Shown: in pieces, positions 1 to 64,000 of the stretch
Layout: every line of letters starts with the position of its first letter
Numbering within the stretch: position 1 is the first letter of the stretch
From: Oidiodendron maius Zn
Taxonomy: Eukaryota > Ascomycota > Leotiomycetes > Myxotrichaceae
Reading direction: 5' to 3'
Length of the DNA: 64,000 bases
NCBI GenBank assembly: GCA_000827325.1
Contig: KN832880.1
Location: 290,803 to 354,802, forward strand
Made by a program: the position numbers and the translations under genes
Notes under the pieces: generated by a model
The model's database searches: none
Seen by the model: only the letters and a program-made list of their open reading frames with translations
Told to the model about the DNA's origin: nothing

Positions 1-11517: not shown

Positions 11518-13139
11518 ATGTTTTAGGCTTGAACACTGGTTAACAGGATATAAATAAAGCCAGTATGAAAAGATCTCGCGGCATCTGGGACGTACTTTAA
11601 ACCGCCGTATTCGAGGTTCTGTCAACCAGACCTCCCTGTTTCGTAGTCCCAACAATTCTTGGCCAAGGGATTTACGTTTTTCCTAAAGTGGCAATGTTTA
11701 ACTGAAAATTAAGCATTGCGGCTCTATGGGCATATAAACCTCGGTTCATATATCTACGACAATGAATGGAAGTCATTATCGCACCATATTATGATTTGTC
11801 GATGAGGGACCTGTAACTAGGCTATTGGTTTAATTGGCGTGCAGAATCTTGATCTGTGGGCTCCAGCCTTCCCGCGCCTCCGGGACGATTGGTGAGAGAC
11901 GATCTCACCTTGCCATTAGCCGCGACTCGCAACAATAACATTAGTGATATACCCAGCACCGGACAATCAATGACTAAGATCAATAATGCCTAGTGGTGCT
12001 AGTAGTCCACTTTGATATCTGCTCCATTTGATAGCATAAAACGGTAGAGTTTAATATTGTTTTGATAGCACAGAATGGTTGGTACAATCTCTTGCGCCAC
12101 ATTTCGCACTTAACTTGATATGGTTCGACAAAATGTATGCTCGATAAATGTGTCGCAACACAGCTTTTGTGCCTGCAGTAAAGGTGAAGCCGGCTTCGGA
12201 AGCGACTGTATTATTTATGGAGATTTTCGAGTGTAGTTAAATGGGATAATTGGCTATGGATCATGATCGGGACAGTGAAGGTGAACCGTCATGTACATGT
12301 AATTGAGCCACACTATTACAAGGTTCCGTCCTCTGCCGATGAAGTGCACAGCAAGGGCCAAACTCTTACTTCTCACGCTTGGACAGCAGCAAAAACAGCG
12401 CAAGGAGCAGTTGAATTCTTAGTCGTGAACACCGTTCAGAAGAACGAAGTATACAAGGACACGAAACTGTACAGCAGTCTGTCATTATCTAAGGATTTGC
12501 ATCAGGACGCAGAGCCTAGTGTATACACAAGGGTTTTATTTTAAGATTTTTATTTAGTTAAATAGATGGAGGTAAGGACGGCAAGTTTTGGTGAGAAAGT
12601 AGGGTATGAACAATAGCTTGTGTCCCCTAATTTTTTTTACAAAATGTACTATATACGCCTCTGATTATATCGGTAAACGATTGTGACACTATAGGGTAGC
12701 AAGGCCATGCTTTCAACATTTAGACAGAACGTTGCACTTCCACCCTCCCTCTCCCTTCTTGGATCATTTCCCTCATTTACTGGCTGCCCACTCCTCGACC
12801 CAACTCCGTTCTTAGCTTTCCCTCGTTTCTCGGTAGCCTTAGCTCCACTCTTCCCAGGGCTCTTACTTGCCTGGTAATATAACCTGCAGTTAGTGATAGA
12901 CAATCATTAATTGCAGGCGTTTAGCGGAAGAGCTTAGGGCTTACAAACACCTAAGAATAGAAGTTTATGCTACTTATTTGATATATGCTCCCTTAAAAGG
13001 TATAATACAAGAATATTCCCCTACTATTCTCCTGTATCTCTAGACGTTTAGCAGCTATCAGCAGGGAAAGATCTCAGGTGAATTTTATTCTAGCTTCAAC
13101 TAATCAGATATACAAGCATATATTTTGTCTCTAACTACT
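11518..13139. other. Intergenic, no supported gene
   Basis: About 1.6 kb, AT-rich towards the right where repeat decay begins. A frame at 12263-12544 and a minus frame at 12649-12903 have no domain, homologous neighbours or splice context and are not called. Confidence 0.35.
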
Positions 13140-13565
13140 ATAATTAGGATAGTCCTTTTATAAATTATATATAATTAGATTCAAGTAGAAAACTAATAGT
13201 ATAATTCCTATAAATTGAAAATATATTACTCTCTATAGCTAATTCTAACTCTTAGCTCTTATAATATCTAGTCTTATAGTAGATATAACTTAATAGTATA
13301 ATTTAACTAGATACTAGTAGCTTCTTACTTCTCTTTTCTATTAGTTAATATATAAGATATACTTCTTTAATTAGAAAGTATTCTAATATAGAGACTAGAA
13401 GTAGAGTTTATAGTAAGAGGTATAATATTAGATACTTATTATATAGAGTAAAAGAATTAACTAAGTAATAGTTATTTAATTGAAAAGTAAAAGTAGCTAG
13501 AACTTTACTAGAAGTTACTAGTAATTTATAAGAGTAAAGTTATTGCTTGAATTATCAGAACTGGT
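13140..13565 (+). repeat. RIP-decayed copy of a dispersed repeat (relative of 37540-39998)
   Basis: The stretch aligns along its length with the interrupted repeat around 37540-39998. It is clearest at 13478-13565 against about 39913-39998, where nearly every difference is C-to-T or G-to-A in this copy. The class of the repeat is unknown; an LTR-type origin is possible. This copy lacks the pogo-like insertion seen in the other. Confidence 0.6.
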
Positions 13566-13659
13566 CAGTCGTTCACTGCTGACTAGACTTGAAACGAATG
13601 AGTTTCTAATTCCGGAAATTATTGTTGACCCGACACTTATGCTCAGCCTACATCTTCTT

Positions 13660-15000
13660 GCAGGGCATACTCTTCAAGGCCTAGGCCTTTAAATCGCTGA
13701 ACATTACATCCCTAGAGAAGCTTTATAGCCTTAAGGTCTTAAAGGGGCTTAATAAGCAAAAGCTGCTGTTAAAAGAAAAGCTTAATAATAAGTTTATCTT
13801 CTGCCAAGCAGTCTGTAACGCTAATAGCGTTTGAATTGCTTGCCAGTTATAGGCAACTACTGACTGGATATGCTATCGGATAAAGATAGGTGGGTAGATT
13901 ATAGGCTTTAAGCAGGTAACCAAGCCCTATATCCTGATGATAGAGCGGCTAAAGGTCTTAATGAAAGTTGTATACGCTATTTTCTGTAGATCTTAAGCTT
14001 TCTACTTACTTTAAATTCTAGTGGATATTAGTGATTCTCTCTAGAACTTAATCTTATAGTATACCAATATCAGTACCTTCTTTAAGCACTATCTTGATTA
14101 GAGAAAAAATACCGATATAGCAAAAATATGCTATAGTATATAACCAGAGAAAGAGCTTATAAGGTTTGCTTGCTCTATAAGCTGGTCAATCAACCCTTAG
14201 CGTCCCTGATACCTAACTGCAGAATAGTCTACATTAATCAAGAGTCTATCAAGTATAGTAAAACTGGAAGAACAGGTAGCCTCTCTAGACCGAGAAGGCA
14301 GGGTTAAGAAGTACAAGAGGGCTTTCTAGTAACTCTAGAATAAAAAGTAGCGGCAATAATAACTGATATTATATAATATTATAGAGAAGTATAAGAAAGA
14401 GCAGCCAGTCATTAATAGTAAGCAACAGTTATCTGGAAAGATAGTTAATAATAAAGTTTACAGTGCTCTAGAGCGGTCGGACAATACGACACCCGAGCAC
14501 CTTCATCTTATAGATACAATTATAATACTACCTGAGACATCAATAGGCCTAGAGATATAACGGAGAATTAAGGCCATTAAAACTATTACTAAATATTGCA
14601 GTGTTAAAGAGGGGATATCCTATTGTAGTAGGCGAGGTGACCAAGCTGTAGCAGGTATAGTCATCAGCCCTAAAGCTAAAATGTCTAGTCAGGCTAACTT
14701 GGATACTGTACTTGAGCTTATAAAACTCTTGATCTAGATATAGAAGAGGCTGCAGATATGCTTCTTATATATCGGAAATCCAGCTCTACCCAAGCCAGAT
14801 CAAATAAAGAAGTATATAACGGTTGGCTTGCTAAGCATATACTTTTAATGGTATATTATAAAACTACAGAAAGGAAAGATAATTCATTGCCTAATTTGTA
14901 ATATAAAGGGGATAAATCGAACATATCTGCGGAACTATACAGAAGTCTACTACAGCACAGTTACAAGGGTTGATATACAGCCAACAAAATAATAGGAATT
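13660..15000 (+). pseudogene. Relic of a DUF3435/FluG-type tyrosine recombinase
   Basis: Translation of the plus strand gives blocks that resemble DUF3435 (FluG-domain, Starship-captain-like) proteins: ATTDWICYRIKIGG, IIGFKQVTKPYILM, a block around 14040-14110 corresponding to the family's ILQHxxIxTFxKHYLD active-site region, then IRFACSxSRSINP-like, EKYKKEQPVINSKQQLSG, ALERSDNTTPEHLHLIDTII, and a late zinc-finger-like block LCFLYIGNPALPKPDQIKKY. Many stop codons interrupt all frames and the base composition is strongly AT-skewed, as after RIP. The family assignment rests on remembered family motifs. Whether it once mobilised a Starship-type element cannot be decided from this window. Confidence 0.55.
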
Positions 15001-15750
15001 CTTGTGGATTTATATAGGGGAAAGGACTGATATAGAGCGAGACGATTATAGTAAGATACAAATCCAGCTTTAGTCTAAACTCTCTGTATACCTTTATACC
15101 TTAGAAATAACCTGAAATGGTCAGAGAGAAGGGACTTTGAAGAGGGGACTGGAGAACAGAGACAAGCTGGATAACCTTAGTACTTTTCTTTATTTCAGAC
15201 TAAAGCAGACTAATGGGGTTAGATGATTGCTACCTAAGCTACAACTCTATAAACATTAGAAACTGTAGTAAATGCTAAATTTTATTGGTGACTGAATTTC
15301 TAACCGGTTTGGCTGCTCTACACTTTAGTTCCCCTTAAGAATCTAGTAGTATCTTATGATTCAAATAAGGAACCGCTGAAAGGATATTATTATTTCCGGT
15401 TCGTTTCTCTCTGTAGTTGAGGTTCTGTTTTACGTAGGTGTTAATAGTCATAGAACTATAGGAGATAAAAATATCTTGTCCATAGCCCTCTAGTCTATAC
15501 TGGTACAGCACCCCGATATGCTAGAGGCAGGAATTGTTACAGTTCCGGATTCGCTTTATGGAGAGAGACCGAAAGCCTTCGTTACGACAAAAGAGGGAAA
15601 GTCGTTAAAAATGCAGGATTTGATCGTATAGGCGTATATGGAATACGAATCTAAATTATCTATAGAATCAACGGAATCCTAATTAACATCATTAAATCTA
15701 TCTTAAACAAGAGAACTTCTCCTGGTATATGAACTAGGTTGGGCGCATAT
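15001..15750. other. Decayed non-coding stretch between recombinase relic and tandem repeat
   Basis: No readable gene on either strand. It may include the remains of the element that carried the recombinase relic. Confidence 0.3.
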
Positions 15751-16010
15751 TGTCTCGGCTACGTATTCTGCACGAATCAAAGGCGGAGCGGCGCTATGTC
15801 TGCTACCAAAAAGGACTAGTCTTTCAGATATACAGGTTCATCTCGCCCTCGTTACTGTCCATGCACTGTCTCGGCTACGTATTCTGCACGAATCAAAGGC
15901 GGAGTGCGCTATGTCTGCTACCAGCTAGGACCAGTCTTTCAGACATACAGATTCATCTCGCCCTCGTTACCGTCCATGCATTGTCTTGGCTACGTATTTA
16001 GCGCGAATCA
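15751..16010 (+). repeat. About 116-bp direct tandem repeat upstream of the microexon gene
   Basis: A unit beginning TGTCTCGGCTACGTATT starts at 15751 and again at 15867; a third, truncated copy begins at 15982. The first two copies differ by few changes and a small indel. The block ends about 150 bp before the ATG of the microexon gene, so it may lie in its promoter, but no function is shown. Confidence 0.8.
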
Positions 16011-16158
16011 GAGTGAGAGAAAGACAGCTAAAATTTAGCTCCCAACACTGTAAATTACTCCACGCCTGAAACAGGATAAAGTATTTCCAAATCACTACAC
16101 CTCTAATCTATTCCTATAATCTGATCTCCATTTGTTTTACTTTCAGAGAACAGTAACT

Positions 16159-19100
16159 ATGAATCCCAGGCTTCTCTTAGCAGGCTTGTTCGCTGCCTTA
16201 GCAGCTGCTCAGGTATTTATTCCATAAAAGGAGCCAGTTGTAGTGAACCCCATTGAAGTTTGAGTATTGCTGTATATTACAAGAGCTGAGATATTGCGCC
16301 TGATGCTTTAGGATGTAAGTGACTCCGCTTGGATTTTGGGACGGCTTCTTGGTATAGTTACTGATATGTTGGGTCTGGTGCTCTAGTGTGTAAGTGGTTC
16401 CTGTGAAACTCTGAGATGACTTCTTGGTATAGGTGCTAATATGTTGGGTCTGGCGATTTAGCGAGTAAGTGACTCCCTTGGACTTTGTGGCGACTTTTTG
16501 TGCTGATATGTTGGGTCTGGTGTTTTAGGGAGTAAGTGATTTCCTGAGATCTTGGAATAGCTGTTTGGAATTGGTGCTGATATATTGGGTCTGGTGCTTT
16601 AGTTTGTAAGTGGCTCTGCTAGGATTTTGGGACAGCTGTTTAGGATAGGTGTTAATATATTGAGCCTTGATGCTTTAGTGTGTAAGCGACTCTGCTTGGA
16701 TTTTGGAACGGCTGTTAGTATAGGTACTGATATGTTGGGTCTGGTGCTTTAGAATGTAAGTGACTCCCTTTAGATTCCTGGACAGCTATTTAGAATAGAT
16801 ACTGATATATTGGGTCTGGTGCATTAGTCTGTAAGTGACTCCTTGGACTTTGGGACGGCTTTTTAGTATAGGTGTTAATATGTTGGGTCTGGCGCCTTAG
16901 GTTGTAAGTGACTCCCCTTGGACTTTAAGATAGCTGCTTTATTTAGGTACTAATATGCTGGGTCTGGTGCTTTAGGCTGTAAGTAATTCCACTTAGACTT
17001 TGGGATGCTTCTTAGTATAGGTACTGATATATTGGACCTGGTGCATTAGGCTGTAAGTGGTTCTACTTGAGCTCTGGAGTGGCTTCTTGGTATAGGTACT
17101 GATATGCTTGGTCTGGTGCAATAGTTTGTAGGTGACCCCCTTGGATTTTGGGACAGCTTCTTGGTATAGGTACTGATATATTGGGTCTGGTACTTTAGCA
17201 AGTAAGTGGTTCTTGTGAAACTCTGGGATGACTTCTTGGTATAGGGTGCTAATATGCTGGGTCTGGTGGTTTAGCAAGTAAGTGACTCCCCTTGGACTTT
17301 GCGACAGCTTCTTGGTATATACGCTAATATGTTGGGTCTTGTGCTTTAGTACGTAAGTGATTCCTCTTGGATGACTGTTAGTATAAGTGTTGATACGTTC
17401 GGTCTGGTGCTTTAGTATGTAAGTAACTCCCTTTAGGATTTGGGAAAGCTGTTTAGTATAGGTGCTAATACGATAGGTCTGCTGCTTTAGCCAGTAAGTA
17501 ATTCCTCTTGGACTTTCAGACGGCTTCTTGGTATAAGTGGCTGATATATTGGGTCTGGTGCTTTAGTGCGTAAGTGGTCCCTTTAGTCTTTTGGAGGGCT
17601 TTTAGTATAGGTGCTAATACGTTAGGTCTGGTACCTTAGGCTGTAAGTGACTCCCCTTGGACTTTGAGATGGCTGCTTTGTTTAGGTAGTAATATATTGG
17701 GTCTGGTGCTTTAGGCTGTAAGTAATTCCCCTTAGACTTTAGAATAACTTCTTGGTATAGGCGCTAATGCATTAGGTCTGGTGGTTTAGCAAGTAAGTGA
17801 CTCCCTTGGATTTTAAGACAACTTTTTAGTATAGGGGCTGATATGTTGGGTCTGGTGTTTTAGGGAGTAAGTTGGTCCCGTTAGATTCTAGCAGGCTGCT
17901 TGATATAGTTGCTTATGTACTGGGTCTGGTGCTTTAGTGTGTAAGTGAGTTCTTTGGGTTTTGAGACCGCCATTAGCATAGGTGCTGATATATTGGGTCT
18001 GATATCTTAGACTGTAAGTGTCTCCCTTATATTTTGGGACGGGTGTTTGTATAGGTACTAATCTTTTGGGCCTGGTATTTAGACTGTAAGTAATACCCCT
18101 TAGACTTTAAGATAGCTGCTTTATTAGGTACTGATATATTGGGTCTGGTGCTTTAGGCTGTAAGTAATACCCCTTAGACTTAAGATAGCTGCTTTATTTA
18201 GGTATTAATATTTTGGGCCTGGTGCTTTAGGCTGTAAGTGGTTACACTCTATAGTTTAAGTATTACTATATATTAGAGGTACTAATATATTGGGTTGGAT
18301 ACTTTAGGTTGTAAGTGGCTCTGCTTAGACTATAGGAAATCTGTTTAGGAAAGGTACTAATATATTTGGTCTATTACTTTAGGATGTAAGTAGTTCCTCC
18401 AAGATTCTGGGTTAGCTGTTTAAGATAGCTGCTAATATATTGGGTCTAATGCTTTAGTGTGTAAGTAATTCCTGCCCTTAGAATTTGGGACGGCTGTTTG
18501 GAATAGCTGCTGATATATTAGGTCTGGTTCTTTAGTGTGTAAGTGATTCCCCTTAGAATTTAGGATGGCTGTTTAGGATAGGTGCTAATATACTTGATCT
18601 GGTGCTTTAGCTTGTTAGTAACTCCCCTTAGACTTTAAGATAGCTGCTTTGTTTAGGTACTAATATACTAACTCTGGTGCTTTAGGCTGTAAGTAATTCC
18701 CCCTAGACTTTAGGACAGCTTCTTAGTATAGGTGTTGATATATTGGATCTGGCACTTTAGCTTGTAAGTAACTCCCTTTAGACTTGGGACGTGTGTTACT
18801 ATAGGTACTGATATATTGGGTCTATTAATTAGCAAGTAAGCAATTCCTATTTGGCTTTAGGACGGCTTTTTAGTGTAGGTGCTAATATATTGGATCTGGT
18901 GCTTTAGAATGCAAGTGACTCCCCTAAGATTCCTAGATAACTGTTTGGAATAGGTGCTGATATGTTAGGTCTGCTGTTTTAGTGTGTAAGTGACTCCCCT
19001 TGTATTTTGGGGAAGCTGTTTAGTATAGGTGCTAATATAACGGTCTGCTGCTTTAGCCAGTAAGTGATTCCTCTTGGATTCTGTAATGTCATTTTGGTAT

Positions 19101-20641
19101 ATATACTGATATATTGGGTCTGGTGCTTTAGAATGTAAATGACTCCACTTTAATTCCTAAATAGTTGTTTATAATTAGTGCTAATTGTTGGATCTGGTGC
19201 TTTAGTGTGTAAGTGATTCCCCCTGGATTCTAGGGCAGCTTTTTGGTGTAGGTATTGACATATTGGGCCTGGTGCTTTAGTCTGTAAGTGATCCCCCTTA
19301 GATTCTAGGACAGCTTCTTGGTATAGGTATTGATATATTGGGCCTGGTGTTTTAGGGAGTAAGTGATTCCCTTCAGATTTTGGGATGGCTACTTGATATA
19401 GGTGCTGATATGTTGGGTCTGGTGCTTTAGTGTGTAAGTGGTTCCCCTGATATTCTGGGAAAGTTGTTTAGGATAACTGCTGATATATTGGGTCTGGTAT
19501 TTTAGGGAGTAAGTGATTCCCCTTAGACTTTAGAACAGTTTATTTTGTATAGGTACTGATATATCGGAATCCGTCCGGTACTTTAGACTGTAAGTGATTC
19601 CACTTGCTGTTTGAGCTAAGCATTGCTGCTTGGTATAGGCGCTGATATGTTGGGTCTGGTACTTTAGACAGTAAGTGATTCCCCTTGGACTTTAGATAGC
19701 GGTTTAGTATATACGCTAATATGTTGAGTCCTGGTGCTTCAGTGTGTAAGTAATTCCCTTAGGCTTTGCGATGGTTGTTTAGTATATATTCTAATTTAAT
19801 ATACCTAATGCCTTAGGCTGTAAGTGACTCCCTTTAGACTTTAAGGTGGCTGCTTGTTTAGGTGCTGATATTTTGGGTCTGGTGCTTTAGTCTGTAAGTG
19901 ATTCTACTTTATAGTTTAGGTATTGCTATATATTATAGGTACTAATATATTGGGTTGTATACTTTAGGTTGTAAGTGGTGCAGCTTAGACCTTAGGAAAG
20001 CTGTTTAGTATAAGTACTAATAAGTTTGATCTGGTGTTTTAGTGTGTAAGTGATTCTACTTAGAGTTTAAGTGTTGCTGCTTGGTATAAGTGCTGATATG
20101 TAGCGTCTGTTACTTTAGCTTGTAAGCAACTCCTCTAGGACTTTAGCATACTTGCTTTATTTAAGTACTAATGTTTTTGGATATGGTGCTCTAGGAAGTA
20201 AGTGATTCCCTTTAGACTTTGGAACAGCTATTCTGTATAAGTGCTGATATATCGGATCTGGTACTTTAGAATGTAAGTGATTCCACTTGCAGTTTGAGCT
20301 GAACATTGCTGCTTGATATAGGTACTGATATGTCGGGTCTGGTACTTTAGCTTGTAAGTGATTCATTTTGGACTTTAGACGGCTTCTTGGTATAGGTGCT
20401 AATACGGTGGGTCTGCTGCTTTAGCCAGTAAGTATTACCTCTTGGACTTTTTAATGTCTTTTTGGTATATGTGCTAATATGTTGGGTCTGGTGCTTTAGT
20501 GTGTAAGTGACTCCTTTTAGGTTTTGGGAAGGCTGTTTAGTATAGGCACTGATATGTTGAGTCGGAAACCTTAGGCTGTGAGTGACTTCTCTTGGATATT
20601 GGGACGGCTGTTTGGTATGGTGCTAACATGTCGTATAGTAG
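16159..20641 (+). CDS. Codon-per-exon gene: secreted Cys-rich peptide from 58 three-nucleotide exons
   Basis: Exon 1 (16159-16212) encodes MNPRLLLAGLFAALAAAQ, a typical signal peptide. Intron 1 is 16213-16311 (GTATTT...CTTTAG). Then come 58 exons of exactly 3 nt, from GAT 16312-16314 to GCT 20575-20577, each bounded by AG on the left and GTAAGT (50 of 58) or a close variant on the right. The last acceptor (20637-20638) is followed at once by TAG 20639-20641. All introns are phase 0, so each microexon is one codon, and none is a stop. The 76-residue product has 12 Cys in the 58-residue mature part, spaced C-x3-C-x11-C-x4-C-x6-CC-x5-C-x2-C-x2-C-x3-C-x3-C-x5-C; it ends SGCGTTCASVCLENLPCA. Coding sequence is 231 of 4,483 bp. 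I do not recognise the peptide family; a small disulfide-rich extracellular protein is likely. The alternative, a non-coding minisatellite, does not explain the signal peptide, invariant 3-nt spacing, terminal stop or Cys content. Splicing is not proven. Confidence 0.75.
16213..20638 (+). repeat. Array of 59 homologous introns separated by codon-sized exons
   Basis: Microexon starts: 16312, 16387, 16462, 16529, 16603, 16679, 16753, 16828, 16901, 16976, 17050, 17125, 17199, 17275, 17350, 17416, 17491, 17567, 17640, 17715, 17790, 17864, 17938, 18011, 18083, 18157, 18231, 18308, 18383, 18458, 18536, 18611, 18686, 18761, 18833, 18908, 18983, 19057, 19132, 19206, 19281, 19356, 19431, 19506, 19587, 19668, 19743, 19817, 19891, 19968, 20043, 20119, 20195, 20270, 20351, 20425, 20500, 20575. 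The introns between and after the microexons are 61-78 nt and share a consensus: GTAAGTGAYTCC, a middle GGCTKYTTGGTATAGG, a branch-like GCTGATATGTTGG or GCTAATAT, then CTGGTGCTTTAG. Non-GTAAGT donors: GTAAGC after exons 6, 35 and 52, GTAGGT after 12, GTTAGT after 32, GCAAGT after 36, GTAAAT after 39 and GTGAGT after 58. All acceptors are TAG except CAG before exon 47. Confidence 0.9.
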
Positions 20642-20774
20642 TGTTGGGCTATTTCTTCCCGAAGGGTTTTTTGTGGAAGAGAGGAGACATGTAAGCTGCA
20701 ATCGTTGTATGGAGTTCTCTTCATCTTGGAGAGTTTAAGCTCGGCCGGTTCAGCGGGGTTCCATAGGTTTCAAG

Positions 20775-21165
20775 TTGATCAGATCTTCAAATAGGGCTAT
20801 TTGTGATTTAATAGAAAGCTTTCAGCAAGCGTACTATGACATTTCCCAACAGCTTGGGATACATGGATGGGAGGAGAGCAAATTGGACATCAAGAAACTT
20901 GTGAAAGACTACCTAAGCAAAGAAAGCAAAGAAAGTGCTGGCCAGTGGGTCCTAGTGTTCGACAATGCCGACAATATTGACATGTGGATGCAGAGTCATA
21001 AGAATGGTCATCCTCCTCTAATCGAGTGCCTTCCAAGGTGTACAGTAATCGAGGTGTATTATCTTTACAACTCGCGTCAGGAAGACGGCAAGCTAGCTTG
21101 CTCATAAAAATACAGTAGAAGTTCAAGCTTTGAGTGAAGAGACTGGCACACACCTACTGTAATAA
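20775..21165 (+). pseudogene. NB-ARC fragment of an NLR-type protein
   Basis: The open part (SFQQAYYDISQQLGIHGWEE, VKDYLSKESKESAGQWVLVFDNADNIDMWM, PPLIECLPR) matches the Walker B region of fungal NB-ARC proteins of the Pfs/NB-ARC/TPR type. After a break the frame continues weakly with LAHKNTVEVQALSEETGTHLL, also a recognisable NB-ARC piece. No P-loop, N-terminal domain or repeats are present, so this is a gene fragment. It starts about 130 bp after the stop of the microexon gene. Confidence 0.7.
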
Positions 21166-21914
21166 CCCAAGGTCTTTCGACTTTTACTTCGACTTCACCA
21201 GACGAAGAGATCCAGAGGCCACTTTTACCCGTACGAAAATATGGAGAGGAAACGTAACCTTACCCCAAAAATGAGCCTGGCAAATTGCTTGGTTCATTGC
21301 TACCATTGGTCAAAGATTGACCCATGAACGCTGATAATGCAGATCTACAGTAGCATTCAGCATATCGGAAGTGCTGGCCTCGCTATTAGTGGCTGGGTTC
21401 CGGCTGATACTGTTTAAGGTTAAATACACTCTTACATGAAGGTTATAAACTGGGTCCTTTGGATAGATCTCTATGCCGATTGGATAACATGATGTTCTAC
21501 GAACAGCTAGATCTTGTCGTGAAGTACGATAGCAGTCGGTGCATTCTCAAAACTTGGTGAAAGTAGGTGGATTGTCGTGCGGAAAAACTCCTTCGAAAGA
21601 TCTTGCTTACATTCCCCTAGATGCATAGGATTTGAGGGCATCCAGAAGATTTACTCGAAAATAGCTGCGGCTTAGCTTTTGAATACTTTGGGCGCAATAC
21701 CCAGTGTTTGCTCAATACCTTCCATGGCTCTTTGGCATGCGAGTGTATATTTTGGTCAGGAAACAAATTTACCACACCGTTGCTAATTATGCTCCGAAGT
21801 TGGTAGCTATTATTTAGACAAGCCATATTTGTGACAGTATCTTGTCTTGATTGTGTATTTATCGAATGTTGCCTAACTCTTCTGGGACTTAGAAGTCCAC
21901 GAATACGATCATCT
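21166..21914. other. Intergenic, no supported gene
   Basis: About 750 bp between the NB-ARC fragment and the 3' end of the OPT transporter. No domain-bearing frame was seen. Confidence 0.35.
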
Positions 21915-24600
21915 CTAGGGGAAATTTCCTTTCTCAGGGCCGAAGTACCCTCTAGCAGGAATTGGAAAGAGACCAGTACTAGATCCATCTATTCCAGCAC
22001 CGCTAACTGTGTTACCCCACCACTTCAAGCTCTTTGGATTATATCCGACGGCAAAAAACATTACAAGACCGCTGATAGCCACTCCGACAGTCAAGGCAGC
22101 CGACAATGTGTAATTGTACTTCTCCCACCAAGCAAGCCGGTGTCGTGGGAGCCAGTACATGAAGACAAAGGACAGGATCATGCCAGGAGTCTTGTATGAC
22201 ATGTTGGACGGCGCCCAGTGTTGAACTCCTTGGATGACCAGGACCGGATTCAGCCACAAAAGCGAGGCGATAAACGGGAAGAGTGTTCGGTCTAGAATTG
22301 AGAACGACATAGGGCTTAGCTTCAATCGCAGCTTTTCTTTAACTCCAGGCAGGTACTTTGGTCCGAGGCCTTGTCCGACCAAAAAGACAATTGCAATTCC
22401 CAGACCAATGAGGAAGCACCACTTGAAGAGAGGGTAAAGTGAATTAAACATGTGATCAGAGCCAAGAAGACCCCACATGAGCGAGTTCGAGTACAACGGG
22501 AATCCATCGTTGGCGCATGTAAATCTACTAGGCTGATGAGGGGTGCATAATCCCTTGACGTGAGTGAGGACGAAGTCCTGCGTTCCGACAGCCACAAAGC
22601 AAGTGATGATAATAGTACCAATCTGACTTCTAAATACCGCTCTAGGCGCAATCTTGCAGTAGTGGGCCATCTTCTGATCTTGCACGTAGTTGTCTGAATA
22701 GCCCGCTAGAGCCCAGGCGCCAAGAGTTTGTGCATACAGGAAAGCATTAGGATTGTCGGGGAGGACGAAGCCAGTGATAACCTGGACCAGGGTCCCTAGT
22801 GACAAGTTCGTGCCCGTGGTTGCGGTCAGGAATGAGAGCGGTACGGCGAAGATGAGGTTTATGCCAATGATCAAGAACGTAAGCCAAACCGGAGTGTCAA
22901 TCGGGAAGATCTCGAGGAAGATAATTGACAGAACGATAGAGCCAACTAGAATCAGAAGAAACCACCAATCAGGAACTTCCTTGTATTTTGACATGAGACG
23001 GCTGTGCACATCCATAGCTCCCTCATAGTTACCCTTGCCGTACCGCAGCCCCTTGTAGAAATCGACATACGCGGCGGATACGGTGGTCCATTGGTTGGCC
23101 ATAATATAAAGGAAATATACGGGGTAAAAGGCAAAATTCGCCCCGAGGGTAAGTACATAACCGGCCGAATAGAATGGCGGCGAGTAGTTCTGATATAGCG
23201 TCTCGTCGAGTTTGTTGTTAACAACCACTTTTTGGATAGAGTAGGTCGTTCCATCATTTACAAACGCCGATGAGGAATTGATCGGGAGATAGGCCGTGTT
23301 GTACATGTTCTTGTAATATATCGCCAGAATAATCAAGCCACCAAGAATACTACCGAAGTACATCGTACATGTACTGAAGAAAGGCTGTGCTAAAGCAACG
23401 TAGGAGGACGTGGCGACATTCCAGTCAAAAGTTGTAATCGGGTTGAACAGACCGAGCCCAAGCGAGGATCCCGTGAGAATGGCTAAGGTGAAATTCTGAG
23501 GGGCTATCCAGGTCATCCAGTTAAATGTTGACAAGGCTGTGAAGAGGTAGCCTGGCAGCCAGTAGTAGAAAAACATGCCGATGGTACAGATATAGAAAAA
23601 CTTGTACCGCGAGATCGTCCACCCATAAATGTTTTCTCTCTTCTCGGGGCGAGTCAGTGCGCGATTCATGGCAATTGTCGGGAGGACCGTGGGCCATAGT
23701 GCCTTTACCGGATACACACTGAACCGTCTAAGGTATCCAGCGAATCCCATTCCCATGAGCTGGACGAAGAGCGTCAGCATCAACTGGTATCCAAACGTGA
23801 CGAAAGTTTCTCCGTAGAATATTGGCGATTTTTGAACCAGGATCATTCCGTAACTGTTTGTTGTGTAGATCGCAATGTTATATGTAATTGTTGCAAACAT
23901 TTGCTCCTTGAAAGTCCAGGGACCTGGATTCAGCGAGTGGCGGATGCCCATGACGGTGATCCCCCAGTCAGGTAAAATCAGCTCAAGTAATTTTGCACAT
24001 GGATATAGCAAAATTTGAATTACTGAGCCGTTTAGACCTTTAAACGCGGTTAGCACGAGCGGAAAGACAACTGTAGCATTCACTTGACTCACCAATTGAC
24101 GGGAATCTACTGTTAAAGAATGTCGACATGAAGGTCCCGATAATGGCCCATCCAATGCCCAGGAAGTAAGCACGAATCGTTTCAACTGGAACGTTGCTAT
24201 CATCCAGAGGCTCTGCAACGGCCCGGACTCCTGGATATGGCGATGAATATCTCATCATAGTCGCGTCAATTCTCAGATCGCGATCCCAGAAGTCACCGTA
24301 TAGCTTTTGGCCATTCAGCAGCCGCTTCATGCGCTCCCTCATCTGGGCTGGGAAGTTCCAATCATCGGCGTGGAACTTAATGGACTCCTCGATAATGGCC
24401 AGAGCTTCTTCCTCGCTCATACTGCAAATTTTCTCCAGAATGTACTCTCCTTCGCCATTAGGAGCCAACTCCTCGAGCATCTGGTGGGTGATTTGCCCTC
24501 TGATTTCCTCATTGGTGGCATGAGGAGGGGTCTTTTCCGGATCTGCCCCATACGTGTTCGGCGTCACTTCATCCTCGATGATTTCTACTCTTCCAGACAT
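21915..24600 (-). CDS. Oligopeptide transporter, OPT family
   Basis: Two exons on the minus strand: 24600-24093 and 24037-21915, with an intron 24092-24038 (GTGAGT, GCTAAC branch, AAAG). The joint gives FFNSRFPSI-G-LNGSVIQILLYPC, matching OPT proteins. The product is 876 residues: an acidic cytosolic N-tail (EIIEDEVTPNTYG), then many hydrophobic segments. Family motifs visible are SRFPSI, FPIDTPVWLT, IPLSFL-like AVPLSFLTATTG, GTLVQVITGFVLPDNPNA, and NSLMWGLLGSDHMF near the C-terminus. OPT proteins import small peptides (or glutathione or metal chelates) with protons across the plasma membrane. An upstream in-frame ATG at 24666 exists; the one at 24600 (MSGRVEIIEDE) starts the typical hydrophilic tail. 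It looks intact. Confidence 0.9.
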
Positions 24601-25288
24601 TGTTGCCACAACAAGATCGACCGAATAACTTTGATGCAAAAACAAAGTCGGCAGCGGTGAGAGCAATATAGAGGAGAGGGATTCTTTCTTTTAGCTGCAG
24701 CAGATAAATTGGGAATATACCTCGCCAGTTCCTGCGAGCTAGGATCCACAAAGTCATACTGATTGGGGGAAGGAATGGTCAAAAGAGGGGTTTGTTATCC
24801 ACGGCGATCACAACGTTACAGCTAGCAACAGTTTGTGCAGTATGGTGTCTGGCAATGGGTAAATATTCCGATAAGCGGGCCAACAGAATGCGGGGAACTG
24901 TTGCTATCTTACTGTGGGTACTTCGTGAAATCCCTCGAAACCTCTTGTAATCTGTATCTTTAACTTCCTTTCTAGGTTGGCTATGATTACTTCCAGGGGT
25001 ACGATTTGCGGGGTGAGAAGACCGTACCACGAGACCGCCCCCACTGTTGATGCGACAGTGTACCGTACACTGTCGCCAGCTTAGCATCCTTATTCAGTAT
25101 TATCTATCAGGAGAGTGAAGAACGAAGCTAGTGTATTGTTGCATTAATTGGGAGGGGAAAAAAGGACTTCTAGTAAATTTATACAAGGAGCAACTCTTAT
25201 CGCCAAGAGATTGCTTGGTGGCGCTGACCAGTGCTACTCAACTGCCGAGGTTCGGATTTCCCCTTCCGATACTCTATGTTTTTCTATC
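24601..25288. other. Intergenic, promoter of the OPT gene and 3' end of the C2H2 gene
   Basis: About 690 bp. No gene seen. Small minus-strand frames have no domain. Confidence 0.35.
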
Positions 25289-27910
25289 TCAAGTCTCACT
25301 CCCAAACATCCATGCTGGTATCAAATCCAAATCTGCCATTTCTCCAGACTCTGTATTTTCAAACCATATATCTCCGAGAAATAAATTATCGTTTATCTGC
25401 TGATTTTGTGTTGACGTATGGATAGATGGTGGTGCGGGCACTGAGGCGGCAGTGCGAGTATTTTCTGGCTGATAGATATCTCCTGGTAAGTCCATGCTAC
25501 ACAAGGCCCCGCTGTCTACTACTTCACCGAGGTCACAAAGTTGTGAAAAATTAAAGGGAGCGGTATTTTCAGGACCCGATTGTGGTGGTTCCTCGTCCAC
25601 GTCGGACGAGAATGCCACTTCCCTCTCGATTCTATCTGAAGAAGCAGAATTTGAGGAATTTGATAGTGAAGGGCGGGAAGCGTAGCCTGAGTCTGATGAT
25701 GAATTATTTCTGGATTTTGGCTGCGCGAGATAGTTTTCATTGCCGGAGAAATTCACTGGCGGTGGAAGCTCAAAAAATATCTCCGTGCTGGTGTGTTGAT
25801 GGGCAGAGGAAGTGGCCGTCAAGTCCGTGTCAAGTTCTGATGTTGATCTAACTTGAGAGTCTGATCTGCGCATATTCCTGAAACTATGCAAAGCTTTATT
25901 TGTGGCTTCTTGTACGATTTCCATCATCCGGCTTTGAAGTTGCGTTTCGATGGGTTCGAGTTCGCTGCTCAATGCCTCCTCAAGGTCGTTGCGAACGAAG
26001 TGAGGGAGGACGCGGCGGAGATATGACTCGTATTCTGAGAGGCTTACAGAGTCTGGAGATTGACGTCTTTGTCCTTGGACGTTGTGATCTGGTACGGGCT
26101 CAAAATCTTGATTGTGTTAGTAACAAGTTCGAGGGCGATAATATATAGGGTGGGGGAAAGCGACATAGAGAGAGAAATCTCAACTCACAAGGATCCGGTA
26201 CAACTTCGTCTGGAAAAAGAACCTTGTAAATCGCCTCCCATTTCTCCGCGTCTGTCTGTCCGGGATGCAATTTCTTCCGACATTGTAACTGATCTTTCAT
26301 CTTTCTCGTCACACCGTCCACCGGTTCCTCCGCATTCAGGTTACATCTCTCCTCAGCAACAGTATGTGCATCTAGCAATTCTTCAGAATCAAAGACAGCT
26401 TTGCACCGTAAGCACTGATGAAGAGGATGATATTGGTAGAGGTGGGCTCTGTTATTTGGTTAAAAAGATAAGTCACCTGTATGTTTCGAGGAAGATGAAC
26501 AACTTACTTCAGGCGAGCAATCGTCTTCTGAGGCTTCAGAGCACATCGAGGCCACTCTTGCACCGAGTATTTCCACGGATTTCGCTTTCGAAAAGGACAG
26601 GCAAATTGCCGTTTCACATCAACCTCGACTTCTTGAACGGCCGGTAGCTTTCCCAGTTGTTTCCGACGCCGTCCAGGACGATCACCCGTCTCATCATCTT
26701 CTCTATCATCACTACGAGAGCGCTTACCTCCCCATGCCCGTGAAGAGCTCTGAGACGATGATCGGGATTCCGATGTAGTTGAAGCAGTTGACTGATTTGA
26801 GCCATCACTTGCAGAACCAAGTTGTCGTATGCCAACTGACCAGCAGTCGTTGAAGATATTCAAGAAATTGGCCATCAATCTCTCAATCACTTGCAATTTC
26901 ATGGGCATCAGGTAGTTTTGAACCAAGGAAGACTCAAGCTCTAGCTCTTCCTCATGGTCATGAGGAAGAACGGAATCATCGTCGCTGTCCTCTTCCCAGT
27001 CGGTAGCATCTTCAGAAATGTCTGAGTCCGTTTGTGAGAATATTTTGGAGAGTTTTCGAGAACATGCTTCGATCATTTGGGCGGTAGGGCTCCCAGCTGC
27101 TTGATTAGTATCGGGGCCTGACTTCGAGCTCGTATCCGTCGTGTGCGAGATTGAGTGAAATTCCATCAACCATTCATGCATTGCTGCATCCGCCTGTCTC
27201 TCCTTTTCCAACTCTTCAGCCTTCTCAGCCTCGTGAAGCCGTCCTTTTCGTTGCTTCTCCTGCCTCTGGTGTCTTTCTTCCTCTTTCAAATCATGAATAA
27301 TGCATTGGCCTCTTTCGTACGGTACTTCCCGCTCATCAAGAGACGCCCTTTGAGGATTAGGTTTCGTAATTATAACCTCTCGACTTTCCTTGATTACAAC
27401 ATCTTCCTCGAAAAGTGCATCAGCCCCGGAAAATTGCCCGCCTGTCAGTCGCCGCGCTCGACCCACTCCCCGCACTCGCCCGAATCGCCGTGGCGGCCGT
27501 GGTTGACCGACGACATGGATCGTTGGTGCGTGGTCTTCAAATTCCTCGGGGGTATCCTTGTAAGACGATGGTGCGGTTGAGGTAGATCTCCCACCTTCCG
27601 AAAACACGGACGAGTAGGTAGAACTGCTATTTTCTCGACTCAGAGCTGATGACTCTGTATCTGGGGGAAAATTAAATGGTCCTCGCGCGAGAGGGTCGCG
27701 ACGGAGAGCCGTTGGCAGTGGCAGAGTGCGTGAAGGTGGACCTCGCCCTAAAAATACACGAGAAGTCATCTCTGTCCTATTCAGCCTTCTTACCACAGGA
27801 CGAAACCTATTCCTATCCCAATCGCTTGGTACCACCGTCGGATTCTTAGCCAGCTCATGCCTGGGATCCTGAATCTCTAGACGATCTAGGTAGTCCCTGA
27901 CTCTATCCAT
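25289..27910 (-). CDS. C2H2-like zinc-finger protein of unknown function
   Basis: Three exons on the minus strand: 27910-26508, 26448-26189 and 26106-25289; introns 26507-26449 and 26188-26107. They give 826 residues in a continuous frame. The N-terminal 450 residues are low-complexity with acidic and charged runs, a Glu/Lys-rich helix (EAEKAEELEKERQADAAMHE), and a basic segment (WGGKRSRSDD, RPGRRRKQLG) that may be nuclear targeting. The conserved core crosses exons 1 and 2: FACPFRKRNPWKYSVQEWPRC, then HLYQYHPLHQCLRCKAVFDS, a degenerate zinc-finger pair. It is followed by VDGVTRKMKDQL and WEAIYKVLFPDEVVPDPYFE across exon junction 2. This arrangement is frequent in Eurotiomycetes and Sordariomycetes proteins annotated only as C2H2-type. 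Function unknown; nuclear or nucleic-acid binding is a guess. Confidence 0.8.
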
Positions 27911-28012
27911 CGTGACACCGTCTTCTCATTCCTAGATTCTGAAAATATGTATCACCAAGATCAATCAACTCGTCGATTCCCCTTGTCGGTTTGTAGACAA
28001 CATCGTGCAGCC

Positions 28013-28254
28013 TTTTGGAGTCGCTTGAAGACATAAGTACGGTCGGTGCCTAGGGAAATGCAATCACGTGACTATAGTTTTGCAGAAAGCTGCAAAACTT
28101 ACAGGTATGATTTTGACTGGTTATAGCAGTGCCTGTATATAAGCCTTTCCCTAACACCTTATACATTACTAACAACAGCTAAATTGTAAAGTTCTGCATA
28201 TATGAAATTTTGCAATTTCTGGTATTATAATACTATTGCTGTTAGATTAAGGGA
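28013..28254 (+). repeat. 242-bp dispersed repeat, copy 1
   Basis: The stretch from TTTTGGAGTCGCTTGAAG to GATTAAGGGA is repeated at 40863-41104 in the same orientation with roughly 90 per cent identity. It contains a perfect hairpin (GTTTTGCAG-aaag-CTGCAAAAC) and a TATATAAG box. Terminal inverted repeats are not evident, so a MITE or small solo terminal repeat cannot be told apart. Confidence 0.85.
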
Positions 28255-28636
28255 CCAGCTAAATCGCAATCCTTAGTAGCTAAATCGCAACCCACCTTTC
28301 CCCTTTAGGATTAATGGCTGCATCCATCACGTGTACCTGCGCTACGGTACTTTTTTATCGCAATCGCATGTACCTTTTATACTTAGCACCATCAACCCGA
28401 ATTTTCTCAACTACTCCTGCAACCACCACAACATTCGACTACACCCTGTTACTCTCACTAGTACAATGTATAAACGACAAGAAAACGACCCCTCTACCCA
28501 TGATCGCGCATTGTCCGCGATGAGTAGCAGGAGTACCTGCAGGTCACGTTGGTTACAGGCGCGGAGCTCCTCTCCGCCATCCGCGTTAATCGACAAGCAT
28601 GTAGTGACTAGTAACCGGTGGAAGGGCAAACAAATA

Positions 28637-30289
28637 TTAGAATGAGGGAGACGTAGCGTTGCCAGGGAACTCCATCGAGAAACTTTTCAGCGTGACCTGG
28701 CCTCCAAGTCTCTTGGTAGCGAAATTGAAGGCTGCATACCGATATCCCGTGAAGTACTCCACTGTGTTATTCAACAGGTACGCCGGCCCGAGCTGGGTAA
28801 ATGATGTACCGTCCGTGCTATAACTAAAGGTTGCCTGCCGGACAGGATCCTCGTACAATGCGGGTGTGATGTCGGCCGCAACGCGCAGCCACAGGTTCGA
28901 CAAGCTCACGGCGGGGCCGGTAGCCGCCACAGACCCTTCATTGACTGTCAGCCAGTTGGCGCCGAGAGCGAGGCCGTTGACCATAACAAGCTGCGCCGTT
29001 GACCCAGACTTGTGGATACCAATGTAAGCTGACGTATCGCGGAAGAGGGCTGCACCTGCACGGTCACCGTCCTGCATCTCGCTGATGTCGAAAGCGAACG
29101 TGGCGACGGAATTAGGCCCAATGATACGGTGGGTGAGCGTGTTGCGCGCCGTGAAAAGGTCGTCTGTCACCGTTGCCGTCCTTAGCACGAGACCACCCGA
29201 CCCGCCAGCCATATGCCACTTGCTCTTGTCGGGGTTGTGATTCCACTCCCACTGGTCACTAAGTGCTTGGCCCATGAAGTGGTCCGTCCCCGTTGGCGCC
29301 ATCACCTTCTTCCTTGTATGTACCGGTATTGAATACGAGCTGCCCCAGTTACCATTGGAGTCCTCGACTAGCTGTGGCCATCCATCCGTCGACCAGGTCA
29401 GTGGTGCCAGAACCGGGATCCGTCCGCCGGGATACGAGTCCATGAAAGCCATATACCACCAATCGCCACTTGCAGTTTGGACCATGCCACCCTGGTGGGC
29501 AAATCCTGCGTTAGAAAGAGGCCCCTCGATCCTGTCAAAGAGCACGCGCTGTTCGTAGGGTCCCCAGGGGCTCTTTGAGCGCAAAATCCACTCGCCAGTG
29601 GGGACCTTGGTCGGGGCGATCCAGTAGTATCCATTAATCTTGTAGATGTGGCTGCCCTCAATGAAGTTACTACCCCCAGTGTAAACCTGCTGCGACCTGA
29701 CCTCGGAAAGCCCATCCTTGGAGAGTTGTGCTACGTAAATGTTGGTGCTGCCGTATGACACATACATGGTATCGTCATCGTCGATCAGCAAGCCGCAATC
29801 ATAGTAGCACTTGTTTAGGACCGCGCTTTGCTTCCAGTCCCAGAAGGCGGCCTCGCCGCCATTGCGACCGGCTCCGCTGCCCGCCGAGGTGTATATATAG
29901 GTGGTGCCCTCGACGCAGCCGATCCAGTAGAACATGTCATTGGAGTGGCGATAGCGAAGAGTGCTGGCATAAATGCCCTTAACGTAGGCACGGTCGGTGG
30001 CATTGTTGAGATTGTACTGAGAGCCAAATGCCAGTGTCGGCACGCTGTGGGAGACGAACTCCCAGTTGACCAGGTCATACGACTTCAGCACTGGGGCGCC
30101 TGGCGAGTAAGCGAACGTTGAGGATGAGTAGTAAAAGACATCTCCGACGCAGAAGACATCGATATCGGGAAGGTCTTCCCACAGAACGGGGTTCGAGAAG
30201 GTGGATGCCCGCTCCTGGATTGCACCTGGCGATGCAGCAGAAAAGCTGGCTGCAAAGGCAGCAGTAATGAGGTTGAATAGAAGACGCAT
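28637..30289 (-). CDS. Glycoside hydrolase family 43 (arabinosidase/xylosidase type), secreted
   Basis: Single exon, 550 residues from ATG 30289. The start MRLLFNLITAAFAASFSAAS is a signal peptide. The five-bladed propeller shows the GH43 triad: the base Asp in LWEDLPDIDVF, the pKa-modulating Asp in YDCGLLIDDDD, and the acid Glu in FIEGSHIYK. Blade motifs such as VLKSYDLVNWEFVSHSVP and LSNAGFAHQGGMVQTASGDWWYMAF are typical. The C-terminal 200 residues form a second, beta-sandwich domain as in GH43 enzymes with a DUF1349-like extension. It probably trims arabinose or xylose side chains outside the cell. It is divergent with the carboxylesterase at 31181 and shares an 890-bp intergenic region. 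Confidence 0.88.
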   Translation of the reverse strand: MRLLFNLITAAFAASFSAASPGAIQERASTFSNPVLWEDLPDIDVFCVGDVFYYSSSTFAYSPGAPVLKSYDLVNWEFVSHSVPTLAFGSQYNLNNATDRAYVKGIYASTLRYRHSNDMFYWIGCVEGTTYIYTSAGSGAGRNGGEAAFWDWKQSAVLNKCYYDCGLLIDDDDTMYVSYGSTNIYVAQLSKDGLSEVRSQQVYTGGSNFIEGSHIYKINGYYWIAPTKVPTGEWILRSKSPWGPYEQRVLFDRIEGPLSNAGFAHQGGMVQTASGDWWYMAFMDSYPGGRIPVLAPLTWSTDGWPQLVEDSNGNWGSSYSIPVHTRKKVMAPTGTDHFMGQALSDQWEWNHNPDKSKWHMAGGSGGLVLRTATVTDDLFTARNTLTHRIIGPNSVATFAFDISEMQDGDRAGAALFRDTSAYIGIHKSGSTAQLVMVNGLALGANWLTVNEGSVAATGPAVSLSNLWLRVAADITPALYEDPVRQATFSYSTDGTSFTQLGPAYLLNNTVEYFTGYRYAAFNFATKRLGGQVTLKSFSMEFPGNATSPSF

Positions 30290-31180
30290 GGCAGTAGGAA
30301 TTGACAAAAGCTGAACTGGGGTGTCAGGTAAGTGAGTCGCGATATTAGAGGGAACTTTATATTAAGTCTCGAGATCCTCATATTATAGGAATGCGGGACC
30401 GATACGTGGTCGATTTGGCAGCACAGCTTCAGCCGGTTAATGCTGCTAGAGATGCAACCACAAATTAGCCAAAATGACCGAGTCTGTGGCAAACAAAATA
30501 GCAGCCACCAGCCAGTTCAAAATTCTAGTTCAAAGGTAAAGCGGAGAAATGTTATCTCTACGTCTGGAAGCCCCGGATTCCAATACTGGAATATGAACCA
30601 TCTGCGGCTACCGACCCGCTGATCTCCTCTGCAGCAGCTTGCATGCTGCTGGTTGGCGCGCGTAGTTAATCCCTATATCTGGGAAGCCCTACAACAGCAT
30701 TCCGACGGGGGTGGCTGAAAGAAGCTGCAGTACCTGGCGGCATTCCCGCTAAGTGTGCTTGGCGCTCTTCTCCGCCCGCGGTGGGGTATATACCAGTGCA
30801 TACTGACCAGGTTGGATACGACCGCGTTGGAGGAGGAGCGAGCGGCCTTGCAGGGGGAATTATGCAGCGGCTCTGAGCGGACATGAGGCATAGGCTGGGT
30901 GCAAGTGACGACGTAGAATTCCTGCCTGAACTTTGCCGTGTCGACCAATTCCACCGCGACTGGATCCGGAGAGCGAAGGAGTGATCAGATAAACGGCCAC
31001 GCAGGGTGGCGATTTAGGGGACTGCATCGTTAAAGGTAGTGTCTTGACTTAGGATACCTAGTCCGAGTATTCAAATAGTTTTCTTCTTTCTTTCTAGTAG
31101 ACCTGCTTTTTGCTAGTATCGTAGAATTTTATTATTGCTGCATGAATACTGCGCAAGGCAACAAAACGCACTCTATCACC
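30290..31180. promoter_or_regulatory. Divergent promoter region between GH43 and carboxylesterase
   Basis: An 890-bp interval separates the start codons of two outward-reading secreted enzymes. No other gene is supported inside. Shared control is likely by position, but no binding site is claimed. Confidence 0.5.
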
Positions 31181-33378
<2,198 letters not shown>

Positions 33379-33651
33379 TGACTCCTTCAAATGGACACAG
33401 ACTGAAGGAACTGTCCTCATTCTGATAGAGTGGTAAATATCATGTTTAGCCAAGGCTGTTAGTAAGGATTGCTGGATGTTATATATAACTCAAAAATTGA
33501 ACTGCGAACGCTGTATTCAAGATTGTTGGCGTATCCATCCTAATATCCTCTACGAAGTTTCAATATATCTCTATATAGTAGCCCCTAAGCTAGGCTTATA
33601 TATGCCCTATACTCACATCCCTTAGTACCCTCTAAGAGTACTAAGTGAATT
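33379..33651. other. Intergenic
   Basis: No gene seen between the carboxylesterase stop and the solo LTR. Confidence 0.35.
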
Positions 33652-34121
33652 TGTTAGGAGGGTACTAAGTTTTACAAAGGTGCCTCTCACTCTAGGCGGA
33701 CACCTGGTCAAACAGCTGAGGCCAAATCACCCCGCAAAACGTCTGGCAATCCATACTAACTACCTAGTACCTATGCCAGTGAAACAGACGCACCTACAAG
33801 ATAATTCCAGCGGGACCATCCCGTGGGCCGTGTTATAAGCACCTGAACGATGATCGACCAATGGCGGGTCCGCTGCGGACAGCGTTTTTCAGGAGAAAGG
33901 GGGGGGGGGGGCGCGTGGGTGATGTTACAGCTCTGGCGAGACTGCAACCATGGTTCACGTGTACTTCACAGAGCAAGCGAGGTGGGTATAAAACCACCTC
34001 CACTGCCGTAACTCAGACCTTCTCTCCTTAGCTTTGTATCCTAAGTTACAAATCAATACTGTGCTTCTCCATTAAGGCCTTTTTTCTCGTGCTGTTACAG
34101 CTAGTACTAAGTAAAACACCA
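33652..34121. mobile_element. Solo LTR fossil of an LTR retrotransposon
   Basis: A 470-bp block begins TGTTAGGAGGG and ends AAACACCA (TG...CA). It is flanked on both sides by GAATT (33647-33651 and 34122-34126), a 5-bp target duplication. A TATA-like box (GTATAAAA, near 33988) lies inside at a place expected for U3/R. No internal coding region is attached, so it is a solo LTR left by recombination between two ends. A 13-G run sits at 33899-33911. The perfect target duplication suggests a fairly young insertion. Copia or Gypsy cannot be told apart. Confidence 0.6.
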
Positions 34122-34819
34122 GAATTCCGGTGGGGGTGGTTGACCGCACCATGTACTACGCTTTAGGACTTCATAGAGCCTTTTCTCATGGGGGCCAGCC
34201 CCCAAGCCCCCGGGCCTCACTACGTTCGAAGATTATAACGATTAGTTGGTTCTAAATACATAGTCTACGTCCCGATCCTGCGACATAGTTGTTGTGTATG
34301 ACTTTTTGAAATGATCAAAGTTAAAGGGTCCCTCAAATAAACTTTTGCTCCGGCTTGTTCACCTTAGCTTCATTTCGTCGCACCTACTATCACGTACTGT
34401 CACAAGGATGGGAGGCGATCAAACCCTATAAATTTAAACTTTGACCTAACAGCGAGAGACTATTAGACCCTGACCTGTGTACAGTATTACCCCAGCATGC
34501 GGCTTGGATAAATAACGGTTGAAAGGTTTCCCCACTTCCGAAGCAGTACAACATTTATCCAACCGCACCAAACGGACAGGGCCCAGGGCTGTAGGTGGGT
34601 AGATTTCCTCCATGTACCTAAGGTACTTATTTACTACCATGCGCACCAATCCTATAGCGCGGGAAATGGGAGGCTCTCCCTACAGTCGGTCTGACTCGGT
34701 CAAATCAATCAGACCGGAAACATGAATGTGCGATGTAATACTGTATATAAACCTACCTACCCCAACAAAGAAGAGTTGGATTGATTGTCCAAGCCCAACT
34801 TCCATGGAGAACTGTCAAG
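34122..34819. promoter_or_regulatory. Upstream region of the GH51 gene
   Basis: About 700 bp without a gene. A TATATAAA box lies at about 34743, some 75 bp before the GH51 start codon. Confidence 0.4.
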
Positions 34820-36950
34820 ATGCTTCCGACTAAGATCTTTCCTCTCCTCGCTGGCATTGCCAGTGCCATCAACATCAAAGTTTCAAACCAGGGTGGAAAT
34901 GCTACCTCGCCCCTTATGTACGGCATCATGTTTGAGGATATCAATCACTCTGGCGACGGCGGCATCTATGCCGAGTTAATCCAAAACCGAGCTTTCCAGG
35001 GCAGTACCGAATTCCCCTCAACCCTAAATCCATGGAGTCCAGTGGGAAACACGCAACTTACACTCCAAAACACATCCGTGCCTCTCTCCTCGGCCCTCCC
35101 AATATCCGTCAACGCAGTGGCTGCCTCCGGGACTCAAGGAGGGTTGCAGAATCCGGGCTGGTGGGGATTCAGTGTCAAATCGCAGACTTACAAGGGCAGC
35201 TTCTGGGCCCTAGGTGATTACTCGGGGATTTTTACACTTTCTCTAAAATCTGCGGTTACTTCCGACGTCTGGGACAGCGTGCAAATTCATTCAAAATCCA
35301 AACCAGGACAATGGGTTCAGCATGCTTTCACACTTCACCCAAAGGCGGCCCCAAATACCAACAACACATTTGTTCTGGAGTTTGAGGGAGGAAAAGGCTC
35401 CTTGAACTTGAATCTCATCAGCTTATTCCCTCCCACGTATAACAACCGTCCGAATGGCCTTCGTCCGGATCTCATGGCGGGCTTGAAGGGCTTGAATCCG
35501 AGTTTCTTGAGGATGCCGGGTGGAAACAATCTGTGCGTACCCTAGCTCATTTGTAGAGAAGATACTGACCACCTATAGCGAAGGAGACTCCTACGGTTAT
35601 CGCTGGAGATGGGATCGCACAATCGGTCCGCTCACCCAGCGGCCAGGTCGTCCGGGAACTTGGGGCTATCCTAATACTGATGGCCTCGGTCTTATCGAGT
35701 ATTTACAGGTCCGTATCTACCACGTACCAGTCTTCTACCCACTGATTTTGATGTAGTGGTGTGACGATCTTGCGATCGAGCCCATCCTCGCAATCTGGTC
35801 AGGAGTGTACCTGGGAGGGGATGCCATTCCTCAAGCTGATCTTGGGCCGTACGTTGAAGAGGCAATGAATGAGCTAGAATTTATCATGGGCTCCACCAAC
35901 ACAAAGTACGGAGCACTGCGAGCATCTCTGGGATACCCAAATCCTTGGATGATTAATTACGTGGAGGTGAGGATCCGGTTTTGTCGATGCAGGAAAATGG
36001 TATTAATGAAGGCTCGGTTCTAGGTTGGCAACGAAGACAATCTTGCCGATTACACAGGCTACGGAAGCTATCGGTTCAGAATGTTTCATGACGCAATCCG
36101 GGCCGCCTATCCCAATATCTCCATTATATCGTCAACTGGTGACTACTCTGCCGTCGCTGCTAATAGTTCTACCGACTACCATAATTATGAACGACCGAAC
36201 ATCTTCGCTTCTCAATTCCATCTGTTTGATCACGCAGACCGCACACATCCAATCTTGCTGGGCGAATATGCAGCAGTCCAATTCAACGCACCACAAGCAG
36301 ATCAGGGAGTGGATTGGAGTGGTGCCGAGAAATTCATGCCGTTTCCTAATTGGGTTGGTGCGGTAGGCGAGACAATTTACACTCTCGGTGCGGAGAGGAA
36401 TGGTGATATCGTTATCGGCTGCAGCTATGCACCTGGGTTCCAGAATTTGAACAGTTATCAATGGACGGTATGCTCATAATCAGCATCTAACTTTTGAGAA
36501 CCTGATTACTGACTTCATTCCCAGCCCGATCTAGTCTCCTTCAACGCTGATCCTGATCAAGATGTCTTCTCCACCAGCTACTACGCTATTCAACTCCTCT
36601 CCTCTCACCGGTACACGCACATCGCCCCAATGACAGCGGACACCGCGTTCGGCCCAGCCTTCTTCGTTGCGGGGTACGACGAAGGGACTCAAGACTACAC
36701 CTTTAAAGCGACCGTCTACAATACTACTGCCCCGGTTCCCTTTGATATCAGCTTCGCAGGCCTGAACTCGAGCCATTCTACTGCCACCTTAACAGTTCTC
36801 AATGCTCCGGATGGTCTTTCGAGCAATACACCCGGTGGCTCAAATGTGGTGCGCCGGGAAACTTATAGATTGACGGCCAATGGAGGCGTATTCAGCTTTT
36901 CATTGAACCAGTACGATATTGCAGTCTTGACTACGAAATACTCGTCTTAG
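34820..36950 (+). CDS. Alpha-L-arabinofuranosidase, GH51, secreted
   Basis: Five exons: 34820-35532, 35579-35708, 35757-35966, 36024-36467 and 36525-36950, giving 640 residues in frame. The start [19 protein letters not shown] carries a signal peptide. The N-terminal part contains [22 protein letters not shown] and a sugar-binding-like beta domain. The barrel shows [28 protein letters not shown], the acid/base Glu in VGNED and the nucleophile Glu in ILLGEYA. The C-terminus is the usual beta-sandwich. The enzyme removes terminal arabinofuranose from arabinan or arabinoxylan outside the cell, complementing the nearby GH43. Confidence 0.92.
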
Positions 36951-37539
36951 ATTTAGCTTGGAGATGAGACACATCCACGCTAGACATGCACTCTGGTCTC
37001 ACGCATGATTATAACTCATCGGGCCCAATTTCACAAGACAAAAGATGTTACATCGATCATGCAACGTGGTTTGTCGCCGAGCCGGACATATCACGGAGCC
37101 GGACAAGTCTCGACAAATTACAAACATGTAAGGGCGGCCTCCCGTGCCTTAACCTTGTTAGGGTAGACAATAGGTAGGGCAGTCTGATAGAACTTACGAC
37201 GAAGTAAATGGCGCTTTAAGAGTTTTTTATAAAGATAGATTTAGGTGCAGTTACTGCAAAGAAATCTCACTTATTCGCATCTTGGACCATTGTTACGATC
37301 TTGCTCGGGGTAGTACCGGCAGTGCTAACAGCTGGCTTCCCTAGACCACTTGCCAGTTGCACAGACCACTTGCCAATGGTACCAAAATACTATATAACCC
37401 TGCCAGTTGGTCGTGTAGTGTTTTATGTGGTGACAAAATAATAGACTTGCATCCGTGGAGCTCTTGGCGCTGTTGGCGCCGTTGTCGGGTCGTTGGCAGG
37501 TCGTTGGCGTTACCCCGATTTGCGGATGATATCTAGAGC
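36951..37539. other. Intergenic/repeat margin
   Basis: No gene seen. From about 37290 the sequence looks like an old repeat: TGTTACGATC start, a TATATAACC box near 37391, and G-rich tandem GTTGGCG-like motifs at 37470-37510. It may be the left part of the repeat that received the pogo-like insertion. Confidence 0.35.
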
Positions 37540-37671
37540 GTTATAAAGGTTATTCAAGTACGGTATCTATAGGATTATCAAATTTAAAAGGATTTATAGC
37601 TAGCATTTCTCCTTACTGCCTTACTTTAATATACTTATACCTCCTCTTAAGGTAAAGGTTCTCTCTATCTA

Positions 37672-39635
37672 ATCGTTCGGTTATGTAACAGCTCACCCAC
37701 TTAGCTGCGCTAAGTGGGTGAGGGAGGGCAATGCGACTCGAACAGCAATACGACTTTTTCAGCCCACTTTAGACTACTACCACTCAACCACGCCACCATG
37801 CTATCCAAAACCACTGAAATTGAGGCTAAAGTTGATGCTGCGATGGCAGCGATGGATGCTAATCCACGATTAAAAGCTAAGGATGCTGCACGCCAGTTTA
37901 ATGCGCTATACCAGCGGCTACTTCGATGTAGGAGGGGCATCCCACCTAGTCATACTCGTGGTGGGCATAATAAGAAGCTAAATTCAGTGCAAGATACAGC
38001 CTTACAAGACTATATATGCATGCTTTATCACTGCAGGACTCCAGCTAATATAGAAGCAGTCCTCTTAGCTGCGAATCGGCTGCTCTATTACTCAACTGGT
38101 GACCCTGGAAGGTCAGTCTCAATATGCTGGACTAAGGCCTGGATTAAGCGCAATTCTGATTATATCGATACGCTGAAATCTAAGCCTCTGTCTGCAAAAC
38201 GATTAGCCTCGTATATAGTAGAGGATATCGAGGGCTATTTTATAGCCTTTAAGAAGTGTAAGGACTACTGGGGGATCCAGGACGAGGATATATATAATTT
38301 TGATGAGACAGGCTTTCAAATCAGGGTCTCTTCAGGTGAAAAGGTCCTGGTTCCAAAGGATATACTAGTAGTATATACAGCAGACCCTGAAAATAAAGAG
38401 CTTATTACCTCGGTTGAGACTATTAATTATAGGGGCTGAAAGGTGCCTCCTATGATTATATTTGCTGGAGCTTATTACCTATATCGATATTTTAAGAATA
38501 ACCTAGATGGTGATATTACATTCGTATGATCAAGCTCTGGCTACTTAAACGATAAGCTAGGGCTTAAATACCTTGAATACTTTAATCACTATACCCAATC
38601 AAAGAGTGTTGGTAACTACCGGATGTTAATATTCGATGGCCATAGGAGTCACCTTACTCAAGAGTTCCTAGACTTCTGCTGGCAGTACTATATTCGGCCT
38701 TTCCAGCTCCCTGCTCACACTATGCACCTCTTATAGCCTCTAGATGTTGGTGTATTTCAGAGCTTAAAACATAACTTTAAGAAGGAGGTTCGGAAGCAGG
38801 TCTTTTTAGGTGCTAAGGAAATATCACGCACTGATTTCTTTGCCTTTTTTCAGTATTTCCATGATAAAACCTTCAAAAATCCACGGATTCATAAGAGCGC
38901 TTTCCGGAAAACAGGCCTAATTCCACTCAATCCACAGCTAGTCCTTTCAAAATTAAAGGAGTATCAGGCTGCTCAATCACGTCCTAAAACACCACCTCTT
39001 ATTCAGAGATCTTCGCCTCCTATACCCTCTTCTTTACCTATATTTATAACACCCCCACCACCTGACTGGGCTCAATTTCAGACCCCTTTGACTATAAGGA
39101 CTCGGAAGCTAGGGGTAGAATATATTAGATAGCGGTACTATGATTCCCTAGAACAGGGAGTACTGATTATACCCTCTATGATACGCGTGGCTGAAAAGAT
39201 TGAGAAAGCTGCCGAGACCTCAATGTTATCTGGGGCCCTTTCAAAGCATCGTTTATAGGATATAGCTAGTGTAGAGGCAGCCCGTAAGAAGAGGAAAGAA
39301 GGTAGTAGTAAAGTAGTTCAAAAGTATGGTGAAATAAAGGTTTACCAGGCCCGTATACAGATTCAAGCAGAGGAGGAGGATGAAAAGGAGGTGGTTAATA
39401 TACGTCTTAAGAAGAAGCAAAAGGTCTGGTGTAAGAACTATATAAATACTATAAAAGAGCTAAGTGAGAGCTTTATAATACTATAATATAAGGGGCTGAT
39501 ACTGCATGGTTGTGGTGTTATAGGTTAATTAATCTAATTCAGGGTAAAAAAAAGTCGTATTGCTGTTCGAGTCGCATTGCCCTCCCTCACCTACTTAGCT
39601 GCGCTAAGTAGGTGAGCTGTTACGTAACCGAACGA
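37672..39635 (+). mobile_element. Pogo/Fot-like Tc1-mariner DNA transposon
   Basis: A 1.96-kb element with terminal inverted repeats of about 88 bp (37672-37759 and 39549-39635), differing at a few positions, flanked by TA on both sides (37670-37671 and 39636-39637), the Tc1-mariner target duplication. Each TIR also contains a small palindrome around CTTAGCTGCGCTAAG. The body holds one transposase frame that is broken. Confidence 0.9.
37799..39486 (+). pseudogene. Pogo-type DDE transposase with five in-frame stops
   Basis: From ATG 37799 one frame runs to 39486. It shows an N-terminal HTH (AKDAARQFNALYQRLLRC), a CENP-B/Tc5-type second HTH (TKAWIKRNSDYIDTLKSKPL), and the DDE_1 catalytic motifs: first Asp in YNFDETGFQI, second in LIFDGHRSH, third in PLDVGVFQSLK. 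In-frame stops lie at 38437, 38527, 38734, 39130 and 39256; each is explained by one transition, as expected of RIP. The C-terminus has a Glu/Lys-rich stretch. The element could still be moved in trans by an active relative since its TIRs are intact. Confidence 0.9.
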
Positions 39636-40039
39636 TTATAGTGATATACTTATCTAACTTGGCTTTAGTTATTCCTTAGATATTTGCAGGCAGCTTGCCT
39701 GTATTATCTTCCTTCGGAGTATATAGCGAACCTGCAGTAGTATCGCTAATAGTTCCTGAGTCTTACACTAGTTCCTAAGCTGGAAGTGAAGGCCTGCTGT
39801 ATAGTGCTATTATCGGCGCCCTAATAGTCTGTATACCTCGTTATAAGAGCGATCAGAAAATCAGGTGTCTATTGTATAGAGTGGAAGAGTTGACCATGCA
39901 ATGGTTGTTCAGCAGGAAAGTAAGGGTAGCTAGGACCTTGCTAGAGGTTCACTAGTGATTCTTAAGAGCAGAGCTGTATTCAATGACTGATGATTAGACT
40001 GATTGCTGGCCCCCCTAAAATGAGGGCTTCGTTAAGCAT

Positions 40040-40753
40040 TATTATTATTATTATTATTATCCTCCGCAATGGCTAAGCCGCGGTACTTCTACACAATAAT
40101 ATCCTATATACAAAGGCTAACGCAACCTCTCGGAAGAATCCTCACTGATATGCATACCCCCTTGTAATACAGGCAAATAATCGGGAGGCCTAGGTAAACT
40201 CGTCCAGTGGCAACTCTGAACCAAACTTCCTCCTTCTCCCTGGGATCAGACCACTGTCCCTGCCTCTGGTGTCCAGCCCTGTCTCTCACTCAGTTCTGTT
40301 CCTAGACGGCCTCTGGGGGCTGGTCGCTTCGCTACTTGATTGGTCGCGGTTGTAGGGCCCTATCACCCTAGTCTCAAGCTCTTTGGTCGTGTATCAATGA
40401 TTTGGTCTTCGTCGTTTCTAGAGGCTCACCCCTCTAGAAAGGTAGGGTTTTGCCCAGGTTCTCGGTTAGGCGACCGCTGCTGTGGTATCCGGGAGCAGAA
40501 GCCGGGGCCAAGGTTCTCGGTTAGGCAAAAACCGCTGCTGTGATAACCGGGAGCAGAATCCGGGTTCAAGCTAGGCCTAGGGGGAGCAGTCCTAGGTGAA
40601 CCAGCTAGTCATCTTCTGGGAGGCAACAGAAGAGGTGCCTAGAGCTGGATTCGAACCAACATCCCTCACATCACAGGTTTAAATAGGGTGGGCGAGACCT
40701 ATTAGGTTCGATGATGACTTTTGGGACCCAGGCGCACGACCACTGCGCCATCC
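40040..40753 (-). mobile_element. tRNA-derived SINE with 16-bp target duplication
   Basis: Read on the minus strand, the element starts with a tRNA-like head, continues through a body with an internal 54-bp repeat (40458 and 40512), and ends in an AAT-repeat tail (40040-40060). It is flanked by identical 16-bp direct repeats GGGCTTCGTTAAGCAT at 40024-40039 and 40754-40769. Short target duplications plus a simple A/T-rich tail are the marks of LINE-mediated retroposition. No coding capacity is seen, as expected. Confidence 0.8.
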
Positions 40754-40757
40754 GGGC
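40637..40757 (-). ncRNA. tRNA-like promoter head of the SINE
   Basis: The minus strand reads an acceptor-like GCCCGGA, an A box TGGCGCAGTGG with a GCGC/GCGC D-stem, a B box GGTTCGAATCC in a T-arm with GTTGG/CCAGC stem, and a 3' acceptor strand TCTAGGC that pairs with GCCCGGA except at one position. The distance is about 121 nt, too long for a plain tRNA, and no convincing anticodon arm is found, so it is a SINE head rather than a working tRNA gene. Confidence 0.65.
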
Positions 40758-40862
40758 TTCGTTAAGCATATATATACATGAATAATTAGCCGTCCCTAGC
40801 ATAAGTCGTGCCACGTAGCAAGGCGCTACCATCCTGGGACCCTCTGGATTTGCACCTGACAC

Positions 40863-41104
40863 TTTTGGAGTCGCTTGAAGACATAAGTGCAGTCAGTGCC
40901 AGGGGAAAGGTAATCACGTGACCACAATTTTGCAGAAAGCTGCAAAACTTACAGGTATGATTTTGACTAGTTATAGCAGTGCCTGTATATAAGCCTTTCC
41001 CTAACACCTTATACATTACTAACAACAGCTGAATTATAAAGTTCTGCATGTATAAAGTTTTGCAATTCCTGGCATTGTAATACTATTACTGTTAGATTAA
41101 GGGA
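40863..41104 (+). repeat. 242-bp dispersed repeat, copy 2
   Basis: Same orientation and length as 28013-28254, with the hairpin GTTTTGCAG-aaag-CTGCAAAAC conserved. It lies about 90 bp beyond the SINE. Confidence 0.85.
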
Positions 41105-41389
41105 GGTCGGGTATTTGAAGACAAGTTGTCTTCTAATTTGCTAAAGGATACTTAAATATCTTTCGCGATTATTCATCTTTGGGAACTTTGAAAGGTATCT
41201 TTTCTATCGTAAATCGAGGCTTTAGAAAGCGTTTACGAATTTGAAATAAACCTCGATTATATCCCGATGAATGTCTTCTCAGAACCAGAAGTCTACTTCC
41301 CGACCGAGGTGTAAACATTCTCCTGCTTCCTCATAGTAAGTCCGACAGACTCTTGGAGACTTATTGCCAATTAGTAACCAAACAATCCA

Positions 41390-41635
41390 GTACATTCTCC
41401 AATATCAATTGCAGTAATGACGACGGCACTTCAAAAAATTCCAGTAGTCAACTCAACAGTTACATCCACGTGACTCGGGATGTAGGGGATAGGCTTCTTA
41501 GGGGCGAGTTGTTGACGAGAAGAGGGCATGTAGAGAGGGCTGCCAAGGCCATTGCAGAGTTTGATAAGGTGTTTGAGGGCCAAAGGTGAGGGTATTTGGG
41601 TTGAAGTTCGTGGGAGACTGGGGCGAAATATGTGC
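41390..41635 (+). repeat. Duplicated segment, less decayed copy
   Basis: Aligns along its length with 47378-47612. The plus strand holds a plausible coding remnant (LLRGELLTRRGHVERAAKAIAEFDKV), of unknown family. The other copy carries numerous C-to-T/G-to-A changes. Confidence 0.65.
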
Positions 41636-41851
41636 TTGGAGTGAAGGAACCTTGGGGGTGTGTGAGATGTTAAAGAGTGTGGTACTATTAGCCCGCGAAG
41701 GTTTTTGGAAGGCAGCTTGGATGCCGGATGGGAAGTAGTAGATAGTAATTGCAAGCCAGAAGTATTTCTTGAGGACGGCTAGAGTTATTCCAACATACTC
41801 CTCTGTCACGCCTCACTATATGTCTTAGGAGGCGTCCGCCTTATCGACTCG

Positions 41852-42307
41852 TTAAAAACGTTGGCTCTGCATAAGCTCCACAAGACGTTGTCCGCGTTCG
41901 AGCAAGATAGTCATAATGCTGAGGATATTGTTGACCTCGCCAGATATGCATACTCGGAGGAAGGCAAGGGTTCTGATGAAGGGATTGGTGGTCTGAGAGG
42001 TCTCGTATGTCAGTACATGGCTGAAAATTCGTTGGCCATATCTTTTGACGCGGGATTCATCCACCTCTTCGGCGACCGAGGCCAGTTGTGAAGGATCTCT
42101 TCCGACGGTGCAGAGGATGTGCTCGTGATAGGACCCATCTCGGCATCCGCAAAGCAGATGGGACCTCTCGAGGGTTAGAGCGGCAGCCTCCACAGAGAGC
42201 TGGAAGATAGCTAACTTTACTGCTATTCGGGGATAGCAAATGGGAATGGACAGAAATTCAGAGCCGGCATCGTCATTAGAATCATTCGTCACCGCTATCG
42301 TATCCAC
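41852..42307 (-). CDS. Hypothetical protein or gene remnant
   Basis: A minus-strand frame of 151 residues, beginning MDTIAVTNDSNDDAGSEFLS and containing LTLERSHLLCGCRDGSYHEH and a helical C-terminal part (VNNILSIMTILLERGQRLVE). The layout faintly recalls the C-terminal part of fungal Zn2Cys6 (AflR-like) regulators, but no DNA-binding domain is attached; a further minus-strand frame upstream at 42352-42558 could belong to the same former gene. It sits in a repeat-rich, pseudogene-rich stretch, so it may be dead. Confidence 0.3.
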   Translation of the reverse strand: MDTIAVTNDSNDDAGSEFLSIPICYPRIAVKLAIFQLSVEAAALTLERSHLLCGCRDGSYHEHILCTVGRDPSQLASVAEEVDESRVKRYGQRIFSHVLTYETSQTTNPFIRTLAFLRVCISGEVNNILSIMTILLERGQRLVELMQSQRF

Positions 42308-42959
42308 GTGTCTAGTTGAGCTAGTTAGAGATTATCAGACGAAGATTACCACTAGAAAGCAAATCTGAACACAACCTTGGCAACTATCCAGATGGTTTCC
42401 AGAGCCGGTATTTCACCTAGCAGCTTTTTGGCTGACCCCCTGACCAGATCAATCGCCTGGAAAGTGTTGAGAGAACTGGGTCGGTTAACGGGTGGTTTTG
42501 AAGGGGGGCTTGTGATCATGCGATTGAAACGCTCCTGCGGTTTCGGCACGTCATGCAAAAGGAAAGGGCAAGGCGCTGCTGTTAAAACGCGGACTGGGGA
42601 ACTTGAAGGTTCGAAGATCTAGTTTAAAAACCTAGCTTCTAGTTTCAGCAAAAATGGCGAACTCCAATCTAATCCTAGCAATCCATCATGTCAATGGAGA
42701 TTCCTAAAGAAATCGTGGCCCTGGTTCAACCTCAAACTTTCGAGGGCAAAACTCGGTATAAATTAATCCAGATTCGGGTATCACTGCTATTTTCGGTTAC
42801 TTTATATCAAGTGCCCGCTTATACTTGCGGAATCCATTTATGCCGAAATGCTACTCCTATACTTCCGACTAAAAAACATTAATATTTCAGCACAAAACAA
42901 TTTCTGTGTATCCATCCACAGGGAGAACATACTTCCAATGGCGCCAGTTTAGCCCCCAT

Positions 42960-43560
<601 letters not shown>

Positions 43561-44333
43561 AAGCCCAACCCTAGAAGCATATAAACCCTAAGCCAGAGGG
43601 TTATATCCTTAATCAATTGAAGCACCTACACGCCGTTTACAGCTGTATTTACGTGCCCTTTACAGTTCATTACCGATACGTTGTAGTTATAGCCGTATTA
43701 AGTTTAGCGCTGCATTGCTCGTAATCCTGACACCGACGACATAGCAAGTCACCCACGTGATAGTAGTATTCACCCGGAATTTTACGTACGTTTTCAGCCT
43801 GAAGCCTCTCCCAGAACATACGAAGACTATTATAGAGAACTCTTGTCGAAGTAGCACTTGTATAATACGCAAAGAAAAGCCATGTTAATAACTGCTTAAT
43901 TCTTTATGACATGGCGGCTTAAGAGACCGACTTTTGCGATTTTGGAATTTCACAGCGGTGTACTTACTGCAGCCGCATTCACTCGGGCAGTTCGACAGTA
44001 GGCCTACAACTTGAATGTATAGAGCGTTCGAGACCTAGCTGGCCCTAGCTTCCTAGCGGGCTGATCCCGAAGCCGGTTTGTGAGCTAGTACTTCAGCTGC
44101 CACATCTGCTCCGGGTTTTCTTGGCAGAGCACCGTTGTGGAATAATTATAACAGCGGCGTATAACCACGGCCAACGGCCAAGCTCTCCTATATTATAAAC
44201 GCTCTGGTTCTCGTTTTCGGATATATCGGTTATCCGTATTCGGACAAATCGGCCAAGTCCTCCCTTGATAGAGTGGATAGGAACTGATTGTTGGACATCT
44301 TAGCCTCGCTGCGCCGCACACCTGATAGGGTCG
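43561..44333. other. Intergenic, no supported gene
   Basis: About 770 bp between the pseudogene and the next gene; no domain-bearing frame. Confidence 0.35.
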
Positions 44334-46789
44334 ATGGCAACTCGCTGGAGAGAGGCGCCGTTAACAAACGGGGAAGGCCCGCACTCGTTCTTGTTTTACG
44401 TCGTGGCCAAAGTTGGGCCGGGTGAGAGCTCAAGACCTATCGCCGTCTCCCTGTGGCAAGGCGGCTTGAGTCCTAATGAAGCAGTGGACGGCCTTCGAGT
44501 CCCACAGGCCTGTTTACAGGTTGTGGATATCTTGTCAACCGTGGGAAATCGTACGGCAATCCAAGGAGAACTCAGCCTCGCAGCAGACTTCTACAAGAAT
44601 GACAGTGATGGATTGCTGATACCGCGGACGGAACTGCCAGAATTGAATCGTTGGCTGGATAACCCTTCGCTGGCTGCTAAACGCTCTAGGTCATGGCATC
44701 GTCACTTTACAGAGTTTCCCTTTATCTCTACATGTCTACTCGTAGGAGTAGGTTACGATCAGACCAATGGATGCAAGAATAGCCCCAGGACAGAGCTGCT
44801 GGGGACGGTTTACCGCGATGATAGCATTGAGTATGGGATGGTAGTCATTGATATCTCAGACTTAGATGAGATACGCTATGGGATAGTTGGCTTCATGGTC
44901 CGACAGATGGTCGAAACGCCAGATGATTTGGACCCTGATGATGACTCCTACGAGGCTGTCCCAATTGTAGAAGAGCCCCGGTCTCGAAAACCATTATCGG
45001 CCAATGAGTATATGAGCAGATTCCATCCTAATCGATTTGGAGATCCTTATGCCTTCGGCGATGTGGTTAATAGACTAGAAGAGAAACCGCTAGTTACAGT
45101 ATCGGCTATGGATTGTAAGATAAAAGCCTTCAAAGTCAAGCCCAGATCCTTTACTAACGTCCGTATTCTAATAGTCATCTGGCCTTCTAACGCAGGTATA
45201 GCGGCTACTACAAATCAAATCCATGAAGGCAGCAGTACAAGCGCAGTGCACGATCATGATATCAGACAACAGATCGATAATTTCTTGTGTACTAATATAT
45301 ATGATGCATCTCTTCTAGACAACCTGCATGCACTTCCTAACCTGCAAGACATATTGCGCTGCCACCTTCATACGCGTTCAGAAGAGCCTAATACTAGCAG
45401 CCACGCGAGTGCATTTGGACAGTTGCTGGCTATTGCTTTCTCTAAACAGCAGCACCTTGACTGGGTTCTCCTTAAAGGCCTAACTACCGATGCACTTGCT
45501 GCCGCTATACAGACGAAGGAGTTAGAAGACGCAAAATCTATCAGTCTTTCTATTGACAGTATCCACGGCACAACCATACAGCTTCTCGATGCTCTATCCT
45601 TATCACAAAATATTCGCGAAATATATTTGCTTCAAGGGCCGACTAGAGTCACCGATACCCAGAGTACAGACATATTCCTTGCTTTATCATCGTCAAATCA
45701 TCTTTCTCTCTTAAAATGCAAGCTTTTTTTCACCGGAGCCTACTCAGCCGGCCTACGGAAAACCTTTTGGCTCCCTCCAGCCACGTATAAACCCAATATC
45801 CAAGCCTTCCCTATCCAGCACATGTTTGTCCGGCATCAGATTGGCTCATCGCCACAGTTCTGGCCTAATCACTTTTACCTTGGCGACGCTATGCTACATC
45901 CACAGCGCTTTACTGCTGGGTTTCTGCAATACATGCAGTCTCTGATCACGGGAGAGTCGATGGTGGCCGAGAATTTATACAGCTTCGCATGTGCGCCGTC
46001 AACATTCGCGGAAAATGCATCTTCTACAGAGATCAGCCCTATCCCCGCGGAGACTAATACCATTCCCACGTGGGCCCTAACGCGAGACGAGAAGCTCAGG
46101 ATGCATGCAGAGTGCTGGCCCGAGGTACGGGATCTTATCTCGGGGAGCTGGGTGGTTGTTGTATCGAAGGAGAAATATATCGATCGCGATGCGGTACAGT
46201 CAAAGGCCTGGCCTCGCAAACCCAGTAGAGCAATATACTTAAAATACGCCCTGGTGCGTCTGAAGACGCAGCTGGTGGTAGATCAAGCCGCTGAAACGTT
46301 AACACCGGAAATAGTACAGGTAGGCGGAATAAAGGAGTTTCTACAGATCGTGGCGCCGGAAGTGAATCCAGATAGAGTGGAACAGCGACTACAGGAGCTA
46401 CAGATTTATATTTCCCACTCCCCAGATCAGGCAGCATTGGGCCCCGGGATGAGTTGGTTATCGGTATTTGAGCCCCAGGAAGCTTGTTCTATCCTAAGGG
46501 ATTTTCTAGAGGATGCAAAATTTGTGAAAGGAAATTTAAAGATGGCTATGGAAGACAATCAGACAGGTATATTATCCTTTCTTCTCCCTCTCCCCCGATC
46601 TTCCTTTTGGAACCCTGCTATATTGTTCCAGAATGTTTAGTGACTAATATACTGGGTTTCCTTTTAGAGCGCGACTGGTACCCAGAACTGTTTAGGGATC
46701 AAACTAGTCAAGGAGCTAGATATATAAGGTATGCTAATACACGTATATACGAGCTCATATCTAGAATTAATAGTTTGACTATAATCTAG
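44334..46789 (+). CDS. Conserved-looking fungal protein of unknown function, 784 residues
   Basis: Two exons, 44334-46566 and 46668-46789, with an intron of 101 bp (GTATAT...TTTTAG) that keeps frame, giving 784 residues. Base and codon use look like a working gene. The N-terminal 270 residues are mixed alpha/beta (VPQACLQVVDILSTVGNRTA, FPFISTCLLVGVGYDQT, YGMVVIDISDLDEIRYGIVG), followed by an acidic linker. The middle contains leucine-rich, LRR-like periodicity (LSIDSIHGTTIQLLDALSLS, LALSSSNHLSLLKCKLFF). The C-terminal 150 residues are helical and charged. No signal peptide or membrane segment. I do not recognise a family. Confidence 0.7.
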
Positions 46790-47934
46790 GAATGCCGAGA
46801 TTTTTAGATCTTGTTATATATAAACCAGTAATATATAGATTATAGGTAATCTTGAGCATAGGGCAGGTTAATACGCAGGTTGTAATCGGATATCAAGGTG
46901 AAACTCAGAGTTATATTGACTATTGAGTGATGCAGAGACAACTAATTAAGCACAGCTATACCGGAGTAAGGACCCCTTTATATAGACCTATTCGGCCTCT
47001 TATTGACTCACATGAATCCTCTGAATCCCGGATCCTAAAGGGATAGTAGAGTGCTGGTAAGAGTCTGAGCCTCGGCAGACTCGTTCATAAACTGTGGCGC
47101 AAACTTTAGGACGGAGAACCATTCTCGGGCTCTCGCACTCACCTCATATGCTTCGTCAAGCGCACTGACGCAGCCTATAGATATATCTTGCTCGAGAAAG
47201 ATGCTCAAGCAGATGTTAAAGAAGAGGGAGCAAGCCCCTCTTTTATACACACATACGATCCGCAGGACTTGTAAGCTCCTTACGCAAGCTCGATGCAAGA
47301 GGACGAAGCACTCAATGCATAGGCTCTGTGCGTGTGTTGGTGCTGTATCGCCCTCCATATGCTTGAGGCCCTGGTATCAGTCAACGTTCTCTAATATTAA
47401 TTATAGTAATGATAGTAGTACTTTAGAAAAATTCTAGCAATTAACTTGATAGTTATATCTATATAATTAAGGATATAAGGGATAAGCTATTTAGAGGAAG
47501 CTATTAATAGGTACATAGAAATGGCTATAAAGGCCAATGTAAAGTTTAATAAGGCGTTTAACGGCTAAAGGCAAGGGTATTTAGGTTAAAGCTTATAGGA
47601 GACTATTACATTCCTCTTCCTATATGCTAGCTTTTTTATACTTGAAAGTTAAGAGTTCTAGTTTATCAAATGAAAAGAATTTTGATAAGTCGCTGGATAA
47701 ACAGCTTTACGCATCGCAAGCTCTACGCCGTGATAATAAAAAGAAGAGGAAGGGAGGGGATTAAAAACAAAGTATACACTCTACATAGTTATAAAGCCTG
47801 TTTAGAACAGAAATATTACTCGCCGTTCCTTCTTGCCTATCTACTTCCGACTTCGGCCTTTATACAGAGAAGTTTCATTTGCCTGCCCAAGCCTGATGCT
47901 GTGAATTCCTATGTGTTGGTGCTGAGCCGTCAGC
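46790..47934. other. Repeat-decayed intergenic stretch
   Basis: AT-rich. It contains the decayed copy of the 41390-41635 duplication (47378-47612). A minus frame 47035-47358 and a plus frame 47670-48209 have no supported domain; the latter overlaps the GH71 gene antisense. Confidence 0.4.
47378..47612 (+). repeat. Duplicated segment, RIP-decayed copy
   Basis: Aligns with 41390-41635 throughout; nearly all differences read C-to-T or G-to-A in this copy. Confidence 0.65.
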
Positions 47935-49672
47935 TCAAGCTACTTCACAGGCCGTCGAGGGACAATATCCATGGTTGCAAGCAAAGCTGCACAAACCCAA
48001 GTAACTGGAATCCTCGCCTGGCAGTGGAACCCCATCTGTCCCTGTTGCCGGGGGGGTTGGAACAGGCGACCCGTACGCGGTGCAGGTGCAAGGCCCTGCA
48101 GTCCCCCCAGAGCCAGGACAGTAGCCGTAATTACAGCAGAAAGAACACAGCCCAACATAGTTTCCGGGGCCGGTGCCAGCGATACAAACTTGTCCCGATG
48201 TTTGCGTAGGTGTTGCGGTTGTGGGTGACGAAGACGTAGATCCGGACCCAGTAGAGGATCCATCGTTTTGCCAACTTCCAACCCAAGCGTTGTAGTTTGT
48301 GCAGCCGTTTGACAACGTCGTAGTTGCTGTTATTGGCGCCGCGTTCGAACTGCATTGCACCGTAGCACCTCCTCTCACCACACAGAAAACAGGCACGCCA
48401 GTCTGGCCCCCAAATGCTAAGCTCCAATGGTTGTGTCCAGCTGTTCCTGCATAAGAATTGACGGGACCGTTGCCAATTTGCACAGTTACGGTGGCAGCTG
48501 ATGTGAGAAGAGCACTAAAGAAGACAGCGTCCTCGACGATTGTGTTTGGACTAACTTCTGTTTGATAAGAAGGGTTGTTGCCAACGACGCCACATGTTGA
48601 TCCACCAGCAACAGGCGAGGTATGATACCAATACTGCATCTGATCATGGGCAATATTAAAAGAATTGCCCTTGTAAGTTGCGATGTAATACGGAAGAAAA
48701 TCACGCCAGGAATCATGTGGGTTATTTGTATCATAGATGGCAGAGCCAGTAGGTATCTCTGAAGAATCATGGAGAGGGCCGATATAATGTGATTCCCCAT
48801 AATCGTTCCATGTGACAATCCTAGTGTTTTATTAGCGACCGGAGATCATTAAGCAGAATATACATACTCAACAAACTGTGGGTTAACTTGGAATGTTTGC
48901 TCCCATCGATCTGCCCACTGGAAATACAATTAGTGCTTGTTAATTCAGAGAGACGCTGATTACTTACCATATCGTCACCCCTCCAAACCCATTCTGTTCC
49001 TCCGGAAGCAGAGTGGAAGAACCAAGGAGAGACACCCATCATATATGTCTTTCCCGATGGCGACAGGGCATCTACCCATTGCACGTCCGGCGCGTCGGTC
49101 ATATTTGTGGCTCCTTCTGGCCATATATTCCAGCTAAAAGCACCTTCAATATCGTTTAGATAAGGCGAGATGCCACTAGGGCCAAGACTTGTGTAGTCTG
49201 GCACGAAGTATATCGACGAGCTAACAGCCGAGCGGATGGTCCCTCCCTGTGCCCAGTCCCCAATATTGCTCGTACCCTCAAACGTGGATACAAATGCAGC
49301 ACTGGAGTAGAACAGGTACGCCGAGGAACTCACATATTGGTTCAAGTATGACACAACTGAATCACTCCCGGAAGCAGGCTACGGGCCAGTACCTCCAAGA
49401 TAGTCAAAAGAGAATGCGAGCTTGAAAGAGGCAGCCTCAGCCGCGGCAAAGGCATTGCCGACTTGTATGGGTACGTTAGAATCGCCATAGGCGATATCGA
49501 GCATGAAGGCGTCAATGGCGGCAGCCTTGGCAAGGGCAATATCGCTAGCCCATGTCGCCTGGGTGTGAGCCGTGGTGTCTCCTACCACAACGTGGGCAAA
49601 GACATACTTCTGTGCTGAGATGGCACGAATGAAAAGGGTAAAATTAACTACAAGAGAAATAAGGGACCTCAT
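47935..49672 (-). pseudogene. GH71 alpha-1,3-glucanase (mutanase) interrupted by one TAG
   Basis: Three exons on the minus strand: 49672-48968, 48917-48868 and 48820-47935; introns 48967-48918 and 48867-48821. The start MRSLISLVVNFTLFIRAISA is a signal peptide. GH71 motifs: YVFAHVVVGDTTAHTQATWASDI, IDAFMLDIAYGD, FKLAFSFDYLGG, NDIEGAFSWNIWPEG, KTYMMGVSPWFFHS, IVTWNDYGESHYIGPL. The C-terminal part has a Ser/Thr/Pro-rich linker and two Cys-rich CBM24-like modules (GLCSFCCNYGYCPG, GLCSFACNHGYCPS). Codon 98 is TAG (49381-49379) in the middle of the catalytic domain, where relatives have Trp; the rest of the frame is intact, so the stop is recent, read through, or a sequencing error. The enzyme degrades alpha-1,3-glucan of fungal walls. 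Confidence 0.85.
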
Positions 49673-50456
49673 ATTGCAGGCTGGTCAAAGCTGAGACAAC
49701 TTAACCGAGGATCGCAATGCCAAGACCATTGTTTATATATACTTTATTCTCAGACAATGCCAAACGCCAGTACAATGGGAGTAAATGCATGAACGTACGT
49801 ACAAGAACCTCCTCCGCTGTATTTCTCGCCTGATAAATTGGCCTGGTAGGTGTCTCCATAACGCAACACCTGGGCCTTGTTTCGAACTTACGACTCCCGG
49901 ATGGCTCAATGTAGGAGTTGGGTAGGCAGGGGCCTAAGTCGAGGTACAACTGTAAATCTCCCATTTAAGCATTACTGTATGTCGGGCAGATTGCGGGGGA
50001 ATTTCTGCGGGGTATTATGACAGCCGAGTCAGTTTCTTGACAATAGATGACGAATGTTCTGCAATCGGCCGAAGCGGAAGCATGCAATACAACCTTGTGG
50101 CGCCGTGGCGACCGGCTTAATTCATCATCACAAAGCATAGTTAACACCTACTTCCAACCAAAGATGTGTGTGCCTCGTGTGAACTGTAGGTGGGGATACA
50201 AATGCCGTAAAAAGCGGGGAGACTCCAGGGCACGTTGCGTTCGACAATCCTAGCTCAGTCAGGGGATAAGAAACAAGCTGAGGGTGGTATAATGTTACAT
50301 TGCAAGGTCTTACCTCCAGTCGTTGCCCTTAACTAACGTTGGAAGACAATTCTCTGCAATGATAGTCACGTGCGAAACAGTGCTGCAAAGTAGGTTGGCA
50401 CGAGGTAGATCGAGCCTTAGGACGTATATTCCATAGGAAGAAGTACAGTGATAGGG
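49673..50456. other. Intergenic, promoter of GH71 and 3' end of GH31
   Basis: About 780 bp, no supported gene. Confidence 0.35.
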
Positions 50457-52871
50457 CTACAAGCGGCCATCGGCGAGGATGAACTCGGACAGGGCAAGCA
50501 ACAAATTATTATCCATCTCCAGGGTACTGAGCCTGCTTATCTGGATAGTCCTCCCGACATTTGCAGTCACTATCTGCCATATATGCTCCTTCAGGTCGAA
50601 TTCGATTTGTGCATCGTCTAGAATAGGCCAGATGAGAGTGGACGGCTGAACTCGTCTAAGTTGTGGATTCTGCCCGAGCTCAATCCTCGCCATTGCAGCA
50701 GGTGGTACTGCTCCAATCTTCACAAGAAGCCCGTCCCCGACCGTTTCGGAGACGGTTGTTTTCTCCACACCATCAATCAGCACCCGTACCGATGTGGAGT
50801 TGCAATGTCCCAAGAACCGTACAATCCACTCCCGGGGGGCAGGTTGTATGGTGGCAGGCCCAGAAACTGGGCCTATCTCTAGGAACCCCGTAGCCTGGGT
50901 ATACTTAATAGGGGTTGTCGTCCACCGAATGTCCTTGGCGGAGCTGCCGTCACCATCGTCCTCCAGAATCTCAAAAGTTCCATCCGCACCAATAGCTACC
51001 ATGATTTCAAGGGCTTTTGGATTTTCTCCTCCATTCAGAGGTTCACCAGCTGCATCTAGTGGCACGATGGAGCCTTCTTTCATGAATACTGGGTACCCAC
51101 CCAGCGGTCGGTTTATCCACAGCTCTCGGTCTCCATCGTACACTACACCGGTAAAAAAATCGACGTATCTCCCAGGAGGCAGCCATCCCTTCACCTTCCC
51201 TAGCCGAAGCTTCCGGTCTTGGGGAGTTGTGATCGGTATGACGATCAGCTCGCTCCCGAAGAAGTACTGATTCCTGACTTGGTATGCCTCTTCATGGAAC
51301 GGATATTCCCAGTACATTGGCTGAATGATCGGCTCGCCTTGCATTGCGGACCTCACATTCATATTATAAAGGTAAGGAAGTAGTCTGTGTCGCAGTCGCA
51401 AGAAGTCTGTCATGACTCTCTCCGGCTGCGGTGGAAACTTCCAAGGCTCCTTCGCCGTCCAACTGCTGTTGGACGAGTGCAGGCGCATGATCGGAGAAAA
51501 TACCCCGAGCTGCACCCAACGAGTCCCAAGTTCATCGTCCTTGATTCCGTGCATGTGCCCACCAATATCATGGCTCCACCAACCGTAGCCAATGTTCGAT
51601 GCCGTGGCAGTAAACTCGGGCTGGAAGTCCAGGCTCGCCCAGGTAACAATGGTATCCCCGGAGAATCCCACTGGATAACGGTGACTCCCGGGTCCTGCGT
51701 AGCGGGAGAAAATAAGTGGACGCTTATTTCCCCGCTCGTTGTCAAGAAAATGGTAGTGATTGAGCAACCATAACGGATCGATCCCTTTGATGCGTGAATA
51801 TTCTCCCTGCTGCCAGTCGATCCACCAGAAATCAACCCCATCATCCTCCAGGCTGCGGTGAAGGACATCAAAGAAAGCCCGGAGGAAGCGCCGGTTTGTA
51901 ATGTCGAACGATATGGGATCTCCTGTAGACGTATCATGATCAAGTGCTATGGCCATGTCATTGTAGAGATCCTCGTACTTTTGCACACCGTCGGCTGGGT
52001 GGTCATTAAGAGCCGTCTTTAGATTTCGCCTGTGCAATGAAGCAAGAAATTCGGCAGGATTAGGAAACAGCTCTTTGTTCCATGTGTATCCCGTCCACCC
52101 AGTGGTTCCAGTCTCTGCGATGCGGGGATCCTTGACAAGATGCCAGTCCATATCGAGAACTGCCACGGAGAGCGGGATTCCTTTTTCTCGGAACATGTCC
52201 ATCAGTGATAAATACTCATCTGCTGTATAGGCGTAGTAACGACTCCACCAATTGCCTAGTGCCCATCTTGGTAGCAATGGCTGGAAGCCCGAGATAGCAT
52301 AAAATGCCTTGAGAGCTGCGCGGTAATCCCGACCATATGAGAAGAGGTAACCGTCAATCCGCCCTTCTCTGGGGGATCGGCAGGCTACAAAGCCGTCGCT
52401 GTCAAACACCATTGACGCTGAATCATCAATTGTCGCATGTCCGTTCTTCGAAATGATCCCGTGACCCATTTCAGTCCTTCCATCAATCTCGTCGAGGGTG
52501 CGCGCTGTGCCGCCTAGAGTTTGGCTCCGATCTCCATATCGCCAAAGGCTGGAATGACATCCAAAAGTACCCTTGACAGCTGCCGATAATCCGCTGGGAC
52601 TGAATTCTTGTTTGTCATATGTAAGGTGGAATCGAGAGGTGATAATCTCCAAATGATCAACTGTCTCCTTCACCCGGAACTGAGGCACTGGCTGTCTGCG
52701 ATGAAATGCAAATGCTGACGGCCTATCCTCGAACTGATTATCTGGAGCCCATTCATACCGAAGAAGGCCGTCGGTAATGACGGTAAACCGAAAGCCGTGA
52801 GTGCCTCCTACGGTGGCTGCCGGTTCTGCGACTGAGTTGGCAACATATGGTCTCCGGCTGACCTCTCCCAT
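50457..52871 (-). CDS. Glycoside hydrolase family 31, cytosolic (alpha-glucosidase-like)
   Basis: Intronless, 804 residues from ATG 52871 (MGEVSRRPYVANSVAEPA). There is no signal peptide, so it should act inside the cell. GH31 marks: N-terminal beta domain (FRFTVITDGLLRYEWAPDNQ), LPRWALGNWWSRYYAYT, VLDMDWHLV, the nucleophile Asp in FWWIDWQQG, the acid/base Asp in VGFSGDT, and WWSHDIGGHM with PIMRLHSSNS. Length and motif order fit the family. Likely substrates are alpha-linked gluco-oligosaccharides brought in by the neighbouring transporter; the exact linkage is not readable from sequence. Confidence 0.9.
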   Translation of the reverse strand: MGEVSRRPYVANSVAEPAATVGGTHGFRFTVITDGLLRYEWAPDNQFEDRPSAFAFHRRQPVPQFRVKETVDHLEIITSRFHLTYDKQEFSPSGLSAAVKGTFGCHSSLWRYGDRSQTLGGTARTLDEIDGRTEMGHGIISKNGHATIDDSASMVFDSDGFVACRSPREGRIDGYLFSYGRDYRAALKAFYAISGFQPLLPRWALGNWWSRYYAYTADEYLSLMDMFREKGIPLSVAVLDMDWHLVKDPRIAETGTTGWTGYTWNKELFPNPAEFLASLHRRNLKTALNDHPADGVQKYEDLYNDMAIALDHDTSTGDPISFDITNRRFLRAFFDVLHRSLEDDGVDFWWIDWQQGEYSRIKGIDPLWLLNHYHFLDNERGNKRPLIFSRYAGPGSHRYPVGFSGDTIVTWASLDFQPEFTATASNIGYGWWSHDIGGHMHGIKDDELGTRWVQLGVFSPIMRLHSSNSSWTAKEPWKFPPQPERVMTDFLRLRHRLLPYLYNMNVRSAMQGEPIIQPMYWEYPFHEEAYQVRNQYFFGSELIVIPITTPQDRKLRLGKVKGWLPPGRYVDFFTGVVYDGDRELWINRPLGGYPVFMKEGSIVPLDAAGEPLNGGENPKALEIMVAIGADGTFEILEDDGDGSSAKDIRWTTTPIKYTQATGFLEIGPVSGPATIQPAPREWIVRFLGHCNSTSVRVLIDGVEKTTVSETVGDGLLVKIGAVPPAAMARIELGQNPQLRRVQPSTLIWPILDDAQIEFDLKEHIWQIVTANVGRTIQISRLSTLEMDNNLLLALSEFILADGRL

Positions 52872-53316
52872 AACGCCGGGTATGATAAGAGTAGGATGAG
52901 GGGATTAAGGGAGAGGAGTCCGGAGAGAAGCGAGTAATTGCTCTAAGATAGCGATGAAATGACCGCAATCAAAAAAGGCTCATTGTGAACAGTGCGCATG
53001 ACCCGCCACCAGCGGACGAACAATGCCATATACTGTGTATATATATCCCCGCACCAAGGAGGCCAGCTCCGCCGCCCACTTTCTTCGCTCAATAGTTCGC
53101 TATATTTTAATGCACGAGTATAAGAGGGTGCGACCTGGATTTAATTGTTGACATGTACTGTATACTAGTGTTGCCATCCCCTGTGCAGATTACGCACCCC
53201 ACGCCTCACGATATCGGTCCTTACGATATCAGTCCTTGCATAACCCTGCAGCTTTTAAATGCTAGCAATTTGTGCCATACAATAAATAGTCCTCGAATGA
53301 CCGGAGCCACCTCCAC
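52872..53316. other. Short intergenic, GH31 promoter
   Basis: About 440 bp between the GH31 start and the 3' end of the transporter, both on the minus strand. No gene. Confidence 0.4.
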
Positions 53317-55207
53317 CTACATTTTCTCAAAGTTGTGTCTCTCTACGTCTTGGCTCGTAGCGGCGATCTTCAAATGCGCCGAACGGAAGGGATCAGCCCT
53401 AACCTTAGAGAATTTACGTGCGCCAACCTTCCGCTCAAAAAGGACGTCAATCTCTCCAGAACTAAGACCTTTGGGCTCTGGAAGCCGGAAGTAGGACCAA
53501 ACAAACGAGAGGAAGCAAAACCCGCACCAGATGAAACCGCCCTTCCCACGTAAATTCCACGCGGTGGGATTGAGGATAGGTGGATTGAGAAAGTTGGCCA
53601 CGATACTGGCAATATTATAGCAGTTGCGGGCGATGACTACACTCTTGATACGCAGACGAGTTGAAGGGATCTCAGCCACTAGACAGTAGCATACAGGGCC
53701 GACGGTGAGGTCGTAAGCGAAGACAAAGAGCATCAGCAAGGCCCCGGAAACCCAGGCCGCAGCAGGCGCCGACTTTGGTGACGGGATGCCCAGGAAACCC
53801 ACGGTTAGTAAGATAGTGAACATGATGGCCAAGCCAGTCAAATACAGCGTTCGACGTCCGGCATATCGCATGGCGAACCAGGAAAGCATGGTCCCAAGCA
53901 AAGCGAGAGCGTTCTCGCCGACCCCAAAATCGAAAGATTTGGAACTATTGAAGCCCGCCTGCTCCAGGAAATACACGACGTTGCCGCCAAACCAGATACC
54001 GCACCACACTTGGATCATCCACACACAGCAGATGATCTCGGTACGGCGGAGGTCCGTCCCTGTGAAGCAGTCTTTGTATGAGACTCCCTCGGACACGTAC
54101 TTCTCGTGGGCGTTTGTATGCACCATCATATCGAGGGTATCGTCGATGCTATACGCGCTATCTTTCCTTGAGGTCAAGCTTTGGATGGCCCTCTTGGCGT
54201 CCTCAAGTCTATCTTTTCGCACCAACCACCATGGAGACTGTTTATAGTCAGCAACTGCGCCGCCAAGATATGTTTGCTACGAGCAGGTTGTCTGGATAGC
54301 AAACGTATGTGTCTATCACTTAAGTAAGATATCTTGGCCTACCTCCGGTGCAAAGAATACTCCAATAATGATAGGGACAGGCCAAATCCATTGGATGGCA
54401 TAAGGGATACGCCATCCCCATTGGTCACTACGAGGCAATAGCCCGCGAAGTACGCCCGCCGAGATCAGCTGCCCCATAACCCACTAGATGTAGTCAGATC
54501 GAAGCTGCCAAGGCACCGTTCGAAAGTTTCCCACTTACACACATATTGACAAAGGTTGTCAAATATGGCCGTAAGACAATGGGACTGACCTCGGCCGCGT
54601 AGGTCGTGGTCAGCGTCTGAAAAGCGCCCCAGGGCAGGCCGCACAGGAGTTCTGCGGCCATGAGCATCCCGATATTGTGCGCAAAAAAGAAGAGGAAAAT
54701 GCATCCTATAATCATGAAGAGAGCCCCTAGCATTGTCTTTTTATATCCAAAGCGGTCTGCCAAAGTGCCGGCGACCATGAGACCCAGAATCTCGCCCACC
54801 TGTGCCCCGTTCTGGAGCCCGGACTGCCAGGATGAAGTGAGTTGGTAGTTTCCATCGCCTAGAGCCACCCCAAATTTCTTTTGAAACACTGGATAACCAT
54901 AGAAAGATCCCAGTAGCGAGGTATCATAGCCCTCCATGATGATGGCCAACGACAAGGTCACCGAGAAGGCGATAGCCTTGGGATAGAGTCGGAGGGCCTC
55001 GGTGAGGGTCATCTGATGCTCGAACATCGTGGCTTGGTGTGCATTCTGCGTGATCTCTCCCAGATTGTCCATTGCCCTGGACATCTTCAGCAAGACGTCG
55101 TCATCGATACCAATCACATCATCCTCCAGCTGTGGGGCTTCCACAGGGGAGTCGTACGCGGCGTGTGCCACAGACCTACTTCTGCCCATTGCTGCGGTGC
55201 CTTGCAT
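53317..55207 (-). CDS. MFS sugar transporter, maltose-permease type
   Basis: Three exons on the minus strand: 55207-54539, 54483-54343 and 54237-53317, giving 576 residues. Introns are 54538-54484 and 54342-54238 (105 bp). A cytosolic N-tail precedes about 12 hydrophobic segments. Sugar-transporter signatures: SLAIIMEGYDTSLLGSFYGYP, the loop GTLADRFGYKKTM, GLPWGAFQTL, RIPYAIQWIWPVPI, PESPWWLVRKDR, RYAGRRTLYLTG and YDLTVGPVCYCLVAEIPSTRLR. FYGYP and PESPW are typical of fungal alpha-glucoside:proton symporters. It lies beside GH31 and a divergently read Zn2Cys6 gene, so uptake of alpha-glucosides is the likely job. Confidence 0.9.
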
Positions 55208-56346
55208 GAATCGTGGGTTTAAGAATTGAAGAGGTGGGAATCACCGAATCAGGAGTGTGGGATCAGCTCCTCTTTTGTGGAGGCCGATCCTAGCTCGACG
55301 ATGAAGACATCTGCGACAGTTATATATATGTCTCGCCAACCCTCACTCAATTCACACGAGCCATCGTCCGCACCCTGCGCTGTCTAACCCGTACGAGTTT
55401 CAGTTAGGAGATCTATCAAGCCGCACGCCGACGGAAGAGCAGGTCTCGGCGAAATGTATTTGCCTCCAGATACTTGGACGGTCTTTTGCAGAGCCCAGCC
55501 ACTTGTGCCCCGCAATTTCCCACACCCCACACTCTCGCTCAATTTCTCGCTCCATAATCCATCAGCCGCCAAGACGGCTACTCACTCAATCATGAGCTAC
55601 AGCTGCACAATAATCTAGTTCATATGCCGGGGAGAGTGCTAGAAAGAAGCCGATACAAACCTTATTCCGCCCTATATTTCAGTGCGGGGAATATCCAGAT
55701 ATCCGACCCAATGTGCCCTGTGCCATATTAGATCTTTCCTTATAAGAACGCCTCCTTTTCTACCCTGCCTCCTAGCAGTAAATTCCTTATCTATCTTAGA
55801 CTGTTTCTTACGGCTAGGGAGAATAAGATCGTAGAGGGTGCGGTGCTAGGAAAACTGAAATTCTAGAGGAAAAGGAACCACCATGTTTTCACGTGCAAGT
55901 CACATGACCGAGCAGGATAAATGCATACCACACCTTGGGAGGCTTTTTGAATTCTATCTTCTTCCTCATACTTTTCTATATTCTCGAGCCTAGGTATGAA
56001 TAGAATTTATTGCGTCCCTATCCCGTAAGTGGCTCTTCGCGTGCCTGCGTTTTGTTCTGCAGCAGTTCTGTAATTAAGCACATGATTTAGAATCCCTCTT
56101 CCAATAGCAGTATATACAAAAACATATCTTTATAGAGTTTTAAATAACTAAAAACTTTTTGAGGGGTTTTCCCAGAATTCGTTGTAGATAGGTGACAATG
56201 TTTCGAGACCTCGTCTACCAGGGTTTCCTACATGGTATTTCGAACGGACCGAATAGCTCACAACAAAAGCGGGGTTGAATACAAATTCTAGAACAATGAA
56301 CAATTGAACCACGTACATTGTTAATTCAATCAGTCAAAGACACGAG
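55208..56346. promoter_or_regulatory. Divergent promoter region between MFS transporter and Zn2Cys6 factor
   Basis: 1.1 kb between outward-reading start codons. A minus frame at 55384-55572 has no domain. The arrangement matches fungal sugar-use clusters in which the regulator sits next to its target. No binding sites are claimed. Confidence 0.5.
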
Positions 56347-58082
56347 ATGAAGACTCGTCCAGCAACAAAAAATTCAGAAGTCTTAGTCCCTTGCGACCAG
56401 TGCTTTCGCCGTAAAATCCGCTGCGATCGGGCGCTTCCGTGCTGCGTCCGCTGCACAGATGCAGGCGTCGGATGTACGAGGGAGATCTCGCGACGACAGG
56501 CGGGCAGGAAGAAGGGCCGTGGCAACGTGATTGCGAGGCTGCGGATCAAGTCATCAGAGGTCGAATGGCAAGTCCGGGAACGCAGACGGAGCTCAGAGCT
56601 GGAAGAAAGGCAGACCAGTTGCAGTGAAAGGCCCGAACCGAAGAATCTATTCCCAGTGGGAGCTGCCATCTCTCCTGGTTCAGATGGATTCCTCAGATCT
56701 GATACTCAGTCTCAAAGCAAGACTGACCTTTCTGCTGACACCCCAGGAGCATCCATGAGTCCTTATGCAAGACAGGGGATGCGATGGCAGGTACCCGAAG
56801 TCCCGGGAAGACTCCTCTCTAGCATACCCGATCTTCCTCGATATATCGATTTATTCTTTGCTCACCTCTATCCCATTTGGCCCATTATATCCGAATCGGA
56901 TTTTCGCGAAACACTACGCTATCCAGAGAAGCTAGATTTGAGCCATGTATGCCTAGTTCTTTCAATGTGTTCTCTCACCGCTCTGCATATTGAAGGTTCC
57001 GCCGATTCGACCTCAGAGCCTCGCAACTCCCTTGCCCAAGCCTTCATCGATCAGTGTCGGCAACTTCGCTTGACTTTCGACTACATCGGGAATGGATCCA
57101 TCGTAACTGTGCAAACTTCTCTCTTCCTGTCGTGTGCAGAAGTGGAATTCCGCCGCACGAGAAGTTCCTGGTTCCTCCTCCGAGAGGCAGTCATGCTGGC
57201 AGAAGAGCTCGGGTTGTATGAGGTTGACTATCTATCTCCAACTATAGAACGAAACAAGGGACTAAGCATCCGACGCACCTTGTATCTAATCTCACTTGTT
57301 GAGCGGGGTCTCACAGTCCTGAGAAGCAAGCCCTTCTCGTTTATCGTATTCGCGCCACCCGAAGAAGCATTCGAAGACGAAAATCCAGATGTATTATATG
57401 GTCTGCAATCACTGTCACGCCTCTTCAGCCTGTTAGACAAAAAGTTTCTCGATGCGTGGGTCTCGTACACTACTATGCCTACCGCCGAGTTTCTCAAAGA
57501 GAAGTTCACAGATCAAGAAAAGCTTGATATACTGGCCGCCCAGGAGAAGCTAGCAGCAATGACCTTCGACCGGAAGAGGTTGACAGAAGTGCAGTTGGTA
57601 GATATCTCAGTCACGCAACAGTGGCTGCGACTCGTGTTTTGGCAGTTTTCTATGAGAAAAGGCGCTTTATCGAGCGTTGATGGGACACCAGAGCCATTCC
57701 GCTGCGAGTTCCCGCGCGTTATTGCCCAGTCTCTCTGCCTTGGTCTGAGTACTATTCGGAAGGAGGCAATTTATACCCATGGAATAGCTATCGTTAGTAT
57801 CCCTCCTTTGTTCCCTGGAACTGAAATAACTAACAAACGTCGCAAAAGTTTGAGCGTATGTTTGAGATCACATATAGCCTTATTGATTCGCTGGGCTTTA
57901 ACGATACGACCTTACAAGGCTGGGGCGACTTGCAGGTGCTTCTTAGAGTACTGAAAGAGAGCCCAAATAGTCCCGTTACATACGCCCAGATCTTGGAAGC
58001 AAAGCTAGCGGAGCAGCAAGGCACTGATGACCGTCTTCGCTCAAGGTCTCAGTACGCATACCCTTTATATTCGAAGACTTGA
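56347..58082 (+). CDS. Zn2Cys6 transcription factor
   Basis: Two exons, 56347-57792 and 57849-58082 (intron GTTAGT, ACTAAC branch, AAAAG), 559 residues. The binuclear cluster is at residues 16-43: CDQCFRRKIRCDRALPCCVRC...C. A basic segment (RRQAGRKKGRG) follows. The middle homology region begins at LPRYIDLFFAHLYPIWPIIS and continues with LREAVMLAEELGLYE. It is closest in outline to AmyR/MalR-like sugar regulators, which is inference from position and layout. It should bind CGG-type sites and control the adjacent transporter and GH31. Confidence 0.87.
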
Positions 58083-59550
58083 AGATTGCGCTTTAAGTCA
58101 TGATAGTCTTGTTGAAGTATGCTTTGAAATTGGCTTGCCTATAAACAATCCTTCTTTAAAAGCTGGACTCCTCTTTCTCCCGAACCCTACGTGGACAGGG
58201 TCACGTATTAGCCCTGGACACAGTCAACAACTTAAGTGTCCTCCATACGGACCAAGTCTATATCAAGGAGGCCGAGGCAATGTATCGGCGGAGATTAGAA
58301 GGCAAGGGGAAGGCGCTTGGACGCAGTTACCAGTCGACTCCTGACACGATCAATAACTTAGGCTTCCTCTACGTGGGTCAGGGCCAACTTAAGGAGGCCG
58401 AAGCGATGTATCAATATACCCTTCTAGATATCACCCTGCTCTCAGCCTCACTTGCTGGAAGTCTAAACTTGTTATGCAGAACGTAAAACTGTTACAGCAT
58501 ACAGAAGGTAGGCCCGACATAGAGTAACAGCTGGTTATGTTTACTAATAGTCATTGGCAGAAGAGAGGGTTATGATTAAACCATCGCAGCCCAAAGTGGC
58601 CGTCCGATAGAGATGCGTTAGCGACCCCGCGCATTTGGTGATTGCGCATTGGACATGGGATTTATTGGCTCAGGAGGAATGAATAAACATCTTCAGTAGC
58701 GCCGAGTCTTTCAGCTGTGCCTAAATCAGATGAAGAGGAAGATATAGCTCTACTGTGGCTGTTCTGACCCAATCGTTTTAGTTGCAGCCTGAAGCCTCGT
58801 CGAACAACCTCCCCGCCACACTGCCATCATCTCCAACTTCCAGCAAGAACTTGTTGAGAGCTTGTCTCCTTCAATTTTTGAGTTATTTCTGAGTCGGAGA
58901 AAAGCTATTCCTCGCAAAAATCTCGAATTGTGTTGGAGTGAAAAGCCTCATACTCTTAACAGGGGAACTCGGGCCACAAATATGTGTTGAGGGCAAGGTG
59001 AGGAAAATTGCACTTGCAAGATATAGCATAGAGTTTCTTTTCATTTGCGCAAGTCTTACATGGAAAGAGATTGTACAGTAACACATGAATCTGCTCTAAT
59101 TTCGCTTAGCCAGCTCAAAATAAATATCTGGTTCCACTGCAAGCTGTAGTTTAGAATTCAAAATTTACGAAATGGCAGCAGTTTCGAGTTTCGAGACGAC
59201 ATCCAAGGAACCGAGCTGATAGAAGCCGTCATTGGAGAAGTGTTGTGCTCATCAGCCACGTATTGCGTGCTTCAATACCCCTCAAATTGCAAGTGTTGCT
59301 CTATCCCGGCAATATGCAAGGCTTTCTGTGACTTGTTCGGGGACGGGAATATTTCAGCCTGACTCCGTGCAATCACTAAGCATCGGGGTCAATATTGCCC
59401 CGACTGAAAGACCTGTTACATATTAACTCCCATTTCTTTCTAGAATGAGCATACGGACCAGTTGAACCCTCGCTCGAACCGTCCGATACAGCTAAAACCA
59501 GAGGGCAGATCGATATCTATTCGGCAAATAAAGGCATCTACGAGCTAAAA
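58083..59550. other. Intergenic with a TPR gene fragment
   Basis: About 1.5 kb. Apart from the TPR fragment at 58180-58436 no gene is supported. Confidence 0.4.
58180..58436 (+). pseudogene. Fragment of a kinesin-light-chain-type TPR (NLR) gene
   Basis: Translation in pieces gives LDTVNNLSVLHTDQVYIKEA, EAMYRRRLEGKGKALG and PDTINNLGFLYVGQGQLKEA: one and a half TPR units of the kind in the NLR at 3362-6478 but diverged. No upstream NB-ARC is present. Confidence 0.75.
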
Positions 59551-60815
59551 ATGGTCCGTATCGTGGTTGCTGGAGGCGCTGGAAGTAAGTCATTGCTTGC
59601 AAATTCCTATTCCACAGTGACTTCACTTGCTGAATATCAAAACAGATGTGGGAAGAGAAGTCGTTCATGTAATCTTACAGCAGAAAAAGCATGAAGTTAC
59701 GATTTTCTCAAGAAGGGTAGGTAAAGAACTGCCTATTCTTGTGCCAAAGATTATGCTAAATATCATTGTAGGACGTATCGGCGCTCATTCAGGAAGGCTT
59801 CAATGCTGTTCAGGTTGACTATACAGATAAGGATGCACTAATCAAGCATCTCCATGATGTCAACACAGTGCTTTCCTTCATCATTGACCCCTCGGACACC
59901 AGCAGCATCGCACAGAAAACACTGATCGACGCCAGCATCGAAGCTGGAGTAAAGAGATTTGCTCCAAACGAATGGGCCACGTAAGTAATACTTCGCTTGT
60001 GACGGAACCTAAAAATTGACTTCGAAAAAAAAAGGCGGAGTGAGAGCGGGATCACATGGTATGCTGGAAAAGATGATGTCCGTGACTACCTTCGACGAGT
60101 GAATAAGGAGAAGAAGGTTAGCCCATCTCACTATATCATCACCACTGACTACTTACGACTATCTAGGTCCTGGAATACACACTATTTCAGCCAGGACTCT
60201 TCCTGAACTACCTGGCCTATCCTCATAAGACGACCGAATATCTCCACGTCTTTCAGGTCCAGATCGATTTCGATAAGGGCCGAGCAATTGTCACTGACGA
60301 CGGCAATGATAAAATTGGCTTGACAACGGTGCAGGATCTCGGCCGTGTTGTTGGAGCTGCAATCGACTACGAGGGTGAGTGGCCAGAAGTGGGAGGTCTG
60401 CGTGGTGGCCAGATCAAGATCTCTGATCTGATTAAGCTTGGTGAGGAGATCAGAGGTAAGTAGTCATCGTTCGCCATATTCATCTAGATGTATTACGTAG
60501 AGGTTGATGACTTTCTCAGGGAAACCCTTTGTTGTCGACAGGCTTTCCGGGGCCGATGTCGAGGCAGGGGAGCTCAAATCCACTTGGATTCCTGACTTCA
60601 GTCGGCCGAAGCGCTCCTTGGAGGAGATTGCCCAGGTCCCTGCCGCGGCCGGTTTGTCGGCCGATTTTCTTGCTAGAATGGTGGTGTCCGAAAGCCTTCT
60701 TGCGATTTCGCGTGGAGCTTGGGATGTTTCTGACGAATGGAATCAGCTGCTGCCTCAGCTGAAGTTGGCTGGGATTGAAGAGTTTTTGAGGAACGTCTGG
60801 GAGGGCAAACCATGA
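59551..60815 (+). CDS. NmrA-like/isoflavone-reductase-like NAD(P)-binding protein
   Basis: Six exons: 59551-59584, 59646-59716, 59772-59980, 60035-60116, 60167-60455 and 60520-60815; 326 residues in frame. The first intron splits the dinucleotide-binding motif VVAGGAGNVGREV. Then follow VTIFSRR, a substrate-domain entry AGVKRFAPNEWAT, WYAGKDDVRDYLRRV and TLFQPGLFLNYLAYP. NmrA-type proteins are atypical SDRs acting as reductases or redox-sensing regulators; the catalytic YxxxK is not seen, so a regulatory or unusual reductase role is possible. Confidence 0.85.
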
Positions 60816-61717
60816 AACTTATCCCTTGATTTATGGAAGGATATGAAGCATTTGGAAATTCATGAATCCTCCCATTTCTAGAGGCACCCCGAGCTTTTCC
60901 TGCGTGGCATGTTAGCAAGAAGACAGAAGGAAGGTGAGAACCACGGGACATGCGAAACAGGAGATGCACGTCAAATTTCGGTGGCACTTACTTTACTCCT
61001 TTTTGCTTTGAAATTTTTATGCTATACTTTGCTTGCATGTTTTCTTTTCTCGTTCTCCTAGTCTGTGCTTTACCCGGAGGGCGAGGTGCTCTGTCAACGG
61101 GTTTAGTCCCTGTGCATAGTAAATATTCATGCAGATGAGATATTACACTAGGAAGGGGTTTCAACTAGTTCCATATCAGCGGCTAGTTGGATAACTGCAG
61201 CGAATGATTGGGATAACTGGTTCTGGTTGATAATATCTTGGCGTTGCAGATCTTGTCGGAAACACCGGAAAGTGGCTTCTTTATAAGGATATGTTAAAGT
61301 CTAAAACTGTAACAATTATCAATACGATACGTCTACGCGATACGAGTCACGCTATTAGGATATCATGCCAAGTCTAGAACCCATGCTAGCTTAGTTCCGT
61401 TTATTTGTGTTCCCCGTTATAAGGATATTTTGAACTCTAAAAACTGAAACGATTATTAATTATCACACGTTTACACGACAGGTGGTTCGCTGTAAGTTTA
61501 TTAGTTCTAAACATAGCGCTACACTTCGGGACATTTCAGAATCCGAATATTGGTGAAAGAGACAAAAGCTCCGATAATTCCAAGTTCTGGGGCCACAAAC
61601 AGGAAAATAAATAGTTCACCTATGCTCCCAAAAGCTAAATCCAAAGACCCATCAGAGTCAGTTTTATTTTCATCATTACCCAGTTCCAAAATTCCAAAAT
61701 CCTTTTGTTCAATCGCA
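60816..61717. other. Intergenic with imperfect direct repeats
   Basis: About 900 bp. A stretch starting ATAAGGATATGTTAAAG (about 61284) is repeated imperfectly at about 61421. No gene is supported; the frame continuing upstream of 61718 has no ATG-led conserved extension. Confidence 0.35.
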
Positions 61718-62725
61718 ATGTCCCGATACGCAGAAGCCCATTTGAATCCGAGTGGCCCGGGGGACGCTCGTCCGACAGCCCTTCAGATTATCAAGGACGA
61801 AGGAGTGGAGGGCAAGCTAGCTGGGAAAGTTGTCGTCATCACAGGCACTTCTTCTGGAATAGGGATTGAGACGGCTCGCGCTCTGTCTTTGACCGGAGCA
61901 AGGCTGTTGTTGACGGCACGAGACCTGAACAAAGCCACGGCTGCTCTGGATGGGATCCTCGAACCGGGGCGCGTTGAACTCGTTGAGATGGATAATACCT
62001 CCTTGAGCAGTGTGCGTGCCGCTGCGAAAGCCATTCTCCAGAAGTCGAACAACCAAGTCAACATCCTTGTCAACAACGCCGGTATCATGGCTCTGACCAA
62101 GTTGGGGCACACGAAAGACGGCTTTGAAATGCAGTTTGGAGTCAACCACCTCGCCCATTTTCTGCTTTTTGAGCTCTTAAAGCCAGCTCTCCTCGCCAGC
62201 GCCAGCTCTGAATTCTCATCTCGAGTCGTCAACCTCTCTTCTTCCGCTCATCACGTAGCGTCGATCAATGAATCAGGTAACTACAATTTTGAGAAGACTG
62301 AATATAATGACTGGGTTTCATATGGACAATCAAAGACCGCCAATATCTATATGACCAACGAGATCGAGCGGCGCTACGGATCGCGAGGACTTCACGCGAC
62401 GAGTGTTCATCCTGGCGCGATCGCAACGGCGCTCACGCAGCATATGGACCCTGCAATGTTAGAAGCGTGGATAAAGGACGAAAATGCGTACAAAATGATG
62501 AAATCGCCAGAGCAGGGCGCTGCATCGACGGTGTGGGCTGCGATTGGGCAAGAATGGGAGAAGAAGGGCGGGGAATATCTTGCTGAGTGCGGCAAAACAA
62601 CCCGTGGAAATGACAATCACGAGATCACCGGTACAGGGTTTGCAGGGCATGCTTATGATCCCGAGAAAGAAGCTCGGCTCTGGAAAGATTCGCTGAAGAT
62701 GGTGGGGATGACAGACGATCAGTAG
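61718..62725 (+). CDS. Short-chain dehydrogenase/reductase (retinol-dehydrogenase-like)
   Basis: Intronless, 335 residues from ATG 61718 (MSRYAEAHLNPSGPGDARPT). Classical SDR motifs: cofactor loop VVVITGTSSGIG, acidic DNTS loop, NILVNNAG, catalytic Ser in RVVNLSSSAHH, YGQSKTAN (YxxxK) and HPGAIATALT. The N-terminal extension and C-terminal tail match fungal WWOX/retinol-dehydrogenase-like members that use NADP(H). Substrate unknown. Confidence 0.9.
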   Translation: MSRYAEAHLNPSGPGDARPTALQIIKDEGVEGKLAGKVVVITGTSSGIGIETARALSLTGARLLLTARDLNKATAALDGILEPGRVELVEMDNTSLSSVRAAAKAILQKSNNQVNILVNNAGIMALTKLGHTKDGFEMQFGVNHLAHFLLFELLKPALLASASSEFSSRVVNLSSSAHHVASINESGNYNFEKTEYNDWVSYGQSKTANIYMTNEIERRYGSRGLHATSVHPGAIATALTQHMDPAMLEAWIKDENAYKMMKSPEQGAASTVWAAIGQEWEKKGGEYLAECGKTTRGNDNHEITGTGFAGHAYDPEKEARLWKDSLKMVGMTDDQ

Positions 62726-62889
62726 TCCGCGTTGAACAGAAGTAGCAGGAATAATAAGGTCCTTTTCACTATTTCTACCTGATATCCTCTTGTCAGTTGC
62801 TGCTACGTCTTTAGAAGATGCCAGGCTAGATAGTCAAGTATAGTGGGAATGAGCTATGTATTCGATAAAACTTGAAGTCAATTCTTTCC
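62726..62889. other. Short 3' region
   Basis: Between the SDR stop and the end of the minus-strand gene fragment; nothing seen. Confidence 0.3.
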
Positions 62890-63265
62890 TTACACTACCG
62901 TTGCAACCTTGGCATATGAGAAAATAGTCCCGTTTCTAAAGCTCCCCGAGACTAAGACGAACAGGTCTGCCGTGGAAAGTGATGCAAACCCTTGAGGTCC
63001 CGACTCCAGAAATTCGAGGACAGTACTCTCGTTCGTCAATGACGCAGAGACGGCGTCAAAGTACCACCTTTGCACCAGGGAGTGTTAATCAGTTCTGAAT
63101 TCGTTCCTAATTTTATCCTGTTCTGTGGGGACTACTTACCAGTCGTAGGAAGTGTCATTTGGGCCTGACGTTAGCTTTTCGACCATCAAGTCCATCCCAT
63201 TGCGACATATACTCTGCTTCAACAGGGCCGTCGTAGATGATATTCTGCAGCTCAGTTACCTTCCC
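62890..63265 (-). pseudogene. N-terminal fragment resembling fungal Diels-Alderase/CrtC-like proteins
   Basis: On the minus strand, a block ending near 63150 reads IIYDGPVEAEYMSQWDGLDG and KANVRPNDTSYDW; an apparent intron (GTAAGT...GCAAAG, about 63149-63071) joins it to WYFDAVSASLTNESTVLEFL and a short remainder ending at a stop at 62890. The NDTSYDWWYFDAVS core resembles the first lipocalin-like domain of fungal Diels-Alderases and hydroxyneurosporene-synthase-like proteins, which are about 380 residues; only about 100 remain. It is probably a truncated relic. The family call comes from remembered motif similarity. Confidence 0.5.
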
Positions 63266-63911
63266 AGACCAACATCAGAAGAGACGCGGCGGGTAAGAAC
63301 GGTAGCAAAACGAGTCCTGGTCATTTGAGCGACCTCTGGACTGGATCACATCGCACCTATCGAGGTATCCAACACGTCATATATACGAGTGAACTTGTCA
63401 ATTCCAATCTCATTTTTCTAACTCATATTATTTACGACAAAGCTGCAAATGCTGGTAGAACGGAAATGTCGACGAACTATCCAGCTTTGGGGTTAGATTC
63501 ATCGGAGCTGCGGAAAGATACCGACGCCGGTGGCGAGGGAAGGGGATTGAAGGCTTTAATCGTCGGCCGGTGTAAGCGAGCCGACGATTAGTAATTTGCG
63601 TCGCTCGTTATAAGGATATTCTCTCCGCCTTTCGATTTCCACAACTTTGTTGTGGAACCGAACCCATTTCATTTCAACCTGAAACCACTCAGTCTGCATT
63701 ACTATAGCAATAACCCTGGGATCTTGGCATAATCTGCTGTTTTTTTCACTCTTCTCACAGTCCTCTTTTACCTTGACGGATACATTTTCACCCCCACCCC
63801 CCCTCGGAATTTACCACTGCACCTTGTTCACTGGCGAAGTGGTTCATCCTTACACTTCACTTTGGGGGTTGACACTTCAATTCAGCAAGAGGCGAGCCAA
63901 GACAGCAGAGT
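63266..63911. other. Intergenic, no supported gene
   Basis: A plus frame at 63325-63591 has no domain. The right part should be the promoter of the gene entering at 63912. Confidence 0.35.
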
Positions 63912-64000
63912 ATGAGTTCCTCCAGGGCCGCGATTCCCCACTCACAGCGCCTCGCGCTACGCCACTATTATCAGACTACCAACCCAAAACCAACTCACTC
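63912..64000 (+). CDS. Partial CENP-B/pogo-type HTH protein (start only)
   Basis: ATG 63912 opens MSSSRAAIPHSQRLALRHYY, continuing to the window edge. The IPHSQRLALRHYYQ motif is the start of the first helix-turn-helix of CENP-B-like proteins and pogo/Fot transposases. It may be a transposase or a domesticated DNA-binding protein; the rest lies outside the window. Confidence 0.5.
   Translation, partial: MSSSRAAIPHSQRLALRHYYQTTNPKPTH

Follow-up and report, generated by a model that had tools for sequence, protein, structure and literature searches.

A general class of secreted peptide precursors joins a conserved prepro part to a hypervariable mature part. Among genes with runs of short exons, the parts of the published accounts drawn on here describe schistosome MEGs as encoding a small product, with a short-exon run and, for the most part, a 5' exon that holds the signal peptide; their microexons are defined as <36 bp and lying between two long exons, and in MEGs 26-32, 26 of 33 microexons are a multiple of 3 (PMC4671649). 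Aphid bicycle and megacycle genes encode putative effectors that evolve fast, and their many small exons share one phase; bicycle genes have phase 2 exons and average ~17 exons, and one aphid gene has >100 microexons (PMC9168663). Fungal introners are many similar copies of one intron, and ascomycete introner families are described as lacking target-site duplications and terminal inverted repeats (PMC9860276). Tiny exons also occur in isolation, as a single 3-nt exon in Drosophila homothorax (PMC7392893), as two 3-nt exons in the lipS genes of the fungus Dactylellina haptotyla (PMC5639578), and as 1-nt exons in plants (PMC8831610). Our literature search found no architecture of one codon per exon along a mature peptide. 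The genome of Oidiodendron maius Zn, an ericoid mycorrhizal fungus, appears to contain such genes.

A gene model with one codon per exon

The window is the whole 64,000-nt stretch that was analysed (contig KN832880.1, positions 290,803 to 354,802). On its forward strand, at 16159-20641, a signal-peptide-like leader exon of 18 codons precedes a series of 58 exons, every one of them exactly 3 nt long, and 59 introns of 61-99 nt lie between leader exon, 3-nt exons and stop. The predicted features are the following:

16159..16212, + strand: exon 1, 54 nt from the ATG start codon to CAG, encoding the 18-residue leader MNPRLLLAGLFAALAAAQ (ending in phase 0)
16213..16311, + strand: intron 1, between leader and mature region (99 nt, donor GTATTT)
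16312..20577, + strand: 58 phase-0 exons, each 3 nt, separated by introns 2-58 (encoding the 58-residue, 12-Cys mature peptide)
20578..20638, + strand: intron 59, the last intron, with the stop codon directly 3' (61 nt)
20639..20641, + strand: stop codon TAG, opening triplet of the last exon, directly after the acceptor ending at 20638

The leader was called a signal peptide by eye from its hydrophobic core, and its exon is open through to the donor in phase 0. Intron 1, which has a weak donor, was not taken by the chain search described below and was placed by hand. The triplets run from GAT (16312-16314) to GCT (20575-20577), each with AG before it and a donor after it, and because every mature residue has its own exon in this gene, the largest of those described here, 59 introns would have to be removed to yield a 58-residue mature peptide from a predicted spliced CDS of 231 nt. 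The first-pass annotation of this DNA had proposed a leader exon ending at 16212, stop-free 3-nt exons sharing one frame, a stop codon abutting the last acceptor and 12 Cys codons (TGT 11, TGC 1), all of which were recovered here. The model can thus be read from start to stop in one open frame, and all its junctions carry consensus-like splice sites, which establishes the anatomy of the locus.

Splice signals are highly uniform across the 59 introns, with donors GTAAGT (50), GTAAGC (3) and six single variants, and acceptors TAG (58) and CAG (1). A branch-like CTRAY motif lies 16-31 nt from the intron end (median 26) in 49 of the 59, the other 10 having variant motifs or none. A loose pattern scan of the array found AG exactly 3 nt upstream of 58 of 68 donor-like sites; a TAA at 17868, 4 nt past a GGA exon, was dismissed as a spurious overlap with the loose pattern, lying outside the chain. 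None of the 59 introns could be retained in frame without a stop.

The array was evaluated by a splice-chain search that took no account of coding and let exons range from 1 to 60 nt. This search, blind to exon length, settled on 3 nt for every one of the 57 internal exons in the window, in a chain of 58 introns scoring 215.5; when that stretch was resampled 100 times under a first-order Markov model, the best score was 28.2, and the six top-scoring chains on each strand in the rest of the window (exons <=12 nt) had 1-2 introns and scores of <=9.7. The window splice chain is therefore more than chance. Pairwise identity is random at exon positions 1 and 2 (0.26 and 0.25), with the middle columns of the introns matching at 0.65. 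The lack of stops among the window triplets has P = 0.09 from the composition of the exon columns, the same order as the ~0.06 calculated previously, and P = 0.003 if the frequency of stops among intron triplets is used; for this locus alone, the absence of stops is weak evidence.

The spliced window peptide has no homologue in the protein database at E <= 1, the protein of a second locus (L046) has no relative there, and the two together gave no relative outside this genome. Pfam returned one match for the window peptide below the cut-off (DUF3443, E 0.065, 12.6 bits vs 25). An OPT gene adjoins the window array, and its O. maius protein is present in the protein database. As no database protein resembles the spliced window peptide, no annotation supports the gene; gene predictors are expected to miss genes with one codon per exon. 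We regard the window locus as very probably a real protein-coding gene, whose product would be a secreted precursor with an 18-residue signal and a 58-residue, 12-Cys mature part encoded one codon per exon.

Loci of the same build across the genome

Genome-wide, a two-unit pattern with 3-nt exons gave 80 matches vs 3 in the reversed control, compared with 3 vs 1 for 4-nt exons and 1 vs 2 for 6-nt exons, which establishes exon-size specificity. Eight loci hold 77 of the 80 matches, so near-identical introns in many separate genes, as for introners, were not found; with the units restricted to so few loci, multiplication by genome-wide introners lacks support. Scattered single-unit matches (13) equalled the reversed control, and neither of the two inspected (L047, L048) showed an array; with GTGAGT as the donor there were 3 matches vs 4 in the reversed control, and one of the 3 fell within the L046 array. 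Genome searches with array DNA or protein as query returned nothing beyond the loci that supplied the query; patterns alone thus gave the other loci, and more may exist. The established locus set points to the same build rule in at least six loci of the O. maius Zn genome that look intact and in three that are decayed or partial.

Among the internal exons of six gene models (window, L039, L040, L041, L043, L044; L042, L045 and L046 were left out), 125 of 128 are 3 nt long and none of these 125 is a stop. This count relies on manual placement of window intron 1 and of the junctions in L044; the 22-nt, frame-breaking exon that the chain search took in L039 was kept as 22 nt although a 3-nt reading, CAC, would preserve the frame; and the L040 search range was narrowed, excluding a 12-nt exon from a wider search (125/129 if included). 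The absence of stops across the six models has P ~5e-6 at the window's intron stop rate and P = 0.03 under column composition, weak under this most conservative null. In all six, the exon before the array is open to its donor in phase 0 and the phase-0 triplet translation runs through. In six of nine loci the last acceptor is immediately followed by a stop, found by chain search in the window, L039, L041 and L043 and by hand in L044 (where the search favoured another ending) and L045; in L040, L042 and L046 it is not. Related arrays with spacing off 3 nt or many stops, named in the first-pass annotation as evidence against its reading, did not turn up within this genome, and its interpretation is supported, with splicing being predicted. 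Further support came from beyond the reach of that annotation, in that the genome-wide comparison revealed other loci sharing this design, in some of which the introns differ from those of the window.

Individual loci vary on this design. The end of the first exon coincides with that of the propeptide in L039, L043 and the partly decayed L042, and the codon array follows. L040 has 44 contiguous mature codons and then 10 codon exons, its array ending without a stop, and L046 includes an intronless precursor gene. L039 and L041 have one 6-nt exon each. In L041, a 9-nt exon GATCCTCAT seen by eye is possible between GTA and AGACTT (the search did not take it), and the joint of the first and second long exons was left unplaced in the model. 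L041 also carries nine Gly codons in succession, a run that would suit a 3-bp target duplication on insertion.

Prepro parts are alike in several locus pairs by shuffle tests, and the last 14 prepro residues alone reach p <= 0.001 in three of six pairs tested (L039, L042 and L043 among themselves). The window leader resembles one of seven other leaders at p < 0.05 (L040, p 0.006), the p-values for leader similarity being due in part to the common build of signal peptides. The propeptide in arrayed loci often ends in R or KR. Of the mature peptides, 0 of 10 tested pairs fell below p 0.1 (lowest p 0.10), so that similar prepro parts before dissimilar mature parts are established.

These observations bear on two readings in which no peptide would matter. 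The array is a tandem repeat with a unit of ~75 nt in 58 copies, as expected of a non-coding satellite whose intron-like unit contains a triplet free to vary. The free triplets, however, adjoin nearly invariant splice sites and include no stops, the leader exon is in the correct phase, a stop lies past the last acceptor, and the same design recurs at loci with different introns. We consider a satellite very unlikely, and one without a coding role is rejected by the 3-nt chain, the random codon positions and the stop-free phase-0 models. Alternatively, the splice sites may be real and belong to a regulatory or decayed gene, transcribed and inefficiently spliced, whose peptide product is unneeded. 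Decay does happen, as among L042, L045 and L046 splice sites are weak or broken or the leader is absent, and these decayed copies fit such a gene, but all 58 window units retain AG acceptor, donor and sense codon, making this reading highly improbable. We conclude that the arrayed loci are, by their predicted structure, real genes for variable secreted peptides, probably spliced by intron definition. Their transcription, splicing and secretion are inferred, and the variable secreted peptides may play a role in symbiosis or competition.

Predicted splicing and origin of the arrays

In the proposed plan, a gene would open with an ordinary part that includes a signal peptide and often a propeptide with R or KR at its end; codon exons for part or all of the variable mature peptide would follow, usually with a stop right past the last acceptor. 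Each short intron would be self-contained, with donor, branch site and acceptor, and recognised by intron definition, so exon size would be irrelevant. Because neighbouring splice sites 3 nt apart cannot be occupied together, introns would probably be removed one by one, every step lengthening the exon. Any single retained intron would break or stop the frame, and any skipped unit would keep it. A tentative extension sees a codon-cassette system that would have arisen or persisted in at least two and perhaps 3-4 unrelated intron lineages of this one genome; since each residue would have its own exon and intron, residues could be gained, lost, swapped or skipped without ever breaking frame, by genomic recombination or by RNA splicing, as a device for variable peptides.

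Two routes to such arrays merit serious consideration, each plausible though short of probable. Copies of one intron may have been inserted between the codons of an ordinary compact gene until all boundaries were filled, through reverse splicing or some other copying mechanism inside the locus; this would suit the likeness of the window introns (mean identity 0.72) beside random codon positions 1 and 2. Units of intron plus codon may instead have multiplied by unequal crossing-over or conversion, each copy lengthening the peptide by a single residue, the codons then diversifying fast under selection, which would require positions 1 and 2 to reach saturation while intron middles keep 65% identity. 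Strict 3-nt spacing and phase are directly explained by unit duplication, whereas intron spreading leaves insertion solely at codon boundaries unexplained. Every mature-part boundary in the window array is already occupied, which also counts against spreading. Compact and hybrid forms, namely the intronless L046 gene and L040, and the 6-nt exons favour spreading; the L041 introns, barely alike (0.48 vs 0.46 shuffled), speak against it.

In the window array, ungapped flanks do not track codon identity (p 0.33), as spreading would predict, and downstream introns likewise show no link, both counting against duplication; for whole upstream introns, units with the same codon are slightly more alike (5/500 shuffles reach the value), which favours it. 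Two weak signals also point to duplication, as intron-pair similarity in the window follows diagonals (z 3.15) and codon agreement is 0.40 in the 0.85 flank bin (15 pairs) vs ~0.07 in the 0.70-0.75 bins. Against it, L039, L040, L041 and L043 have no diagonal signal (z -0.8 to 0.7), the most alike block has codons differing at 3/3 positions, and adjacent identical codons in the window are not in excess (6 vs 4.4 expected, p 0.28), a result that also fails to support a 3-bp target duplication on insertion, which should place identical codons side by side. Window codon usage, nearly one codon per amino acid, suits duplication and sits poorly with spreading, as does the lack of G-ending codons vs 26-32% in four ordinary ORFs nearby. 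The compact parts are likewise G-poor at the codon end (L040 5/44, L046 2/60), which tempers the codon-choice objection to spreading.

Comparison with known systems

If spliced as predicted, these genes would imply a spliceosome able to process dozens of successive 3-nt exons, would test intron definition at its lower limit with a measurable order of intron removal, and would offer a direct route to the study of introns falling exactly between codons. They would also represent a class of secreted-peptide genes tending to escape annotation in a plant-symbiotic fungus. Set beside schistosome MEGs as partly surveyed here, a likeness between unrelated organisms drawn from gene architecture, the O. 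maius arrays share a signal peptide in the 5' exon (leaders judged by eye) and central exons <36 bp and divisible by 3 (58/58 in the window, 3 nt in nearly all exons of the six models). They differ in having no long coding exon on the 3' side, since the last exon of the array opens with the stop codon and adds no coding part. Aphid bicycle genes have exons of phase 2, unlike the 3-nt, phase 0 exons of the O. maius arrays, and the portion of the bicycle/megacycle source drawn on here contains no codon-sized exon series (PMC9168663). As with introners in the part of that literature covered, the window array consists of many similar copies of one intron; introners hit many genes, whereas the O. 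maius units are limited to about nine loci and lie one codon apart. The isolated tiny exons described elsewhere, in the excerpts considered, number one or two per gene, whereas in O. maius they make up a whole mature peptide. The closest likeness in product is to secreted precursors with conserved prepro and hypervariable mature parts, with which the O. maius loci share similar prepro parts, an R or KR end and dissimilar mature parts, and from which they differ in that the variable part is split codon by codon.

Structure of the predicted codon-exon gene

The interpretation of this region as a gene split into codon-sized exons, put forward in the first-pass annotation, is supported at the sequence level, with splicing predicted. 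The two ends of the gene were located by sequence reading.

From 16159, + strand: leader exon, ATG start, 54 nt, hydrophobic
Ending at 20641, + strand: stop TAG, directly 3' of the last acceptor

Across 16159-20641, 58 triplets are set apart by 59 introns of 61-99 nt (mean 72), and the joined frame gives a precursor of 76 residues, MNPRLLLAGLFAALAAAQ followed by DCRGFCNSVAAFQQYYPCAAQGCTTAAVDCCLALQNCPNCSGCGTTCASVCLENLPCA. The donors read GTAAGT in 50/59 introns and the acceptors TAG in 58/59, while the donor of intron 1 (GTATTT) is weaker than the rest. A branch-like CTRAY motif was found 16-31 nt upstream of the intron end in 49 of the 59. None of the 59 introns could be retained without a frameshift or a stop. 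A column profile of the array reveals almost invariant splice sites, intron middles with an identity of 0.65, random exon positions 1 and 2 (0.26 and 0.25), and a limited third exon position (T 42, A 14, C 2, G 0 over the 58 triplets).

The array was also examined with a splice-chain search, whose score is built from donor, branch site and acceptor; every exon of 1-60 nt costs the same, and coding is ignored. This search chose 58 introns and made 57/57 internal exons 3 nt long, intron 1 being placed by hand outside its result. The originally proposed leader exon, 58 in-phase 3-nt exons and terminal TAG are confirmed in the sequence. The chain score was 215.5, compared with a maximum of 28.2 in 100 Markov resamplings, and the best chains listed for the rest of the window hold 1-2 introns.

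The OPT transporter adjoining the array corresponds to the O. maius Zn hypothetical protein OIDMADRAFT_43346 (100% identity over 92% of the query). The leader exon is immediately preceded by 2.2 copies of a 115-nt tandem repeat (15751-16010), and just 3' of the array, 20830-21060 resembles by eye part of an NLR-type (nucleotide-binding) protein. Elsewhere, a 126-nt tandem repeat (5.7 copies, 5506-6225) sits within a TPR-rich ORF (4571-6478), and 40636-40757 on the minus strand scores marginally above the tRNA cut-off (30.7 bits against 29), where ARAGORN reports no tRNA.

Related loci in the genome

In the 45.9-Mb genome, the two-unit pattern AG-NNN-GTAAGT-gap-AG-NNN-GTAAGT occurs 80 times and its reverse 3 times. 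The 80 matches are distributed over the window (43) and contigs C18 (12), C16 (8), C17 (7), C1 (3), C10 (2), C14 (1) and C9 (1), with 3 elsewhere. Since exons of 4 nt gave 3 matches and exons of 6 nt only 1, the 3-nt size is specific. A second pattern added one locus, L046, on C14. Two repetitive stretches, C4:29001-29110 and C21:602105-602223, match the two-unit patterns, apparently through a chance fit of their repeat unit. The other loci gave these models.

L039, C18: leader and propeptide (terminal LQSLKAR), 30 introns, the last of them followed by TAA (chain search)
L040, C17: propeptide (terminal LDKR), then 44 mature codons in one uninterrupted block, ten codon exons and an ordinary last exon
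L041, C16:429500-438500, minus strand: leader-bearing longer protein with ESAPTQEY-type repeats, tail mostly of codon exons, then TAA
L043, C10: propeptide (terminal IESLEDR), then HFCDHPDCS encoded by nine codon exons, followed by TAA
L044, C1: propeptide with SESKR, then DSMPQ within exon 1, ECDC encoded by four codon exons, and TAG as the stop (junctions hand-placed; chain search preferred a different ending)
L046:2457-2732, minus strand: intronless gene, 91-residue precursor, 12 Cys in the mature part, KR junction

In the window gene, L039, L040, L041, L043 and L044 taken together, 125/128 internal exons are 3 nt long, with stops in 0/125. The mature part of L039 is rich in Asp, Tyr and Gly; this model includes one 6-nt exon, and an exon read by the search as 22 nt must be a 3-nt CAC to keep the frame open. 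The C-terminal codon-exon tail of L041 includes nine consecutive Gly. Three loci, read partly by eye, look partial or decayed: in L042 the first donor is weak and one acceptor is lost, L045 consists of two codon exons and TGA without a leader, and L046 holds five 3-nt exons by search and a sixth, with a broken donor, by eye. The L046 array lies ~400 nt downstream of the intact intronless gene, which encodes a similar precursor.

Comparison across loci suggests similar leader-plus-propeptide parts and dissimilar mature parts. The former reached shuffle p <0.01 in 14/28 pairs, a likeness partly expected without homology because shuffling destroys the common signal-peptide build. These pairs fall mainly within L039, L040, L042, L043 and L046, with L039-L044, L040-L041, L041-L044, L041-L046 and window-L040 in addition. 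For the last 14 residues, past most of the hydrophobic core, six pairs were tested in all: L039, L042 and L043 gave p <=0.001 mutually, and L043-L046, L039-L046 and L040-L046 gave 0.02, 0.02 and 0.05. Among mature parts, 0/10 pairs tested showed likeness at p <0.1.

The intron consensuses of L039, L040, L043 and L046 resemble one another (interior z 3.8 to 8.9), whereas that of the window is unlike them (z 0.3 to 2.9), the included branch site adding some similarity to every comparison. The codon-exon design therefore spans at least two lineages of introns, and perhaps further ones. The L041 consensus gave z 1.0 to 3.9 against the same group, and its introns are hardly alike mutually (0.48 vs 0.46 shuffled).

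Origin of the arrays

Two origins appear about equally probable. Spreading of introns into existing coding sequence is consistent with codons that are independent of their flanks in an ungapped test and with the occurrence of intronless, hybrid and 6-nt forms. Duplication of an exon-bearing cassette is favoured by the strict spacing, by the usage of nearly one codon per amino acid and, weakly, by a block signal (z 3.15) in the window, although this signal is absent from the four other arrays tested. Triplets ending in T make up 10/10 of the L040 array against 26/44 of its contiguous codons (p 0.02), and 42/58 of the window array against 33/60 of the L046 contiguous codons (p 0.06, not significant).

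Proposed working and comparison with known systems

Intron definition requires short, complete introns, and those of the window are both. A 3-nt exon would give the next donor only positions -3 to -1, so the flanking introns could not both be engaged at once; the introns would probably be taken out stepwise. Loss of any unit would keep the frame, unlike retention of an intron. The predicted product, a secreted peptide rich in Cys, may have a role in symbiosis or competition. O. maius, a leotiomycete and ericoid mycorrhizal fungus, has 445 annotated small secreted proteins, 90 of them symbiosis-induced, according to excerpts of PMC5938622. The spliced window peptide had no match at E<=1 in a protein database that includes O. 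maius proteins, and it is thus apparently not annotated as such.

Among the matches listed from the open PMC library, none described a gene divided into exons of a single codon each. As excerpts of the sources describe them, the nearest known systems are schistosome micro-exon genes (PMC4671649), the many-small-exon bicycle genes of aphids, putative effectors (PMC9168663), and introners (PMC9860276), along with single 3-nt exons such as the two in Dactylellina haptotyla lipS (PMC5639578). Genes of the window type resemble microexon genes in their working, yet by tests of membership they fall outside the known kinds. With its splicing predicted from sequence, we rate the one-codon-per-exon arrangement as a categorically new gene architecture.
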